A stretch of 64,000 nucleotides of DNA from a virus: positions 1 to 64,000 of the IMG/VR virus record IMGVR_UViG_3300027741_000024. One strand, 5' to 3'. Within the stretch, counting starts at the first letter, position 1; each line of letters begins with the position of its first letter. Below are positions 1 to 64,000 of this stretch, piece by piece. The notes below the pieces were generated by a model that saw nothing but the letters and a program-made list of their open reading frames with translations, made no database searches and had not been told where the DNA came from. A program made the position numbers and the translations under genes.

Positions 1-1
1 C

Positions 2-508
2 AATGCAATGAAGCATGGCAATAAAACTCCTAACTTAGCACAATCTACTAACCGTGGTGGTGAACTTGCAACTGAAGCATACAACTCTAAAAAAACGGTA
101 AGTAGTTTTGGTGTAAATAGAAAAAATAGTGCTTACGTTAAGAAATATGATCCAACTTCAATATCAAAAATAGAAACGCAAGAAGATTTTATATTTCAAC
201 GTAAAGCTATTATGACTAACTTAATGAATAAAAGAATCAAGTTAGTTATGCCAGGTAATTTTCAATTAACTTCTGGTTTTAATTTGAATTTGAGGGTACC
301 AGATTTTTCAATAAAAGAACCTGGTGATGATGAGAATGAAGATCGTGGAACAAGTGGTAAATATTTGATTATTGCCACTCGTCATATTATTGGTTTTGAG
401 AAACATGAAACAATATTAGAAGTTGCAACAACATCCAATGAACTTGGATTTATACCACAAGGTGTGGCAGATCAAAATCAAGCAATAAAGACATATGGAT
501 CCTACTGA
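2..508 (+). CDS. Baseplate hub protein, gp27-like, C-terminal part (5' truncated)
   Basis: The frame is open to the left edge, so only about the last 168 residues are present; the ATG at 8 is probably internal. The visible part has an RKAIMTNLMNKR helix, then a beta-rich stretch with PGNFQLTSG, a DRGTSGKYLI segment and an RHIIGFEKHET strand. This is the kind of C-terminus seen in T4-like hub (gp27) proteins that cap the tail tube and carry the spike. The next gene, encoding the gp5-like spike, overlaps it by 14 bases, and gp27 and gp5 are structural partners in T4. The assignment rests on motif style and position, not on an alignment. Confidence 0.6.
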   Translation, partial: NAMKHGNKTPNLAQSTNRGGELATEAYNSKKTVSSFGVNRKNSAYVKKYDPTSISKIETQEDFIFQRKAIMTNLMNKRIKLVMPGNFQLTSGFNLNLRVPDFSIKEPGDDENEDRGTSGKYLIIATRHIIGFEKHETILEVATTSNELGFIPQGVADQNQAIKTYGSY

Positions 509-1385
509 AGATAATAAAGACTTTGCTGGCAAAAATGGATTCATCTGGTTCGTGGGTGTCGTTGAGGCTATCAATGATCCCTTAAAACTGGGTCGGTGTC
601 GTGTTCGTTGTGTCGGTTGGCATACAGATAATAAATCGTTGTTGCCTACAGATTCGTTGCCTTGGGCGCAAGTAATGTTACCAACAAATAACGTTAATCC
701 ATATCCACCAAGACAGTCTGATATGGTAATAGGGTTTTTTACAGATGGACCGAATGCACAAGATCCAATTATTATAGGCACACTTCCTGGTATTCCATTG
801 TCTGCTGGAAACTCACAGCAAGGTTTTTGTGATCCAAGAACATCGGCAGAACTTGCGGCAGCACCTGTAAAGCCTGATGAGTCTGCTACAAATTATCCAC
901 GAAAGTTGGATGAACCAACAACATCACGTTTAGCAAGAAATGATTCTGATTATCCGTCAGCAATCAATACAGCAAAGAAAACAAAGAAAGCAAGTAAAGT
1001 AGAACCAGATTCTTACTATGCTGCCAAGTATCCATATAACAATGTGTACGAATCTGAATCTGGACATGCATTAGAGTTTGATGACACTAAAGATGCAGAA
1101 CGAATACACATGTATCATCGGTCGGGTTCTTATGTTGAATATGGTCCATTAGGTGATCGTTCGGAAAGAATACAAAGAAATAAGTTTGAAGTTGTAATTG
1201 GTAACGAACAAGTATATGTCAAGGGTGATGTTACAGTTTTTATTGATGGAAATGCCACTGTAGATGTGGGTAAAAACGCAAAACTTAAAGTTGGCGGCAG
1301 TTTTCAAGCAGACATTGGTGGCACATGTAAGATAACGTCTGGTGGTAATATGTCATTTAAAGCGCCACGTATTGATTTGAATTAA
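495..1385 (+). CDS. 5: Baseplate spike protein gp5-like (OB-fold plus beta-helix, no lysozyme domain seen)
   Basis: This 296-residue protein would form the central spike under the hub that punctures the outer membrane. An OB-fold lies at about residues 16-105 (GFIWFVGVVEAINDPLKLGR through DPIIIGTLPG). A linker rich in Lys, Asp and Pro follows. Short beta repeats near 235-296 (VYVKGDVTVFIDGN, VDVGKNAKLKVGG, IGGTCKITSGGNMSFKA) look like a triple-stranded beta-helix of gp5/VgrG type. T4 gp5 has 575 residues with a lysozyme domain between these parts; no room or motif for a lysozyme domain is seen here. The PAAR gene that would tip the spike lies two genes downstream. Confidence 0.85.
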   Translation: MDPTEDNKDFAGKNGFIWFVGVVEAINDPLKLGRCRVRCVGWHTDNKSLLPTDSLPWAQVMLPTNNVNPYPPRQSDMVIGFFTDGPNAQDPIIIGTLPGIPLSAGNSQQGFCDPRTSAELAAAPVKPDESATNYPRKLDEPTTSRLARNDSDYPSAINTAKKTKKASKVEPDSYYAAKYPYNNVYESESGHALEFDDTKDAERIHMYHRSGSYVEYGPLGDRSERIQRNKFEVVIGNEQVYVKGDVTVFIDGNATVDVGKNAKLKVGGSFQADIGGTCKITSGGNMSFKAPRIDLN

Positions 1386-1386
1386 T

Positions 1387-1584
1387 ATGAAACACGAATT
1401 TATTATTTTAGTAAAAGGTAAATTAAAAACTTACACTAACTGGGAAGATATTCCAGAAAAGTTTGATAACGTAATCAAGTTTAATCCGTATATGCCTCCT
1501 CCTCCACACACGGAAAAAGAACATGATGAGATAGAATCTTGGATGCCAAGGTTTAAAGAATTGATGAGTAGAGAAACAAAGTGA
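1387..1584 (+). CDS. Small conserved hypothetical protein next to the spike gene
   Basis: This 65-residue protein starts 1 base after the spike gene. It opens with MKHEFIILVKGKLKTYTNW, which suggests a short beta-hairpin. A Pro-rich patch (YMPPPPHTE) and an acidic/aromatic helix (EIESWMPRFKELM) follow. No function is recognised. Its stop overlaps the GTG start of the next gene by 4 bases (GTGA), implying translational coupling in the baseplate operon. Similar short proteins beside gene 5 are, from memory, common in T4-like cyanophages, so a minor baseplate or assembly role is an inference only. Confidence 0.6.
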   Translation: MKHEFIILVKGKLKTYTNWEDIPEKFDNVIKFNPYMPPPPHTEKEHDEIESWMPRFKELMSRETK

Positions 1585-2165
1585 CTCTATCAACGTATGG
1601 TAGACAATTTACAGATGTGCCCGCAGGTGAAACCGTTACCATAACTGCATCTGCTTTAGTCAATCCAATAGTAATAACATATGTTGGTGCTACAGTTGAT
1701 GGTAAATCTATCTCTAGTGTAACTATGTCAAATACTAGTTGTATATTATCTGATCCTTTAACACAAACATATACAACGACTTTTACATTAACTGGTCAAT
1801 ATAGTTACGATTTAGCAACAGAAGATGAGTTTATTGCAATTAATACTAAAAATTATATTTCATCTTCAGAAGATTTTGAACAATTAACTTATCAATCATA
1901 TGATAAATTAATTGCGGAAAAAGGAGTAAAATGGGATCAAATTATTAAATTTTATCCAGATAGGTCACCAGAAAAAACTGTAATCTATACATTCACTGGA
2001 GGCACTCCAACAACGACTACACAAAAAGTACATTTGATACCAACAAGACAATTTACTAGGTTACAGAGTATAATGCAATCTATATCACCTAATAGAGTTG
2101 TTACAGATGCATCGGGTAATATAATAACACCAGGTTATAGTTCCGACCCATCAGGTTGGACATAG
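1581..2165 (+). CDS. Hypothetical beta-rich baseplate-region protein
   Basis: This 194-residue protein starts with GTG inside the GTGA overlap with the previous gene. The N-terminal half is Thr/Ser-rich with alternating hydrophobics, suggesting a beta-sandwich. The middle has an acidic/aromatic stretch (EDEFIAINTKNYIS, FEQLTYQSYDKLI) and the C-terminus is polar. I do not recognise the family. Its place between the spike and PAAR genes suggests a virion or baseplate role. The size is close to T4 gp53 (196 residues), but I see no motif that proves this. Confidence 0.55.
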   Translation: MTLSTYGRQFTDVPAGETVTITASALVNPIVITYVGATVDGKSISSVTMSNTSCILSDPLTQTYTTTFTLTGQYSYDLATEDEFIAINTKNYISSSEDFEQLTYQSYDKLIAEKGVKWDQIIKFYPDRSPEKTVIYTFTGGTPTTTTQKVHLIPTRQFTRLQSIMQSISPNRVVTDASGNIITPGYSSDPSGWT

Positions 2166-2174
2166 GAGAAATTA

Positions 2175-2468
2175 ATGCCAGCAGCAACTAGAATTGGGGA
2201 TACAGATATCACTCATTGTTCAACACCGGCAAGAGCTGAAGGAGCTTCAAAGGTATTTGTAAATGGAATACCTTGGAGTTGTCAGGGTCACACAAATACT
2301 CCACATCTTATTCCGAATGATGATCCATGTTCGGTTCATGCTGCCAGTATATCTTCTGGTTCGTCCACCGTTAAAGTGCAAGGACGTGGCGCTGGAAGAG
2401 TAGGAGACAGTATTTCAGGATGTACTGCTGTGGCATCTGGTTCTGGTAATGTTTTTGCTGGAGGTTGA
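2175..2468 (+). CDS. 5.4: PAAR-repeat spike tip protein (gp5.4-like)
   Basis: This 97-residue protein has the PAAR pattern: an MPAATRIGDTDITHC start, Gly-Asp turns (GRVGDSISG), and His/Cys residues at about 14, 15, 37, 43 and 53 that could bind a metal at the needle tip. PAAR proteins sharpen the tip of phage spikes and type VI secretion VgrG spikes; T4 gp5.4 is the phage member. Its neighbours (gp5-like spike upstream, gp25 downstream) fit this. A GGAGAAATTA ribosome site precedes the ATG. The family call is secure; the metal ligands are inferred. Confidence 0.88.
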   Translation: MPAATRIGDTDITHCSTPARAEGASKVFVNGIPWSCQGHTNTPHLIPNDDPCSVHAASISSGSSTVKVQGRGAGRVGDSISGCTAVASGSGNVFAGG

Positions 2469-2475
2469 ATAAATA
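2468..2475 (+). promoter_or_regulatory. Late promoter box AATAAATA before gene 25
   Basis: AATAAATA matches the T4-like late box recognised by gp55. It lies only 4 bases before the ATG of gene 25, so a start site about 6 bases downstream would give a message with almost no leader. Confidence 0.45.
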
Positions 2476-2479
2476 AACG

Positions 2480-2902
2480 ATGTCAACAAAAATTACTTCA
2501 AATGATCCAACAATTACCGCAGAAAGGTCGTTTAAAGACCTTGATCTGAACTTCACTTCACATCCGATTAAAAAAGATGTGAGTAGACATTACAATGAAA
2601 AGGCGATCATTAATGCAGTCAAGAACTTAGTTTCCACTAATTTTTATGAGAAACCATTTCAACCAGACTTTGGTGCAGGTATTAGAGGACTATTATTTGA
2701 ACCTGTTGATTCGGTTTTTGGTGCATCAATTGAAAGAAAATTAAGTGAAACAATAAAAAATTATGAACCTAGGGTGGCAATTGAATCTATTACTGCTATA
2801 CCAGCACCCGATGAGAATGGATATAAAGTTAGAATGGTGTTTTTCATCATCAACTCTCCAAATCCAGTAACGATTAACTTCTTTTTAGAGCGTATAAGAT
2901 AA
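2480..2902 (+). CDS. 25: Baseplate wedge subunit gp25
   Basis: This 140-residue protein belongs to the GPW/gp25 family (T4 gp25 has 132 residues). The signature is clear: RSFKDLDLNFTSHPIKKDV, then NEKAIINAVKNLVSTN, then EKPFQPDFGAGIRGLLFEP. In T4, gp25 binds the gp6-gp7 core of each baseplate wedge and primes sheath polymerisation. Gene 6 starts one base after the stop. No convincing Shine-Dalgarno lies close to the ATG; a late promoter-like box occupies that position instead. Confidence 0.95.
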   Translation: MSTKITSNDPTITAERSFKDLDLNFTSHPIKKDVSRHYNEKAIINAVKNLVSTNFYEKPFQPDFGAGIRGLLFEPVDSVFGASIERKLSETIKNYEPRVAIESITAIPAPDENGYKVRMVFFIINSPNPVTINFFLERIR

Positions 2903-2903
2903 A

Positions 2904-4961
2904 ATGACAGATCGTCTAAGAGTAACCGAACTTGATTTTGATACAATCAAGCAGAATCTAAAAACATATTTAAAAGCACAATCTGAATTTACAGACTATG
3001 ACTTTGAAGGTTCTGGTTTGAATGTGTTGTTGGATATTCTGGCATATAATACTCATTACAATGCATATTATTTAAATATGGTTGCAAATGAATCATTTAT
3101 GGACACGGCTTTATTAAGAGATTCTGTTATTTCTCACGCAAAAGTTTTAGGTTATGTTCCATATTCACGTAAGACTTCTGAGGCAACTTTAAATTTTACT
3201 GTTTCTACCAGTTCAAATACTTCATCAACGTTGACTATACCTAAAGGATTTTCCTTCTTATCGAATGAAATTGATGGTATCAGTTATAATTTTGTAACTC
3301 TTGCGGAAACAACTGCGACAAAGTCTAATACAGACTTTACATTTTTAAACTTGCCAATATACGAAGGTCAGTTGGTATCATATAATTACACATATGATCA
3401 AACAACAAATCCAAAACAAACATTTTTAATACCTGACACTAATATAGATACTTCTACTATTTCTTTAACTGTACAAGCATCATCAACCAATACATCAATT
3501 GAAACTTTTATGTTGGCTACGGATGCCGGCAATGTTACAACAACTTCACCAGTATTTTATTTGCAGGAAGATAAAGGAGAAAAATATAGCATTTACTTTG
3601 GAAATAATGTTATAGGTAAAACAATAACGAATGGTAATATTGTATCTTTAAGTTATTTAATTACAAACGGTGATGTTGCGAATAAAGCAAACAATTTTGT
3701 TGCAACGGGAACATTGGTAGATTCTTTAGGCAACTCATTAACAGACTTTACAATTGATCCTATAAGTTCTTCTTCTGGTGGATCTGAACGTGAATCCGTA
3801 GACGAAATTAAATTTGCAGCACCTCTTCAGTTTACTACTCAAAATCGTTTGATTACTTTTAACGATTATGCATCGTACATCAAGAAAAATTATTCTGCCA
3901 TAGACTCGGTTTCTGTTTGGGGTGGAGAAGATGAATCACCTCCAGTTTTTGGTCGTGTTTTTGTTTCTTTAAAACCAAAACAAAATTATTATCTTTCTGA
4001 TGTTGAAAAACAAAAAATTATTGATGAAATTATTAAACCAAAAGCTGTTGTAGCTGTACAAACAATTATTCGTGATCCAGAATATCTATATTTGTTAATA
4101 AATTCAAATGTTTCATATGATGCTAAAAAAACTATTTTAACTAAAGAACAAGTAATTTCTGCTATTCGTTCTTCTATTTTAACTTATAAAACGCAAAACC
4201 TGGATCAATTTAATTCAAAATTTATTTTATCAAGATTACAAGATGCAATTGACAATACAGATGTCAACTCAATTATTGGATCACAAACTGTAATTAAATT
4301 ACAGAAAAGGTTTAAGCCGTCTTTAAATGCAAATAAATCTTACAATATTGTTTTTGGTGCTCCTCTACATAGAGGTACAATTACGAACAAGATGACCTCT
4401 ACTCAATTTAAAGTATATGATAATCAAGGAATTGAAAGAGAAGTTATCTTTGAAGAAACACCACAATCATATACTGGTATCTCTTCAATTGCAGTTTTAA
4501 ATGGTGGTGTTGGTTATACTTCGGCACCCACAATAACCATTTTGGGTGATGGATATGGTGCAGAAGCATCTGCAATAATTGTTAATGGTAAAATTAAAGA
4601 AATTAATATAACAAAAACTGGTATTGAATACACCAAAGCCACTATATCAATTTCTGGTGGTGGTGGATATGGAGCTCAAGCTGCTGTTTCGGTTGATTCC
4701 AGAATAGGTACTGTTCGAGTTGTATACTTTGACCAAAATGCAGTAAGACAAATCGTAAATGGTAATGCCGGCACAATTGACTATAATGCTGGTATAATTT
4801 ACATTAACAATATTTTAATTAATTCAGTAAGTTCAATTGATGGATATCTCAGACTAACTATTGAATCTGATAAAGGTATTATTGGAACTTCTAAAAATAT
4901 TATTATTACATTAGACAAAGATGATCCAACTTCTATTAGTACAATCTTAGAAACTGTATAA
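2904..4961 (+). CDS. 6: Baseplate wedge subunit gp6 (baseplate J-like)
   Basis: The length of 685 residues is close to T4 gp6 (660). The N-terminus (VTELDFDTIKQNLKTYLKAQ, then SGLNVLLDILAYNTHYNAYYLNM) and the middle (RLITFNDYASYIKK, VWGGEDESPPVFGRVFVSLKP) are typical of baseplate J/gp6 proteins that form the ring joining the six wedges. From about residue 530 there are Gly-rich beta modules (GGVGYTSAPTITILGDGYGAEA, GGGGYGAQAAV) of a type repeated far more often in the next gene. The next gene overlaps by 1 base (TAATG), so the wedge genes are translationally coupled. Confidence 0.93.
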   Translation: MTDRLRVTELDFDTIKQNLKTYLKAQSEFTDYDFEGSGLNVLLDILAYNTHYNAYYLNMVANESFMDTALLRDSVISHAKVLGYVPYSRKTSEATLNFTVSTSSNTSSTLTIPKGFSFLSNEIDGISYNFVTLAETTATKSNTDFTFLNLPIYEGQLVSYNYTYDQTTNPKQTFLIPDTNIDTSTISLTVQASSTNTSIETFMLATDAGNVTTTSPVFYLQEDKGEKYSIYFGNNVIGKTITNGNIVSLSYLITNGDVANKANNFVATGTLVDSLGNSLTDFTIDPISSSSGGSERESVDEIKFAAPLQFTTQNRLITFNDYASYIKKNYSAIDSVSVWGGEDESPPVFGRVFVSLKPKQNYYLSDVEKQKIIDEIIKPKAVVAVQTIIRDPEYLYLLINSNVSYDAKKTILTKEQVISAIRSSILTYKTQNLDQFNSKFILSRLQDAIDNTDVNSIIGSQTVIKLQKRFKPSLNANKSYNIVFGAPLHRGTITNKMTSTQFKVYDNQGIEREVIFEETPQSYTGISSIAVLNGGVGYTSAPTITILGDGYGAEASAIIVNGKIKEINITKTGIEYTKATISISGGGGYGAQAAVSVDSRIGTVRVVYFDQNAVRQIVNGNAGTIDYNAGIIYINNILINSVSSIDGYLRLTIESDKGIIGTSKNIIITLDKDDPTSISTILETV

Positions 4962-7900
4962 TGACGACAGATTTAAAAACATCACTACTTGTTAATCAAC
5001 AGGTTCCTGAATATGTTAGAGACGAATATCCCACATTTATAGCTTTTCTTGAGGCTTACTATGAGTTTTTAGAAACTAAGCAAGGAACTGAAAAAAATGA
5101 TTTGGTCACTCAAGCCAAAAAGTTAAAAAATATTTCTGATATTGACGATTCAATTGAAGAGTTTGAAAAAAGTTTTTATAATACGTATGGTTCACTTGTA
5201 CCTTTAGAGGTTCAATCCGATAAAGCACTTCTTTTTAAACATCTATTACCTCTTTATAGAATAAAAGGTAGTGAAAATTCTTTCAAACTTCTTTTCCGTT
5301 TAGTATTTGGAGAAGATATTGATGTTATTTTACCCCGTAATAATGTCTTAAAAGCATCCAACAGTAAATGGACGATTGATAACAAACTTCGAATTAATAC
5401 TGATGTTTATACAAATTATGTTGGTGACGGTTTAACTAAAGAATTTATTTTAGCACAAATTGTAACAACCAATGATATTACAGTTTATATTAATGATATT
5501 GAAACAAATTCTTTTTTTATACGAAAAGAATATCGTAAAATAATTTTTGATACTGCACCACCAAATGGTTCTGTTATTAAAGTTGTTTATGATAAATTTG
5601 ATGAGAAACTTTTTCAAAACAGAAAAGTTATAGGTTTAACTTCTGGTGCATCTGCAATTATTGAAATAGCTAGTCGCCGAATTCTTTCCGATGTATTAAA
5701 TCTTGGTTTACCTATTGAATTGTTAATCAACACAACTTCTTTAGAAGGTAATTTTTTAAATGGTGAATTTGTAACCATTCCTATTATTGACGCTAATGGA
5801 ATTCTATTAGATGTTCGTGCATCTACATTTTCTATTGTTAAAAAAGTTAATATTATTAATCGTGGATTTAATTACAGAGTAGGTGATCCAATTTCTATTA
5901 TTGGTGGTAATTCAATAACGAGTGCTATTGCCACGGTTGGAACTGTATTCTCTGGTGCAATTAATCGTGTTTTAGTTTTTCATGGCGGTGCAGTTTTTAC
6001 AAATGGCTCTCCTATTTTAATTTCAGCAAATGGAAATTCCGTTTTTAATTTAGTTGTTGATGCTATTGATGAATCTGGAACTAATTCTGCGAATACATTT
6101 ATCGTTAGCACTGACATAATTGATGATTATAAAAATATTTTAATTAGTGCATCAGATTATGGTTTTCCAAATGCAAACAATCCTACGGGTGAAAACGTAA
6201 ATACACGTATTATTGATTCACTTTCATATGATGTGTTAAAAGTTGGACCAATTGCAAATGTTAGAGTTTTGTCCGCCGATGCATCAGTATTTACTCCTAT
6301 TTTAGACGGATTTGGTGCATCATATGGTCCTGGCGCAGCAATTAGAACTGTAAAAAGTTTAGGTAGTATTGCACGATTTAAAATTAATAACGGTGGAATA
6401 GGATATGCAGTTGGTGATGAGATTGTTTTTGGTTCAAATCCTGTAGCAACATATGGACAAGGTGCAGCTGCTGTTGTTGCTAACGTAGCATTAAATGGTT
6501 CTATTCGAAAAATTGAAGTTGCAAATACACGAATTTCTGGCACAGCCACAATTTCAACGAGTGGTGTTGTCGTATCAGGAACTGGCACAAAATTTACTAC
6601 AGAATTAAAAGTTGGTGACACAATTGATATTAATAACCAGTCTAGAGTAATTGCCACAATTACTGATCCAATAACAATGTCTGTAACACAGCCTTGGACA
6701 TATGCATCAACTAATAAACGTATTGGTGTATATAATTATTATCCAAAAGGTGGTTTTGGATATGTACAGAATAATTTTCCAACTATAACTGTATCATCTC
6801 TTTTAGGTTCAAATGCAAATATAGTAATTGATTCTATTGCATCAGATAATGAACAGTTGCAAGGTACCTCTGATGATGTTCCTGGTGCGATTCTTTCTGT
6901 TAGAGTTCCAGTACCTGGAAGTGGTTATCAATTTGTTCCTATTGCAACTGTAATTAGTTCTACAGGTAGTGGTGCATCTCTTGTTCCAGAAATTGAACGG
7001 TCTTATGTTTCTTCTACAGGTCGTTGGGAAACTTCTGATTCTTTATTATCAACATCAGAAAGAAAAATTGCTGGCCGTCAATATTATGTTGATTACTCAT
7101 ATGTAATTTCTTCTAAAGTGGAATTTTACAAATATAAAAAGATACTAAAGGATTTATTACATCCAGTAGGTTTTGTAAATTATGCTGAATATCAAAAATC
7201 AAATTCTTTTAGTGGTTCTACTATTAATGTAGAAAATACAAAAGAAATTACACTTTCTGGTAAAATTAATGTTTCAAATGGAAGTGTACTTGTTACAGGT
7301 CTTTCTACTAAATTTAATATCGCAAATCAAAAGAACATTCTAACTCCAGGCACAAGAATTGCAGTTAATGGTGAAATCAGGACTGTTAATAGTATTATCT
7401 CAAATACTACACTCTTAACTTCAGAAAATTTATCCAACATTTGGATTACAAATTCGGGTTCAGGATATTCAAATGGATACCTGAATATTAATAATGGTGG
7501 TGGTATAATTACAAGTTTAACTATTGGTTATAAAGGTGCTGGGTATTCCAATGGTATCTTATTGTTTACTGGTTCAGATCAATCTATATCAGCTGTTGCT
7601 AATGTTGAAGTTTTTCCTTCTAATGGTTCATTAAGAAGAGTTACATTGTCAAGTGGCGGATTATTTTCAAAAACACCTATTGCTACACCAGATACACCTG
7701 CAGGTAACGTAGTTTATGCCAACTCAATTACGATTACTAATCCTGGTTCGGGTTATTCAAATGGTTTTTTAAATTTTTCTGATGGTGATCCAATTCGTGT
7801 ACCAAAAGTCAATATAGAAGTTTATCCCTCAAATGGTGGAATTAGAACAATTCTTACTACTGGAATTGATCCTGGTTTGTATAGAGGTCCTGGTTTTCCA

Positions 7901-9556
7901 ACACTCACACCAAACACAAGTCCAAACGTGGTTATATCTAAAGTTACTGTTACGAATAATGGACTTGGGCATTCAAATGGTGTATTGACAATTACTGGTG
8001 GAGGTAGTTCTAGGGCAGCACAAGTTGCAGTTGAAGTTAATGCTAATGGCAGTATTGTTAGTACCACTATTTTAGACCCCGGACTTTATACTTCAGCAGT
8101 TAATGTGGCAAGTATTACTGCCAATACTAATGCTGTAGGTGTAAATAGTTTTGTTATATTCACTGGTGGTGGAACAGGTAATACTGCGGCTAACGCAAGA
8201 ATTTATGTAAATACTGCTGGTTATATTGTTAATGTTGTGGTTATTGCTAATGGTGCATATGTTAGTTTACCAACTGCAACAGCAAATACGGGTAATGGAG
8301 TTTTCACTGTAATTACGCAATCTATCATAAAAGCTACTGTGAATAACACACCACTTCACGTATCGTCATTTGCAGCAAATACTGCAACTTATAACGGTCG
8401 TGCAATAGCTAATGGGTATATTGTATTCACTGGAGGTAATCCTGTAATTAATGCTAACGTGTCTTATGAAGTGTATCCAAACACAGGTACGATAAGATCA
8501 TACACTATTAATCAGGTTGGATTATATCGCACAACACCTAATGTTGCTCCTAGTTCTGTACCTTATTCGGTAACAGAAGTTTGGCCAACTGATGGTGGTA
8601 GTGGATATGCAAATGGATATATTGTTATTCAAGGTGGTGAACCGATAATGAACGGTAATACTGGAGTAGGAAACACCTCTTCTTTTGCCAATACAGGTTA
8701 TCCAACATCAAACGCTAACGTACAAATTATTGTTAATAGTATAGGTGCTATCGTTAGAACTATTATTACAAACATTGGACTATATGCAAACGTTTCTAAT
8801 ATTAATTTGAATGGTGCTGTTGAAAGTATTATTGCTAATTCGGGCGCAAGAACTGTTAATAGTTGGATTACATTGTCTAACCCACAAACATATGGCAACA
8901 CAAGACTCAATTCAAATGTGGCAAATGCCAGAATTTTTGTAAATACTGCTGGATATGTTGTTAATGTGGCTGTTTTTGCTAATGGTATTTACTATGGTAC
9001 GCCAATAGTTACTAATTTAAGATATTATGAAAATACTGCATCAGTTCCAGCAGGTTCGGGTGGATTAAATGGACAAACATCAAATGCCGCCTTTACAATT
9101 ACGATGGGACCAAGAACAATTTATGCTGGTAATGGTGTAAGTCAAAACGGCTCAGGTGCTCGTTTCAGAATTTCTTATAATGCCAATACATCAAACATTG
9201 CAAATATTGCAGCCACAATGACATCAAATACATTGTACACTGCAACAATTGCTTTAACTGCAAATAGTAACTCTACAACAAATGCAACATTCACTGTTTA
9301 CCCTGTATCTAATGTTCAAACAGTAGCTAATATTACGGTAGGATTTACTGGTCAGAATACACCAGCAAACGTATCAGTTGAAGTTTATCCTGCTAATGGT
9401 GCTATTAGAAATCTAACAATTAATACTCAAGGTAATTACTATTATCCGCCAGATATAACGCCAGATAGTGTGGGAACTGGTGCAGATTTGAGAGTGAACA
9501 GTAAAGGAATTTTTACTCAAACTGCTAACAATCAAGACTTAATTGTCTACAAATAG
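4961..9556 (+). CDS. Large baseplate wedge protein in the gp7 position, rich in repeated beta modules
   Basis: This 1531-residue protein lies between genes 6 and 8, the place of gene 7 in T4 (gp7 is 1032 residues). The first 130 residues are helical and look conserved (VPEYVRDEYPTFIAFLEAYYEFLE, LLPLYRIKGSENSFKLLFRLVFGEDI). From about residue 820 the protein is a string of GSGYSNG ... GG ... EVYPSNGxIR ... GLY modules, at least seven copies of about 50-70 residues. Two further segments, 8105-8317 and 8819-9110, recur in the downstream baseplate genes. I infer a wedge role from position and N-terminus; gp7 homology is not proven by sequence. The modules may be surface decorations. Confidence 0.7.
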   Translation: MTTDLKTSLLVNQQVPEYVRDEYPTFIAFLEAYYEFLETKQGTEKNDLVTQAKKLKNISDIDDSIEEFEKSFYNTYGSLVPLEVQSDKALLFKHLLPLYRIKGSENSFKLLFRLVFGEDIDVILPRNNVLKASNSKWTIDNKLRINTDVYTNYVGDGLTKEFILAQIVTTNDITVYINDIETNSFFIRKEYRKIIFDTAPPNGSVIKVVYDKFDEKLFQNRKVIGLTSGASAIIEIASRRILSDVLNLGLPIELLINTTSLEGNFLNGEFVTIPIIDANGILLDVRASTFSIVKKVNIINRGFNYRVGDPISIIGGNSITSAIATVGTVFSGAINRVLVFHGGAVFTNGSPILISANGNSVFNLVVDAIDESGTNSANTFIVSTDIIDDYKNILISASDYGFPNANNPTGENVNTRIIDSLSYDVLKVGPIANVRVLSADASVFTPILDGFGASYGPGAAIRTVKSLGSIARFKINNGGIGYAVGDEIVFGSNPVATYGQGAAAVVANVALNGSIRKIEVANTRISGTATISTSGVVVSGTGTKFTTELKVGDTIDINNQSRVIATITDPITMSVTQPWTYASTNKRIGVYNYYPKGGFGYVQNNFPTITVSSLLGSNANIVIDSIASDNEQLQGTSDDVPGAILSVRVPVPGSGYQFVPIATVISSTGSGASLVPEIERSYVSSTGRWETSDSLLSTSERKIAGRQYYVDYSYVISSKVEFYKYKKILKDLLHPVGFVNYAEYQKSNSFSGSTINVENTKEITLSGKINVSNGSVLVTGLSTKFNIANQKNILTPGTRIAVNGEIRTVNSIISNTTLLTSENLSNIWITNSGSGYSNGYLNINNGGGIITSLTIGYKGAGYSNGILLFTGSDQSISAVANVEVFPSNGSLRRVTLSSGGLFSKTPIATPDTPAGNVVYANSITITNPGSGYSNGFLNFSDGDPIRVPKVNIEVYPSNGGIRTILTTGIDPGLYRGPGFPTLTPNTSPNVVISKVTVTNNGLGHSNGVLTITGGGSSRAAQVAVEVNANGSIVSTTILDPGLYTSAVNVASITANTNAVGVNSFVIFTGGGTGNTAANARIYVNTAGYIVNVVVIANGAYVSLPTATANTGNGVFTVITQSIIKATVNNTPLHVSSFAANTATYNGRAIANGYIVFTGGNPVINANVSYEVYPNTGTIRSYTINQVGLYRTTPNVAPSSVPYSVTEVWPTDGGSGYANGYIVIQGGEPIMNGNTGVGNTSSFANTGYPTSNANVQIIVNSIGAIVRTIITNIGLYANVSNINLNGAVESIIANSGARTVNSWITLSNPQTYGNTRLNSNVANARIFVNTAGYVVNVAVFANGIYYGTPIVTNLRYYENTASVPAGSGGLNGQTSNAAFTITMGPRTIYAGNGVSQNGSGARFRISYNANTSNIANIAATMTSNTLYTATIALTANSNSTTNATFTVYPVSNVQTVANITVGFTGQNTPANVSVEVYPANGAIRNLTINTQGNYYYPPDITPDSVGTGADLRVNSKGIFTQTANNQDLIVYK

Positions 9557-9558
9557 AG

Positions 9559-9566
9559 AATAAATA
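9559..9566 (+). promoter_or_regulatory. Late promoter box AATAAATA before gene 8
   Basis: AATAAATA in the short gap between the gp7-position gene and gene 8. It ends 6 bases before the ATG, and no clear Shine-Dalgarno is seen in between. Confidence 0.45.
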
Positions 9567-9572
9567 CAATTT

Positions 9573-11381
9573 ATGACATCAGCAATTTCTAAAAAATTAA
9601 ATTATTCTGTGGCCCAGCAGTTCAAGGAAGGTTTTTATGAACCTTCTCCTACTCTTGGATATGTTTTTATTGGTAATCATTTAAGCTATCAAGACGAAAA
9701 CACTGTACCATCTATTACCGACAGTATCAGAGATGAAAAAACTGTATGGAATAATATGATTGCCGCTAAAAAAATAACAGGTACGGATGTAGAACTTGTT
9801 ATTCCTAGAGTTAATTGGACCGCTAATACAAGATATAAACAATATGATGATGCCATTTCGGTATCAGATTTAATTACTGCTTGTGCTGCGGTATATAATG
9901 TAGCAAGTATTACTGTTAATACTAACGCAGTAGGTGTAAATAGTTTTGTTACATTTACTGGTGGTGGAACCTCTAACGTTGCTGCTAATGCAAGAATATA
10001 TGTAAATAGTCGAAACTATATTATTAATGTTGAGGTTATTGCTAATGGTTCATACACCAGCACACCAACCGCAACAGTAAATACTGGCAACGGAGTTCTT
10101 ACTGTAATCACTAATTCTGTATCTCCATATATTAACCCAGTTTATGTGATGACTACATCTCGAAATGTATATAAATGTTTGTCAAATAATTCTTCAGCAA
10201 ATTCAACCGTAGAACCAGTTGGAGATTATACGACATCAAATGGTAACATTTCTACTTCTGATGGATATATTTGGAAGTATATGTATAATGTTAAACCATC
10301 AAACAAATTCCTAACAAACGCTTGGATTCCAGTACCATCTTCAGTAAATCAAATAGATTATCAAAGTAATATATTGGATGTTGTTGATGGTGAAATTGCA
10401 ACAATCGTAGTATCAAATTCTGGATCTGGATATTATGAAAGTAATATTTCTATTCCTTCTACATTTCAATCTGGTTGTACCGTTTTCACACTTTCGGGTG
10501 AAGATATTGCAAATGCAAATGTTTCTATACAATCTGCTAACATGTCAATATCTGGAACAGGAGTTACTCCAGGGTCTTATATTTCTTCTATTGATATTGC
10601 AAATGCAAAAATAACGTTGTCGGCTCCAACTGTAGGTGCGGGTGGTGGTGGAACAACTGCAAATCAAGTATCTTTAACTACTAGAGTTTATGTGGATGGA
10701 GACGGTACACCTTTAGAGGGATATGCAACACTTAGTGCTAGTGGACAAATAAGTAAAGTCACTGTTACGACTATTGGAACTGGATATACGATAGCAAATG
10801 CTTACATATTTGGAACAGGAACTGGTTGTATAGTTAGACCTATTCTGGATCCAAAATATGGACATGCTTATAACCCAGCCAAAGAATTGGGTTGTTCTAA
10901 TGTAATGGTTGCTGTAAAAATTGGTGAAATTGACTCTACAGAAAATGGAGTAATTTCAGCAAATACCACATTTAGGCAATATGGTATTCTTGTGGATCCT
11001 CATAAATACGGTAGTTCTTCTGTTGTAACATCTGTAAATGCAAGCTCTGTGATATCACAAACTACCAATCTTCAACTTGTTACTGGTGCAAGTTATGCAT
11101 TAGATGAATTTGTTTATCAAGGAACATCTGCTAATTCTGCATATGCATATGGATTTGTTGTGGATCAACAAAATTTGGTTAGACTGACTAATGTTCGAGG
11201 TTCATTTACTGTAGGTGTTCCTCTTATTGGAGCAAATACTGGTACAAGTCGTTTGGTTATTGGATCCACGCTGCCAGAATTTCAACCCTATAGCGGTGAT
11301 ATTTTGTATACTGAAAACGCAATTAAAACAACCAGATCAGATGGTCAAGCTGAGAGTATTAAACTTGTTGTTAAATTTTAA
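9573..11381 (+). CDS. 8: Baseplate wedge subunit gp8
   Basis: This 602-residue protein is much longer than T4 gp8 (334). gp8 features are present: an N-terminal KLNYSVAQQFKEGFYEPSP, then YVFIGNHLSY with a following DSIRDEKTVWNNMIAAKKI. Later come PVYVMTTSRNVYKCLSNN and DGYIWKYMYNVKPSNKFL. gp8 is a dimer on the outer rim of the T4 baseplate wedge. The extra length comes from inserted beta modules, one of which (9900-10112) is nearly the same as a module in the preceding gene. The C-terminus (GDILYTENAIKTTRSDGQAESIKLVVKF) matches typical gp8 ends. Confidence 0.88.
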   Translation: MTSAISKKLNYSVAQQFKEGFYEPSPTLGYVFIGNHLSYQDENTVPSITDSIRDEKTVWNNMIAAKKITGTDVELVIPRVNWTANTRYKQYDDAISVSDLITACAAVYNVASITVNTNAVGVNSFVTFTGGGTSNVAANARIYVNSRNYIINVEVIANGSYTSTPTATVNTGNGVLTVITNSVSPYINPVYVMTTSRNVYKCLSNNSSANSTVEPVGDYTTSNGNISTSDGYIWKYMYNVKPSNKFLTNAWIPVPSSVNQIDYQSNILDVVDGEIATIVVSNSGSGYYESNISIPSTFQSGCTVFTLSGEDIANANVSIQSANMSISGTGVTPGSYISSIDIANAKITLSAPTVGAGGGGTTANQVSLTTRVYVDGDGTPLEGYATLSASGQISKVTVTTIGTGYTIANAYIFGTGTGCIVRPILDPKYGHAYNPAKELGCSNVMVAVKIGEIDSTENGVISANTTFRQYGILVDPHKYGSSSVVTSVNASSVISQTTNLQLVTGASYALDEFVYQGTSANSAYAYGFVVDQQNLVRLTNVRGSFTVGVPLIGANTGTSRLVIGSTLPEFQPYSGDILYTENAIKTTRSDGQAESIKLVVKF

Positions 11382-11391
11382 AGGTTAAGAA

Positions 11392-14300
11392 ATGGCACTT
11401 ACTACGAATTTTAATGTTGATCCTTACTACGATGATTTTGATGATAATAAAGATTTTCATCGCATACTGTATAAACCAGGTAATGCAGTTCAAGCCCGTG
11501 AATTAACTCAATCACAAACAATTCTTCAAGATCAAATTAAAAAATTTGGTGACCATATTTTTCAAAATGGTTCGGTTGTAACTGGCGGACAAGTCACAAT
11601 TCAAAATACAGCGTATATTAATCTGGCCTCAACATATGCAACAAACGACATTTCATATATTGGATTTGATAAAGTTCAAATTTATAACTCTGCCAACACT
11701 AAACGTGCCTATGTTTTAGCGTCTTATGATGCAGATTCGCTTGCTGACCAACCTGTCACTTTGGTAATTAATCAATTATTTGGTGATCCATTTGTTGCTG
11801 GTGAAACAATTTATACAGCAAATACTGATACAAATGCTGTCACTTATTATGCGAATGTGGCAGCAACAAATCCAACAGGTAATAATCAAACTTTTTCTAT
11901 CAACAATGGTGTATTTTATTATGAAGGATACTTTGTAAAAAATCAACCTCAATCGGTTGCAATTGACAAATATAGTCGTAATGGTAATACAATTATTGGT
12001 TTTGAGGTTACTGAAGGTATTGTTGATTATACGCAAGACACTTCACTTCTCGATCCTGCACAAAGTTCGTCCAACTTCCAAGCTCCTGGCGCTGATAGGT
12101 ACAAAATCAGTTTACTTCTTGCAAAACGTGGTTTAACCAGTACAGACTTAAGCCAATTTATCGAATTAGCTACTATTAAAAATGGTTTGCCGCAAAAAGT
12201 TGTTCAAACTCCAATTTATGGTCCACTTGGTGATGAACTGGCTCGCCGAACGTCTGACGAATCTGGTGATTATGTAATTAAAAATTTTGAGATTTCTATT
12301 ACGGATAGTGAAGCAAATTCTGCGTTTGCAAACGTTACGTTGAGTGCAGGTAAAGCATATATTAAAGGTTATGAATTTCAGACAATCGCACCTACAGTAA
12401 TTAATATACCAAAACCAAGAACAGTAGAGTCTCTTGTTAATCAACCGGTTTCTATCAATTACGGTTATTATATTTACGCTAATAATTTATATGGTAATTT
12501 TGGAACCAACCAATTTAATACTGTAGAACTTTCTCTTTTAAATACGACACAAGCAACTAACTATTTAACAAGTGCTGCAACAGCAAATACCGCAGTGTAT
12601 GCCAATACAATTATTGGTTCTGCTAAAGTTAAAGGAACATCTTTTTATAGTTTTGGAGCCAATACTTTTGACAGTGGTGCATACACATACAAAGTTTTTT
12701 TAACTGATATTAATACAACACAATGTGGTTACGCTAATGGTACAGGTGTTCTTGCATTAGGAGGCGGTACAAGTACAGTTTTATTGCCTACAGGTTTTGC
12801 TGCAAACAATGATGTTTATAAAGGTCTGTTGCTAAAATTTACTGCTGGTACTAATGATACTTCAGAAAGAACAATTACTGATTATACGTATAGTCCTGGT
12901 GGTTCACCTACAGGAGTTTCAATAACTAGTACAGATGGATATTTTAGTTGTTCTCCAACATCTTTTGTTATGACACCTGGTCAACAAATTGCTCTTAGCG
13001 GTAGTATTGCACCAGTTGCATTAGGAAATTTAACATCCAATGTAACATCAATTACCGCCAATGGTAGAACAGTTAATAGTTGGATTACATTTTCAACTTA
13101 TGGTCTTAATCCAGGAGTAAATCCTGCCAACGCAAGGATATTTGTTTACGGTACTGGTGCTAATGCTGGTTACGTTCAGAACGTTACTATTTACGCTAAC
13201 GGTTCTTATAGTAATACACCAAACATAACTGGTTTAACATATTATGAAAATACGATAGCCGTTCCAACAAGTACATCAAACGCAACATTTATTATACAAG
13301 GTTCAGGTAACGTTAGAATAACTAGCACCGGTGGCGATTTCATTTATCCACCAGGATTTTCAGGACTAAAAGTTGGACAATCTGTTACGCTTGCTAACAC
13401 TCCCAATTCACAAGTAGGAATATCAGTAGGTGTGATGCCAGGTCAAGCATATTATGGATCAGGTTTTGCACCTGTAGGTACCTTTACTGGTAACATTACT
13501 AATGGTTATGCAAATACGTCACAAACTTATTACATTATTGCCACTAATGGTTCAACAACATTTAGATTATCGGCAACTCCTGGTGGTTCTGCTATTACGA
13601 CTTCAATTGGTTCACTTTATGGTATGTCGTTTACTGTTTCTGGTCCCACAATTACAAATTATGCGAATACATCAGCATCAGCACAAACTTATTACATTAT
13701 TGCCACTAATGGTTCAACAACATTCCAATTAGCAGCAAATATTGGTGATGCCACAAGTGTTATTACAACTGTACCAAGTACACCTATTGGATTGACATAC
13801 ACTGTAAGCGATGCTAGAATTGCAACTTTAAGTAATGGATTTTTAACGCCAGTTAGTAATAATCATCGTTTTGTAATGAATACTACTTTTGGTAGTGTAG
13901 AATCTTTAGTAGTTAGAAATACTTCAGGTCAGGCTATTACATATGCTAACGTATCTCCATCGTCAAAACTTTTGAGTTTGAATCCTCAGTTACTTGAAAG
14001 ATACGGTCGTTTTCAACCAGTTATTATTCAAGAAGTGTCGAATGAACCTTTGTTGATACGAATTGGTAAAACTAATGTAGCGGATAATTCAATAACGAAT
14101 TTCGTTTACACTTATCAAAGATTATATCAAAGTATTCCATTTAACGGTGGAGTTTCTTCGGCATTATCTGTAGGCACTGGCGAAACTTTAGTTGATCCTG
14201 GTAGTGCAACATCATCATCATCAGAATTACAATATTATGAAGTCATTGTAACTAATGCTGGTACTAGTACATCAATGGTAAAAGGCCAATATGTGCCAGC

Positions 14301-17300
14301 ACAACAATTCAGTGTAAGTACCGCAGATCGTACTATTTCAGTCGATGGTGGTGCCGACATGACAGCAAACATTTATGCTACAATTAGTGCATCTAATCCT
14401 ACATCAAAATCTAAAACATTCACTAAAGCGAATACAATTTTAGTTGAAAATACAGGTAGTGCCACTAAAGATATTTTTGGTAATGCTGCTGTTTTTGTGG
14501 CTACAGTCGATGGTCAAACACAGATTGCTGAAAGTTTTGTTGTTAAGAAACCAAATTCTCCTCAATATTTGTTTGTTACTGACGTACACTCAATCAATGC
14601 TATTTTTGATTTTAACGGCACAGCAATTAATCTTACAAATTATAATGCATTAAATGCATCAGCTAATGTAACTGATCGGTATACTGTAAATACTGGACAA
14701 AAAGATTCTTACTATGATTGGAGTGCAATTGTTTTAAAACCGGGAATAACTGCTCCACGTGGTCCTCTTCTTGTTCGGTACAATAGATTTAGATCAACAG
14801 GATCAGGATTCTTCAACGTAGACTCATATACACGGTTAGGTTCACAAGAAAATGGTGGAAAAGGTATTGACTATGGTCAAATTCCAATTTATACTACACA
14901 AACTGGTAATCCATTAAAACTCAGTGATTATTTGGATTTTCGTCCTGTTCGCAAGGATGGAGTTGATTCCGCCACTGCAAATTATTTTGTCTTAGATATA
15001 GAAGAGTCTGGAGTAGGTACAAAAATTCCTACACCTGGATCATTCGTATACATTAATTATTCTTACTATTTACCACGTATTGATAGAATTGTTTTAAATA
15101 AGAATAGACAATTTAATATTTTACAAGGTATTCCGGCAGTTAATCCTGTGGTTCTTCCTGAACCATCAGATGCTATGACTCTTTATATTTTGAGTTATCC
15201 ACCTTATTTAACATATCCTTCGTCAGTACAAATTCAATCGTTTAATAATCGCCGTTACACGATGAAAGATATTGGACTTTTAGAAAGAAGAATTCAAAAT
15301 CTAGAATTGTACACATCATTATCAATTGCAGAACTTACTACAATACAGAAAAATGATAAAACAATCCGTGATTCGGTTGGTTTATCTAGACCTAAAAATG
15401 GTATCTTTGTAGACTCATTTGTTGATAAAGGTTCTGCTGCAATTACGGCTCCAGATTTTAATGCAGCAATTGATATTGTTGGTCGACAACTTCGTGGTTC
15501 TTATAATCTTTATTCAACACACCTTATTACAGATACTACATTAAATTATAATACTGAACTTGACGGACCATTGTTAATGATGAACTCAAGTAATACAACA
15601 TTTATTATGCAAAATAGAGCGTCAAAAACTCTTAATATTAATCCATTTAATGTAGTTAATTTTCTTGGTACAATTAAACTTGATCCTTCTTCAGATGTTT
15701 GGAAATCAGATGTTCGTTTAGAGTCACAGAATATTGATCTATCTGGTGGTGATGCGGCACGTGATGCGTGGTCCTCAATTCAAAGCACCTCGTGGGGTGC
15801 ATGGAATACTCAGTGGACAACCACAAGTGAAGATTTAGGTACTACAACAACAAAAACTGCTTCTGGTACGAATGCTGCAGCAGTAAATCAATTTAATGCA
15901 ACTGGAGTTGCCAGTAGTGTCAATGGTGGAGGAACTCGGTATTCCATTACGGGTGATGTAACTACCACAACTACGAAAACAACAAAAGAAACGCAAACAT
16001 TAGATGCTAGCCGTACAGGCATTCTTTCTCAAATTGTTCCTCAACAATTAACCAAATCATTAGGTGATCGTTTAGTTGATGTAAGTGTAGTAAACTTTAT
16101 GAGAGAGAAAAATGTATTGGTAGTTGCTGAGAAATTTAAACCATACACGACATTATATCCATTCTTTGATAATACAAAAGTAACAAAATATGTTGCAAAA
16201 GTTAATCGTTTTGAGATGACGAAAAATAACTTAGAATATAAAACTACTATTGGAGATGCTGAAACTGTAAAGATTTATGCAGCTGCAGCAGATGGAACAT
16301 ATAAGTCAACTGATCTTATAGGAACAGGTGGTGTCGTTTTAACATCGAACAATAATGCATTCTTGGTTAATTTAGTTCCATCAACTGGATCAAATTGGGC
16401 ATCAGCAGCAACAAATGGTATTGCTGTCGTAGGTAATGTTACTGGTAAATCTTATATCTCTAAAAAATGGTATCATTCAACCGGTCGTGCAATTAGTGGT
16501 ACAACTAATACGATTGTTCTTGGACTTCATGCTGGTGGAGCACAAAATGCAACTGCATCTAACTTAATCGGTCAGACCATTTATATAATTTATGGAACTG
16601 GTAAAGGACAATCTGCCCTCATTTCTGGATACGATTCAGCCACAAGAACTGTTACAATCACTGGAAATTGGGCAACAAATCCAGATTCAAATTCAGTATA
16701 TTCAATAGGTAGTTTGGATACAACGGCTGAAGGTACTTGTGCTGCGGTATTCATTATTCCTGCTGATATATTCCGAACTGGTGAGAAATTATTCCGTTTA
16801 ATTGATGATCAAAACGGTAATATTGAAAATTCTCGCACTAATGGTGATGCAAGTTTCTATGCTCAAGGCATGGTACAAACTAAACAAGAAAGTACAGTTA
16901 CTGTATTTACTCCTACAGTAGTAAGAAGTACAGTATCAGAATCGTTTACAGCATCAACATCGTCAATTAAATCTGTAACTTCTGTTGATGTACAAAAGAA
17001 TGTTGTTATTGGTTATTATGATCCTTTGGCGCAAACATTCTTGATTAATCCAAAACAATATCCGCAAGGAACTGTTATTGATTCAGTTCGAGTATGTTTT
17101 AAAACTAAAGATGTTTCGGTTCCAGTTTCTTTACAACTTCGTCCTGTTGTTAATGGTTTTCCATCATCATCAACAATATATCCGTATGCAGAAAAAACAT
17201 TAACTCCAGATAAAGTTAATCTCTCTGAAATTCCTGATTTGAATGATCCAACCAAATACACTGAATTTAAATTTGATGTTCCCGTTTTATTGTTACCTGG

Positions 17301-18585
17301 AGAACATTCATTCGTTCTTGTATCGAATAGTAATGGATACGAAGCATTCGTTGCTGAAATGGGTGCAGTAGATTTAAGAACAAAAGATGCAAATGGAAAT
17401 GGTATTAAAATTTCTGAACAGCCTTATACTGGATCGTTATTCTTATCTCAGAATGGATCCACTTGGACACCAGATCAAACAACAGATTTGATGTTCTCTA
17501 TTCAAAAACGAGTGTTTAATACTGGTTTGGGATATGCTTACTTCAATGCAGACTTATCACAATATACAGAAAATATTCCTTATGACGTATTGCAATTAAT
17601 GTCAACTGATGCTATTGTTGCTAATACTGCTTTACAATATGATTTTTCTGCCGAGATGGATTTAGGTGGACAGCACAGTTTAATACCTCTTTTTCCAAAT
17701 GATGATTATACTTGCAATGACGGATATGGTCGTAGAATTTTAAATCCAACAACAGGTAATACATCATTTATATTACGTGCGACATTAAACACAACTAATC
17801 CTGATATATCACCTATGATTGATGTCAGTCGTATGAATTTACTGACGATTGAAAATAAAATTAATAATATGCCTCTGCAAAACAGTGGATTTGTAATTGT
17901 TAATGGTGGTTCTGGTTATACAGGTAACGCCGCAATTACTATTACTCCAGGTGTTGGAGGTGGTTCAGGTGCTGCAGCGATGGGATATGTTGTTGGTGGT
18001 GTTGTCACACGTATTGATTTGACCACCAACGGAGGTATAGGTTATTTAACTTCACCAACAATTACGGCAAGTGCTCCAGCTAGTGGTACAACTGCAATAA
18101 TTACTTATAATGGTGAAGATAAAGCAGTTGGTGGTAATAGTAACATACGATATATTACTAAGAAAGTTCAACTTGCTTCTGGATTTGAATGTGGTGATTT
18201 GCGTGTTTACATGGATGCATACCGACCATCAAGTGCTGGAATTCTAGTATATTATAAAGTATTATCTCCATCCGATTCAACTGTTTTTGAAAATAATAAC
18301 TGGCAGTTGATGACAGAGGCGGCAGACACGGTTAATTTTTCTTCGACAAATGAAGATGATTATGCTGAATTAACTTTTTCTCCTGGGTTATATGGAACTG
18401 GTATTTCTGATAATAGAATTTCTTATACTTCAGCAGCCGGTACAACATTTAATATTTTTAATGTGTTTGCAGTTAAAGTGGTTATGTATGGTTCAACTAC
18501 ATATGATGTTCCAAAAATATCCAATTTACGTGTTATTGCATTACCTGCTTCATCAGCAACACCAATATCCACTTTTACTCTATAA
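11392..18585 (+). CDS. Giant DUF4815 virion protein, gp9/gp10 position
   Basis: At 2397 residues this is the largest gene in the window. The N-terminus (NFNVDPYYDDFDDNKDFHRILYKPG, AVQARELTQSQTILQDQIKKFGDHIF) is the DUF4815 signature of large structural proteins in aquatic T4-like phages. Further DUF4815-like blocks are SNFQAPGADRYKISLLLAKR, YDWSAIVLKPG and LSDYLDFRPVR. The C-terminal third (VIGYYDPLAQTFLINPKQYPQG, VDSVRVCFKTKDVSVPVSLQLRP) looks like a peripheral baseplate or tail-pin region. It follows gene 8, where T4 has genes 9, 10 and 11, so it probably connects baseplate and fibres. Inserted repeats lie at 13042-13296 and 13520-13724. Confidence 0.75.
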   Translation: MALTTNFNVDPYYDDFDDNKDFHRILYKPGNAVQARELTQSQTILQDQIKKFGDHIFQNGSVVTGGQVTIQNTAYINLASTYATNDISYIGFDKVQIYNSANTKRAYVLASYDADSLADQPVTLVINQLFGDPFVAGETIYTANTDTNAVTYYANVAATNPTGNNQTFSINNGVFYYEGYFVKNQPQSVAIDKYSRNGNTIIGFEVTEGIVDYTQDTSLLDPAQSSSNFQAPGADRYKISLLLAKRGLTSTDLSQFIELATIKNGLPQKVVQTPIYGPLGDELARRTSDESGDYVIKNFEISITDSEANSAFANVTLSAGKAYIKGYEFQTIAPTVINIPKPRTVESLVNQPVSINYGYYIYANNLYGNFGTNQFNTVELSLLNTTQATNYLTSAATANTAVYANTIIGSAKVKGTSFYSFGANTFDSGAYTYKVFLTDINTTQCGYANGTGVLALGGGTSTVLLPTGFAANNDVYKGLLLKFTAGTNDTSERTITDYTYSPGGSPTGVSITSTDGYFSCSPTSFVMTPGQQIALSGSIAPVALGNLTSNVTSITANGRTVNSWITFSTYGLNPGVNPANARIFVYGTGANAGYVQNVTIYANGSYSNTPNITGLTYYENTIAVPTSTSNATFIIQGSGNVRITSTGGDFIYPPGFSGLKVGQSVTLANTPNSQVGISVGVMPGQAYYGSGFAPVGTFTGNITNGYANTSQTYYIIATNGSTTFRLSATPGGSAITTSIGSLYGMSFTVSGPTITNYANTSASAQTYYIIATNGSTTFQLAANIGDATSVITTVPSTPIGLTYTVSDARIATLSNGFLTPVSNNHRFVMNTTFGSVESLVVRNTSGQAITYANVSPSSKLLSLNPQLLERYGRFQPVIIQEVSNEPLLIRIGKTNVADNSITNFVYTYQRLYQSIPFNGGVSSALSVGTGETLVDPGSATSSSSELQYYEVIVTNAGTSTSMVKGQYVPAQQFSVSTADRTISVDGGADMTANIYATISASNPTSKSKTFTKANTILVENTGSATKDIFGNAAVFVATVDGQTQIAESFVVKKPNSPQYLFVTDVHSINAIFDFNGTAINLTNYNALNASANVTDRYTVNTGQKDSYYDWSAIVLKPGITAPRGPLLVRYNRFRSTGSGFFNVDSYTRLGSQENGGKGIDYGQIPIYTTQTGNPLKLSDYLDFRPVRKDGVDSATANYFVLDIEESGVGTKIPTPGSFVYINYSYYLPRIDRIVLNKNRQFNILQGIPAVNPVVLPEPSDAMTLYILSYPPYLTYPSSVQIQSFNNRRYTMKDIGLLERRIQNLELYTSLSIAELTTIQKNDKTIRDSVGLSRPKNGIFVDSFVDKGSAAITAPDFNAAIDIVGRQLRGSYNLYSTHLITDTTLNYNTELDGPLLMMNSSNTTFIMQNRASKTLNINPFNVVNFLGTIKLDPSSDVWKSDVRLESQNIDLSGGDAARDAWSSIQSTSWGAWNTQWTTTSEDLGTTTTKTASGTNAAAVNQFNATGVASSVNGGGTRYSITGDVTTTTTKTTKETQTLDASRTGILSQIVPQQLTKSLGDRLVDVSVVNFMREKNVLVVAEKFKPYTTLYPFFDNTKVTKYVAKVNRFEMTKNNLEYKTTIGDAETVKIYAAAADGTYKSTDLIGTGGVVLTSNNNAFLVNLVPSTGSNWASAATNGIAVVGNVTGKSYISKKWYHSTGRAISGTTNTIVLGLHAGGAQNATASNLIGQTIYIIYGTGKGQSALISGYDSATRTVTITGNWATNPDSNSVYSIGSLDTTAEGTCAAVFIIPADIFRTGEKLFRLIDDQNGNIENSRTNGDASFYAQGMVQTKQESTVTVFTPTVVRSTVSESFTASTSSIKSVTSVDVQKNVVIGYYDPLAQTFLINPKQYPQGTVIDSVRVCFKTKDVSVPVSLQLRPVVNGFPSSSTIYPYAEKTLTPDKVNLSEIPDLNDPTKYTEFKFDVPVLLLPGEHSFVLVSNSNGYEAFVAEMGAVDLRTKDANGNGIKISEQPYTGSLFLSQNGSTWTPDQTTDLMFSIQKRVFNTGLGYAYFNADLSQYTENIPYDVLQLMSTDAIVANTALQYDFSAEMDLGGQHSLIPLFPNDDYTCNDGYGRRILNPTTGNTSFILRATLNTTNPDISPMIDVSRMNLLTIENKINNMPLQNSGFVIVNGGSGYTGNAAITITPGVGGGSGAAAMGYVVGGVVTRIDLTTNGGIGYLTSPTITASAPASGTTAIITYNGEDKAVGGNSNIRYITKKVQLASGFECGDLRVYMDAYRPSSAGILVYYKVLSPSDSTVFENNNWQLMTEAADTVNFSSTNEDDYAELTFSPGLYGTGISDNRISYTSAAGTTFNIFNVFAVKVVMYGSTTYDVPKISNLRVIALPASSATPISTFTL
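13520..13724 (+). repeat. 43-bp exact direct repeat inside the DUF4815 gene
   Basis: Bases 13520-13562 and 13682-13724 are identical (43 bp, spacing 162 bp, or 54 codons, so in frame). They encode the repeated peptide QTYYIIATNGSTTF, each followed by a similar but diverged domain. This marks an internal in-frame domain duplication. Confidence 0.9.
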
Positions 18586-18601
18586 TAAAATAAGGTAAAT
18601 C

Positions 18602-18838
18602 ATGTACGTACAAATAGAATCTAATTCCAGTTTAATTAGAGATATTGATAACAGAGCACTGTTAAATACTAATCGTGAGGAGTTAATTACTTATTATACT
18701 GAAAGAGATTTAAAACTTAAAGAATTTGAAGATAAGAAATTAATTCAAGAAAAAGTAGACAATTTAGAAAAAGATATAACGGAAATAAAAGATATGTTAA
18801 AACAGATCGTACAGATGAGAACCCAAGATGGCAATTAA
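18602..18838 (+). CDS. Small coiled-coil protein
   Basis: This 78-residue protein has a short N-terminal strand segment (MYVQIESNSSLIRDIDNRALL) and then a long charged helix with heptad-like hydrophobics from about residue 30 to 72 (LKLKEFEDKKLIQEKVDNLE through LKQIVQM). The start is preceded by AAGGTAAATC. Its end overlaps the next gene by 11 bases. Position between the DUF4815 protein and the first fibre gene suggests a connector or fibre-attachment role; that is inference. No specific family is recognised. Confidence 0.65.
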   Translation: MYVQIESNSSLIRDIDNRALLNTNREELITYYTERDLKLKEFEDKKLIQEKVDNLEKDITEIKDMLKQIVQMRTQDGN

Positions 18839-19538
18839 TTCATTATCCACTGCTAATACTTTTCAAGAATGGTTGGTGACAACATCAACACTTGTTGCTG
18901 TTACCAATAATCTTACTGATGGATCGAATGGTTATCCACTTCTAATCAATTCACAACTTATTTTGCAGGGCTCAAATGCTAGTATAAACGTAAGAAATAG
19001 TGGTGCAATTAATCAACTATATGCTAATACAGCAAATATTTCTAATGTATCGTTTGCTACCAGTAACATATATTTACCCGCCAACGGAAGTTTAATTGGT
19101 GGTAACATTCAAATGGCCAACGTCACAAGTAATTTGACAGTTGGTGGCGATGCATTCATTTCAGGTAATCTTGTTGTATCTGGAAACGTAACATTAGATG
19201 CGCTTGGTTTTGATGAAATATCGATTGCTGGTGGTGCTTATATTGGTACAGTTTTAAATGTCAGTCAAGGTTCAACATTTACTGGTGATATTATTGCATT
19301 AAGTAATGTTAAAACGGTTAATGTTACAAGTAATTTATATGTGGGCGCAAATGCAACTGTATATGGTAATATTTCAATATCTGGAAATACAACGTCTCCG
19401 AATGTGAACACGGGTAATCTTACTGCCAATACATTAGTCTTAACTGGTTCATTGCGTGGTGCGGTAAATACTGCAATTTACAATTCAATTACAGCGGCCA
19501 TAGATGCATCAATTGGGTTTGCAATGGCACTTAGTTAA
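18828..19538 (+). CDS. Tail-fibre-like structural protein
   Basis: This 236-residue protein has a short helical start (FQEWLVTTSTLVAVTNNLTDG). It continues with beta repeats of the type NLTVGGDAFISGNLVVSGNVTLDA and NLYVGANATVYGNISISGNT, each about 20-25 residues. Such repeats build triple beta-helical or beta-prism shafts in phage fibres. The C-terminus (GSLRGAVNTAIYNSITAAID) is helical. Translation is probably coupled to the upstream coiled-coil gene through the 11-base overlap. The receptor or partner cannot be inferred. Confidence 0.7.
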   Translation: MAINSLSTANTFQEWLVTTSTLVAVTNNLTDGSNGYPLLINSQLILQGSNASINVRNSGAINQLYANTANISNVSFATSNIYLPANGSLIGGNIQMANVTSNLTVGGDAFISGNLVVSGNVTLDALGFDEISIAGGAYIGTVLNVSQGSTFTGDIIALSNVKTVNVTSNLYVGANATVYGNISISGNTTSPNVNTGNLTANTLVLTGSLRGAVNTAIYNSITAAIDASIGFAMALS

Positions 19539-19546
19539 TATAAATG

Positions 19547-19554
19547 CATAAATA
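19547..19554 (+). promoter_or_regulatory. Late promoter box CATAAATA
   Basis: CATAAATA lies in the gap before the gene at 19574, about 19 bases upstream of its ATG, followed by a GAGGA ribosome site. This spacing is normal for a T4-type late promoter. Confidence 0.55.
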
Positions 19555-19573
19555 AAGAAAAACAGAGGATTTA

Positions 19574-19906
19574 ATGGCTAATAATTTTAAGAATTACACT
19601 TTAAAGTCTGTAGGAACTTCATCAACAAATGTATATGCTGCTGGTACGGGTGTTCAAGCCACTGTAATTGGTATGTCAATAGCAAACATGATTACTACTC
19701 CTATTTCCGCTAGTATTATTATAAACGGTGGAGGAATTACCGGTAACGTATTTCTTATTAAAGATGCGACAATTGCTCCCGGTGGTGCATTAATACCTAT
19801 TGGTGGTGATCAAAAATTTGTTTTGGAAGCAGGAGACTACTTGCAAGTAAACACTTCAATTGCGTCATCGGCTGACGTTATTTTATCGGTTTTGGAGATT
19901 AGTTAA
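19574..19906 (+). CDS. Small beta-sandwich virion protein
   Basis: This 110-residue protein is almost wholly beta: YTLKSVGTSSTNVYAAG, VIGMSIANMITTPISASIII, NVFLIKDATIAPGGALIPIGG, KFVLEAGDYLQVNTS, DVILSVLEIS. The same strand pattern (NVY, VIGMSIAN, AGD, DVILSVLEIS) is common to small structural proteins near phage tail fibres. Its start is preceded by GAGGA, and it overlaps the next gene by 1 base (TAATGG). A small capsid- or fibre-decorating protein is the most likely role, by context. It may be distantly related to the gene at 20319. Confidence 0.65.
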   Translation: MANNFKNYTLKSVGTSSTNVYAAGTGVQATVIGMSIANMITTPISASIIINGGGITGNVFLIKDATIAPGGALIPIGGDQKFVLEAGDYLQVNTSIASSADVILSVLEIS

Positions 19907-20301
19907 TGGCTTACCTAGGTAACACACCAGATATTAACAATTATACAATGGCCGTTCAAAAGTTTAACGGTACTGGTGCCTGTACTCAATTTACTTTGAG
20001 CCGGAACGTTAGTGATGCTAATACTCTGGCAGTTGTAGTTAATGGTGTTCTGCAAACTCCAGGTGATTCGTATTCAGTAACAAGTGGCATTCTAACTTTT
20101 ACTGAAGCACCAAATTCAAGTGCAAATAATATTACAGTAACCTATCTGGCATCAAGTGTCATAACATATAGTCTAGTATCTTCAAGTCAATTGTTGGCTG
20201 GTTCTGTAACTACTACTGCACTTGCTAAAGGTTCAGTGACAGATGATAAATTAGCTAGTACAGCAATTTTTGACGATGTATTTCTATTTGGTGGAATGTA
20301 A
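19906..20301 (+). CDS. Short tail-fibre N-domain protein
   Basis: This 131-residue protein begins MAYLGNTPDINNYTMAVQKF and has the fibre domain FNGTGACTQFTLSRNV, LAVVVNGVLQTPGDSYSV, ILTFTEAPNSSANNITVTYL. That domain is common at the base of aquatic phage tail fibres. A short repeat (SSQLLAGSVTTTALAKGSVTDDKL) follows, then the end FLFGGM. The protein is only one domain plus a tail, so it may be a minor fibre subunit. A paralogue lies at 22120-22434. Confidence 0.65.
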   Translation: MAYLGNTPDINNYTMAVQKFNGTGACTQFTLSRNVSDANTLAVVVNGVLQTPGDSYSVTSGILTFTEAPNSSANNITVTYLASSVITYSLVSSSQLLAGSVTTTALAKGSVTDDKLASTAIFDDVFLFGGM

Positions 20302-20318
20302 ATAAAGGAAAATAAAAA

Positions 20319-20657
20319 ATGGCAAGAACATATAGAATTTTAGGACAAAAAAATCCAACAGGAAATACATTAACAACTTTATATACAGTTCCGACTAGTA
20401 ATTCTGCCATCATATCTTCATTAATAATTGCAAATCTTAACGAAACTGATGGTACCGGAAATTCATTTAGTATTGCAGTTAATATTGGTGGCGTTGCAGT
20501 ATCAAATTCAAATTATATTGCATATCGTGTTAATTGTCCAGTAAGAGATACTGTTACTATGACTCTTGGTATTACAATGAATGCAGGTACAACTATTTCT
20601 GTAAATGCTAATAATTCATTACTTACCTTCTCAGCATTTGGAACTGAAATTTATTAA
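20319..20657 (+). CDS. Small beta-rich virion protein
   Basis: This 112-residue protein has an AAAGGA ribosome site. The strand pattern TLTTLYTVPTSNSAIISSLIIAN, FSIAVNIGGVAVSNSNYIAYR, TVTMTLGITMNAGTTISVNANN, LLTFSAFGTEIY resembles small decoration or fibre-associated beta-sandwich proteins. It is similar in layout to the gene at 19574, and the two may be ancient paralogues. No enzymatic motif is seen. The placement amid fibre genes supports a structural role. Confidence 0.6.
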   Translation: MARTYRILGQKNPTGNTLTTLYTVPTSNSAIISSLIIANLNETDGTGNSFSIAVNIGGVAVSNSNYIAYRVNCPVRDTVTMTLGITMNAGTTISVNANNSLLTFSAFGTEIY

Positions 20658-20667
20658 TGGATTTTAA

Positions 20668-21651
20668 ATGAGTCAACGTAGACTTCAAGTTAGTAGAACA
20701 GTCGATAGACAAAACCAAAAATTATCTGGTAAAAGATTATCATTAGCTAGAATGTCTGTTCCTAATAGGTTTGTTAATATTTCTATTCCTCCTGGAATAT
20801 ATACTCTCATATATGGTACTACTAGTACATTTACTGTACCCGATGGACTTACTCAAGTAGACTATATCATTGTTGGAGGTGGAGGTGGTGGAGGTGCATT
20901 TAGAGGAGGTGGCGGTGGCGGTGGAGGAGTTATTCAAGGAACAAATTTACCCGTAATTCCAGGAACAACATATACGATTAGTATTGGTGCTGGTGGTGCT
21001 GGAGGTACAAATGGAGGCGATACCAATGGTTCTAATGGTGCTGATGGTGGCTCTACTGTAATTATAAATGGACCAACGAATCTAACTTCATATGCGCTTG
21101 GTGGTGGTGGAGGTGCGGGTGGATTAAAAAATGGTAATGGTGGCGGTTCTGGTGGAGGTGCTGGTGGTGGTGGCGGTGGCAGTACAGCAGACTTTTTTGC
21201 AGGTGCTGGAATCCAAGGAACTCCAGGTCAAGGTAATAATGGTGGAGATAATATTAGTCCTGGTCCATTAGGAACATCACAAAGAGCCGCAGGTGGCGGT
21301 GGTGCTGGTGGTGTCGGACAATCAATTACAACACACCCAGCAACTTCAAGTGCTCCTGAAGGTTATGGAGGCATAGGAACAATTTCTTCACTTTCTGGAA
21401 CAATAACTTACTATGCTGGTGGTGGTGGAGGAGGCGGTGGTCCAAATTATGCTGCGCTTGGTGGCAATGGAGGTGGAGGTAATGGTGCGTTTAGTCCAAC
21501 AACTCCTGCTACTACTGGAACAACTGGATTGGGTGGCGGTGGTGGTGGCGGAAATGGTTTAAATCCATATCCTGTTGGTGATCCTGCTTCATTTAGGAAT
21601 GGTGCAGCTGGCGGTTCAGGAGTTGCTATAATTAGATACACTATATTGTGA
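20668..21651 (+). CDS. Glycine-rich adhesin-like fibre protein
   Basis: This 327-residue protein has a basic N-terminus (RRLQVSRTVDRQNQKLSGKRLSLAR). A beta motif FTVPDGLTQVDYIIVGGGGG follows, then more than ten runs of four or more glycines spread over residues 70-315. The end is GGSGVAIIRYTIL. Glycine-rich runs of this kind form polyglycine-II sandwiches in receptor-binding adhesins such as gp38 of Salmonella phage S16; equivalence here is inference. Other glycine-rich fibre domains start with the same TVPxG...VGGGG pattern. It is a candidate receptor-binding tip. Confidence 0.7.
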   Translation: MSQRRLQVSRTVDRQNQKLSGKRLSLARMSVPNRFVNISIPPGIYTLIYGTTSTFTVPDGLTQVDYIIVGGGGGGGAFRGGGGGGGGVIQGTNLPVIPGTTYTISIGAGGAGGTNGGDTNGSNGADGGSTVIINGPTNLTSYALGGGGGAGGLKNGNGGGSGGGAGGGGGGSTADFFAGAGIQGTPGQGNNGGDNISPGPLGTSQRAAGGGGAGGVGQSITTHPATSSAPEGYGGIGTISSLSGTITYYAGGGGGGGGPNYAALGGNGGGGNGAFSPTTPATTGTTGLGGGGGGGNGLNPYPVGDPASFRNGAAGGSGVAIIRYTIL

Positions 21652-21663
21652 TTATTAAGTATT

Positions 21664-21671
21664 GATAAATA
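21664..21671 (+). promoter_or_regulatory. Late promoter box GATAAATA
   Basis: GATAAATA in the 42-base gap after the glycine-rich gene, 22 bases before the next ATG, with AAAGGTGATTG between as ribosome site. Confidence 0.5.
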
Positions 21672-21693
21672 TTTTTATTTTAAAGGTGATTGA

Positions 21694-22107
21694 ATGAATA
21701 ACACAGAAATTGAATATGCACATTTTCTAATTGGCAGTAACAACAAATTAGTTTGTGGTATTGACACAGCAATTAAAGCATTACGTCCAACAGCACGATA
21801 CGATATGTCCGCATCAGGTGGACACTTTGAGTTTACACGTTGGGAAGATGATGCTAAAACAGAAGCACCAACAAAAGCAGAAATTATGGCAGAGTTGGAA
21901 TATCAGAATAAGTTTATTGAGTATCATCAGTATTTTCTAGATCGTGCATCAAACTATCCCGATATTACAGTTCTTGTAAACTCTCTTTGGGAAGCAATGA
22001 ACAACAGTGAGATACCAGGTAAAGGAACAAAATTTTATAATATGATCAAAGAAATCAATGATAAATATCCTAAACCTGAAGGCGATGCACCAGTAAGACC
22101 AGAATAA
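21694..22107 (+). CDS. XkdW-like small tail protein
   Basis: This 137-residue protein contains IDTAIKALRPTARYDM, then FTRWEDDAKTEAPTKAEIMAELEYQ. This is the layout of XkdW-type small tail proteins, in which AI..LRP.A, a Trp-containing segment and PT.AEI.AE recur. The C-terminal half is helical and charged and ends PKPEGDAPVRPE. The exact role of XkdW is unknown; it is usually encoded with tail-fibre genes, as here. The family call is from memory of the motif and is moderate. Confidence 0.55.
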   Translation: MNNTEIEYAHFLIGSNNKLVCGIDTAIKALRPTARYDMSASGGHFEFTRWEDDAKTEAPTKAEIMAELEYQNKFIEYHQYFLDRASNYPDITVLVNSLWEAMNNSEIPGKGTKFYNMIKEINDKYPKPEGDAPVRPE

Positions 22108-22119
22108 CAAGGAAATAAA

Positions 22120-22434
22120 ATGGCATATATTGGAAATCAAGTAACATCAGTACCATTTACTATAGATGTGTTCAGTGGAGATGGATCAGCAACTTCGTTT
22201 GGACCACTTGTTCGTGCTCCAGCCACTGCTGCATCTGTTATGATATTTGTTGCTGGTGTCTATCAACGTCCAAATATTGATTATACGTTGAATGCTGATT
22301 ATGTCGATTTTACTTTTATACCTAATTCTGGTACAAATAATATTGTTATTCATCATATAGGTAATGGTGTAATTGCAACACAAGTATCACCAGATTATTC
22401 AACAACAGCAAAGTTAGGATGGGGATGGTGGTAG
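22120..22434 (+). CDS. Short tail-fibre N-domain protein (paralogue of the gene at 19906)
   Basis: This 104-residue protein begins MAYIGNQVTSVPFTIDVFSG and has DGSATSFGPLVRAP, VMIFVAGVYQRPNIDYTL, DFTFIPNSGTNNIVIHHIG. It shares the start, the TxF...VxVxGVxQxP..xYxx core and the NIxV strand with the protein at 19906. It ends in an unusual LGWGWW. A CAAGGAAATA site precedes the ATG. Both look like single fibre attachment domains. The aromatic end might pack against a partner. Confidence 0.62.
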   Translation: MAYIGNQVTSVPFTIDVFSGDGSATSFGPLVRAPATAASVMIFVAGVYQRPNIDYTLNADYVDFTFIPNSGTNNIVIHHIGNGVIATQVSPDYSTTAKLGWGWW

Positions 22435-22501
22435 TAAAAGACCTGAATCACGAAATTTTCAATTCAGATATTGATATAGATAGGACATCGAATCCTTCTA
22501 A

Positions 22502-22509
22502 CATAAATA
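22502..22509 (+). promoter_or_regulatory. Late promoter box CATAAATA
   Basis: CATAAATA in the 107-base gap 22435-22541, 32 bases before the ATG at 22542, followed by a GGGAGAG ribosome site. Nothing else is seen in that gap. Confidence 0.55.
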
Positions 22510-22541
22510 GATTAAATTGTTTTAACTTGGGAGAGTATTGA

Positions 22542-22913
22542 ATGGCACATTTCGCACAACTTGATGAAAATAACGTTGTAACACAAGTAATTGTTGTTGG
22601 TAACAATGAATTGCTTGACGCTCATGGCCAAGAACGTGAAGAACTTGGCATCGCATTTTGCCAAAAACTATTTGGTGGTAACTGGAAACAAACATCATAT
22701 AATAATAATAAACGTGTTCGCTATGCTGGTATCGGTTATTCGTATCATGCTGACATCGATGCATTTGTTCCTCCAAAACCTCATGCATCATGGCATCTAA
22801 ACAACACAACAGCATTGTGGGAAGCACCTACGCCTGCACCTGATGATGGTAAATTCTATTACTGGGTTGAAGAAACTCAATCATGGGTTGAAGATGAAAC
22901 TGCACCTGCGTAA
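22542..22913 (+). CDS. Conserved small virion-associated protein of aquatic T4-like phages
   Basis: This 123-residue protein reads MAHFAQLDENNVVTQVIVVG, then GIAFCQKLFGGNWKQTSYN, YAGIGYSYHADIDAFVPPKP, WEAPTPAPDDGKFYYWVEE and TQSWVE. I recognise this pattern from many aquatic T4-like phages, where the protein is listed as hypothetical and often lies in fibre regions. The repeated Trp/Tyr-rich turns suggest a small beta structure. The gene stands alone between a late promoter box and a strong terminator, so it can be expressed as a single late transcript. Confidence 0.75.
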   Translation: MAHFAQLDENNVVTQVIVVGNNELLDAHGQEREELGIAFCQKLFGGNWKQTSYNNNKRVRYAGIGYSYHADIDAFVPPKPHASWHLNNTTALWEAPTPAPDDGKFYYWVEETQSWVEDETAPA

Positions 22914-22931
22914 GTTATTTTCATTTTAAAG

Positions 22932-22956
22932 AAACCCTGCTTCGGCAGGGTTTTTT
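22932..22956 (+). terminator. Rho-independent terminator
   Basis: A 9-bp stem AAACCCTGC/GCAGGGTTT with a stable TTCG loop, with T residues 22951-22956 in its descending arm and tail. It ends the transcript of the gene at 22542 and separates it from the GG-x-F fibre cluster. Confidence 0.9.
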
Positions 22957-22975
22957 ATTGGCAATATGAGATTGA

Positions 22976-22982
22976 CTAAATA
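22976..22982 (+). promoter_or_regulatory. Late promoter-like box CTAAATA
   Basis: CTAAATA directly after the terminator and 21 bases before the TTG start at 23004. The same heptamer precedes genes at 29238, 33291, 18 and 19. Confidence 0.4.
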
Positions 22983-23003
22983 TACCAATAAAAGGAGAAA
23001 ATC

Positions 23004-23408
23004 TTGGCGGCATTTTCAGAATTAACAATTGAGCAGGGTGCAAATCTAACATCATATGTTACAGTATCCGATAGTAGTGGTTACCCAATAAATTTACAAT
23101 TTTATTCTGCCGTTTCTCAACTTCGCAAATCTTATTATTCTTCATCATATAAACCTTTAACTGCAACAGTTACGGGTATTGCAAATGGTCAAATTACATT
23201 GACGATGACCGCAGCAAATACTGCTAATCTTAATCCTGGTCGATATGTATATGATTTAAACATAATTAATTCTGTAGATAATTCAGTGATACGAGTAGTG
23301 GAAGGAACGGCAGTAATTCTTCCAGCAGTTACAAATAGTTATAACTCATATTCACCACCTCCAGAACCACCATCAGGAGATTTAGAAATTGATGGTGGAA
23401 CTTTCTAA
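23004..23408 (+). CDS. Ig-like/BppU-N-like structural protein with GG-x-F tail
   Basis: This 134-residue protein starts with TTG, placed by an AAAGGAGAA ribosome site 7 bases upstream. The pattern is ELTIEQGANLTSYVTVSDSS, QFYSAVSQLRKSYYSSS, ITLTMTAANTANLNPGRYVY, RVVEGTAVILPAVT. This is a beta-sandwich common beside fibre genes of aquatic myoviruses, similar in style to the N-terminal domain of BppU-type baseplate upper proteins. The C-terminus after a Pro-rich linker is EIDGGTF, the first of six GG-x-F tails in this region. It is probably a fibre adaptor. Confidence 0.65.
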   Translation: MAAFSELTIEQGANLTSYVTVSDSSGYPINLQFYSAVSQLRKSYYSSSYKPLTATVTGIANGQITLTMTAANTANLNPGRYVYDLNIINSVDNSVIRVVEGTAVILPAVTNSYNSYSPPPEPPSGDLEIDGGTF

Positions 23409-23412
23409 AGAG

Positions 23413-23420
23413 GATAAATA
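23413..23420 (+). promoter_or_regulatory. Late promoter-like box GATAAATA overlapping a start codon
   Basis: GATAAATA whose last base is the A of the ATG at 23420. It is also preceded by AGAGGA, which may simply be the ribosome site, so promoter function is doubtful. Confidence 0.25.
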
Positions 23421-23650
23421 TGGATTCAGTTTCAGTTAAAGTTTTTCAACCAAATAGAACTACAATCGTATCTAATGATTTTCGTGCCAAACCTAATGTG
23501 TCAATGGCAGAAATAAATGATGTAAGTACGACAGGACTTCAAGATGGATATATACTTGTTTATAGTTCGGCAAATAACAAATATGAAACTAAAAGCAGTT
23601 CAAACATAACTCCTGCTACAGTGATTCAGGTTGATGGTGGTTATTTCTAA
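23420..23650 (+). CDS. Small fibre-region protein with GG-x-F tail
   Basis: This 76-residue protein contains SMAEINDVSTTGLQDGYILV followed by YSSANNKYETKSSS. This 'DVxxTGxxDGYxLVY' motif occurs as a connector domain in phage fibres. The end is VIQVDGGYF, one of six GG-x-F ends. Nothing enzymatic is seen. It starts 11 bases after the previous gene and ends 10 bases before the 899-residue fibre gene, suggesting a small accessory subunit for that fibre. Confidence 0.65.
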   Translation: MDSVSVKVFQPNRTTIVSNDFRAKPNVSMAEINDVSTTGLQDGYILVYSSANNKYETKSSSNITPATVIQVDGGYF

Positions 23651-23660
23651 AAAAATATAA

Positions 23661-26360
23661 ATGGCTAATCTATCAATACAAATTAAACGGTCATTAACGA
23701 CCAATACTCCAAATAGTTTAAACATTGGAGAACCAGCATATTCATATGCCAGTAATACATTCTTTATAGGTTCACCTGCAGGCACTGGTTCTATTGCGGT
23801 TGGTGGCAAGTTCTATCTAGACCAACAACAAACAATTTTTAATACAGTAAATGCTGCGTTTACTGCTGCTAATAATGCTGTTGCTGGAAATGTAGATCAG
23901 GCCGCTCGTAATCAATCAAACTCCGCATTTATTCAAGCAAATGCTGCTTTTGCTGCAGCAAATGCTGGTGGTACAGATCAATTTGCTCGTAATACTGCCA
24001 ATGCTGCATTCATACAAGCAAACACTCCAAGTTATGTTGCTAACTCTGCTGCATCATATGCAAATGCTGCTTTTGCTGCTGCAAATGCTTCTACTGCAAC
24101 CAATGTAACACAAAATAATTCTATTACTGCTGCATTTAATACTGCGAATGCTGCGTTTGCTGCTGCTAATGCTGGCAGTAGTGGTACTGATTCATATGCA
24201 CGTAACCAAGCAAATGCTGCGTTTGTTGCTGCAAATGCTTCTACTGCAACTGATACCACACAAAACAATTCTATTACCGTAGCACTGAATACCGCTAATG
24301 CTGCGTTTGCTTCAGCAAATAATATTGATGGTATCAATTCTACACAGAATAATTCTATTGCTGCTGCGTTTGCTGCTGCTAACGCTGCAAGTGCAACTGA
24401 TACAACACAAAACAATTCTATTACTGCGGCATTCAATACCGCTAATGCTGCATTTATACAAGCAAATACACCATCATATGTTTCTAACTCTGCGGCATCA
24501 TATGCGAATGCTGCTTTTGCGGCTGCTAATGCTGCATTCACACAAGCGAATGTTTCAGTCGGTGTTGATGCATCACAAAACAGTTCTATTACTGCTGCAT
24601 TCAATACTGCAAATGCTGCTTTTGCTGCTGCGAATGCTGGTGGTTCATCCACCGATTCGTGGGCACGTAACCAAGCCAATGCTGCATTCATACAAGCGAA
24701 TACAACTGGTACTCCTGTTGGCAATAATATTTCATTAGGAGCAAATGGTGTAGGTCAATTAGTAAGCAATGCAATAACTCTTACCACAACAACATCAGTG
24801 ACGAATAGTATAGCGCAATTAAATCAAGTGTTAGGTAAACTTGTACCTCCTGGACCACCAGCATTTCCATCTGGAAATACTCTTACAATTAGTAATGTCC
24901 AGACGTTTAGAATGACGAACTTTACTCAAACGGATCGTACATCATCATCAAGAAATGTTGCTGGTGGTACTACTGTTACAAACATTCGTCGTTCAAGTTC
25001 TTATAGCACATCAACGATTCAAGATCAAGGTCCAGGTGATAGTGGTACATTAACATTATTTAAAAACAGTGCTAATAATAGTGCATACACTTTTACAAAT
25101 GCTTCGGCAAATGGAACATATGGTGATATAGTTATTTCGGACAGTGTTGATTATGGTTCAAAAGTTACTGGAACAGCGCAAGGTTTTTGGAGAAGTTTTG
25201 ACTCTTCAGCAGCAGGTACAGTATCAAATGGTTGGAATGAAATCTATCTGACACATTCTGGAGCATCAACAACCAATACTCCTTTCTGGTACTATGACGA
25301 TAATGCACCAGGTGCACCAGTAATATCATCAACAAGTATCGTATCAAATACTGTTTCGTATGCTAACTCAAGCACCATACCACATTACAATTCATCTACT
25401 TTGTTTAATTTAGGATTCAATGTTGCAAAATTAAGTGGTGATACGTATCCAACAACTGATACATTTGTGTCAGCAGCAAGTGGTGGTGCTTTTCAATCAA
25501 ATGCAGGTGTCACATATACACAAGCAGGGATTACAACACCGCTTGCACGTAATCTTTATGTGACAAGTGGTTATGCAACGGTAAATTTAACATGTGCTGT
25601 TACTACAGGTTTTGGTAATAGTTCTTCTGGTCCTACAGTAACAACAAACAATAGTTATCTCTCTACAACATCAGCAGCAATTACTCCTGGCGCAATTGTT
25701 CAGTATAAAACTGGTACATCAAGTGCAATGGAAGAAACTACTTTAACATTTGGTTCGGCTATTGGAGTGGGTTCAGGATTGGCATTTAGAGTTGCAAATC
25801 CTGATTCAGGAACTGCTAATGATAATCCTTCATATGCTAATAATGCTTCAGCATTTGATAGCACAAATGGACCACTTCGTGTTACTGATGCTACTATTGT
25901 TGCTGGTGTATTAAAACATGATATAACAAATTACTCTACAGGTTATTTACCAGTAGGTCCGAATTTAAGCACAGGTCGTTCTGGTTCACAATACTTTACA
26001 TTTAAATTTATTCGTACATCGGTATCTAAATTTGATATTCAATTCTCTGGAACAATTGCTGGTCTATGGGTTGCACTTCCCGGTAGTATTATAGATTCAA
26101 AATCTACTATTGGTGGATGGTTAGACATGAGTGTGGCATACGCTGGTTCAGGTATACCAGGTGTGTTAGGAAATGGAAGTAATGGTTGTGCATTAGGTGG
26201 TATAGTCACACTAAATAGTTTAGTATCATCACATAGAAAAACTTGTACGTTTGGTACGGTGTCAAGTTCAGATACTACATTAAATGAAATTTACGTTAGG
26301 ATTAAACTTACAACCGGTCAAACTGTGACTGCGTTATCCCTACAAACCGCAAGTAACTAA
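23661..26360 (+). CDS. Large tail-fibre protein with Ala/Asn/Phe heptad repeats
   Basis: This 899-residue protein begins with a fibre attachment domain (LSIQIKRSLTTNTPNSLNIG, EPAYSYASNTFFIGSPAGTG, KFYLDQQQTIFNTVNAAF). Residues about 55-355 are low-complexity heptads such as ANAAFAA and TQNNSIT, predicted as an alpha-helical coiled-coil shaft. Residues about 380-899 form a beta-rich C-terminal region with Trp/Tyr motifs (GFWRSFDSSAAG, NEIYLTHSG, FWYYDDNAPGAP) that could hold the receptor-binding tip. It lacks the GG-x-F tail and ends SLQTASN. The N-domain is shared with genes at 27009, 27397 and, weakly, 29789. Confidence 0.8.
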   Translation: MANLSIQIKRSLTTNTPNSLNIGEPAYSYASNTFFIGSPAGTGSIAVGGKFYLDQQQTIFNTVNAAFTAANNAVAGNVDQAARNQSNSAFIQANAAFAAANAGGTDQFARNTANAAFIQANTPSYVANSAASYANAAFAAANASTATNVTQNNSITAAFNTANAAFAAANAGSSGTDSYARNQANAAFVAANASTATDTTQNNSITVALNTANAAFASANNIDGINSTQNNSIAAAFAAANAASATDTTQNNSITAAFNTANAAFIQANTPSYVSNSAASYANAAFAAANAAFTQANVSVGVDASQNSSITAAFNTANAAFAAANAGGSSTDSWARNQANAAFIQANTTGTPVGNNISLGANGVGQLVSNAITLTTTTSVTNSIAQLNQVLGKLVPPGPPAFPSGNTLTISNVQTFRMTNFTQTDRTSSSRNVAGGTTVTNIRRSSSYSTSTIQDQGPGDSGTLTLFKNSANNSAYTFTNASANGTYGDIVISDSVDYGSKVTGTAQGFWRSFDSSAAGTVSNGWNEIYLTHSGASTTNTPFWYYDDNAPGAPVISSTSIVSNTVSYANSSTIPHYNSSTLFNLGFNVAKLSGDTYPTTDTFVSAASGGAFQSNAGVTYTQAGITTPLARNLYVTSGYATVNLTCAVTTGFGNSSSGPTVTTNNSYLSTTSAAITPGAIVQYKTGTSSAMEETTLTFGSAIGVGSGLAFRVANPDSGTANDNPSYANNASAFDSTNGPLRVTDATIVAGVLKHDITNYSTGYLPVGPNLSTGRSGSQYFTFKFIRTSVSKFDIQFSGTIAGLWVALPGSIIDSKSTIGGWLDMSVAYAGSGIPGVLGNGSNGCALGGIVTLNSLVSSHRKTCTFGTVSSSDTTLNEIYVRIKLTTGQTVTALSLQTASN

Positions 26361-26362
26361 CT

Positions 26363-26998
26363 ATGTCAATATCAGATTCGTCAAAAGTAGACTTATTATA
26401 TAAAAAGCTTTTTGGTGTTGCCAAGACAGATACGGCAACAAATAAAAGTCCGAGCAATGAATCGATTGCCAGTCCAACCATCAATCGTGGTGATCGTGTT
26501 TGGACCCAAGCGGCAGACATTCCTGCAACAGCACCTGGATCAAATACTTCAGTAGTTCAACTTTATCAAACGACTGCTAGAGTTCAATGTACTGCTGATA
26601 CCACAACGACCCCAATAAGTTCTGTTTATCCATCATGGAAAACAAATCTAACTGATTGGATTACTCCGGAATTCGGTTCAACATATTTTATTAAAGTGTA
26701 TGCTGAAACTTCAGGTAATGCTAATCCAACTACAGGAACACCATTATCGGATTCTGGTATTGGTGGTGTAGGTGAATGGTTCTTTGATTATCAAGCAGGA
26801 GTGTTAAACTTTATTGGTGGTACAATACCAGCAACGCTAACATCATCAAAGGTAATTTATATTACTGGTTACAGATACGTTGGTGAGATTGGTGTTGCTG
26901 CTGCAAACAACAGACTTGTTGCTGCTTTTAATACCGCTAATGCTGCATTTCAACAAGCAAATACTGGTCCGCTATCAATTGTTGGTGGCAGTTTTTAG
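26363..26998 (+). CDS. Fibre-associated protein with a heptad stub and GG-x-F tail
   Basis: This 211-residue protein starts 2 bases after the large fibre gene. The N-terminus (VDLLYKKLFGVAKTDTATNK, then IASPTINRGDRVWTQAADIP) and the middle (FGSTYFIKVYAETSG, GEWFFDYQAGVLNFIGG, KVIYITGYRYVGEIG) form a conserved beta domain found with fibres of aquatic T4-like phages. A single heptad stub (AFNTANAAFQQANTG) then leads into PLSIVGGSF. The heptad stub suggests that it docks on, or was split from, the coiled-coil fibres around it. Confidence 0.68.
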   Translation: MSISDSSKVDLLYKKLFGVAKTDTATNKSPSNESIASPTINRGDRVWTQAADIPATAPGSNTSVVQLYQTTARVQCTADTTTTPISSVYPSWKTNLTDWITPEFGSTYFIKVYAETSGNANPTTGTPLSDSGIGGVGEWFFDYQAGVLNFIGGTIPATLTSSKVIYITGYRYVGEIGVAAANNRLVAAFNTANAAFQQANTGPLSIVGGSF

Positions 26999-27008
26999 AT
27001 AATCAAAA

Positions 27009-27341
27009 GTGTTAAATACATTAATACAATTTAAAAGATCATTAACAAATAATTCTCCAACTGCTTTAAACATTGGAGAACCTGGTTATTCGTATTCAAG
27101 TAATACATTATTCATTGGAACATCTGATAATAATGGTGTCATTGAAATTGGTGGCAGTAAGTATATTGTTCAATTAGGATATGCGTTTGACGCTGCTAAT
27201 TCTGCATTTATACAAGCCAATTCTGCTTATCGGTCACAAAATGCAACTGGAAATGTAGCAAACTCAGCATACACTCAAGCAAATGCGGCATTTATTGCTG
27301 CTAATGCAATCACAACATTGATTTTTGGTGGTAGTTTCTAA
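27009..27341 (+). CDS. Short fibre paralogue: attachment domain, heptads, GG-x-F tail
   Basis: This 110-residue protein starts with GTG. Residues 1-55 (LNTLIQFKRSLTNNSPTALN, IGEPGYSYSSNTLFIGTSDN) are the same attachment domain as in the 899- and 604-residue fibres. About 40 residues of heptad repeats follow (AFDAANSAFIQANSAYRSQN, ATGNVANSAYTQANAAFIAA). It ends TLIFGGSF. It is a complete miniature of the large fibres without the distal domain, so it may be a fibre remnant or a genuine short subunit. The intact frame and tail favour function. Confidence 0.68.
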   Translation: MLNTLIQFKRSLTNNSPTALNIGEPGYSYSSNTLFIGTSDNNGVIEIGGSKYIVQLGYAFDAANSAFIQANSAYRSQNATGNVANSAYTQANAAFIAANAITTLIFGGSF

Positions 27342-27352
27342 AAACGTAAAAA

Positions 27353-27360
27353 CATAAATA
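27353..27360 (+). promoter_or_regulatory. Late promoter box CATAAATA
   Basis: CATAAATA in the 55-base gap before the fibre gene at 27397, 36 bases upstream of its ATG, followed by a GAGAGGA ribosome site. Confidence 0.55.
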
Positions 27361-27396
27361 AAGAATAATTAAAAGCCTTAATCGAGAGGATAAAAA

Positions 27397-29211
27397 ATGG
27401 CCAATACAGTAATTCAACTAAAATACTCCCAGGTAAATGCTACTCCAACATCATTAAATGTTGCAGAACCAGCATATTCTTATGTCAGTAATACATTCTT
27501 TATTGGTTCTCCTTCTGGTACTGGAGTTATTCCAATCGGTGGTAAGTTCTATCTTGATCAACAACAATCAATTTATGATTCGGTAAATGCGGCGTTTCAA
27601 CAAGCAAATACTGGAGCGACCAGTACATATGCATTTAATCAGGCAAACTCTGCATTCTTCCATGCTAATGCCGCATTCAGCACAGCAAACGGTTCAGTAG
27701 CAGTAAATACAACACAAAATAATAGTATTGCTGCTGCTTTTTATCATGCAAACGCTGCATATGGTAAAGCAAACACTGCTGACACTAATGCTGGTAATGC
27801 TCAAACCACTGCCGATAATGCTGCTGCTGCTGCTTCTAATGCACAAAGCACTGCCGATGGTGCAGTAGCAGTAAACACAACACAAAATAATAGTATTGCT
27901 GCCGCTTTTGCTGCTGCTAATGCTGCAACGGCAACTAATACGACACAGAATAATAGCATCACTTTTGCTTCTGATACTGCTAATGCTGCTTTTGCCAATG
28001 CAAACAGTTACATCACACGTAACGAAGCAGTTAATGTAACACAAAATAATAGAACTGATGCTGCTTTTACACGTGCTAATAACTCGTTGTCTGCCAATAA
28101 CGGTGGTACAGTTACTGGTGACGTTTCTATTACTGGTAACTTGTATGTTACTGGTAATGTTGTCTCGATTAGCACCACAGAAATTGTTGCCAATGACTCG
28201 TTAATTGTTCTTGGCCTTGGAAATTACACATCCGATCTCGTAGATATCGGTTTTGCTGGTCATTACAACGATGGTACGAATGCTCACTCTGGTATTATTC
28301 GTGATTCATCCAATAAAGAATTCTATGTTTTTGATGGTTACACTCCAGAAATTGGAGCAAATAATAATATCAATCCAAATCATGCATCGTTCAATCTTTC
28401 AACACTGAATGCAAATCTAAAATCGCAGACTGTTCGTATCAAAAATATTGATATACTTCCATATGCAAATATAATATACGACACTGCAAATGCTGCGTTT
28501 GCAGCTGCTAATGCTGCAACTGCAACTGATACAACACAAAATAATTCCATTACTGCGGCATTTAATACTGCAAATGCTGCATTTACTGCTGCTAATGGTG
28601 CAGTTGCTGTTAATGCTACTCAAAATACCAATATTACTAACGCACAGAATTCTGCTGATGCCGCATTCAGTGCTGCTAATGGTTCAATAGCGGTTAATAA
28701 TACACAAAACAATTCTATTACGGTAGCATTGAACACATCAAATGCAGCATTTAATCATGCTAATGCTGCATTTGCTTCTGCTAATAATATTGATGGCATT
28801 AATGCTACTCAAAATACCAATATTACTAGTGTAACAAATACTGCTACATCAGCATTTAATCATGCTAATGCTGCATTTAATACAGCAAATACTGACGTTA
28901 CAAACGTTTCAATTACTGCTGCAAACTATGGTACTGCAAGTGCAGTTGCTTCGTTTAGAGTTGAAGCAAATGGTCGTATCACCTCTGCCAATAACACAGC
29001 GATTGCAATCTCTGCTGATGCAATTACTTCTGGTACATTACCTGTAGGAAGAGGCGGCACTGGTGCTACTACGTTTACAACTAATGGTGTTCTATTGGGT
29101 CAAGGAACAAGCGCATTCTCAACTGCATCATCGTCAACTGAAGGACACGTATTAACCATCAACGCTTCTGGTGTTCCAACATTTACATATCTACAAGGTG
29201 GAACATTCTAA
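27397..29211 (+). CDS. Tail-fibre protein with heptad repeats, beta domain and GG-x-F tail
   Basis: This 604-residue protein has the attachment domain (NTVIQLKYSQVNATPTSLNV, FFIGSPSGTGVIPIGGKFYL). Heptads run to about residue 225, then comes a beta domain (VTGDVSITGNLYVTGNVVSI, DLVDIGFAGHYNDGTNAHSG, IIRDSSNKEFYVFDGYTPEI). More heptads run to about 500, then a typical distal fibre segment (GTLPVGRGGTGATTFTTNGV, LLGQGTSAF) and the end TYLQGGTF. The beta domain is paralogous to one in the 1150-residue fibre at 29789. It is probably a trimeric shaft protein; the receptor is unknown. Confidence 0.78.
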   Translation: MANTVIQLKYSQVNATPTSLNVAEPAYSYVSNTFFIGSPSGTGVIPIGGKFYLDQQQSIYDSVNAAFQQANTGATSTYAFNQANSAFFHANAAFSTANGSVAVNTTQNNSIAAAFYHANAAYGKANTADTNAGNAQTTADNAAAAASNAQSTADGAVAVNTTQNNSIAAAFAAANAATATNTTQNNSITFASDTANAAFANANSYITRNEAVNVTQNNRTDAAFTRANNSLSANNGGTVTGDVSITGNLYVTGNVVSISTTEIVANDSLIVLGLGNYTSDLVDIGFAGHYNDGTNAHSGIIRDSSNKEFYVFDGYTPEIGANNNINPNHASFNLSTLNANLKSQTVRIKNIDILPYANIIYDTANAAFAAANAATATDTTQNNSITAAFNTANAAFTAANGAVAVNATQNTNITNAQNSADAAFSAANGSIAVNNTQNNSITVALNTSNAAFNHANAAFASANNIDGINATQNTNITSVTNTATSAFNHANAAFNTANTDVTNVSITAANYGTASAVASFRVEANGRITSANNTAIAISADAITSGTLPVGRGGTGATTFTTNGVLLGQGTSAFSTASSSTEGHVLTINASGVPTFTYLQGGTF

Positions 29212-29214
29212 ATA
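29208..29214 (+). promoter_or_regulatory. Late promoter-like box CTAAATA
   Basis: CTAAATA overlaps the stop codon of the 604-residue fibre gene and lies 23 bases before the ATG at 29238, which has its own AAAAGGAG ribosome site. Confidence 0.4.
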
Positions 29215-29237
29215 CTTTATCATGAAAAGGAGTTATT

Positions 29238-29789
29238 ATGAGTGTAGAATTTTCAAATGTATATCAAGAGGTTTTGCTTGAGAACTTAGATGTAATCATC
29301 AAGCAAAACTTCGTGATGCAAGCAAGATTAAAATTGCTTGAAAAAGAAACAGACGTTCGTGCAGAAATGCAGGCAAAAATTGATGAAATTACAGTAAAAC
29401 ACCAAGAAGCTTTACAACAAATTAGTCAGACTCAACATTATAAAGCACAAGCAGATAGTAATGATGCGATAGTTCAAGAAAAAACTAGAATTCAATCTGC
29501 TTTAAATGATACTATGCGGGATCTTGGTGTAACAAAAGATGCATTACAAGCAAAAGAAAATGCTTATAATGGCATTTTGCAAGAACTTAATACAACAAAG
29601 AGTGTGCTAGAGTTAAAAGAAAAGGAAATAGAAGAAATGAAATCTCGTATTTCTGAATTGGAAAAATTAGTTCCTTCTGCACCTAAAGTTGTTAAGAAAG
29701 TTGCTGTAAAGTCTATTGAAGAATTGCCTGTTGAAATTTCTGCTACTGAAACCAATAAACTAAAGGTTGAGGCTGGCGGGACATTTTAA
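29238..29789 (+). CDS. Long coiled-coil protein with GG-x-F tail
   Basis: This 183-residue protein is helical nearly throughout, with charged heptads from about residue 10 to 150 (NLDVIIKQNFVMQARLKLLE, KETDVRAEMQAKIDEITVKH, VLELKEKEIEEMKSRISELE). A Lys/Val-rich linker leads to KLKVEAGGTF. The composition (Glu/Lys heptads) differs from the Ala/Asn heptads of the neighbouring fibres, yet the tail is the same, which suggests the tail is a docking tag rather than part of a fold. It overlaps the 1150-residue fibre gene by 1 base, so the pair is coupled. It could be a fibre chaperone or a linker. Confidence 0.68.
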   Translation: MSVEFSNVYQEVLLENLDVIIKQNFVMQARLKLLEKETDVRAEMQAKIDEITVKHQEALQQISQTQHYKAQADSNDAIVQEKTRIQSALNDTMRDLGVTKDALQAKENAYNGILQELNTTKSVLELKEKEIEEMKSRISELEKLVPSAPKVVKKVAVKSIEELPVEISATETNKLKVEAGGTF

Positions 29790-32700
29790 TGGCAAACACA
29801 GTAATACAACTTAAACATTCCACCGTAACTGGCAACGTACCTACATCGTTAGCAAACGGTGAACTTTCTATCAACAATCGTGATGGAAAGTTTTTCTATG
29901 CAACGCCTATTGGTACAATCATAACGCATTATCCTTATTCGGGTCCAGCAGGTCTTAACCAAGAAATACAATTTAATGACTCAGGTTCACTGGGATCAAA
30001 CTCTGGATTAACTTTTAATAAATCTAGTGCTGTTCTTACGGTAAATGGTGCGTCAGTTGTTGCGGGTGTTAATGTTGTACCACAAATACAGTTCAGTTAC
30101 AATCAAGCAAACTCCGCATTCATTCAAGCAAATGCTGCATTTGCTGCTGTTAATACTGCCATCACTGGTTCAGCAGTTGATACGTATGCTCGTAACACTG
30201 GAAATTCAGCATTCATACAGGCGAACTCTGCTTATCAAAGTCAAAATGCCACAGGACAGTATGCTAACTCCGCTTTTGCACAAGCAAATGCTGCTTATCA
30301 AAGTCAGAATGCCACAGGACAATATGCTAACTCCGCTTTTGCACAAGCAAATGCCTCATACCAATCACAGAATGCCACTGGTCAATATGCCAACTCAGCA
30401 TTTATACAAGCGAACTCTTCTTATCAAAGTCAGAATGCCACAGGACAGTATGCCAACTCTGCTTTTGCACAAGCAAATGCCTCATACCAATCACAGAATG
30501 CAACTGGTCAATATGCCAACTCAGCATTCATACAAGCAAATGCCTCATATCAATCACAGAATGCAACTGCTAACTATGCAAACTCAGCATTAATACAAGC
30601 AAACTCTGCGTTCATTTATGGTAATGCAACTGCTAACTATGCGAATGCCGCATTCCTTCGTGCTAACAATTCACTGAATGCAAACGTTGGTGGTCAAGTT
30701 ACTGGCGATGTAACCTTTGTTGGTAATATAACATCAAACACAATAACAACAACAGGTTCAAATGGTAGCATCTCTGGTGCTAATGCCATTTTTACCAACT
30801 ATATTTTTGCAGCAAATGGTAATGTAGATTTATACATCTATAGTTCTAATGCCTACGCAAATGCTAATGCTGCTTTTGCCAAATCAAATGCTGCTTTTGC
30901 TAATGCGAATGGTGCATATACTGCTGCAAACTTGGCATTTAATCAAGCCAACTCTGCGTTTATACAATCAAATTCGGCATACGCACAAGCGAATGCTGCT
31001 TATACTTCACAGAATGCCACTGGTCAATATGCCAACTCAGCATTTATACAAGCGAACTCTGCTTATCAAAGTCAGAATGCCACAGGCCAATACGCTAACT
31101 CTGCATTCTTCCAAGCAAACTCTGCGTTCACTTATGGTAATGCTACCGCTACGTATGCAAACTCCGCTTTCTATCAAGCAAACTCGGCATATGCACAAGC
31201 AAATACTGCAACCAATATCGGTCAAGCAGCATACAATAATTCTAATACAAAGTTTAACTCATCTGGTGGTACAGTTTCGGGCAGTGTTAATGTTACTGGT
31301 AGTTTGGTTATTAGCGGCAACTTAACAGTTCTTGGTAACGGTACAAGTATTAATTCTAGTACCATTACTACCAACAGTAATATGATTTTGTTGTCCACTG
31401 GACAATATAGTTCTGATGTTTTAGACATTGGTATTGCAGGACATTATAATGATGGTGTAAATACTCATACTGGTATATTCCGTGATGCTGCTGTCAAAGA
31501 ATGGTTTTTGTTCAAGAGGTATGATCCTGAGATTGAAGCAAATACCAATATTGATGTTTCAAATAGTACATTCCAACTTGATACACTGAATGCAAATCTG
31601 CGTTCAAACAATATTATACTGAATGGTTTTGATTTAAATTCATACATCAATTCAGTATACTATCAGGCAAACTCCAGTTTTATTCAAGCAAATATTGCAT
31701 TCTTTACTGGCAACTCCGCATTCATTCAAGCAAATGCTGCTTTTGCTGCTGCAAATGCTGGCGGTAGTGGCACAGATCAAACTGCTCGTAATATTGCCAA
31801 TGCTGCATTCTCTGCTGCCAATTCTGCTGGTGCTTATGCAAATGCTGCTTTTGCTGCGGCTAACTCTGCTGGTTCATTAACATTTGTTCAGCAGGTTGCT
31901 AACACTGCTAATGCTGCATTCATTCAAGCCAATGCTTCATTCTCGTATGGTAATGCTACTGCTACGTATGCGAACTCAGCATTAATACAAGCAAACGCAG
32001 CATTTTTACAAGCAAACACGCCAAGTTATACTGCTAACTCTGCGGCATCATACGCAAACTCGGCATTTGCTTCCGCAAACTCGGCTTCAATTTATGCTAA
32101 CGGTGCTTTTACTACTGCTAACGTTGCAAACAGTAATGCTATATCAGCAGGTAACTATGCAAATACTGCTTTTGCTGCTGCTAACTCTGCTGCAATTTAT
32201 GCTAACGGTGCATTCTTACAAGCCAATGCAGCATTCTTACAAGCAAACACACCAAGTTATACTGCTAACTCCGCTGCAATTTATGCTAACGGCGCCTTTA
32301 CTACTGCTAACGTTGCAAATAATAATTCTATATCAGCAGGTAATTACGCAAATGCCGCATTCTTACAAGCAAATGTTTCTGTTGGTGTAGATTTAACACA
32401 GAATAATAGTATCATTGCTGCATTCTTACAAGCAAACACACCATCATATGTTGCTAACTCTGCTGCAATTTATGCCAATGGTGCATTCTCTGCCGCTAAC
32501 GTTGCGAACAGTAATTCTGTATCAGCAGGCAATTATGCTAACTCTGGTTTTGCAGTTGCTAACTCTGCTTCAATTTATGCAAACGGTGCATTCTTACAAG
32601 CAAATACTCCAGATTATGTTGCAAACTCTGCTGCGATATATGCTAACTTAGCATTTTCTGCTGCAAACGTTGCTGATAGTAAAGCAGTAGCGTCAGGCTC

Positions 32701-33241
32701 TTATGCTAACTCAGCATTTTCTGCTGCAAACGTTGCTGATAGTAAAGCAGTAGCGTCAGGCTCTTATGCTAACTCAGCATTTTCTGCTGCAAACTCTGGA
32801 TTTATTCGAGCAAATGCAACGAGTGATGTAGCAAACTCTGCAGCAATCTATGCCAATGGTGCTTTTGCTGCTGCTAATGATATAACAAATGTATTATACA
32901 CTTACGATTTAGATGATGTATCTTATTTGACTGATGGTTTTACGAATGTATTTCCTTTGACATACAATACGGCAAACATTTCTGTGCCAAGCCCGTGGAA
33001 TTTGATGGTAACAATTTATGGCATAACTCAAGCAGCATATGCTAATAATTATGATACCGTTTGGCTGAGTTTAGTTCCAACAGCATCTAAAGGATATACC
33101 TTAGATGATAGTGGAAATATTAAATTTGCTGATTCAGTTCCTGCTGGTGCTGACGTAATGATTCGTTTAGTTCCAGGTATACCTAACGCAAATACTAAGA
33201 TATATCCTTTTAAACCCACTGATATTTTCATGGGTTACTAA
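29789..33241 (+). CDS. Very long tail-fibre protein with 21-residue (three-heptad) tandem repeats
   Basis: This 1150-residue protein begins NTVIQLKHSTVTGNVPTSLA with a diverged attachment domain, followed by QEIQFNDSGSLGSNSGLTFN, a frequent fibre motif. Repeats of 21 residues (SAYQSQNATGQYANSAFAQA and variants) and other Ala/Asn/Phe heptads fill most of residues 100-1030. They are interrupted by a beta domain near 490-610 (GSVNVTGSLVISGNLTVLGN, VLDIGIAGHYNDGVNTHTGI). The C-terminal 115 residues (VLYTYDLDDVSYLTDGFTNV, FPLTYNTANISVP, PWNLMVTIYGITQAAYANNY) form a globular tip domain. The protein is probably a long alpha-helical fibre whose length can change by repeat recombination. Confidence 0.78.
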   Translation: MANTVIQLKHSTVTGNVPTSLANGELSINNRDGKFFYATPIGTIITHYPYSGPAGLNQEIQFNDSGSLGSNSGLTFNKSSAVLTVNGASVVAGVNVVPQIQFSYNQANSAFIQANAAFAAVNTAITGSAVDTYARNTGNSAFIQANSAYQSQNATGQYANSAFAQANAAYQSQNATGQYANSAFAQANASYQSQNATGQYANSAFIQANSSYQSQNATGQYANSAFAQANASYQSQNATGQYANSAFIQANASYQSQNATANYANSALIQANSAFIYGNATANYANAAFLRANNSLNANVGGQVTGDVTFVGNITSNTITTTGSNGSISGANAIFTNYIFAANGNVDLYIYSSNAYANANAAFAKSNAAFANANGAYTAANLAFNQANSAFIQSNSAYAQANAAYTSQNATGQYANSAFIQANSAYQSQNATGQYANSAFFQANSAFTYGNATATYANSAFYQANSAYAQANTATNIGQAAYNNSNTKFNSSGGTVSGSVNVTGSLVISGNLTVLGNGTSINSSTITTNSNMILLSTGQYSSDVLDIGIAGHYNDGVNTHTGIFRDAAVKEWFLFKRYDPEIEANTNIDVSNSTFQLDTLNANLRSNNIILNGFDLNSYINSVYYQANSSFIQANIAFFTGNSAFIQANAAFAAANAGGSGTDQTARNIANAAFSAANSAGAYANAAFAAANSAGSLTFVQQVANTANAAFIQANASFSYGNATATYANSALIQANAAFLQANTPSYTANSAASYANSAFASANSASIYANGAFTTANVANSNAISAGNYANTAFAAANSAAIYANGAFLQANAAFLQANTPSYTANSAAIYANGAFTTANVANNNSISAGNYANAAFLQANVSVGVDLTQNNSIIAAFLQANTPSYVANSAAIYANGAFSAANVANSNSVSAGNYANSGFAVANSASIYANGAFLQANTPDYVANSAAIYANLAFSAANVADSKAVASGSYANSAFSAANVADSKAVASGSYANSAFSAANSGFIRANATSDVANSAAIYANGAFAAANDITNVLYTYDLDDVSYLTDGFTNVFPLTYNTANISVPSPWNLMVTIYGITQAAYANNYDTVWLSLVPTASKGYTLDDSGNIKFADSVPAGADVMIRLVPGIPNANTKIYPFKPTDIFMGY
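30227..30604 (+). repeat. Six tandem 63-bp units encoding 21-residue coiled-coil repeats
   Basis: Six in-frame units of 63 bp begin at 30227, 30290, 30353, 30416, 30479 and 30542. Each encodes 21 residues on the plan S/A-[AS]-Y-Q-S-Q-N-A-T-G-Q-Y-A-N-S-A-F, or three heptads. Units alternate between two codon versions (TATCAAAGT and TACCAATCA), which suggests duplication of a 126-bp pair. Confidence 0.92.
32651..32776 (+). repeat. Exact 63-bp tandem duplication in the fibre gene
   Basis: Bases 32651-32713 and 32714-32776 are identical and in frame (21 residues, three heptads, containing AANVADSKAVASGSYANS). Perfect identity between adjacent units in otherwise diverged repeats points to a very recent duplication. 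Confidence 0.93.
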
Positions 33242-33244
33242 ATA
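33238..33244 (+). promoter_or_regulatory. Late promoter-like box CTAAATA
   Basis: CTAAATA overlaps the stop of the long fibre gene, 46 bases before the ATG at 33291. The gap also holds a TTGGAG ribosome site close to that ATG. Confidence 0.4.
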
Positions 33245-33290
33245 GTAGAGATTTTAAAAATTAACACTTTTTCAATATATTGGAGTTAAA

Positions 33291-36200
33291 ATGGCCAGAA
33301 AAGCAATATTAGACACCTATTATACGTTTACTCCGTCTAGTAGGACTATCGTCTTTAATCAAGCAATTCAACGTGAACGTTTCGTTCTTATTACGAACGT
33401 TACCTCAAATAGAGTTATTTACAATTTCTCAGATCCAAATCTGACATTTACTTCACACTCAATCTCAACAGATCCGACTAGTGGTCTAACGACAACTACG
33501 GTAGTATTGGCTTATAATACAACTACAATGACCAATACGAATAAATTGCAAGTTGTGATTGATGAATATGAAGAGAAGTTTAGTCCATCAGAAACGTATA
33601 CTGACCCAGTAAATAAATTTCGTGTCTCAATGCCGCAAGCATTGATCGATACAGACTTTGAATATGGTACTCAATCAACAAAATGGGAAACTATAGGTCT
33701 GTTGAACAACAAATCATATGCATATGCTAACTTAAATTCTACTACTTCTGGTCCATTGGTTGTAACTGACATTACTGCTGTTGTAAATTCGCCTACTATT
33801 ATTGTGGCTACCACTACACCTCCAGCAGTTAATACTCCGGTTATTATTACTGATACAAACTGGCCACCTGCTGAAGGTACATTTATGGTTGAGTCTGTGG
33901 TTACAGGTACAAGTTTTCGTTACTCTACTAAGCAACGTTATGCCAGTGTAACTAATACTAATCAATCAATTTTTATTCCAAATGCGACTCAAGTTGCCAA
34001 TGGTTCAATTTTTAATCGTGCAAATACACCAATTGCAAACGTCAATACACCAGGTGGTCTTGCAAATTGCTATATAACGACAGTTCAACCACATGGTTTA
34101 ACAATTGGTAATCAAGTTGTTCTTCAAGGGTTAGCAGCGGGTACATCTGGTGCACCTAACGGAACATTCACTATTACTCAAGTTGTTTCAAATACAGTTT
34201 TCCGTATTGATGCTAATAGTGCTCCAGTTGGTGGCGTAACTGCTTCTGGTCTTTCAGCAATGTATCCAATATCACGTGGTACAGTTTCACATCGTGCATA
34301 TGATGGTGGTGTTGAATTTGGCACATCAGCAGATTCACATAATAATCAACTGATTCGCCAAACACGCCGTTATTTCCGTTATCAATCTGGTAAAGGTGTT
34401 CAAGTATCAACAGGCACTTTGTTGAAACCTTCTATGCGTGTTGATAGTTTGACTAGTTCAGGTACTTTAGTTACAGTTAAAACTAAAGACGCTCATTTTA
34501 TTAGTCCAAACGTTGCTATGGTAATTACTGGTGCTAATGAAACTGGTTACAACGGTTCATATTCAGTAAATCAAGTGATTGATCCATTTACGTTTACATA
34601 CGTTTCAAGTACGACTCCCTCAAGTGCAACAGCAACTGGTACATATCGTGTGTCTGCAAATACTTGGTATGGTGCTTTAAATCGTATGGGTTTGTTTGAT
34701 GATCAAAATGGTATGTTCTTTGAATTTGATGGACAAACTTTATCTGCTGTTCGCCGTAATAGTGTTTTTCAATTAGCAGGTTTTGTTTCTGCAAATACTG
34801 GCAATAGTACAATTACTGGTGTAACAGTAAACGGCACCACAACAAACTTCTCAGGTCAATTAAATCCTGGAGATTATGTTGTTATTAAAGGTATGTCATA
34901 TCGTGTGGAAAATATTCGTTCTAATCAGGTTATGGAGGTTCAACCGAACTATCGTGGCGAAGCAAATACTTTACAAGCAGTTATCAGTAAAACAGTTGAG
35001 ACCCGTGTTCCACAATCTCAATGGAATATTGATCGTTGTGATGGTACAGGTCCTTCTGGATTTAATATAGATTTAACCAAAATGCAGATGTTTTATATGG
35101 ACTATTCTTGGTACGGTGCTGGTTTTGTCCGTTGGGGATTCCGTGGACCAGACGGTAACGTTATCTATTGCCACAAGATGATCAATAACAATGTAAACTA
35201 TGAAGCACATATGCGTTCAGGTAACTTACCTGGACGTTATGAGACAAATACATTCTCTAAGAAAACTAAACTGAATGCTACACTAAATCCAGCAGATGTT
35301 ACATTAAACGTTGCAGATGCATCAGCATTCCCAACAACTGGTACGGTTTGGGTGAATGGTCAAGGTCGGTCTGAGTACATTAACTATGATGGTATTACAG
35401 GTAATGCTACAAATGGTTATCTATTAAATGTAGCGCTTCGTGGTCAACCAGGTAATACAATTAACTGTATTATGAACACATCAAATGCAACATTGAATTT
35501 GGTTGCTGGACAAACAACTGTTGGTATTCAACCTGGTATGTACGTAGTGAATGCGAACGTTCCACAGGCTGCTGTAATTACAAACATCAATCCAGGTGTT
35601 TCAATTACACTGTCTCAAGCACCAACATATTCTGGCACAGGTACAGTAAATTTTATTCCTATGGGTAATGTAGCGCAGACATTTACATATTCTGCAACTG
35701 CACCTGTAGCAATTGATTTACATGCGCCTGGTTACGCACCACGTATTTCTCATTGGGGCACTTCGGTGATTATGGATGGTCGTTACGATGATGATAAATC
35801 TTTAGTGTTCACAACAGGTATGACAACTTCTGCGAACGTTGCTGCTGGTCAAACACTTGCATTGCAAAGTTTCCGTATCGCACCATCAGTAAGTAACGGT
35901 ATTTCTGGTGCATCTTTAGGTGTACGTGAAATTAAAAATACTATGCAAATGGTTTTGCGTACATTAGATATGTTATCTTCTGGTACATTCTTAGTACAAA
36001 TTGTTTTGAATGGCGCATCATCAAATGCAACACCTACTTGGACTTCTGTTGGTGGTTCAAGTCTTGTTCAATATATTAACCATACTGTATCGACTGCCGG
36101 TGCGGCTGCCGGTACAAGCGTGGCAGGAGGCGAAGTTATTTTTGCTGGCTTTACTAATGCTTCTGGTGGTACAAACTTCTCAACAACCACGTATGACTTA

Positions 36201-36368
36201 CCTTTGGTTCGTGACCTTGGTAATAGTATTCTTGGTGGTGGTACTTCTGCACCAAATCTGAGTTTCTATCCAGATGGTCCTGATATTGTAACAATTACTG
36301 CTCGTAACATTGGTACAGCGTCAGCGAATATCTTTACACGTTTATCTTGGACAGAAGCACAAGCATAA
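33291..36368 (+). CDS. Large conserved virion structural protein
   Basis: This 1025-residue protein begins RKAILDTYYTFTPSSRTIVF, with RERFVLITNVTSNRVIYNFS. Well-defined blocks include DTDFEYGTQSTKWETIGLL, GGVEFGTSADSHNNQLIRQT, NRMGLFDDQNGMFFEFDGQT, QSQWNIDRCDGTGPSGFNID and FYMDYSWYGAGFVRWGFRGP. I recognise these from large structural proteins of aquatic phages, usually of unassigned function. It lies between the fibre cluster and the neck genes. A tail-fibre or tail-associated adhesin role is likely but not shown. The final gene of the fibre region follows directly. Confidence 0.72.
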   Translation: MARKAILDTYYTFTPSSRTIVFNQAIQRERFVLITNVTSNRVIYNFSDPNLTFTSHSISTDPTSGLTTTTVVLAYNTTTMTNTNKLQVVIDEYEEKFSPSETYTDPVNKFRVSMPQALIDTDFEYGTQSTKWETIGLLNNKSYAYANLNSTTSGPLVVTDITAVVNSPTIIVATTTPPAVNTPVIITDTNWPPAEGTFMVESVVTGTSFRYSTKQRYASVTNTNQSIFIPNATQVANGSIFNRANTPIANVNTPGGLANCYITTVQPHGLTIGNQVVLQGLAAGTSGAPNGTFTITQVVSNTVFRIDANSAPVGGVTASGLSAMYPISRGTVSHRAYDGGVEFGTSADSHNNQLIRQTRRYFRYQSGKGVQVSTGTLLKPSMRVDSLTSSGTLVTVKTKDAHFISPNVAMVITGANETGYNGSYSVNQVIDPFTFTYVSSTTPSSATATGTYRVSANTWYGALNRMGLFDDQNGMFFEFDGQTLSAVRRNSVFQLAGFVSANTGNSTITGVTVNGTTTNFSGQLNPGDYVVIKGMSYRVENIRSNQVMEVQPNYRGEANTLQAVISKTVETRVPQSQWNIDRCDGTGPSGFNIDLTKMQMFYMDYSWYGAGFVRWGFRGPDGNVIYCHKMINNNVNYEAHMRSGNLPGRYETNTFSKKTKLNATLNPADVTLNVADASAFPTTGTVWVNGQGRSEYINYDGITGNATNGYLLNVALRGQPGNTINCIMNTSNATLNLVAGQTTVGIQPGMYVVNANVPQAAVITNINPGVSITLSQAPTYSGTGTVNFIPMGNVAQTFTYSATAPVAIDLHAPGYAPRISHWGTSVIMDGRYDDDKSLVFTTGMTTSANVAAGQTLALQSFRIAPSVSNGISGASLGVREIKNTMQMVLRTLDMLSSGTFLVQIVLNGASSNATPTWTSVGGSSLVQYINHTVSTAGAAAGTSVAGGEVIFAGFTNASGGTNFSTTTYDLPLVRDLGNSILGGGTSAPNLSFYPDGPDIVTITARNIGTASANIFTRLSWTEAQA

Positions 36369-37238
36369 ATGCAAACAGTCGTTACTTTACCGATACTGCA
36401 AACCGTTAGTGATACTACAACTCACTATCTCGGTTTGCAGCCGAACATTAGTGGAACTACAACGGCAGAATTCGTTAATCGGAATCTGTCGTTCGATCCT
36501 TCTTCTAATACATTGACGCTTGGTGTAAATCTTGATTTATTACCTAATGCTATTCAAAGTTCGGCATTAGCAGATCAGGCAGTCACAACATCAAAGATTG
36601 TTGCTGGTGCAATCAAAGGCAATTTAATTCCCATTGGTGCTATCACAGGCAATTTAATTCCAATTGGTGCTATTCGTGGTAATAATATTGTTGCTGCTCA
36701 AATTACAAGCAATCATATTGTTGCTGGTGCAATCACAGGTAACTTAATTCCTGCTGGTGCTGTAACTACAAATCATATTGTTGCTGGTGCCGTCACATCA
36801 AACTTGTTGTCTCCTAATCTTGCATTTTCAATTACTACATTGTTTGAAACTGCAAATGTATTTTCTACAGCAATTGGTGGCACTACAAATATTGATATTT
36901 TAAATAATACAGTATACTTTTTCTCATCAAATACTACTGCAAATGTAACTTTTAATGTTAGAGGAAACTCTTCTACTAGTTTAGACAGTGCCTTAAATAC
37001 TGGAAGTTCTATATCTTTGGCCATATTATTGAAACAAGGTTTAAATAATTATAAAGCAAATCTTAATATTGACGGCACATTAATTAGTCCTTATTGGATA
37101 GGTAACACTTATCCAGTTTATTCGGTTGGTTTTCAAGAGTCTATTGATACATATACTTTTAATATAATAAAAACGGGAAGTAGTTCATACACTGTTTTGG
37201 CAGCAAATTCCAAATTTAGTGCATCATACATGTATTAA
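36369..37238 (+). CDS. Fibre-like protein with ten-residue repeats, in the fibritin (wac) position
   Basis: This 289-residue protein starts on the base after the previous stop. Residues 77-146 are seven decapeptide repeats of the type IVAGAITGNL/IPIGAITGNL. The C-terminal domain (STSLDSALNTGSSISLAILL, ISPYWIGNTYPVYSVGFQES, IDTYTFNIIKTGSSSYTVLA) is a beta domain I recall from fibre proteins of aquatic phages. The gene sits immediately before gene 13, where T4 has wac (whisker fibritin). No homology to fibritin is visible, so this is a positional hint only. Confidence 0.65.
   Translation: MQTVVTLPILQTVSDTTTHYLGLQPNISGTTTAEFVNRNLSFDPSSNTLTLGVNLDLLPNAIQSSALADQAVTTSKIVAGAIKGNLIPIGAITGNLIPIGAIRGNNIVAAQITSNHIVAGAITGNLIPAGAVTTNHIVAGAVTSNLLSPNLAFSITTLFETANVFSTAIGGTTNIDILNNTVYFFSSNTTANVTFNVRGNSSTSLDSALNTGSSISLAILLKQGLNNYKANLNIDGTLISPYWIGNTYPVYSVGFQESIDTYTFNIIKTGSSSYTVLAANSKFSASYMY
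36597..36806 (+). repeat. Seven 30-bp units encoding decapeptide repeats
   Basis: Seven consecutive 30-bp units encode ten-residue repeats on the plan I-[VP]-[AI]-[GA]-[AQ]-[IV]-x-[GST]-N-[LNH]. A ten-residue, Gly-containing period suggests a beta-solenoid shaft rather than a coiled coil. Confidence 0.85.
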
Positions 37239-37240
37239 TT

Positions 37241-38194
37241 ATGGCACACCCAAAAACAAGAACACAATTTAAAGAATACTGCCTACGTAAATTAGGTTTT
37301 CCAGTAATTGAAATCAACGTTGATGATGATCAAGTAGATGATCGAATTGATGAAGCACTTTCTTTCTGGGGTGATTATCATTATGATGGTACTGAAAAAT
37401 TGTTTATGAAACACTGCATCACTGCTGCGGATATTAATAGGCAGTGGATATATTGTCCTGATGCTGTGCAATTTGTTACTGGTGTTATGCCATTTGATTT
37501 ATCTAACGCATCAATCAATATGTTTGATTTGCGCTATCAGTTACGTCTGCATGATCTCTATGATTTCACATCGGTGTCGTATGTATCATATGAAATTACC
37601 ATGCAACATTTACGTACATTGAATTTGTTGTTCTCTGGTACTCCACAGTTTCGGTTTAATAGACACCAAAATAAAGTATTCTTAGACATTGATTGGACAA
37701 GAGATGTTCAACCAGGTAACTATGTTATCATTGAATGCTATCGTACATTAGAACCAGAAACAATTACACTGACAGGTACTTTATCATGTGCTCCAGGTTC
37801 TAATACCGTTACTGGTATAGGTACCAAGTTTGATCAAGAACTTGTTGATTTTGATTTTATTACGATTGGCACTGAACAGAAACAAGTAAAAAAAATTTCA
37901 AGTCCTACCTCTTTAGAATTTGTTGGTAATACAGCACAAACTTATACGAATATAACCGCAACAATTGAAGGTGTTGCCGATGTATGGAACGATAGGTTTT
38001 TAAAAAAATATGCAACTGCATTGATCAAACGTCAGTGGGGTGCTAACCTCAAAAAGTTTGCTGGTATACAAATGCCAGGTGGTGTTACATTAAACGGTCA
38101 AGTAATTTACGATGAAGCAGTACAAGAGATTGACAAAATGGAAGACGAAATGTATCAAATGGGTTCGTTGCCATCAGAAATTCTGACGGGATAA
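37241..38194 (+). CDS. 13: Neck protein gp13
   Basis: This 317-residue protein is close to T4 gp13 (309). The N-terminus KTRTQFKEYCLRKLGFPVIE, then NVDDDQVDDRIDEALSFWGD and YHYDGTEKLF, is the classic gp13 neck-protein start. gp13 forms, with gp14, the connector complex that closes filled heads and allows tail joining. A short inserted beta segment (TITLTGTLSCAPGSNTVTGI) lies near residues 175-240. The gene starts 2 bases after the fibre gene and begins the conserved block 13-14-15-16-17. Confidence 0.95.
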   Translation: MAHPKTRTQFKEYCLRKLGFPVIEINVDDDQVDDRIDEALSFWGDYHYDGTEKLFMKHCITAADINRQWIYCPDAVQFVTGVMPFDLSNASINMFDLRYQLRLHDLYDFTSVSYVSYEITMQHLRTLNLLFSGTPQFRFNRHQNKVFLDIDWTRDVQPGNYVIIECYRTLEPETITLTGTLSCAPGSNTVTGIGTKFDQELVDFDFITIGTEQKQVKKISSPTSLEFVGNTAQTYTNITATIEGVADVWNDRFLKKYATALIKRQWGANLKKFAGIQMPGGVTLNGQVIYDEAVQEIDKMEDEMYQMGSLPSEILTG

Positions 38195-38197
38195 AAT

Positions 38198-39088
38198 GTG
38201 GCAACTAATTTTTACTTCAATAATTATCCTGCAAATCAGATAACTTCCGAGCAACTGCTCGTTGAAGATTTAGTTATTGAAGCACTGAAAATCTACGGCA
38301 TGGATGTGTATTACATGCCACGTACCACACGTGATCAAGTAGATTACCTATTCGGTGAAGATACTCTTAAACAATATCTAACTGCTCATCCGATTGAAAT
38401 GTACCTAGAAAATGTTACAGGTATGGATGGTGAGCAAGATTTTATTTCCAAATTTGGTCTTGAGATTCGTGATGAAGCAACATTCTTGGTATCACGCCTT
38501 CGATTCCGATACACAGTAAATGGATATACTCGTCCACGTGAAGGTGATTTGGTATTCATTCCAATGCTAAACAACTTCTTCGAGATTACTTTTGTTGAAC
38601 ATGAAGATCAACAGACTATGTTCTATACATTAGGTCGTGGTCGTGGTGGTAATGTATATGTTTATGCATTGAAGATGAAACAATACGTATTCTCAAATGA
38701 GATTATTGAAACTGGCATCAAGATGATTGATGAACAAATTGTCGATTACTATCCAAAAACAAGACTGTATTTTGCGGCTGGTGGTTCAGGCAATTTTATT
38801 AATCAAGAAATAGTATATCAAGGTGCCAATTTAACATCGGCAACTGCACAAGCACTTGTCCATGCTCATGTTGATAATCAATTTGTAGAAGTATATCGTG
38901 TTCAAGGTAATTTTACAACAAATACTTTATATGGTAATACAAGTGGTGCAAACTGGACTATCAATGTAATTTCTGATGCGGCTACGATGAACAATGCATT
39001 TGAAGATATTTTCGACAACGCTCGTATTGAAGCAAGTTCAGATGGCATAATTGACTTCACTGAACATAACCCATTTGGCGAAGCATAA
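38198..39088 (+). CDS. 14: Neck protein gp14
   Basis: This 296-residue protein is encoded from a GTG start (38198). The out-of-frame ATG at 38196 is rejected because the GTG frame gives the expected MATNFYFNNYPANQITSEQL and EDLVIEALKIYGMDVYYMPR. Other blocks are NVTGMDGEQDFISKFGLEIR, RLRFRYTVNGYTRPREGDLV and ARIEASSDGIIDFTEHNPFG, typical of T4-like gp14. Its partner is gp13, and the two seal the portal after packaging. It overlaps gene 15 by 1 base. Confidence 0.95.
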   Translation: MATNFYFNNYPANQITSEQLLVEDLVIEALKIYGMDVYYMPRTTRDQVDYLFGEDTLKQYLTAHPIEMYLENVTGMDGEQDFISKFGLEIRDEATFLVSRLRFRYTVNGYTRPREGDLVFIPMLNNFFEITFVEHEDQQTMFYTLGRGRGGNVYVYALKMKQYVFSNEIIETGIKMIDEQIVDYYPKTRLYFAAGGSGNFINQEIVYQGANLTSATAQALVHAHVDNQFVEVYRVQGNFTTNTLYGNTSGANWTINVISDAATMNNAFEDIFDNARIEASSDGIIDFTEHNPFGEA

Positions 39089-40089
39089 TGTTAGGTAATT
39101 CTCAGTTCTATCATCGAACCATTCGTAAAATGGTGGTTGTATTTGGTACACTCTTTAATGATTTAGAGATTGTACGATACACACAAGCGGGAGTACCAAA
39201 AGAAAAATGGAAAGTACCGCTAACATATTCACCAAAAGAACGTTTTCTAACGGCGATTACATCTGATCCTAATCTGATCAAGTCTATTGCTACTGTTGTT
39301 CCACGTATGTCATTTAATCTTGACAGTTTGGAATATGATGTTAATCGCAAACAAGTTTCAACACTTCGTAACTTTGCTAAAAAAGATAACACTTCTGTAA
39401 GCACACAGTTTGTTCCTATACCATATAACTTTCAGTTTTCGTTATCGATCTATGTACGTAATACTGAAGATGGTACACAGATATTAGAACAGATTCTACC
39501 TTTCTTTACACCAGACTTCAATGTCACTGTAGACTTTATTCCAGAAATGGATCAAAAATATAATGTACCTATTATACTTGATTCAGTAGCATCAACTGTG
39601 GAATATGAGGGTGCAGAAAATGAAGGTTCTACACGATTGATTCTTTGGGATTTAACTTTTACTGCTAAAGGTTACATATGGCCACCAGTTAAATCTAGTA
39701 AGTACATCAAGACTGCTAATACAAATTCGTTTATTGATCTGACATCTAAAGAAATACAAAAAGTTTATGTTGATTATGCAAATGGTAGTGGTGTATTTGC
39801 TCAAGGTGAAACACTTCGTGCAAACAACTCAGATTTGTTTGGCTCAGTAGATTATTTTAGTAATACATCTTCAGGTATATTAATAGTAACTGGCGCCAAT
39901 AAATTTATCAAAGTCGGTGATAAACTTACAGGTGATTATACGGGTGCATCATATAATGTGATTGTAACTGACGTTAATTCATTAAATGTTGTACAGATAA
40001 AAACTTCAACTAATCCAGGAACTGCTTTACTTGGAGATGAATTTGGATTCTTTGAAACTACAAAAGAATATCCTAATACTTTACCATGA
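39088..40089 (+). CDS. 15: Tail terminator/sheath stabiliser gp15
   Basis: This 333-residue protein compares with 272 in T4. The N-terminal blocks QFYHRTIRKMVVVFGTLFND, KWKVPLTYSPKERFLTAIT and VPRMSFNLDSLEYDVNRKQV, then PYNFQFSLSIYVRNTEDGTQ and QILPFFTPDFNVTVDFIPEM, are characteristic of gp15. gp15 caps the finished tail and meets gp13/gp14 on the head. The C-terminal about 90 residues (YVDYANGSGVFAQGETLRAN onward) are an added beta domain not expected from T4. It overlaps gene 16 by 4 bases (ATGA). Confidence 0.93.
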   Translation: MLGNSQFYHRTIRKMVVVFGTLFNDLEIVRYTQAGVPKEKWKVPLTYSPKERFLTAITSDPNLIKSIATVVPRMSFNLDSLEYDVNRKQVSTLRNFAKKDNTSVSTQFVPIPYNFQFSLSIYVRNTEDGTQILEQILPFFTPDFNVTVDFIPEMDQKYNVPIILDSVASTVEYEGAENEGSTRLILWDLTFTAKGYIWPPVKSSKYIKTANTNSFIDLTSKEIQKVYVDYANGSGVFAQGETLRANNSDLFGSVDYFSNTSSGILIVTGANKFIKVGDKLTGDYTGASYNVIVTDVNSLNVVQIKTSTNPGTALLGDEFGFFETTKEYPNTLP

Positions 40090-40496
40090 AAAAAATAAAT
40101 GCAAATCTCTCAGAGATTTTTGATGTTGAACCAATTAAAGAAGAACCTAAAGTCGAAACTTTACCTGCTGTGGTAGAGTATGCTGATCCAGTAAATGCTG
40201 ATGCAGACTTTGCACGAAAAAATATTCGTGAACTGGTGACTCAAGGCAATCAAGCAGTAAACGAATTGATGCTCATAGCAAGAGATGGTCAACACCCACG
40301 TGCGTTTGAAGTGCTATCTGGTCTAATGAAAAACTTGGCTGATATGAATAAAGACTTGCTTGAAATACAAAAACGTAAAAAAGATTTAGTACCAAAAGCG
40401 GAAGCACAAAATAATTTAAACATAGATAAAGCAGTGTTTGTTGGTTCTACCGCAGAATTGGTAAAGATGCTTAAAACTCAAAAACAGGAAACATAA
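40086..40496 (+). CDS. 16: Small terminase subunit gp16
   Basis: This 136-residue protein (T4 gp16 has 164) has an acidic Pro-rich N-terminus. It continues with DFARKNIRELVTQGNQAVNE, LMLIARDGQHPRAFEVLSGL and MKNLADMNKDLLEIQKRKKD, the central coiled-coil core of gp16 that forms the ring regulating terminase on concatemeric DNA. The C-terminus contains NNLNIDKAVFVGSTAELVKM, also typical. It overlaps the next gene by 1 base (TAATGG), but that gene is not 17: a Dps gene intervenes. Confidence 0.93.
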   Translation: MKKINANLSEIFDVEPIKEEPKVETLPAVVEYADPVNADADFARKNIRELVTQGNQAVNELMLIARDGQHPRAFEVLSGLMKNLADMNKDLLEIQKRKKDLVPKAEAQNNLNIDKAVFVGSTAELVKMLKTQKQET

Positions 40497-40930
40497 TGGA
40501 AAAACTTATTTCTCAACTTAAAACAATTTTAGGTACAAACTTTGCTTTGTATCTCAAATCGCATGGTTATCATTGGAACATTGAGGGTTCCAACTTTCCA
40601 CAATATCATGAATTTTTAAATGATTTTTATAATTCTGTATGGTTACAGACAGATGATATTGCAGAAAAACTTCGTTCATTAAATTCGTATGCACCAGGTT
40701 CACTTGCACGTATGTTAGAATTAGCAGACATTCAAGAAGCAACTAGTATACCTGATGCGATGGCAATGATGCGTGAACTATATGCAGACAATGAACGTTA
40801 TATTGTTCATCTTCGTGCTGGTATTATTGCTGCCGATGCTGCAGGTGAACCTGCTGTTGGTAACTTTTTACAAGACTTGTTAGGCGCACACCAGAAAAAA
40901 GGATGGATGTTGAGAAGCATCATTAAATAA
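40496..40930 (+). CDS. Dps-family ferritin-like protein with intact ferroxidase residues
   Basis: This 144-residue protein is a Dps (DNA protection during starvation)/miniferritin. The motif YHWNIEGSNFPQYHEFLNDF followed by DDIAEKLRSL gives H26, H38, D53 and E57. Their spacing of 12, 15 and 4 is the same as the E. coli Dps ferroxidase ligands H51, H63, D78 and E82. The rest is helical with a C-terminal LLGAHQKKGWMLRSI helix, as in Dps. Such proteins oxidise Fe(II) with peroxide, store iron in a 12-subunit cage and often bind DNA; no Lys-rich N-terminal tail for DNA binding is seen. It lies between 16 and 17 with 1-base and 2-base junctions, so it is made with terminase. Role in infection is unknown. 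Confidence 0.88.
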   Translation: MEKLISQLKTILGTNFALYLKSHGYHWNIEGSNFPQYHEFLNDFYNSVWLQTDDIAEKLRSLNSYAPGSLARMLELADIQEATSIPDAMAMMRELYADNERYIVHLRAGIIAADAAGEPAVGNFLQDLLGAHQKKGWMLRSIIK

Positions 40931-40932
40931 AA

Positions 40933-42564
40933 ATGGATGACGGATACCTTGGTAATGCTAGACTTAAAAAAACAGGCACTGAACTATCCTATACTGAAGA
41001 ACAAGTATTAGAAATCGCAAAGTGTGCAGATGATCCTGTATACTTTATCAAAAAATACGTCAAGATTGTCAATGTTGACCGTGGTCTTATTCCATTTGAC
41101 ATGTGGGATTTTCAAGAGGACATGGTACGTACCTTTCACGAAAATCGTTTTACTATTGCAAAGATGCCACGACAGGTTGGTAAGACAACTACGACAGTTG
41201 GTTACATGTTATGGGCAGCAATCTTCAACGAAGAATACACTATTGGTATTCTTGCCAACAAAGGTCAGTTAGCCCGTGATATTCTAGGTCGTATTCAAAA
41301 GGCATATGAATATCTCCCTGCTTGGTTGCAACAAGGTATTATGACATGGAACAAAGGTTCTTTAGAATTAGAAAATGGTTCCAAAATATTTGCTTATGCA
41401 ACATCAGCAGGTGGTGTTCGAGGTGGTACTTATAATTTAATTTTTCTTGATGAGTTTGCGTTCGTTCCACACAACATGGCAGTTGAATTCTTCACATCAA
41501 CATATCCTGTTATCTCTTCTGGTCAAACCTCCAAAGTAATTATCGTTTCAACTCCTAATGGATTGAATTTGTTTTATAAGATGTGGACAGATGCAATTGA
41601 AAAACGTTCCACATATAAAACAGTTGAAGTTCACTGGTCGCAAGTACCTGGTCGTGATGCTCAGTGGAAAGAAGAAACAATACGAAACACTTCCGAAGAA
41701 CAATTTCGACAAGAGTTTGAGACAGAGTTTATTGGTTCATCGGCAACTCTTATTTCTGGTGCAAAACTTAGATCATTAGCATTTCATGAACCAATTAAAA
41801 TAGAAGAAAATTTTTACATTTATGAAGAACCTATACCTGGTCATCTATACATTGCTACGGTAGACTGTTCAGAGGGTGTAAATTTAGACTATTCCACCAT
41901 TAATGTACTTGATGCTACACAAGCACCATACAAACAGGTAGCAAGATACCGTAATAATAAATTACCACTATTGTTTTTTCCAACAGTCATTTACTCAGTT
42001 GCAAAACGATACAATGAAGCATTCGTATTAGTAGAAACTAATAATGTTGGTCAACAAGTGGTAGATATTCTTCATTATGACTTAGAGTATGAAAATATTT
42101 ACAAGACTGAACAACATCACATTAAAGGTCAGTCTATCTCTTCAGGATTTAAAAGGTCAACATCGTTTGGTATTAAAACAACCAAATCAGTCAAGAAGAT
42201 TGGTTGTGCCAACTTAAAGACTTTGGTGGAGAATGACAAGTTGATTATCAATGACTTTGATACCATTAATGAGATGAATACATTTGTTCGAGTCAGAGAT
42301 TCATATGCGGCAGAAGAAGGCAGCAATGATGACATTGTTATGGGATTGGTTTTGTTTTCTTGGTTGACTGCACAGTCATTCTTCAAAGACTCTACCAATA
42401 TTGATATTCGTAAGATGATGTTAGATGAACAAAATATGTTAATTGATGAGACCATGACACCTTTTGGATTCATAGAAAATGGTCTCCAAGAAGAAGTTGT
42501 AGATGATGGTGATGACCGTTGGCACTTTGCGGAAAAACGTGGGTATCCAATCTCAAGTTTCTAA
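40933..42564 (+). CDS. 17: Large terminase subunit gp17
   Basis: This 543-residue protein compares with 610 in T4. The ATPase domain shows a Walker A-like RQVGKTT at 80-86, Walker B IFLDE at 170-174 with catalytic Glu174, and coupling STP at 206-208. The nuclease domain begins ATVDCSEG with Asp311 as first metal ligand, followed by FVLVETNNVG and a late SNDDIVMGL acidic site. It drives DNA into the prohead and cuts concatemers. The ATG lies 2 bases after the Dps stop. No intein or intron is seen. Confidence 0.97.
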   Translation: MDDGYLGNARLKKTGTELSYTEEQVLEIAKCADDPVYFIKKYVKIVNVDRGLIPFDMWDFQEDMVRTFHENRFTIAKMPRQVGKTTTTVGYMLWAAIFNEEYTIGILANKGQLARDILGRIQKAYEYLPAWLQQGIMTWNKGSLELENGSKIFAYATSAGGVRGGTYNLIFLDEFAFVPHNMAVEFFTSTYPVISSGQTSKVIIVSTPNGLNLFYKMWTDAIEKRSTYKTVEVHWSQVPGRDAQWKEETIRNTSEEQFRQEFETEFIGSSATLISGAKLRSLAFHEPIKIEENFYIYEEPIPGHLYIATVDCSEGVNLDYSTINVLDATQAPYKQVARYRNNKLPLLFFPTVIYSVAKRYNEAFVLVETNNVGQQVVDILHYDLEYENIYKTEQHHIKGQSISSGFKRSTSFGIKTTKSVKKIGCANLKTLVENDKLIINDFDTINEMNTFVRVRDSYAAEEGSNDDIVMGLVLFSWLTAQSFFKDSTNIDIRKMMLDEQNMLIDETMTPFGFIENGLQEEVVDDGDDRWHFAEKRGYPISSF

Positions 42565-42568
42565 AAAA

Positions 42569-42575
42569 CTAAATA
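42569..42575 (+). promoter_or_regulatory. Late promoter-like box CTAAATA before gene 18
   Basis: CTAAATA in the 55-base gap between genes 17 and 18, 44 bases before the ATG of 18, with a strong AAAGGAGAAA ribosome site next to that ATG. Confidence 0.5.
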
Positions 42576-42619
42576 GACTATCAAAGACAATTGACCCAAA
42601 CAATTAAAGGAGAAATCCA

Positions 42620-44317
42620 ATGGCATTTCAATTATCACCTGGAGTAAATGTATCAGAAATTGATCTGACTACAGTTATTCCTTCAGTTGCAACTTCTACA
42701 GGAGCATTTGTAGGACCTTTTGCTTGGGGACCATGCAGTGAAGTTACTACCATTTCTGACGAAACTCGTTTAGTCAGTACCTTTGGTAAACCGAATAACG
42801 ATAATTATGAATATTGGTTCTCAGCAGCAAACTTTCTGGCATACGGAAACAATTTAAAAGTAGTTCGTGCAATCAATACCGCAACATCTGGAAATAGTAC
42901 AGCAAGCGGTAATCCTGTTCAAATCAAAAATAAAGATGAGTGGACAGCAAATCAACAAGGTAATGCGGACGGCACAAATAACGGATGGGCAGCACGTTAT
43001 CCTGGTGCAATTGGCAATACACTTAAAATTTCTGTAGCAGATGGCGGTTCATATGCTGGATGGGCATACGCTTCTCAATTTACCGCAACTCCAAATACAT
43101 CTACTTATGTTGCCAGCAAAGGCAATTCAAATGCTAATGATGAAATGCATATTGTAGTTGTGGATGAAGAAGGTTTATTTTCAGGCACCGCAGGCACAGT
43201 TTTAGAAAAATATGCATTTGTTTCAAAAGCATCCGATGCAAAAGATGATTCTGGCAATTCAAGTTACTATAAAAATGTTATTGCTCAACAATCACAATAT
43301 ATTCACTGGTTGGCACATCCTGCTACTGCAAACTTAGGTTCAGGCACTGCATGGGGTTCAACAGCAAATGGATCTGCATTTAAAACAACAACAGCAAATA
43401 TCACATTCTCATTCTCTGGCGGTACTGATGGTAACATTAGTTCATCCCAGATTACTTCTGGTTGGGATTCATTTAAAAATGCTGAAGCAGTTGATGTGTC
43501 GTTGTTAGTAACTGGTACAGGTAACTCAACAGTTGCAACATATGTTATCAGCAACATTGCAGAAAGTCGTAAAGATTGCGTAGCATTTATTTCGCCAACT
43601 AAGGCAAATGTTGTCAACAATCCAGGTAACGAAGCAACATCGGTAGTTGCTTTCCGTAATGCTTTGACATCATCTTCTTATGCTGTAATTGATTCTGGTT
43701 ACAAATACCAGTATGACAAATATGCAGACCTCTATCGCTGGGTACCACTGAATGGTGACATTGCTGGTCTCTGTGTTCGTACAGATACCGAACGTGATCC
43801 TTGGTTCTCACCAGGTGGTATGAACCGTGGTGTAATTAAAAACGTAGTTAAACTTGCATGGAATCCAACTAAGACTGAGCGTGATACATTATACGTTACA
43901 GGTATTAACCCAGTTGTTTCATTCCCAGGTGAAGGTACAGTTTTGTTTGGTGATAAAACAATGTTGGCCAAACCAAGTGCATTTGATCGTATCAATGTTC
44001 GCCGTTTGTTTATTGTACTTGAGAAAGCAATTAGTCGTGCAGCACGTTTCTCATTATTTGAATTCAATGACCAGTTTACACGTGCTCAGTTTGTAGCAAT
44101 CGTAGAACCATTCTTGCGTGATGTACAAGGTCGCCGTGGTATCACTGACTTCCGTGTTGTTTGTGATGATACAAATAATACTGGACAAGTTATTGATTCA
44201 AATCAGTTTATTGGTGACATTTATATCAAACCAGCCCGATCAATCAACTTCATTCAGTTGAACTTTGTTGCCGTTCGTACAGGCGTACAGTTCAATGAAG
44301 TTGTAGGATCGTTCTAA
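42620..44317 (+). CDS. 18: Tail sheath protein gp18
   Basis: This 565-residue protein (T4 659) begins LSPGVNVSEIDLTTVIPSVA, with GAFVGPFAWGPCSE, the common sheath start. The C-terminal part has WFSPGGMNRGVIKNVVKLAW, FGDKTMLAKPSAFDRINVRR, LFIVLEKAISRAARFSLFEF and RPARSINFIQLNFVAVRTGV, the conserved contractile core of T4-type sheaths. It forms the contractile outer tail on the gp19 tube. Its strong Shine-Dalgarno fits a highly expressed gene. Confidence 0.97.
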   Translation: MAFQLSPGVNVSEIDLTTVIPSVATSTGAFVGPFAWGPCSEVTTISDETRLVSTFGKPNNDNYEYWFSAANFLAYGNNLKVVRAINTATSGNSTASGNPVQIKNKDEWTANQQGNADGTNNGWAARYPGAIGNTLKISVADGGSYAGWAYASQFTATPNTSTYVASKGNSNANDEMHIVVVDEEGLFSGTAGTVLEKYAFVSKASDAKDDSGNSSYYKNVIAQQSQYIHWLAHPATANLGSGTAWGSTANGSAFKTTTANITFSFSGGTDGNISSSQITSGWDSFKNAEAVDVSLLVTGTGNSTVATYVISNIAESRKDCVAFISPTKANVVNNPGNEATSVVAFRNALTSSSYAVIDSGYKYQYDKYADLYRWVPLNGDIAGLCVRTDTERDPWFSPGGMNRGVIKNVVKLAWNPTKTERDTLYVTGINPVVSFPGEGTVLFGDKTMLAKPSAFDRINVRRLFIVLEKAISRAARFSLFEFNDQFTRAQFVAIVEPFLRDVQGRRGITDFRVVCDDTNNTGQVIDSNQFIGDIYIKPARSINFIQLNFVAVRTGVQFNEVVGSF

Positions 44318-44320
44318 ATA
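44314..44320 (+). promoter_or_regulatory. Late promoter-like box CTAAATA before gene 19
   Basis: CTAAATA overlaps the stop codon of gene 18 and lies 21 bases before the ATG of 19, with CAGGAGAAA as ribosome site. A separate tube promoter would allow more gp19 than gp18. Confidence 0.45.
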
Positions 44321-44341
44321 GAGAGAAACAGGAGAAAATAA

Positions 44342-44887
44342 ATGGCATTTAATGTAAATCAGTTCCGTTCACAATTAACAGGTGACGGTGCCCGCCCAAA
44401 TCTATTTGAGGTAAGTTTGCCGTTTCCTGCGTTCTCATTGCCAGGAAACGCACAAACAAAAACAACGTTCATGTGTAAGACAGCACAACTTCCAGGTTCA
44501 ACTCTGGGTGTTGCGCCTGTACAATACTTTGGTCGTGAGTTAAAGTTTGTGGGAAATCGTACATTTGCTGACTGGACAATTACAGTTATCAATGATGAGG
44601 ACTTTGTGGTACGCAATGCATTTGAACGTTGGATGGCTGGCATTAATAGTCATAATCTAAACGTTCGTAATCCAGTTGCTGGTACACCACTTGGTTACAC
44701 TGTTGATGGTGAAGTTACTCAGTTTGGCAAAGCAGGCAACACTCTTAAAAAGTATAAATTTATAGGATTGTTTCCAACAGATGTAACTCCAATTGACGTT
44801 GATTGGGGTTCAAATGATGCGATTGAAGAGTTCTCTGTTACTTTGACCTACCAGTGGTGGGACTCAGTAGCAAGCGGCGTGATCTAA
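44342..44887 (+). CDS. 19: Tail tube protein gp19
   Basis: This 181-residue protein is close to T4 gp19 (163). The pattern RPNLFEVSLPFPAF, TFMCKTAQLPGSTLGVAPVQ, YFGRELKFVGNRTFADWTIT, VINDEDFVVRNAFERWMAGI and FPTDVTPIDVDWGSNDAIEE is typical of the T4 tube family. It polymerises into the rigid inner tube through which DNA passes. A terminator follows the stop immediately. Confidence 0.97.
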   Translation: MAFNVNQFRSQLTGDGARPNLFEVSLPFPAFSLPGNAQTKTTFMCKTAQLPGSTLGVAPVQYFGRELKFVGNRTFADWTITVINDEDFVVRNAFERWMAGINSHNLNVRNPVAGTPLGYTVDGEVTQFGKAGNTLKKYKFIGLFPTDVTPIDVDWGSNDAIEEFSVTLTYQWWDSVASGVI

Positions 44888-44888
44888 G

Positions 44889-44911
44889 AGTAGGGGATTT
44901 TCCCTACTTTT
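44889..44911 (+). terminator. Rho-independent terminator after gene 19
   Basis: A 7-bp stem AGTAGGG/CCCTACT with a 6-base loop (GATTTT), followed by TTTA. It separates the sheath/tube unit from the portal and head genes. Confidence 0.82.
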
Positions 44912-44931
44912 ATCTATAGGATGAAAGATTA

Positions 44932-46602
44932 ATGGCAATAAAATTATTCGGCTTTACATTAGGCTCAAAGGATGTTGTTCAGGTAGAAAAACCTGAGCAG
45001 TCATCCTTTGCGTTGCCTACTGCGGCTATTGATGACGGTGCAGTTACCGTTACACAGAATGCCTATTATGGTACGTATGTCGATTTAGAAGGTTCGGTGC
45101 GTAATGAGATTGAACTCATTACACGTTATCGTGAGATGTCTAATCATCCAGAATTAGATATGGCAATTGATGAGATTGTCAACGAAGCAATCTCTCATGA
45201 TGAAGCAGGTAAAGTTTGTGATATCGTAATGGATAATCTCAATCAACCTGAATCAATCAAAAAGAAAATCAACGAAGAGTTTCAAAACGTCTTAAAGATG
45301 TTGAACTTTTCTAATCTTGCGGATGACTTATTCAAACGTTGGTACATTGATGGAAGATTGTTCTATCATGTTGTTGTCAACGATAAAAATCCAAAAGAAG
45401 GTATACAAGAACTAAGATATATTGATCCACGTAAGATTCGTAAAGTTCGTGAGATCAAAAAAGATCGTGATCCTAAAACAGGCGCACAGATTATTGCATC
45501 TACCGCAGAGTATTATGTCTTTAATGATAAAGGTCAGACTACTCAAACATTTACATCAAATGTAGGTCAAGGCGTTCGTATTGCACCAGATTCAATTATT
45601 AATGTGAACTCTGGTTTGATGGATGCAAAGAATACATTTGTTATTTCATATCTACATAAAGCAATCAAGCCACTCAATCAACTTAGAATGATTGAAGATG
45701 CGATTGTTATCTACCGTATTAGTCGTGCTCCCGAACGCCGTATATTCTACATTGACGTTGGTAACTTGCCACGTGGTAAAGCAGAACAGTATCTTCGTGA
45801 TGTTATGGTCAAGTATCGTAACAAGATGGTGTATGATGCTAACACTGGTGAACTTCGTGATGAACGTAAGCACATGTCGATGCTTGAAGATTTCTGGTTA
45901 CCACGCCGTGAAGGTGGTAAAGGTACAGAGATTACTACATTACCAGCGGGTCAAAACTTAGGTGAATTGGAAGATGTTAAATACTTTCAGAAGAAATTAC
46001 TACAGTGTTTGAATGTACCTTATTCACGCCTTGAAGATACTGGAGGTGGTTTTGCAGGCATGGGTCGTTCACAAGAAGTTACCCGTGATGAATTAAAGTT
46101 TGCTAAGTTTGTTTCTAGACTTCGTAATAAGTTTACACAGTTATTTGATCATGCTTTGCGTATTCAGTTGGTACTTAAAGGTATCTGTACATTGGAAGAG
46201 TATGAAGAATTCAAAGAAGATATCTACTATGACTTCCAAAAAGATAATAACTTTACTGAGATGCGAGCCTCAGAATTGTTACAGAATCGTTTACAGATGT
46301 TGCAAATGGTTGATCCATATATTGGTAGATACTTTTCTAATCATTACATTAAGAACAAAATTTTGATGATGACAGATGAAGAGATTGAGAAGATGGATGA
46401 ACAAATTGCAGAAGAAAAAGATTCATTACCAGATGATATGCAAGGTTCTATAATGAATGCGCCTCAAGATGGTGCCGATGCTAATGAGTATCCACCAGAA
46501 GATAATACCGCAGAAAATACAGATCAAGAAGAGTCTTTAACACCTGGTCTAGATGATGAGGTAAACAAGTCTGTAACAAACATAAATAGTAAACGTAAAT
46601 AG
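44932..46602 (+). CDS. 20: Portal protein gp20
   Basis: This 556-residue protein compares with 524 in T4. Conserved gp20 blocks are VDLEGSVRNEIELITRYREM, HPELDMAIDEIVNEAISHDE, DGRLFYHVVVNDKNPKEGIQ, LRYIDPRKIRKVREIKKDRD, LEDFWLPRREGGKGTEITTL and YSRLEDTGGGFAGMGRSQEV. It forms the 12-subunit ring at the head vertex, initiates prohead assembly and is the channel for packaging. The C-terminus is long, acidic and disordered. A CATAAATA box near its end may drive the prohead core genes. Confidence 0.97.
   Translation: MAIKLFGFTLGSKDVVQVEKPEQSSFALPTAAIDDGAVTVTQNAYYGTYVDLEGSVRNEIELITRYREMSNHPELDMAIDEIVNEAISHDEAGKVCDIVMDNLNQPESIKKKINEEFQNVLKMLNFSNLADDLFKRWYIDGRLFYHVVVNDKNPKEGIQELRYIDPRKIRKVREIKKDRDPKTGAQIIASTAEYYVFNDKGQTTQTFTSNVGQGVRIAPDSIINVNSGLMDAKNTFVISYLHKAIKPLNQLRMIEDAIVIYRISRAPERRIFYIDVGNLPRGKAEQYLRDVMVKYRNKMVYDANTGELRDERKHMSMLEDFWLPRREGGKGTEITTLPAGQNLGELEDVKYFQKKLLQCLNVPYSRLEDTGGGFAGMGRSQEVTRDELKFAKFVSRLRNKFTQLFDHALRIQLVLKGICTLEEYEEFKEDIYYDFQKDNNFTEMRASELLQNRLQMLQMVDPYIGRYFSNHYIKNKILMMTDEEIEKMDEQIAEEKDSLPDDMQGSIMNAPQDGADANEYPPEDNTAENTDQEESLTPGLDDEVNKSVTNINSKRK
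46581..46588 (+). promoter_or_regulatory. Late promoter box CATAAATA inside the end of gene 20
   Basis: CATAAATA within the last codons of gene 20, 22 bases before the ATG at 46611, followed by AGGAG. Position and spacing match a promoter for the prohead core genes. Confidence 0.45.
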
Positions 46603-46610
46603 GAGTTGTG

Positions 46611-46820
46611 ATGGATATTCAAGACATAATTAATAATATTGCAGCAGGCGAAAATCTTGACGCTAAAGAAGGTTTAGAAAATGTATTATCCACGAAAGCG
46701 TTCGATGCGCTCCAAAATCGCAAACAAGAAATCGCTTCTGCTCTTTATGCTGGGCAAGAGGAAACGCCTGAAGATGATGCCGAATCCGAAGAAGAAAACG
46801 AAGAAATAGAACAAGAATGA
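46611..46820 (+). CDS. 67: Acidic prohead core protein, gp67-like
   Basis: This 69-residue protein starts at the ATG at 46611, which lies 5 bases after AGGAG; a GTG at 46608 would be only 2 bases away. The N-terminus MDIQDIINNIAAGENLDAKE and a short basic helix (ALQNRKQEIASALYAG) are followed by a tail of almost only Glu and Asp. Size, acidity and position between 20 and the protease match T4 gp67 (80 residues, a core protein cut into internal peptides). The ATGA overlap with the next gene suggests coupling. Confidence 0.75.
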   Translation: MDIQDIINNIAAGENLDAKEGLENVLSTKAFDALQNRKQEIASALYAGQEETPEDDAESEEENEEIEQE

Positions 46821-47494
46821 AATCGTTACTAGATTTTAAACTTATTACGGAAGAAGAGAAGAAAGACTATTCAAAGTTTGATGCTCTTGTTCGTGCAGGT
46901 TTAGCAAACAAAGCACAAGTGCAACGTATCCACAAGATACTGGATAAGATGGGTGAAGATAAACCTAATTTTAGTCCTGCTGATCGTGCCATAATGCAGA
47001 ACTTGTTTAACCGTATGGTAGATTTAATTTCTAATAATAAACAAATTTATGGTCGTGTAAAGCAAGCGGTACGTGAAGAGTTGGATGAGTCAACAAGTTC
47101 ACCACTGGTACCAGTACCGCCAATTATTCTGGTAATCAAACGTAAAGCGGTAAGATTATATCCAGATGGTACACGTATTGCATTGTACTACAGTGATAAG
47201 ATGAATAGGTATTTTAGTGTGCCGTTTGGATCACCAATGGCAGATATTTCTGGTATACAGGCAGAAAATTTTATTGATGAACTAAGAGCAACTGTTAAAT
47301 TAACTGAAGAGACTACATTAGAATTGCAAGATGGTAGTCAAATAGAACTTGATACTTTGATGGTTAATCGTATAGTTTATGCTTACGATGGTTTAGAAGA
47401 AGAGAACAAAGAAAAGTTTATAGACTTACTAACAAGTTCCGAAGAAAGTTTTGACAAGACATATGAGTTTTGTAGATCACATTATCAAGTCTAA
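46817..47494 (+). CDS. Conserved hypothetical protein of the head gene cluster
   Basis: This 225-residue protein contains DYSKFDALVRAGLANKAQVQ, RIHKILDKMGEDKPNFSPAD and RAIMQNLFNRMVDLISNNKQ, a helical domain I recall from other aquatic T4-like phages in the same position. A beta-rich C-terminal half follows (PPIILVIKRKAVRLYPDGTR, IALYYSDKMNRYFSVPFGSP). No enzymatic motif is seen. The gene overlaps its neighbours on both sides (4 and 32 bases), so it is made with the prohead proteins. A head-assembly role is inferred. Confidence 0.65.
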   Translation: MKSLLDFKLITEEEKKDYSKFDALVRAGLANKAQVQRIHKILDKMGEDKPNFSPADRAIMQNLFNRMVDLISNNKQIYGRVKQAVREELDESTSSPLVPVPPIILVIKRKAVRLYPDGTRIALYYSDKMNRYFSVPFGSPMADISGIQAENFIDELRATVKLTEETTLELQDGSQIELDTLMVNRIVYAYDGLEEENKEKFIDLLTSSEESFDKTYEFCRSHYQV

Positions 47495-47915
47495 ACTAGA
47501 TGAAGCTCGTCAGGCCATCTTTGCACGTTTAGATGAACTTGTTGCTCAAAAGTTAGAAGAAGCAAAACCATTTGTTGTTGAAACAATTTTTGAGGAAGTT
47601 GAGTGGGAAGGTTTGGATGAGGCAGTAAAACGTAATCCAAATATTATGAAGATGGGTAGAGTTACTAAAATTCGTAGGCGCATTCGCCGTAACACCAAAG
47701 GTAGAATTATAGTACAAAGAAATGTTCGTAAGTCGGGTATTAAAGGTTATAAATTGTCAGGTAATACAGTACGTAAAATACCTGCAACAGTAAGAATAGC
47801 AAAAGCACGAAAGTTAAAACGTTCGTGGAAAACAACAAGAAGAGCAAAACTTAGACGCACATTGATGAAAAGAAAGATGTCGATGCGCCGAAGATCATCT
47901 ATAGGACTAAAGTAA
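47463..47915 (+). CDS. 68: Prohead core protein gp68-like with a very basic C-terminus
   Basis: This 150-residue protein starts at the ATG at 47463 (MSFVDHIIKSKLDEARQAIF), which matches the common prohead-core start; a TTG at 47451 is less likely. The first 50 residues are helical and acidic (ARLDELVAQKLEEAKPFVVE, TIFEEV). From about residue 60 the protein becomes extremely Arg/Lys-rich (RRRIRRNTKGRIIVQRNVRK, KARKLKRSWKTTRRAKLRRT). T4 gp68 has 141 residues and sits in the same place. The basic half could bind DNA or the acidic scaffold. Confidence 0.68.
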   Translation: MSFVDHIIKSKLDEARQAIFARLDELVAQKLEEAKPFVVETIFEEVEWEGLDEAVKRNPNIMKMGRVTKIRRRIRRNTKGRIIVQRNVRKSGIKGYKLSGNTVRKIPATVRIAKARKLKRSWKTTRRAKLRRTLMKRKMSMRRRSSIGLK

Positions 47916-47916
47916 A

Positions 47917-48282
47917 ATGGGAATTGAATATAACAATACGTTAAGAGGATCATCAGTGATTAGGATTAATGATCCTGGCACTTATTATATTAATCTTACT
48001 GATTTAAGAGCAAACACAACTACTGAAAACGTAACTTCGTTTGATATCAAACGTATATTTTGGTCAACAAACGGTAACATTCTTATTACCAGAAACAGTA
48101 TTCCACTTCTGAGTTTACATAACTCAAGTGAATTCCGTTTTGATGATTTGGGATATTCATTAGCAAACAATAATACATCAAGTGTAACTATTACAATTAA
48201 TAGTGGAGGCACTGTTATTATGGAAACTTCAAAAGTTGCTTCTTATAACGTTGATCCATATACAGGGTATTCAATTCCATGA
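47917..48282 (+). CDS. Hypothetical beta-rich head-region protein
   Basis: This 121-residue protein is almost all beta: SSVIRINDPGTYYINLTDLR, SFDIKRIFWSTNGNILITRN, EFRFDDLGYSLANNNTSSVT, ITINSGGTVIMETSKVASYN. It starts 1 base after the gp68-like gene and overlaps gene 21 by 4 bases (ATGA). I do not recognise a named family, though proteins of this type are known to me from this position in aquatic T4-like phages. It may be a head decoration protein. Confidence 0.6.
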   Translation: MGIEYNNTLRGSSVIRINDPGTYYINLTDLRANTTTENVTSFDIKRIFWSTNGNILITRNSIPLLSLHNSSEFRFDDLGYSLANNNTSSVTITINSGGTVIMETSKVASYNVDPYTGYSIP

Positions 48283-48929
48283 AACTAATTAAAGAACAAA
48301 TTGAGGACGTAAAGTACCTTACAGAAACCACAGAGAGTGGTAAAAAAAACATGTATATCGAAGGTCGTTTTTTGGTTGGCGATGAAGTCAATCGAAATAA
48401 CCGCATGTATGAAATGAAAACATTACGAAATGAAGTTGCTCGTTATACCAAAGAATACATCAATACTAATCGTGCTCTTGGTGAACTAGGGCATCCAGAT
48501 ACTCCATCGTTAAATCTAGAACGTGTGTCACATAAGATTGTAAGTCTAGTAGAAGATGGAAATACTTTCAGAGGTAAAGCACTTGTATTAGATACACCTT
48601 ATGGCCAGATTGTCAAGAATTTTATTGATTGTGATGTTAATCTTGGTGTATCCAGTCGTGCTATGGGTTCTGTAGTTATGACAAAAGAAGGTTATAATCT
48701 GGTACAAGATGATCTGCGTCTTGCTACAGCTGCAGACATTGTTGCTGATCCATCTGCACCCGGTGCTTTCGTTCAAGGTATTATGGAAAACAAAGAATGG
48801 TTGTTTGTCGAGGGGCGATTTGTTGAAGTAGACTTTGACAATGCTAAAAGACAGATTCGTGCAGCACCTTCCCGTCAGATAGAGGAAGTTGCTCTGAAAC
48901 TATTTGAAAATTACCTATCTAAACTTTAA
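48279..48929 (+). CDS. 21: Prohead core protease gp21
   Basis: This 216-residue protein (T4 gp21 has 212) is a serine protease of the phage prohead/herpesvirus assemblin type. It shows MYIEGRFLVGDEVNRNNRMY, the His motif GELGHPDTP with His72, the Ser motif GVSSRAMG with Ser125/126, and ADPSAPGAF with Asp157. It cleaves scaffold, core proteins and the N-terminus of gp23 during head maturation. The genes flanking it encode its presumed substrates. Confidence 0.95.
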   Translation: MKLIKEQIEDVKYLTETTESGKKNMYIEGRFLVGDEVNRNNRMYEMKTLRNEVARYTKEYINTNRALGELGHPDTPSLNLERVSHKIVSLVEDGNTFRGKALVLDTPYGQIVKNFIDCDVNLGVSSRAMGSVVMTKEGYNLVQDDLRLATAADIVADPSAPGAFVQGIMENKEWLFVEGRFVEVDFDNAKRQIRAAPSRQIEEVALKLFENYLSKL

Positions 48930-48933
48930 AATT

Positions 48934-48941
48934 TATAAATA
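48934..48941 (+). promoter_or_regulatory. Late promoter box TATAAATA before gene 22
   Basis: A perfect T4 late consensus TATAAATA in the 34-base gap between 21 and 22, 22 bases before the ATG, with AAGGAGATAT as ribosome site. It would drive scaffold and major capsid protein. Confidence 0.8.
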
Positions 48942-48963
48942 AGAAATCATAAGGAGATATCCA

Positions 48964-50214
48964 ATGGCAACAAACAAACTCATGGAAGCAGCAGCCGAAA
49001 TTCTTGCAGGTAGCAAGAGTTCTGCTCCTGCTATGCCAATGCAAAAACTTCCAGGTGCTACTATTGTAGACATGGGCGGTCCTACACCTCAAGATTCTAA
49101 ACCTGAAGGCGATTCAAATAAAATTGATGCAACCAAAGGTGCTAAATCTGCAACTGCTCCTACAACTAAACCTTCTGCTGCATCGTCAGACACTCAAAAC
49201 CGTGTTGGTAAAAACACTATGCGTGAAAATGAAGAGTATGATGAAGATCAACTTGATGAAGTTTCTTTAGATACTGCTGCAAAAGTTTACAAAAAACGTG
49301 CAGACAATGCATATGATGGTCAGAGTAATAAAGATGTAAACAAACAAGTATCAAGCAGAGAAATTATTGGTAAAAGGTTTGGTCTTGCAGGTAAACAAAT
49401 GGCCAAAGGAATTGAGAAAAAATACAGCAATTATTCAGAAAGCACAGATCAGGAAGAGTATTCAATGATTGACGAAATGCGGGCACAGATGCACGATGAT
49501 ATTCAAGCACTGTTTGCTGATGACCAAACTATTTCGGAAGATTTTAAATCTAAAGCCGCAACAATTTTTGAAGCACGTGTCTTTGACCGTGTTGCACAGA
49601 TTCAAGAAGAAATGGAATCCGAGTATGCTGGTATGCTTGAAGAAACCGTTGAACAAATCAAATCCGATCTAACAGAGAAGGTTGATGATTACCTAAACTA
49701 CGTAGTAGAACAGTGGATGCAAGAGAATCAAATCGCTATTGAAAGTGGTCTGCGTTCTGAAATCACAGAAGATTTTATTGCTGGTCTCCGTAATCTGTTT
49801 GCAGAAAACTATATCAATGTTCCAGAAGATAAAGTTGACCTAGTTGAAGAGTTAGCCGCTAAAGTGGAAGAACTTGAAACTAAACTCAATGAAGAAATTG
49901 AAACAAACATTGAATATAAAAAAGCTTTGACTGAAGCTATTAAAGAACAATTGACAGTAGAAGTATGTGAAGGTTTGACCGCAACTCAAGTTGCAAAAAT
50001 CAAAACACTTGCAGAAAGTGTAGACTTTTCCACAGAAGAAGAGTTTGTAGAGAAACTTGAAACCTTGCGTGAAAACTATTTTCCATCTGGTATCCAGAAA
50101 GCGAAAGTATCACATCTTCAAGAGCAATTTGAAGAGACTGAAGAGAAAAAATTGGTAAGTGCTGATCCATTTATTTCCGCAGTTTCACAAGCAATTTCAA
50201 AAACAAAAATTTAA
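48964..50214 (+). CDS. 22: Prohead scaffold protein gp22
   Basis: This 416-residue protein is longer than T4 gp22 (269). The N-terminal 100 residues are low-complexity (Ala, Pro, Ser, Lys). Next come MRENEEYDEDQLDEVSLDTA and a long acidic helical region with coiled-coil character (VFDRVAQIQEEMESEYAGML, EETVEQIKSDLTEKVDDYLN, VDLVEELAAKVEELETKLNE). The C-terminus ISAVSQAISKTKI resembles the conserved scaffold end that binds gp23. It forms the transient core on which capsid assembles and is then cut by gp21. Confidence 0.9.
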   Translation: MATNKLMEAAAEILAGSKSSAPAMPMQKLPGATIVDMGGPTPQDSKPEGDSNKIDATKGAKSATAPTTKPSAASSDTQNRVGKNTMRENEEYDEDQLDEVSLDTAAKVYKKRADNAYDGQSNKDVNKQVSSREIIGKRFGLAGKQMAKGIEKKYSNYSESTDQEEYSMIDEMRAQMHDDIQALFADDQTISEDFKSKAATIFEARVFDRVAQIQEEMESEYAGMLEETVEQIKSDLTEKVDDYLNYVVEQWMQENQIAIESGLRSEITEDFIAGLRNLFAENYINVPEDKVDLVEELAAKVEELETKLNEEIETNIEYKKALTEAIKEQLTVEVCEGLTATQVAKIKTLAESVDFSTEEEFVEKLETLRENYFPSGIQKAKVSHLQEQFEETEEKKLVSADPFISAVSQAISKTKI

Positions 50215-50235
50215 AAAATAAACAAGGAGATACAC

Positions 50236-51573
50236 ATGTATTTGTCTGAAGAAAGCCAACAAAAATGGGCATCGGTACTGGATCATCCAGACCTTCCCGC
50301 AATTAAAGATCCATATCGCCGTGCTGTTACCTCTGTTATTCTGGAAAACCAGTTGACAGAAATGCGTAAAGAAGCTGGCATTCTGAACGAAGGTCCTCCA
50401 GCTAACTTTTCTGGTACAGGCGGTTTCGGTGGCGGTGCTGCTGCAGCTGGTCCAGTTGCCGGTTTTGATCCAATCCTTATTAGCTTGGTTCGCCGTTCAT
50501 TGCCTAACTTGATCGCTTATGACGTTTGCGGCGTTCAGCCAATGACTGGTCCTACAGGTCTGATTTTTGCAATGCGTACTAAGTACGACACACAAGGTGG
50601 TACTGAAGCATTCTATAACGAAGCTAACACAAACTTCTCAGGCGCTAACGGTGCTATTGCAACTGGTTCTATGACCATTTCTGCTAACGCCACTGACGTT
50701 CTGTTGGGTAACGCATCGCCAGGTAACGCAATGACAACTGGTTCTGCTGAAGCCTTGGGTGACGGTGCTGCTGGTAACACATTCCAACAAATGGCATTCT
50801 CAATTGAGAAAGTCACTGTAACTGCTAAGACACGTGCTCTGAAAGCAGAATACTCAATGGAATTGGCACAAGACTTGAAAGCAGTTCATGGTCTTGACGC
50901 TGAAACTGAATTAGCAAACATTTTGTCTGCTGAGATTCTTGCTGAGATTAACCGTGAAGTTATTCGCACAATTTACTACGTTTCGAAGCGTGGCGCACAA
51001 GCAGGTACAACTACTAAAGGTGTGTTCAACCTGGATACAGATTCGAACGGTCGTTGGATGGTTGAAAAGATTAAAGGTCTGGCATTCCAGATTGAGCGTG
51101 AAGCCAATCAAATCGCCAAGACAACCCGTCGTGGTAAAGGTAATGTAATGATCTGCTCGTCAGACGTTGCATCTGCCTTAGCAATGGCTGGTATTCTTGA
51201 CTATCAATCAGCATTAGCTGGTCAAGTTAATCTGACAGTTGATGACACTGGCAATACATTTGCTGGTACAATCTTCGGTCGTATCAAAGTTTACATTGAT
51301 CCATATTCGCAGACTGGTTCAACCTCTGAGTTCGCAGTTGTGGGCTACAAAGGTACCAATGCATATGACGCAGGTATTTTCTACTGCCCATACGTTCCTC
51401 TGCAAATGGTTCGTGCAGTTGATACTGGTACTTTCCAACCTAAGATCGGTTTCAAGACTCGTTACGGCATGGTTGCAAACCCATTTGCCGAAGGTACAAG
51501 TCAAGGTCTAGGCGCAATGAACGTTGGTCTAAACAACTACTATCGTTCATTCGGTATTCAAAACTTGATGTAA
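50236..51573 (+). CDS. 23: Major capsid protein gp23
   Basis: This 445-residue protein (T4 521) has an HK97-type fold. Family blocks are LNEGPPANFSGTGGFGGGAA, FDPILISLVRRSLPNLIAYD, VCGVQPMTGPTGLIFAMRTK, KTRALKAEYSMELAQDLKAV, HGLDAETELANILSAEILAE and GKGNVMICSSDVASALAMAG. The N-terminal about 50-60 residues are the probable gp21-cleaved propeptide. Codon use is visibly more GC-rich and C/G-ending than in the neighbours, as expected for the most highly expressed gene. A strong AAGGAGATA ribosome site and a terminator flank it. No gene 24 (vertex) is seen nearby. Confidence 0.97.
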   Translation: MYLSEESQQKWASVLDHPDLPAIKDPYRRAVTSVILENQLTEMRKEAGILNEGPPANFSGTGGFGGGAAAAGPVAGFDPILISLVRRSLPNLIAYDVCGVQPMTGPTGLIFAMRTKYDTQGGTEAFYNEANTNFSGANGAIATGSMTISANATDVLLGNASPGNAMTTGSAEALGDGAAGNTFQQMAFSIEKVTVTAKTRALKAEYSMELAQDLKAVHGLDAETELANILSAEILAEINREVIRTIYYVSKRGAQAGTTTKGVFNLDTDSNGRWMVEKIKGLAFQIEREANQIAKTTRRGKGNVMICSSDVASALAMAGILDYQSALAGQVNLTVDDTGNTFAGTIFGRIKVYIDPYSQTGSTSEFAVVGYKGTNAYDAGIFYCPYVPLQMVRAVDTGTFQPKIGFKTRYGMVANPFAEGTSQGLGAMNVGLNNYYRSFGIQNLM

Positions 51574-51600
51574 TCAAACCACCACTAAGAGTGGGTTTAG

Positions 51601-51628
51601 AGAGAGTCCTTCGGGACTCTCTTTTTTT
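51601..51628 (+). terminator. Rho-independent terminator after gene 23
   Basis: A 9-bp stem AGAGAGTCC/GGACTCTCT with a TTCG loop and a run of seven T. An imperfect hairpin at 51577-51599 (AAACCACCAC/GTGGGTTT) lies just before it. It ends the capsid transcript. Confidence 0.92.
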
Positions 51629-51632
51629 CGTT

Positions 51633-51640
51633 TATAAATA
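51633..51640 (+). promoter_or_regulatory. Late promoter box TATAAATA directly before the gene at 51646
   Basis: A perfect TATAAATA placed between the gene 23 terminator and the ATG at 51646, only 5 bases away. No Shine-Dalgarno fits between box and ATG. Confidence 0.75.
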
Positions 51641-51645
51641 CACGT

Positions 51646-52185
51646 ATGACAGCACTCAATAGAAATCCATCCAATCCAAACATGCTCCAACCGAATAAGT
51701 TCACACTGAACTTATCAAGAGCACCCAACCTTCAATACTTTTGCCAAACTGTAACATTACCAGGTCTTTCTACATCTGAAATACCTATCAATAATCCATT
51801 TGTTGAATTGTATGCACCAGGTGAAAAAGCAATCTATGATACGTTGAATGTTACTTTTCTAGTTGATCAAGAGATGACTGGCTGGTTAGAGATACACGAT
51901 TGGCTCCGTGCTATGACATTTCCCACATCATTTGAAGAGTATACTAGATTAGGTCAATTAAATAAATTCACCACTACAGCTGATTCTAAAACACCTCAAT
52001 ATGCCGATGGTTCGGTAACTATTCTTTCTGCTGCAAACAAACCTTATTTTAAAATTAACTTTATCAATATGTTTCCTATTGCTCTAGGTGGATTCATGAT
52101 GTCTGCTACTGATACACCAGAGACTATTATTACTTCTGATGCCACATTCAGATTTACCTATTTTAATATTGAAAAATTGATTTAG
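51646..52185 (+). CDS. Tail-tube-like protein (gp19-type fold; possible tail completion gp3 equivalent)
   Basis: This 179-residue protein has the tube-family layout: PNKFTLNLSRAPNLQYFCQT, VTLPGLSTSEIPINNPFVEL, YAPGEKAIYDTLNVTFLVDQ, EMTGWLEIHDWLRAMTFPTS and a terminal FRFTYFNIEKL strand. It parallels gp19 (FMCKTAQLPGS ... FERWMAG) without close identity. In related phages a tail completion gene lies between 23 and uvsY, and T4 gp3 has 176 residues, so a tube initiator or terminator role is plausible. Which of gp3, gp48 or gp54 it replaces cannot be decided here. Confidence 0.65.
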   Translation: MTALNRNPSNPNMLQPNKFTLNLSRAPNLQYFCQTVTLPGLSTSEIPINNPFVELYAPGEKAIYDTLNVTFLVDQEMTGWLEIHDWLRAMTFPTSFEEYTRLGQLNKFTTTADSKTPQYADGSVTILSAANKPYFKINFINMFPIALGGFMMSATDTPETIITSDATFRFTYFNIEKLI

Positions 52186-52197
52186 ATGTGATATACT
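52169..52197 (+). promoter_or_regulatory. Sigma70-like promoter before uvsY
   Basis: TTGAAA (52169-52174), a 17-base spacer, and TATACT (52192-52197) overlap the end of the preceding gene. The inferred start (about 52204) leaves a very short leader with AGAGGAGAT. It sits where late structural genes change to recombination genes, so an early or middle promoter makes sense. Confidence 0.55.
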
Positions 52198-52216
52198 CCT
52201 AAAGAGGAGATAAACC

Positions 52217-52651
52217 ATGAGCAAACTTGATGATGTATTGAAGATGTGGACAGACGATTCTAACATAGATCGTACTGAACCAGGTAAAGCACTAATAGAT
52301 ATTCCCAAACTTCACAGTAAGTATCTCAACATTCTATCACAACATAGATTGATGGTGAAAGATGCTGAGTTCAAATATAACCGAATGAAGAAACTCAAAT
52401 GGGAATATTACACAGGTAAATTAGATGATGATGACTTGAAGAAGTATGGTTGGGAACCATTTCCATTCACACTCAAATCCGACATCACTACATACTTGGA
52501 TGCAGATGAGGATATTAATAAGTATCTGGCAAATAAAATGCTGAATGAAGAAGTTGTTGAAGTATGTAATGCTATATTAAAAGAACTTAACTCTAGAACG
52601 TTTCAACTTAGATCGTTCATTGATTGGGAAAAATTTATACAAGGTATATAA
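52217..52651 (+). CDS. uvsY: Recombination mediator UvsY
   Basis: This 144-residue protein (T4 UvsY 137) begins LDDVLKMWTDDSNIDRTEPG, with LIDIPKLHSKYLNILSQHRL, KLKWEYYTGKLDDDDLKKYG and a terminal NSRTFQLRSFIDWEKFIQG, all conserved UvsY features. It helps the UvsX recombinase replace the gp32 single-strand binding protein. UvsX and gp32 are not in this window. Its stop overlaps the next start (TAATG). Confidence 0.95.
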   Translation: MSKLDDVLKMWTDDSNIDRTEPGKALIDIPKLHSKYLNILSQHRLMVKDAEFKYNRMKKLKWEYYTGKLDDDDLKKYGWEPFPFTLKSDITTYLDADEDINKYLANKMLNEEVVEVCNAILKELNSRTFQLRSFIDWEKFIQGI

Positions 52652-53079
52652 TGAGAATTGATCCAAGTAAAGACTTAATGCAACATCATAGCAAAAAATA
52701 TCCAATGGAGGTAGGTGCTCCAGTCTTTGCACCTGTTGCCGTCAAAGAAGAAAAAGATAAAAGTTTAAATGTAGCAAAACTACATGCCAAACAAGAGTAT
52801 GAACGTATTATGGAACAAGTTGATGTTCTACGCAAACAAGCAGAATCGTTGATGCGTAGATTAGATGTTACTCATATTGTTCATGAGTCTGATTGTAGTT
52901 TTAATCCAGGATTTAATCAAATATATTTTATTTACTTCAGTACAATACGCAATAAAAATGTAGTGATGTGTATGCATCCAGACCAATGGTGTATAGGTGG
53001 TATACCAGAACATCTAAACTTTATTGTTGCCATTCGTAAGAAAGGTGATAGCACTTGGGAAGAAGTTTTAGATGAATGA
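52651..53079 (+). CDS. DUF2452-like hypothetical protein
   Basis: This protein of 142 residues is counted from the ATG at 52651 in the TAATG junction. The N-terminus is charged (IDPSKDLMQHHSKKYPME), followed by a helix (AKLHAKQEYERIMEQVDVLR). A compact domain with IVHESDCSFNPGFNQIYFIY, VVMCMHPDQWCIGGIPEHLN and GDSTWEEVL follows. The pattern of conserved His, Asn, Trp and a terminal STWE resembles DUF2452 proteins. No biochemical role is known to me. It overlaps uvsW by 8 bases, so it belongs to the recombination operon. Confidence 0.6.
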   Translation: MRIDPSKDLMQHHSKKYPMEVGAPVFAPVAVKEEKDKSLNVAKLHAKQEYERIMEQVDVLRKQAESLMRRLDVTHIVHESDCSFNPGFNQIYFIYFSTIRNKNVVMCMHPDQWCIGGIPEHLNFIVAIRKKGDSTWEEVLDE

Positions 53080-54553
53080 TTTAGTTCTCTATAAACAGAA
53101 TGAAGCCTTTATTCGTTTTGCATGTGAGAAAAGTCTTGCTCAAGAATTAGCAGACTACTTTACATTCTATGTTCCTGGTTATCAATTTATGCCAGCATAC
53201 AAAAACAGATTGTGGGATGGTAAAATAAGACTTGCAGACCTACGTACAAATACCGTGTATCATGGTCTTGTACCGTATATACAGAAGTTTTGCAAAGAGA
53301 GAGACTATAAACTAGAGATTGATACTACGGTGAGTATTACTGAGAACTTTTCTGTCACTGAGGCTAAGGAATTTATAGATCAACTTCAATTGGACACCAG
53401 CATTATAACAGAAGGTGTAAGAGAACATCAAGTAAAAGCATTCATTACTGCCGTAAGAAATAGAAGAATGCTTTTACTATCACCAACAGGTTCAGGTAAG
53501 TCTTTAATACAATACCTTATATTAAGGTACTTGCAGTCTAAGGAATACAAAAAAGGTTTATTGATTGTTCCTACTACATCATTGGTAGAACAAATGTATT
53601 CCGATTTTAAAACATATGGATACGATTCAGAAAATAATTGTCACCGTCAATACTCAGGTAAAGACAAAGTAACAGATAAGTTTTTAACAATTACCACGTG
53701 GCAATCAATCTATAAGAACCCACCAGAATACTTTGAACAGTTTGATTTTGTTTTAGGTGATGAAGCACATCAGTTTAAAGCGAAGTCATTAACAACTATC
53801 ATGACTGGTTTGACTAAGGCAAAATATAGAATTGGTTGTACAGGTACAGTAGACGGTACACAAACACATAAGTTGGTATTAGAAGGTTTGTTTGGTCCAT
53901 TATATCAATCTACTACCACTGCCGAACTGATTGAGAATAAACAGTTAGCAGATTTTAAAATCAAATGTTTAGTATTAAAATATCCAGAAGAAGTATGTAA
54001 ACTATCACGTGGTTGGGACTATCAAAGTGAGATAAACTACATAGTTGGTAGTAATGCACGAAATGAATTTATCCGAAACTTGGTACTATCATTAGAAGGT
54101 AACTCACTTGTATTATTTAATTTGGTAGAAAAACATGGAAAGATATTACACAAACTTATTAAAGAAAAAGCTGGTGATCGCCATGTTTTCTTTGTGTATG
54201 GTGGAACAGACGTTGAAGTCCGTGAACAAGTTCGTGAGATTACAGAAAAACAAAATGATGCAATCATTGTTGCCTCTTACGGCACTTTTAGTACCGGCAT
54301 TAATATACGGCATTTGCATAATGTCGTATTTGCTTCTCCAAGCAAATCAAGAGTAAGAAATTTACAGTCAATAGGTCGTGGTCTTAGAATAGGTGAGAAT
54401 AAAACTGAAGCAGTTCTGTATGATATAGCAGACGATTTTCGTATAGGCAAACATGTTAATTTTACCTTGCTTCATCTACAGGAACGTGTTAAGATATACG
54501 ATGAAGAAAAGTTCAAATATAAGTTTTACACTATAGAGGTCAAGAATGCATAA
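53072..54553 (+). CDS. uvsW: Recombination helicase UvsW
   Basis: This 493-residue protein (T4 UvsW 502) is an SF2 helicase. An N-terminal DNA-binding part (FYVPGYQFMPAYKNRLWDGK) is followed by REHQVKAFITAVRNRRMLLL and Walker A SPTGSGKS with Lys143. The DEAH box is at 230-233, motif III-like GCTGTVDG follows, and motif VI is QSIGRGLRIG. It unwinds R-loops and branch-migrates recombination intermediates, switching T4 from origin-dependent to recombination-dependent replication. It overlaps the next gene by 8 bases. Confidence 0.96.
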   Translation: MNDLVLYKQNEAFIRFACEKSLAQELADYFTFYVPGYQFMPAYKNRLWDGKIRLADLRTNTVYHGLVPYIQKFCKERDYKLEIDTTVSITENFSVTEAKEFIDQLQLDTSIITEGVREHQVKAFITAVRNRRMLLLSPTGSGKSLIQYLILRYLQSKEYKKGLLIVPTTSLVEQMYSDFKTYGYDSENNCHRQYSGKDKVTDKFLTITTWQSIYKNPPEYFEQFDFVLGDEAHQFKAKSLTTIMTGLTKAKYRIGCTGTVDGTQTHKLVLEGLFGPLYQSTTTAELIENKQLADFKIKCLVLKYPEEVCKLSRGWDYQSEINYIVGSNARNEFIRNLVLSLEGNSLVLFNLVEKHGKILHKLIKEKAGDRHVFFVYGGTDVEVREQVREITEKQNDAIIVASYGTFSTGINIRHLHNVVFASPSKSRVRNLQSIGRGLRIGENKTEAVLYDIADDFRIGKHVNFTLLHLQERVKIYDEEKFKYKFYTIEVKNA

Positions 54554-54965
54554 CGTAAAAATTATAAGAATGCAAACTGGCGAAGATATTATGGCATCTA
54601 TGATAGGTGAAGAACAAGAAGAAACAGTTCTTCTGGAAGACCCAATGAGATTGATCTATCGCCGTATGCCTACAGGGCAAACTGTAATGATGATGATGCC
54701 GTGGTTACCAGTAGAATTAATTAAAGATAATAATGCTTTAATATATAATTCGGACATCATTACTATTATTGATCCAAAAGAATCTATGATAGAATATTAT
54801 GAAAATCTTGTAATCAAAACCATGCTTGAGATGGAAAAGTCTGAAGATATGATTGCAGGACTTTTGAAAGATCAATCAGGTGAAGGTGAAGGTGATGTTG
54901 AAGAATATAGTATGGAAGATTTAATTCAATTTGTAGAAGAAGTGAAGAACAGGACACTACACTAA
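54546..54965 (+). CDS. Sm-like conserved hypothetical protein
   Basis: This 139-residue protein begins MHNVKIIRMQTGEDIMASMI, then ETVLLEDPMRLIYRRMPTGQ, TVMMMMPWLPVELIKDNNAL and IYNSDIITIIDPKESMIEYY. The beta pattern resembles the small Sm/LSm barrel found in many T4-like phages of aquatic bacteria, downstream of uvsW. The tail is acidic (SGEGEGDVEEYSMEDLIQFV). A role in RNA binding is suggested by the fold guess only. It closes the uvsY-uvsW unit before the sugar cassette. Confidence 0.6.
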   Translation: MHNVKIIRMQTGEDIMASMIGEEQEETVLLEDPMRLIYRRMPTGQTVMMMMPWLPVELIKDNNALIYNSDIITIIDPKESMIEYYENLVIKTMLEMEKSEDMIAGLLKDQSGEGEGDVEEYSMEDLIQFVEEVKNRTLH

Positions 54966-54983
54966 TTTGAGGACTATTTTGTC

Positions 54984-55775
54984 ATGAATTTATTTTTGTA
55001 TCAAGCATATTATGATGTTGAACAGATGAAACATTTGGATCCAATTTGTGTTCCATATGATAATCTTGCAAATCTTAATCCAACACTTCGTGAGTATCCT
55101 TTTATAAAAAATTTGTACGAGAAACATTCCAAAAATCAAGACGATTATTGGGGTTTGTTGTCGTGGAGATGGTACGATAAAACTAAACTTGAAATGAAAG
55201 AGTTTAGAGATTGGATATTAGACAATCCTGGTTATGATGTATATCACCTTGACCCATTTTTAGATGTGTCTGCCACTCACTTAAATTTATGGACTCAAGG
55301 TGACATATGGGTTCCTGGTATGATTGATTTCTGTGATAGATTATTTCCAAGACTAGGCATAGATGCTAATGTAAGAAATTTTGTTTATCACCCACAAGAT
55401 TTTGCTACATGCAATTATCATGTAGGTAATAATAAATTTTGGAAGAGTTTTATTGCGTTTGTCGATGAATGTTTAAACATCATTGAAACGGATACCGAAA
55501 TGAAGTATTATATGTATGATAAAAAAATACCTTATAACGGCGCAATGTTACCTGGTTTTATCTTTGTTATAGAAAGATTGTTTTCTATACACACAATGTT
55601 TAATCGAAACATAAAAATTAAGAAGTACCCAATTGAATCTCCTAACTATGAGCGATTATTTGGTAGTTCCCATAAATTTTATGTTGACTTATATAATCAA
55701 AAAATGATAGAATATGAAAAGCATTTAAAAATTGAAATTGGAGATAGTGATGTTAAGAGATTTAAATTGGGATGA
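54984..55775 (+). CDS. Hypothetical protein of the sugar cassette, possibly glycosyltransferase-related
   Basis: This 263-residue protein has NLFLYQAYYDVEQMKHLDPI, DYWGLLSWRWYDKTKLEMKE and an HLDPFLDVSATHLNLWTQGD motif. Further on come NFVYHPQDFATCNYHVGNNK and GAMLPGFIFVIERLFSIHTM. The late CNYHVGNNKFWKSF...ERLFS arrangement recalls the C-terminal half of DUF4422-like capsule glycosyltransferases, but no DxD site can be assigned with certainty. It stands first in a cassette with an oxygenase, a sugar dehydratase and a C-methyltransferase. The 26-base overlap with the next gene indicates joint expression. Function uncertain. Confidence 0.55.
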   Translation: MNLFLYQAYYDVEQMKHLDPICVPYDNLANLNPTLREYPFIKNLYEKHSKNQDDYWGLLSWRWYDKTKLEMKEFRDWILDNPGYDVYHLDPFLDVSATHLNLWTQGDIWVPGMIDFCDRLFPRLGIDANVRNFVYHPQDFATCNYHVGNNKFWKSFIAFVDECLNIIETDTEMKYYMYDKKIPYNGAMLPGFIFVIERLFSIHTMFNRNIKIKKYPIESPNYERLFGSSHKFYVDLYNQKMIEYEKHLKIEIGDSDVKRFKLG

Positions 55776-56541
55776 GATTGTAGATAGATTTACATCGTCC
55801 GAGCCATTCAATCATGTTGTAATCGACAACTTCTTTATTCCAGAAGTAGCCGATAAAATTTCTGAAGAGTTTCCAGATTTTAATGATGGTGAATTGAATG
55901 ATCATAATAGTCCATTAGAAATTAAAAAAACTATGAATCGTTGGGATAAATTTCCAGCGACAACCTATCGAGCATTTTCTCTTTTTGGTAGAGAAAGTTT
56001 CTTACAGAACATGAGATATTTGGTGAACAGAGAAGATTTAGTTTTTGATTCTGGCCTTAATGGTGGCGGATGGCACATGCATGGGCGTGGTGGTAACAAT
56101 AACATCCACCTTGACTATAATGTGCATCCTAAATTAAATCTACAAAGAAAACTTAATATAATTGTTTACATGACTCAAGATTGGCAGCCATCATGGAATG
56201 GTGGTCTTGAATTCTGGTCACATGATGATAAGACAAAACAACCCAAAGAACTTGTAAAAGTTATTGAAAATAAATTTAATCGTGCTATAATATTTGATAC
56301 TACTCAGAATTCTTGGCATGGCCTTCCGAATACTATACTTTGCCCAGAAGGTATCTATCGCAAATCTATCGCTGCTTATTTTCTTTGTGCTGCTCCTGCA
56401 ATAACAGAAGATCGTGGTCGTGCGTTATTTGCTCCAAGAGAAGAACAAAAAAATGATAAGTTGATTACGGAACTTATTCAAAAACGAGCATCGGTAACAC
56501 AGTCTGCTTCCGTATATAATACAAAATATTCTCAAAAATAA
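55750..56541 (+). CDS. 2-oxoglutarate/Fe(II) dioxygenase, prolyl-hydroxylase type
   Basis: This 263-residue protein is counted from the ATG at 55750, which has TTGGAG upstream; the TTG at 55732 is not needed. It begins with a typical start (EPFNHVVIDNFFIPEVADKI, SEEFPDF). The facial triad is visible: HxD at His120-Asp122 (NNIHLDYNVHPKLN), distal His190 (SWHGLP) and Arg204 for 2-oxoglutarate (YRKSIAAYF). The enzyme would hydroxylate a protein, sugar or small molecule; in this cassette a sugar-linked substrate is possible. Such oxygenases are common in T4-like cyanophages. Confidence 0.85.
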   Translation: MLRDLNWDEIVDRFTSSEPFNHVVIDNFFIPEVADKISEEFPDFNDGELNDHNSPLEIKKTMNRWDKFPATTYRAFSLFGRESFLQNMRYLVNREDLVFDSGLNGGGWHMHGRGGNNNIHLDYNVHPKLNLQRKLNIIVYMTQDWQPSWNGGLEFWSHDDKTKQPKELVKVIENKFNRAIIFDTTQNSWHGLPNTILCPEGIYRKSIAAYFLCAAPAITEDRGRALFAPREEQKNDKLITELIQKRASVTQSASVYNTKYSQK

Positions 56542-56555
56542 TTGAAAGGTATATA

Positions 56556-57605
56556 ATGTCTAAACGTGTTCTTATTACAGGTGGTGCTGGTTTTATCGGA
56601 CATCACATTATTGATTTGTTTTTGAAAAAAACAGACTGGACAATTGTGTCGTTGGATAGGTTAGATTATTCTGGTAATCTAAATCGTTTAAATGATGTTG
56701 TGGGTAAATACCCACCAGAAGTTCGTAAAAGAGTTAAAATTGTATGGCACGATTTGAAATCTGAAATACAAGACTTAACACAAAATCTTATTGGTGATGT
56801 AGATATTATTTTACATCTTGCCGCATCTTCACATGTTGATCGTTCTATTACATATCCTATGGAATTCTTAATGGATAACACTGTGGGTACAGTGAACGTT
56901 CTTAACTTTGCCCGTAAATTAAAAAATCTTGAACGTCTAATTTATTTCTCAACAGATGAGATTTTTGGTATTGCTCCAAATGATGTGGCGTATTCAGAAC
57001 GTGATCGTTATAATTCAACAAACCCATACTCTGCATCTAAAGCAGCGGCTGAAGAATTCTGTGTAGCATATGAAAATACTTATAAACTTCCTATTTTCAT
57101 TACACATACAATGAACGTATTTGGTGAGCGTCAACACCCAGAAAAGTTTATTCCAATGAGCATTCGTAAAGTTCGTGATGGTCAAACTATTTACATTCAT
57201 TCAGACCCATCAAAGACTGTTCCTGGTTCACGGTTTTACATTCATGCTAAAGACGTTGCAGAAGCAATGTATTTCTTATTACATCTAAATGAAGATCAGA
57301 AAAAAATAATTTATACACCAGACTATGGTGGTGCTAAGTGTCCCAAGTTCAATGTTGTTGGTAAAGAAGAAACTGATAATCTTAGACTTGTTACAGCAAT
57401 TGCGACGGCGCAGAATAAAGAATTGAAATATGAAATGGTAGACTTCCATACATCACGTCCTGGACACGACCTTCGTTATGCTTTATCTGGAGACTTCATG
57501 CGTCAGTTGGGATGGGAACCGAAATATTCATTCGATGACCGTATTAAAGAAGTTGTTGAGTGGTCAATCGCTAATCCAGAATGGATTGAACTGAGTGGAG
57601 AATAA
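56556..57605 (+). CDS. NAD-dependent sugar-nucleotide epimerase/4,6-dehydratase (extended SDR)
   Basis: This 349-residue protein has a Rossmann start with GGAGFIGHH at 9-17, then SLDRLDYSGNLNRLND as in dTDP-glucose 4,6-dehydratase (RmlB). HLAASSHVDRSI, FSTDEIFG with Asp134 and Glu135, and catalytic YSASK (Tyr158, Lys162) follow. The DE pair after Thr133 favours dehydratase over simple epimerase. The product would be a 4-keto-6-deoxy sugar nucleotide, a substrate for the C-methyltransferase encoded next. The substrate base and sugar are not known. Confidence 0.85.
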   Translation: MSKRVLITGGAGFIGHHIIDLFLKKTDWTIVSLDRLDYSGNLNRLNDVVGKYPPEVRKRVKIVWHDLKSEIQDLTQNLIGDVDIILHLAASSHVDRSITYPMEFLMDNTVGTVNVLNFARKLKNLERLIYFSTDEIFGIAPNDVAYSERDRYNSTNPYSASKAAAEEFCVAYENTYKLPIFITHTMNVFGERQHPEKFIPMSIRKVRDGQTIYIHSDPSKTVPGSRFYIHAKDVAEAMYFLLHLNEDQKKIIYTPDYGGAKCPKFNVVGKEETDNLRLVTAIATAQNKELKYEMVDFHTSRPGHDLRYALSGDFMRQLGWEPKYSFDDRIKEVVEWSIANPEWIELSGE

Positions 57606-57606
57606 T

Positions 57607-58815
57607 ATGAATGACCAAATGAAACCTGTCAATCAGTGTATAGCCTGTGGTTCGAGTAATTTAAAATTCACTCTTAACTTGGGTGAACAACCATTAGCAA
57701 ATTCTTTTAAGCCGACTAATGAAGTGCAGGATGAATATCCTTTGGCAATTAATCGATGTGAGGATTGCGACCATTTACAATTAACTCATATAGTTAATCC
57801 AGAACTCATCTATAAGAATTATGCTTACGTGAGTGGTACAACTAAAACTTATGTAGAATATATGTCATGGTTTGCTGATTGGACCAGAGAATATACAAAT
57901 TGTTGGCAAGGAGATGTTCTTGATATTGGCTGTAATGATGGAACACAGTTGGATGCATTTGCAAACTTGGGGTTGAATACATTTGGTGTTGATCCTGCCG
58001 AGAATCTATTTGAAACAAGTTCTAAAAAAGGCCATAATGTTGTTTGTGGATTTTGGGATGAGAAAAGTGTTACAGAATTGAAAGACACTAAATTTGATAT
58101 TGTAGTCTCACAAAACGCATTTGCACATATTCCCGATCCACATAAATATTTACAACTCCTTCATCCTCTAATGAAAGAAGGAGGATTATTCTTTATTCAA
58201 ACCAGTCAAGCGGATATGGTATTGAACGGTGAGTTTGATACCATATATCATGAACACATTAGTTTTTATAATATTCAATCAATGAAAAGATTGGCTGAAC
58301 GTTCTGGTTGGAACTTAGTGGATGTTATCAAAACACCTATTCATGGTACCAGTTATGTATTCGTGTTGAGTCCATATCGCAAACGTCCAGAAAACATTGT
58401 TAATCTAGTTGCAATGGAATCAAAACTACAGAGTTCGGCAACATATGATAAGTGGGCTGATGGTGTAACAAAAATTAAAGATGAATTTATAACTGTATGT
58501 GATGAATTTAAATCAAAAGGTTATAAACTAGTTGGCTATGGTGCTGCCGCTAAAGGTATGACTTTATTGAACTATGTGAAAGTAGAATTGGATTTTATTA
58601 TTGACGATAATCCACTGAAACAAAATCAATATACGCCTGGTTTAAATATTCCAATTACTCCTATTTCTAAACTTGATGAAATACAAGAACCAATTTGTTT
58701 TGTTCCATTGGCTTGGAATTTCTTCAATGAGATTGTAAAAAGAATTAAAGACCGTAGAGTTGATAGTCGAGATAGGTACATTACATATTTTCCAAAAGTT
58801 GAGGCTAAAGAATAA
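57607..58815 (+). CDS. Sugar C-methyltransferase with N-terminal zinc site
   Basis: This protein of 402 residues is counted from the ATG at 57607, 6 bases after GGAG; the GTG at 57595 lies inside the previous gene. Cys11, 14, 51 and 54 form the N-terminal zinc-binding domain. A class I SAM motif VLDIGCNDGTQLD lies at 104-116. IYHEHISFYN carries the catalytic Tyr/His seen in TylC3/TcaB9-type NDP-sugar C-methyltransferases. The C-terminal VGYGAAAKGMTLLNY domain completes the family layout. It would add a methyl branch to a 4-keto deoxysugar made by the upstream dehydratase. Confidence 0.85.
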   Translation: MNDQMKPVNQCIACGSSNLKFTLNLGEQPLANSFKPTNEVQDEYPLAINRCEDCDHLQLTHIVNPELIYKNYAYVSGTTKTYVEYMSWFADWTREYTNCWQGDVLDIGCNDGTQLDAFANLGLNTFGVDPAENLFETSSKKGHNVVCGFWDEKSVTELKDTKFDIVVSQNAFAHIPDPHKYLQLLHPLMKEGGLFFIQTSQADMVLNGEFDTIYHEHISFYNIQSMKRLAERSGWNLVDVIKTPIHGTSYVFVLSPYRKRPENIVNLVAMESKLQSSATYDKWADGVTKIKDEFITVCDEFKSKGYKLVGYGAAAKGMTLLNYVKVELDFIIDDNPLKQNQYTPGLNIPITPISKLDEIQEPICFVPLAWNFFNEIVKRIKDRRVDSRDRYITYFPKVEAKE

Positions 58816-58816
58816 A

Positions 58817-59356
58817 ATGGCAACCAATAACCACTACGTTAATAATGCCGATTTTCTTGCTGCGTTAATTAAATATAAAAGTGATTGTGTAGAAGCAGAG
58901 AAGAATGATAAACCTGAACCAAAAGTACCAAATTATATTGGTGAATGTTTTCTAAAAATTGCTGAACATCTATCCCGCAAACCAAACTTTATCTCATATA
59001 CTTATCGTGATGAGATGATTTCTGATGGTGTAGAGAATTGCATCATGTATTTTCGTAATTTTGATCCAGACAAATCAAAGAACCCATTTGCATACTTTAC
59101 TCAGATAATTTACTACGCTTTCCTTCGTAGAATTATGAAAGAAAAGAAACAATTATATGTAAAGTATAAAGCTACTCAACAGTTTGGGTTACTTGATGAA
59201 GGTGAGATGTTTGAAGATGAAAATGGTAACATGAAACAGTTTGAACTGTATGACAATATTTCCGAATTCATCTTTAATTTTGAAGAGAATAAGAAAAAGA
59301 AAAAGGCAAAGAAGTCGGAAGGGCTTGAATCTTTCTTACAAGATGATGTAGAATAG
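58817..59356 (+). CDS. 55: Late transcription sigma factor gp55
   Basis: This protein of 179 residues is counted from the ATG at 58817 (T4 gp55 has 185). Conserved blocks are NNADFLAALIKYKSDCVEAE, VPNYIGECFLKIAEHLSRKP, NFISYTYRDEMISDGVENCI, MYFRNFDPDKSKNPFAYFTQ and IIYYAFLRRIMKEKKQLYVK. It replaces sigma70 on host RNA polymerase and recognises the late box TATAAATA, of which several copies lie in this window. The C-terminus (SEGLESFLQDDVE) ends like the clamp-binding tail of T4 gp55. gp33 and gp45 are not in view. Confidence 0.95.
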   Translation: MATNNHYVNNADFLAALIKYKSDCVEAEKNDKPEPKVPNYIGECFLKIAEHLSRKPNFISYTYRDEMISDGVENCIMYFRNFDPDKSKNPFAYFTQIIYYAFLRRIMKEKKQLYVKYKATQQFGLLDEGEMFEDENGNMKQFELYDNISEFIFNFEENKKKKKAKKSEGLESFLQDDVE

Positions 59357-59379
59357 TAATTTTTGAGATTAATATTATT

Positions 59380-59907
59380 ATGAAATTAGAATTTTGTGCA
59401 GTTTGTGGAATTACTACAGACCTTCAACAGCATCATATTGAACCTGTAATACTTACAGGTATTAGTAGGAAAAAAATAAAGAGGTATGATGGTAATAAGC
59501 CATTAAAAGAATGTGACTCGATGGAAGTTTTTGCTTTTCTATTCGATCAAGGAATAATTTCTGATGATGGTGAATTAACCGTCTGCTCTTTTCACCATAA
59601 TATACTTCATGGTATTGTCAAGTTTCAAAAAGCAAAATTAGGAACTTTAATTAAAGAAGGCCAATTACGAGCAAAGGAGAATGGTGTTACGATAGGACGA
59701 CCTACTAAACTTAATTTTGATATTTATGAGAGAATTGAAACTATGAGAGATGACGGTATGGGTATCAAAGCCATTGCAAGAAAATTACGAATTGGTGTTG
59801 GAACTGTTTATTCTGCAATTGATAAAATAGAAAAAGGTATTATTCAAGATTTACAAAGAAAAAAATTAATAGAAGAAAACCCAGCAACATTTGTTGATTT
59901 AATTTAA
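59380..59907 (+). CDS. HNH endonuclease-like protein with a resolvase-type HTH domain
   Basis: This 175-residue protein has two parts. Residues 1-80 carry a zinc-type HNH pattern: C6-A-V-C9, H18-H19 (LQQHHIEP), C69-S-F-H72-H73-N74 and H77. Residues 102-150 read NGVTIGRPTKLNFDIYERIE then GIKAIARKLRIGVGTVYSAI, the Hin/resolvase-type helix-turn-helix with its GRP lead. The catalytic serine domain of resolvases is absent. It stands between 55 and 47, where T4-like genomes often carry mobile endonuclease genes. It could be a homing endonuclease or a regulator; nuclease activity is not proven. Confidence 0.75.
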   Translation: MKLEFCAVCGITTDLQQHHIEPVILTGISRKKIKRYDGNKPLKECDSMEVFAFLFDQGIISDDGELTVCSFHHNILHGIVKFQKAKLGTLIKEGQLRAKENGVTIGRPTKLNFDIYERIETMRDDGMGIKAIARKLRIGVGTVYSAIDKIEKGIIQDLQRKKLIEENPATFVDLI

Positions 59908-59908
59908 T

Positions 59909-60979
59909 ATGAAAATATGCATACTTGGCGATACTCATTTCGGAATGAGAGGTGACTCTTTAGATTTCCATAAATACGTGGAGAAGTTCTATACGAACGT
60001 ATTTTTCCCTTATCTAAAGGATCACAATGTTACTACCGTTGTACAACTTGGTGATCTTTTCGACCGTAGGAAGTTTATTAACTTCAACTCACTGTATCTG
60101 TGCCGTAAATATTTCTTCGAGAAATTACAAGAATATGGTATACAGTTCATTACACTGTTGGGAAACCATGATGTCGCATTCAAAAACACCTTACAGGTTA
60201 ACTCATCACAATTACTTCTAAACGAGTATGATAACGTTACTGTATGTGATTCTTTTACTACATTTAACTTTGACGGGATTGATGTTGATATCATACCTTG
60301 GATATGTGATGATAATGAAGTTGAAATCCTTGACAAGATAAAACAAAGTAAATCAGAAATCTGTTTTGGTCATTTTGAAATTGATGGATTTAAAATGGAT
60401 GCAGTAAATGTGCATGAAGGTGGACTTAAAAAAGATAAACTATCAAAATACGATATCGTTTTAAGTGGACATTTTCATCACAAGTCAAATGATGGTCACA
60501 TCTTCTACGTTGGTACACCAAATGAAATGACTTGGATTGATTATAATGATCCAAGAGGATTTCATATCTTTGATACTGACACACGTGAAATGGAATTTAT
60601 CAAGAATCCATATCGCATGTTCTTCAAAATAAATTATGATGATTCATTAGAAAACATGGCACAACAATACCGAACATTTGACTACTCTGTGTATGAAGGT
60701 GCATATGTCAAAGTTGTGGTAGTAAACAAAAATAATCCATTTATATTTGATATGGTAATTGATAATCTATACAAAGTAGGTGCTGCTGACATTTCCATCG
60801 TTGAAGATTTTACTGATTTGACTATTGATTCTGACCAAGACTTGATTAACCAAGCGGAAGATACGATGACAATTCTTTCCAAATACATTGATAACTTGAC
60901 ATTGAATGTAGAAAGTGATAAACTTAAAGGTCTTATGCGTGAACTTTATGTTGAAGCACTTAATACCGAAACTGAATGA
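59909..60979 (+). CDS. 47: Recombination nuclease subunit gp47 (Mre11/SbcD-like)
   Basis: This 356-residue protein (T4 339) is a metallophosphoesterase. It shows CILGDTHFGMRGDSLDFHKY with Asp8 and His10, VVQLGDLFDRRKFINF, LLGNHDVAFKN and later VLSGHFHHKS, the Mre11 family metal motifs. With gp46 it resects double-strand ends for recombination-dependent replication and degrades host DNA. It overlaps gene 46 by 4 bases (ATGA). Confidence 0.96.
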   Translation: MKICILGDTHFGMRGDSLDFHKYVEKFYTNVFFPYLKDHNVTTVVQLGDLFDRRKFINFNSLYLCRKYFFEKLQEYGIQFITLLGNHDVAFKNTLQVNSSQLLLNEYDNVTVCDSFTTFNFDGIDVDIIPWICDDNEVEILDKIKQSKSEICFGHFEIDGFKMDAVNVHEGGLKKDKLSKYDIVLSGHFHHKSNDGHIFYVGTPNEMTWIDYNDPRGFHIFDTDTREMEFIKNPYRMFFKINYDDSLENMAQQYRTFDYSVYEGAYVKVVVVNKNNPFIFDMVIDNLYKVGAADISIVEDFTDLTIDSDQDLINQAEDTMTILSKYIDNLTLNVESDKLKGLMRELYVEALNTETE

Positions 60980-62682
60980 TACTATTTAAAACTTTGCGTT
61001 GGAAGAATCTTCTTTCAACTGGTAACTACTTTTCCGAAATACAACTGAATGCCAATACTAATAGTTTGATTATTGGTAAAAATGGTTCTGGTAAATCAAC
61101 CATGTTGGATGCGTTATGCTTTGCTCTATTTGGCAAACCATTTCGTAATGTAAACAAACCTAATCTACTGAACTCAATCAATGGTAAAGATTGTGTAGTT
61201 GAGGTTGAGTTTAGTGTAGGTAATAAACAGTATAAGATAGTTCGTGGTATCAAACCAAATATCTTTGAAATATACCAAGATGGTATTCTAGTCAATCAAG
61301 ATGCTGCATCAAGAGACTATCAAGAATACTTAGAACGATTTATTATCAAACTAAACTATAAATCATTCACTCAGATTGTTATTCTTGGTTCGGCATCATT
61401 TGTGCCATTCATGCAGTTATCGGCATCAGATCGTCGTTCTATTATTGAGGACTTGTTAGACATTCAAATTTTTTCTACTATGAATAGTTTGGTAAAAGAA
61501 AGAATGAGCATCAACAAAGAGAACACTACACTCAAGAAAAGTGAAATAGAATTAATCAAACAACGGTATCAGTTGAAGAAAGAGTATCAAGATAAACTTA
61601 ATGAAGATAAAGACGCAAAGGTAAAAGAATATGAGAGTGAGATACAAAGTTGCAGAGAAACCATACGCACCTTACATAGAGACATTGACGATCTGGAGCG
61701 ACAGAAAGAAGTATATACCGAAGTCTGCAAGAAAATTCCTGAAAATGAAAAAAAGATTACTGCGCTTAAAAAAATTGAATCTAAAATTGAAAGCAAGATA
61801 TCCGAAGTGGGAACAGATAGAAGCTTCTATGAACACAATGCTGATTGCCCAACGTGTAGGCAGGCCATTACCATGGAGTTTAAGCAAGGGCACTTGGGCG
61901 AACTATTATCAAAAGAACAGGAACTTACCACAGGTCTAACAGAACTTCAAACAAAGATATCAGAACATGAAACTTTGTTGGCAACTCTACGCTCAGAAGA
62001 ACAAAAATTACACACTGTAAGAATTGAACTTGCAACAAAACAAACTGGCAAAACAGGACTAGAATCAGTAATTGCAAAACTTGAAAAGCAAATTGCAGAC
62101 TTAAACACCATTCAAGAAGATGCTGATACAAATGAATTGGTGATATTAAAAGAACAGATAACAACAACAGAAAATGATCTAAGAAATTTGATTGAAGAGA
62201 AATCTTATTATGATACTGCGGCATCTTTGCTTCGAGATTCAGGTATCAAGACTAAGATCATCAAGCAATACTTACCAATCATAAACAAGTTAGTCAATAA
62301 GTATCTTGCATCATTAGACTTCTTTGTCAACTTCAACCTTGATGAGTCGTTTAAAGAAACAATTAAGTCTAGACACCGTGATGACTTTAGTTACCATAAC
62401 TTCTCTGAAGGTGAGAAACAACGTATTGATATGGCATTGATGTTGACATGGCGTGCAGTTGCCAAGCTAAAGAACTCATCCAGTACCAATCTGTTAATAC
62501 TTGATGAAGTGTTTGATTCGTCTTTAGATACTACAGGTACAGAAGAATTGATGAAGATACTACATGGTCTTGAAGATGTAAACCTATTTGTTATTAGTCA
62601 CAAGGGTGATATACTTCAAGACAAATTTGCAAATACAATTCGGTTTGATAAGGTAAAGAATTTTTCAAGGATAGTAAAATGA
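60976..62682 (+). CDS. 46: Recombination nuclease ATPase subunit gp46 (Rad50/SbcC-like)
   Basis: This 568-residue protein (T4 560) has Walker A GKNGSGKST at 34-42, long coiled-coil arms, and a zinc hook CPTCRQ with Cys291 and Cys294. The ABC signature region is YHNFSEGEKQRIDMALMLTW, and Walker B/D-loop is NLLILDEVFDSSLD. It forms the ATPase partner of gp47. It overlaps a short gene by 4 bases (ATGA). Confidence 0.97.
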   Translation: MILFKTLRWKNLLSTGNYFSEIQLNANTNSLIIGKNGSGKSTMLDALCFALFGKPFRNVNKPNLLNSINGKDCVVEVEFSVGNKQYKIVRGIKPNIFEIYQDGILVNQDAASRDYQEYLERFIIKLNYKSFTQIVILGSASFVPFMQLSASDRRSIIEDLLDIQIFSTMNSLVKERMSINKENTTLKKSEIELIKQRYQLKKEYQDKLNEDKDAKVKEYESEIQSCRETIRTLHRDIDDLERQKEVYTEVCKKIPENEKKITALKKIESKIESKISEVGTDRSFYEHNADCPTCRQAITMEFKQGHLGELLSKEQELTTGLTELQTKISEHETLLATLRSEEQKLHTVRIELATKQTGKTGLESVIAKLEKQIADLNTIQEDADTNELVILKEQITTTENDLRNLIEEKSYYDTAASLLRDSGIKTKIIKQYLPIINKLVNKYLASLDFFVNFNLDESFKETIKSRHRDDFSYHNFSEGEKQRIDMALMLTWRAVAKLKNSSSTNLLILDEVFDSSLDTTGTEELMKILHGLEDVNLFVISHKGDILQDKFANTIRFDKVKNFSRIVK

Positions 62683-62846
62683 GTGAATATCAAAGTGGAA
62701 ATAGAATTGCTAAAATTTATCCAAGAACACTTGGTGGATATAGAGTATGGATGTATGATATATTTACTGAGTTTCAAGATGAAAAATATTTTGATAATAA
62801 ATTAGAAGCAGAAACATCTGCAAAAGGATGGTGTAATTATGAGTGA
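62679..62846 (+). CDS. Small hypothetical protein between genes 46 and def
   Basis: This 55-residue protein starts with the ATG of an ATGA overlap with gene 46 and overlaps the deformylase gene by 8 bases. The sequence contains MSEYQSGNRIAKIYPRTLGG, YRVWMYDIFTEFQDEKYFDN and AETSAKGWCNY. The pattern resembles tiny one-sheet-one-helix phage proteins that follow essential genes. No family is recognised. Coupled junctions on both sides argue that it is translated. Confidence 0.6.
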   Translation: MSEYQSGNRIAKIYPRTLGGYRVWMYDIFTEFQDEKYFDNKLEAETSAKGWCNYE

Positions 62847-63423
62847 GATATTAACGATTGATACCGCAGCAGGCATACAAACAACCGAAAAGATCGATCC
62901 ATTACCACTGTTTGGTGAAGATTATCCAATGTTACTTACTGTAATGCCAGAATATAAAGGTGGATTTCCCAGTCCAAGTATGGTAATGTTGGCAAAGAGA
63001 ATGAAGATGACCATGAAATTATATGGTGGTATTGGACTATCTGCCAATCAATGTGGGGTATCAGAAAGAATGTTTGTTATTGGTACGGACGAATTTCAAA
63101 TGGTTTGTATAAACCCAAAAGTAATAAAGAAATCCGAAACTGCCGTTAAGAACAAGGAAGGTTGTCTTTCTTATCCGGGTTTATTTTTAAGTATTGACAG
63201 ACCAGACTGGATTGATGTAGAATATACAGATGAGTTTGGTAATACTAAAGAAAGTAGACTTGAAGGTGTAAGTGCTCAATGTTTCCTACACGAACTAGAT
63301 CACTTAAACGGTATCAAGTTTGTTACTTATGTCAAACCAATTGCGTTACAGATGGCAAGAAAAAAACAAAAGAAAACCGTAAAAACAATTGTGAGAAAAG
63401 CAAAAAATGGCCAAAATAGATGA
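62839..63423 (+). CDS. def: Peptide deformylase
   Basis: This 194-residue protein shows all three motifs: GIGLSANQ (64-71, Gln71), EGCLS with Cys109, and HELDH with His151, Glu152 and His155. It removes the formyl group from new proteins. Phage-encoded deformylases are known in aquatic T4-like phages and are thought to keep host or phage proteins processed during infection. The N-terminus carries about 40 extra residues and the C-terminus is very basic (ARKKQKKTVKTIVRKAKNGQ). It overlaps the next gene by 17 bases. Confidence 0.95.
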   Translation: MSEILTIDTAAGIQTTEKIDPLPLFGEDYPMLLTVMPEYKGGFPSPSMVMLAKRMKMTMKLYGGIGLSANQCGVSERMFVIGTDEFQMVCINPKVIKKSETAVKNKEGCLSYPGLFLSIDRPDWIDVEYTDEFGNTKESRLEGVSAQCFLHELDHLNGIKFVTYVKPIALQMARKKQKKTVKTIVRKAKNGQNR

Positions 63424-64000
63424 TGTAGAAGTACAATGGACAAAATTTTTAGAAGAAAATCCTTCCGATTCATTGCCTGTTGTTGATGAAAATGCCTTGC
63501 GTGAACGTATGATTAAAGAATTAACATATGTTTCTGCAATGGATGTTAAAGAATATACATTATACCAAAAATGGCATGAAATTCATACTAAATTTCCAAG
63601 CAAAACTATAAATACATTGTTCGATGGAGAAGAAACTTTCCTGGCCGACCCTGTACAGGCAAAATATATTGCTGAAGCTAAAAGTAATATTTGGATTCCT
63701 GAATCTGTAGATGATTACATGGACTTGGAACCAGTGCTTGAATATACGGACGATTCAAGTAAAGGTTCCAAAAAAGGTATCGATGGTTCAGTAGTATCAT
63801 ATAATATTGAACGAAACAAAGAGTTATCTATTCGTTGTAATGCCTTAAAAAGTTTTATTACAAATGGACGTAATAACAGTAACATTGGACGAAATCTTCA
63901 CTTCATAGTAAAAGACAATAAGACAAATAAATATCTTGGTGTAATTACAATTTCATCCGACTTTCTTGACTTGACGCCACGTGATAAATATATTGGTTGG
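63407..64000 (+). CDS. DUF4338 (DruA-like) protein, N-terminal 198 residues, cut by window end
   Basis: The frame is open from the ATG at 63407 to the last base. The first 130 residues are acidic and helical (IDDVEVQWTKFLEENPSDSL, MIKELTYVSAMDVKEYTLYQ, KWHEIHTKFPSKTINTLFDG). The end reads IGRNLHFIVKDNKTNKYLGV, ITISSDFLDLTPRDKYIGW. The GRxLxxxV ... LGxIxxSS ... L..RDxxIGW pattern is that of DUF4338, the family of DruA from the Druantia defence system. Only the start of the domain is visible, so the match is provisional. It follows the replication/recombination genes and may act on DNA. Confidence 0.65.
   Translation, partial: MAKIDDVEVQWTKFLEENPSDSLPVVDENALRERMIKELTYVSAMDVKEYTLYQKWHEIHTKFPSKTINTLFDGEETFLADPVQAKYIAEAKSNIWIPESVDDYMDLEPVLEYTDDSSKGSKKGIDGSVVSYNIERNKELSIRCNALKSFITNGRNNSNIGRNLHFIVKDNKTNKYLGVITISSDFLDLTPRDKYIGW

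Follow-up and report, generated by a model that had tools for sequence, protein, structure and literature searches.

The fibre cluster of the viral record IMGVR_UViG_3300027741_000024 raises the question why proteins of very different build should end in the same short peptide. In the window, the stretch of 64,000 nucleotides that was analysed (positions 1 to 64,000 of the record), six genes finish in Gly-Gly-x-Phe. Their ends are DGGTF (gene ending at 23408), DGGYF (23650), VGGSF (26998), FGGSF (27341), QGGTF (29211) and AGGTF (29789), just as the original prediction had listed them; all six lie in one cluster, and a six-frame scan found no other GGxF stop in the window. At the DNA level the whole record of 146,310 bases holds six forward and no reverse matches to a GGxF end, and all six are the cluster genes. 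Among 79 related metagenomic loci, found with the front of the fibre encoded at 27397, the tail closes 206 of 2114 forward ORFs versus a single one of 1863 reverse ORFs. A chance origin of the tail is rejected by the window scan, by the scan of the whole record and by these forward and reverse counts. A tail of the GGxF type was not found described in the literature searched, and neither the fibre region nor the long fibre nor the coiled-coil protein gave a match in DNA and protein searches of annotated phages.

All genes of the cluster are read from the strand shown. It opens with a collar or attachment protein of the LtfC type (23004-23408, 134 aa, TTG start), whose proline-rich C-terminal extension carries the tail at 23394-23405, followed by a connector of 76 aa (23420-23650, GGYF at 23636-23647) upstream of fibre A (23661-26360, 899 aa). 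A 211-aa segment protein of what we call the 186-aa family (26363-26998, GGSF at 26984-26995) lies upstream of an adaptor of 110 aa (27009-27341, GTG start, GGSF at 27327-27338), in which an N-terminal domain, a coiled-coil helix and the tail are combined. Fibre B (27397-29211, 604 aa, GGTF at 29197-29208) is separated from fibre C (29789-33241, 1150 aa) by a coiled-coil accessory protein (29238-29789, 183 aa, GGTF at 29775-29786). Fibres A and C lack the tail, as had been noted, the former ending in TALSLQTASN. As to homologues of the individual proteins, the segment protein is 76% identical over residues 1-179 to a 186-aa homologue in locus L041, relatives of the adaptor have shrunk to 78-83 aa, and relatives of the coiled-coil protein end in GGTF, GSSF, GSTF or GNTF. 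Relatives of the connector occur in the cultured cyanophages P-SSM2, S-CAM9, MED4-213 and Sf-CH8 and also in Melnitz-1, within the cluster that precedes gp13. Repeats of the NAAFxxAN type are arrayed in long runs in fibres A, B and C and probably form a trimeric coiled-coil shaft.

The bodies of the tailed proteins had been described as unrelated. This does not hold for all of them: the adaptor and fibre B, and with them the untailed fibres A and C, have one N-terminal domain of about 58 residues in common, located at 23661-23831 in fibre A (E 8.7e-27), 27012-27173 in the adaptor (E 4.2e-23), 27397-27567 in fibre B (E 1.4e-26) and 29789-29968 in fibre C (E 2.5e-21). In the following we refer to this domain as the socket and to the tail as the plug; the adaptors of 78-83 aa consist of socket and plug alone. 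An alignment of the socket (A4) matched the N-terminal domain of T4 gp37 with an hhalign probability of 97% and an E-value of 1e-10, and in many T4-like coliphages a cyanophage socket used as tblastn query retrieved gp37, annotated as 'long tail fiber protein distal subunit'. Socket and gp37 N-terminal domain are homologous by sequence. An AlphaFold model of the adaptor as a single chain predicts a small beta domain and a long helix with the tail free. The best Foldseek matches of its N-terminal domain, to streptococcal phage hyaluronidase, the major tropism determinant and CBA120 tailspikes, are weak with E-values that are not significant, and against Pfam Mtd_N (PF18454) the adaptor scores 13.3 bits, below the curated cut-off of 26.3. 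Note that two of the sockets in the window themselves end in GGKFY (IAVGGKFY and IPIGGKFY), and that a plug-like stretch of the form phi-x-phi-GG-x-[FYA] closes 66 of 132 distinct sockets.

According to reviews of T4, gp36 attaches by its C-terminus to the N-terminus of gp37, and it does so as a trimer that binds the gp37 N-terminal region (PMC9603124, PMC3004832). The cluster resembles this joint on both sides. Downstream segments start with a gp37-type N-terminal domain, four times in this genome, and the upstream partner ends in a short, aromatic-terminated peptide before the socket gene, as does gp36 with its D-x-G-x-aromatic end; in 24 loci T4-like gp36 terminates in DFGYY, DFGYYS, DFGEF or DFGTY directly before gp37. 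There are also differences: T4-like phages have a single gp36/gp37 pair, whereas up to four joints occur per cluster here, GGxF takes the place of DFGYY, and the plug-bearing proteins comprise connectors, adaptors, segments and fibres as well as coiled-coil and collar proteins. A homology of gp36 to the connectors, by profile, or to the 211-aa segment protein was rejected as no similarity was found, so that the likeness is confined to a short motif. The tail that they have in common may be a short inherited piece or may have been reinvented. For gp36 and for the N-terminus of gp37, a search of the PDB turned up no solved structure.

The relation of plug and socket was scored across the relatives by comparing the plug on a given gene with the socket on the next one, skipping the coiled-coil gene. 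A socket follows 124 of 134 plugs, versus 3 of 921 genes that have no plug. The resulting table (124 with both, 10 with plug only, 3 with socket only, 918 with neither) gives an uncorrected p of 4e-145, a value inflated by kinship among the loci, and the link persists when only distinct pairs of protein families are counted (12/7/2/399, p 8e-17). Two of the three socket-only and two of the ten plug-only cases are explained by GIY-YIG-like genes between the plug gene and the socket gene. Such ORFs (L020:4945-5559 and L063:9356-9991), which by eye look like GIY-YIG endonucleases, separate the connector gene and its plug from the socket fibre gene, and neither plug nor socket was lost. The third socket-only case has the near variant VGFF, and the other plug-only cases include fragmented genes, extra tails, and cyanophages whose socket is unlinked. 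When the tails of LtfC and coiled-coil proteins are left aside, all but one of the 26 distinct complete clusters have as many plugs as sockets (25 clusters, with ratios of 1:1, 2:2, 3:3 or 4:4), the sole exception (L013) having one extra connector. The window is a 4:4 case on this count; with all tails included it has six plugs for four sockets, the surplus residing in the LtfC-like protein and the coiled-coil protein, which stand outside this bookkeeping. In locus L033, the front of fibre A runs straight into the final 11 residues of a 186-aa family member; the greater part of both proteins is gone, while socket and plug are kept. A fusion of whole proteins was rejected for this case; as the match to the 186-aa family is restricted to these 11 residues, it represents a deletion that kept the plug.

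Cultured phages extend the relation to genes that are not neighbours. S-T4, Sf-CH8, S-SKS1 and S-SRM01 each encode one plug protein (ending in GGTY, GGVF, GGEY and GGTY, respectively) followed by gp13; an adjacent socket is absent, and the genome encodes exactly one socket fibre at another site. In P-SSM2 and S-CAM9, two plugs go with two sockets, one of them distant. In DSL-LC03, which also has one free plug and one free socket, a connector is fused to a socket precisely at the tail position ('...NEIDGQVNPTIKIKR...'), while S-PM2 and HTVC008M have neither plug nor socket. This first set is partly selected, since its members were found via the connector or picked by name. A second set of 12 further cyanophages was named before inspection. 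Among these, P-HM1 carries two plugs as well as two sockets, S-TIM5 encodes a connector-like protein that terminates in SGGEF and shows weak socket matches (E 1e-5), and the other ten show no socket at E 1e-4; the GGx[FY] hits inspected, those in P-SSM4, P-RSM4, S-SSM7 (one site) and Syn1, did not include a connector-like gene. A third set consists of three phages chosen for their socket: in ACG-2014f the LtfC gene is followed by a connector with the end DGGFF, the only candidate plug of S-SCSM1 is the variant end ...EIDAGFY, and in S-PRM1, whose record also lacks an LtfC match, a socket is present and a plug was not found. Fibre B retains its tail in cyanophages that have no adjacent socket gene. 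In P-SSM2 and DSL-LC03, the coiled-coil gene is not followed by a socket gene and its product lacks the tail, which suggests that the coiled-coil protein may act near fibre C.

Plug and socket are thus tied by neighbourhood, by number and across unlinked genes, and we consider it highly probable (about 0.85) that the GGxF tail is a portable docking plug that docks on the gp37-type socket of the next segment, in a generalised form of the gp36-gp37 joint. The original prediction had proposed a docking peptide for one common partner, with a fibre chaperone, the baseplate and the fibre subunit that follows as candidates. The last of these is the option we choose, because the tail goes with a gp37-type socket on the next or on one unlinked fibre gene; as the socket occurs on several fibres, the common partner would be a class of domains rather than one protein. 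Trimeric segments would accordingly join head to tail, with the C-terminal GGxF of one inserted into the N-terminal socket of the next. A first run would lead from the LtfC collar and then the connector to fibre A, and a second from the 211-aa segment through the adaptor and fibre B to fibre C, the likely distal or terminal segment; the type of joint would be that of T4, gp36 with its DFGYY end on the gp37 N-terminus, multiplied and made portable. What we infer here comprises the physical binding, the trimeric state, the order of segments in the virion and a joint of fibre A with the 211-aa segment. The absence of the tail from fibres A and C follows a rule, as no socket segment comes next in either case, and a tail on every protein of the fibre region was rejected. 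Both the minimal adaptors and the rearrangement in L033 agree with a plug.

Three other explanations have to be weighed against docking on the next segment. The three tail copies of a trimer might instead close and register the C-terminal end of inner segments, the end segment having a tip domain of its own, without any contact to the next socket. Linear chains would then give the same plug count, and the tail does often follow a coiled coil or a common fibre end domain, but this leaves unexplained why a flexible extension of the LtfC-type protein carries the tail, why it disappears exactly where connector and socket are fused, and why it is so closely tied to a socket, be that in the gene that follows or in an unlinked one; we regard such a closure as improbable. 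Less probable still is a tag recognised by a shared assembly chaperone, for which the coiled-coil protein 29238 would be a candidate. That different folds carry the tag and that most relatives have the coiled-coil gene in the cluster would suit a chaperone, which on the other hand need not match the number of sockets and would here be tagged itself; moreover, no coiled-coil gene was recognised in the slot in S-CAM9, S-T4, S-SKS1 and Melnitz-1, all of which have both plugs and sockets.

Finally, the conserved element might be the nucleic acid, serving translation coupling, the ribosome-binding site of the next gene or, as a short homology, the swapping of modules. The tail does sit at gene borders, often a few bases from the next start, and its glycine codon usage is unlike that of the gene bodies. 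However, all four glycine codons are used at both positions, in 15 of the 16 GGN-GGN combinations, the spacing to the next start ranges from overlap to more than 50 bases, and the partner gene is sometimes located in a remote part of the genome. The range of codons in use and the existence of unlinked partners reject a ribosome-binding or coupling signal, and we give nucleic-acid explanations as a whole almost no weight. Since the codons vary, the tail is under selection as a protein. Both glycines and the last residue were preset by the search pattern; at the positions left free, most tails have Ile, Leu or Val at -6 and mostly Thr or Ser at -2. In the connector family (alignment A1, 14 homologues, mean column identity 33%), only M1, G73, G74 and F76 are invariant.

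The first protein of the cluster, 23004, had been labelled Ig-like, and this label gives way to that of an LtfC-type collar protein. It matches phrog_3304 (E 4.6e-23) and by profile the DT57C LtfC structure 8hqz (E 1.9e-5), and the best Foldseek matches of its model are 8hqz (E 1.8e-8) and 7qg9. The model predicts a beta sandwich, with residues 111-134 at low confidence and without secondary structure, ending in the tail. In DT57C, LtfC forms a dodecameric collar that holds the fibre N-termini, and N-terminal strands of LtfA dock on it (PMC10713586). Sequence and fold thus make the present protein a homologue of LtfC, and its gene directly precedes fibre genes as ltfC precedes ltfA. Unlike here, DT57C LtfA and LtfB have no GGxF end and DT57C LtfC ends in ...DGVTQ. 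In relatives and in T5-type phages LtfC ends near the ...VT(R/Q) position, and the proline-rich extension with its plug is found in this lineage only (L007-L010). A homology of the connector to the DT57C LtfA N-terminus was rejected, as no similarity was detectable.

Beyond this cluster, the data lean towards a general plug-and-socket code in T4-like phages, in which a portable D/G-x-G-x-[FY] end and a gp37-type domain would be used one to four times per genome and the order of segments could be read from sequence, unlinked genes included; the plugs on collar and coiled-coil proteins would be extra docking points. If the tail is a plug, the fibre architecture of cyanophages and related aquatic T4-like phages and the likely distal tips, having a socket and no plug, become readable from the genome sequence, partners that are encoded far apart can be matched, and a short peptide can serve to test the T4 joint.

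A GGTF or GGSF end was also seen on a family with multiple membrane spans in three relatives (G002:80013-80942, G003:18548-19408 on the reverse strand, and G004:55399-56232). The homologue in the present genome (80637-81545, beyond the window) ends in ...MNGEMNERS and one in G005 in ...KIDGEIK; these tails could be due to chance or represent a membrane-tethered plug. Upstream of the fibre cluster, an ORF of 104 aa (22120-22434) matches with its start proteins of 229-340 aa in relatives (L030, L058) and may be truncated here. Two small proteins of about 110 aa are encoded at 19574-19906 and 20319-20657, and in relatives the stretch from the VrlC-like gene to the fibre cluster encodes similar proteins several times over.
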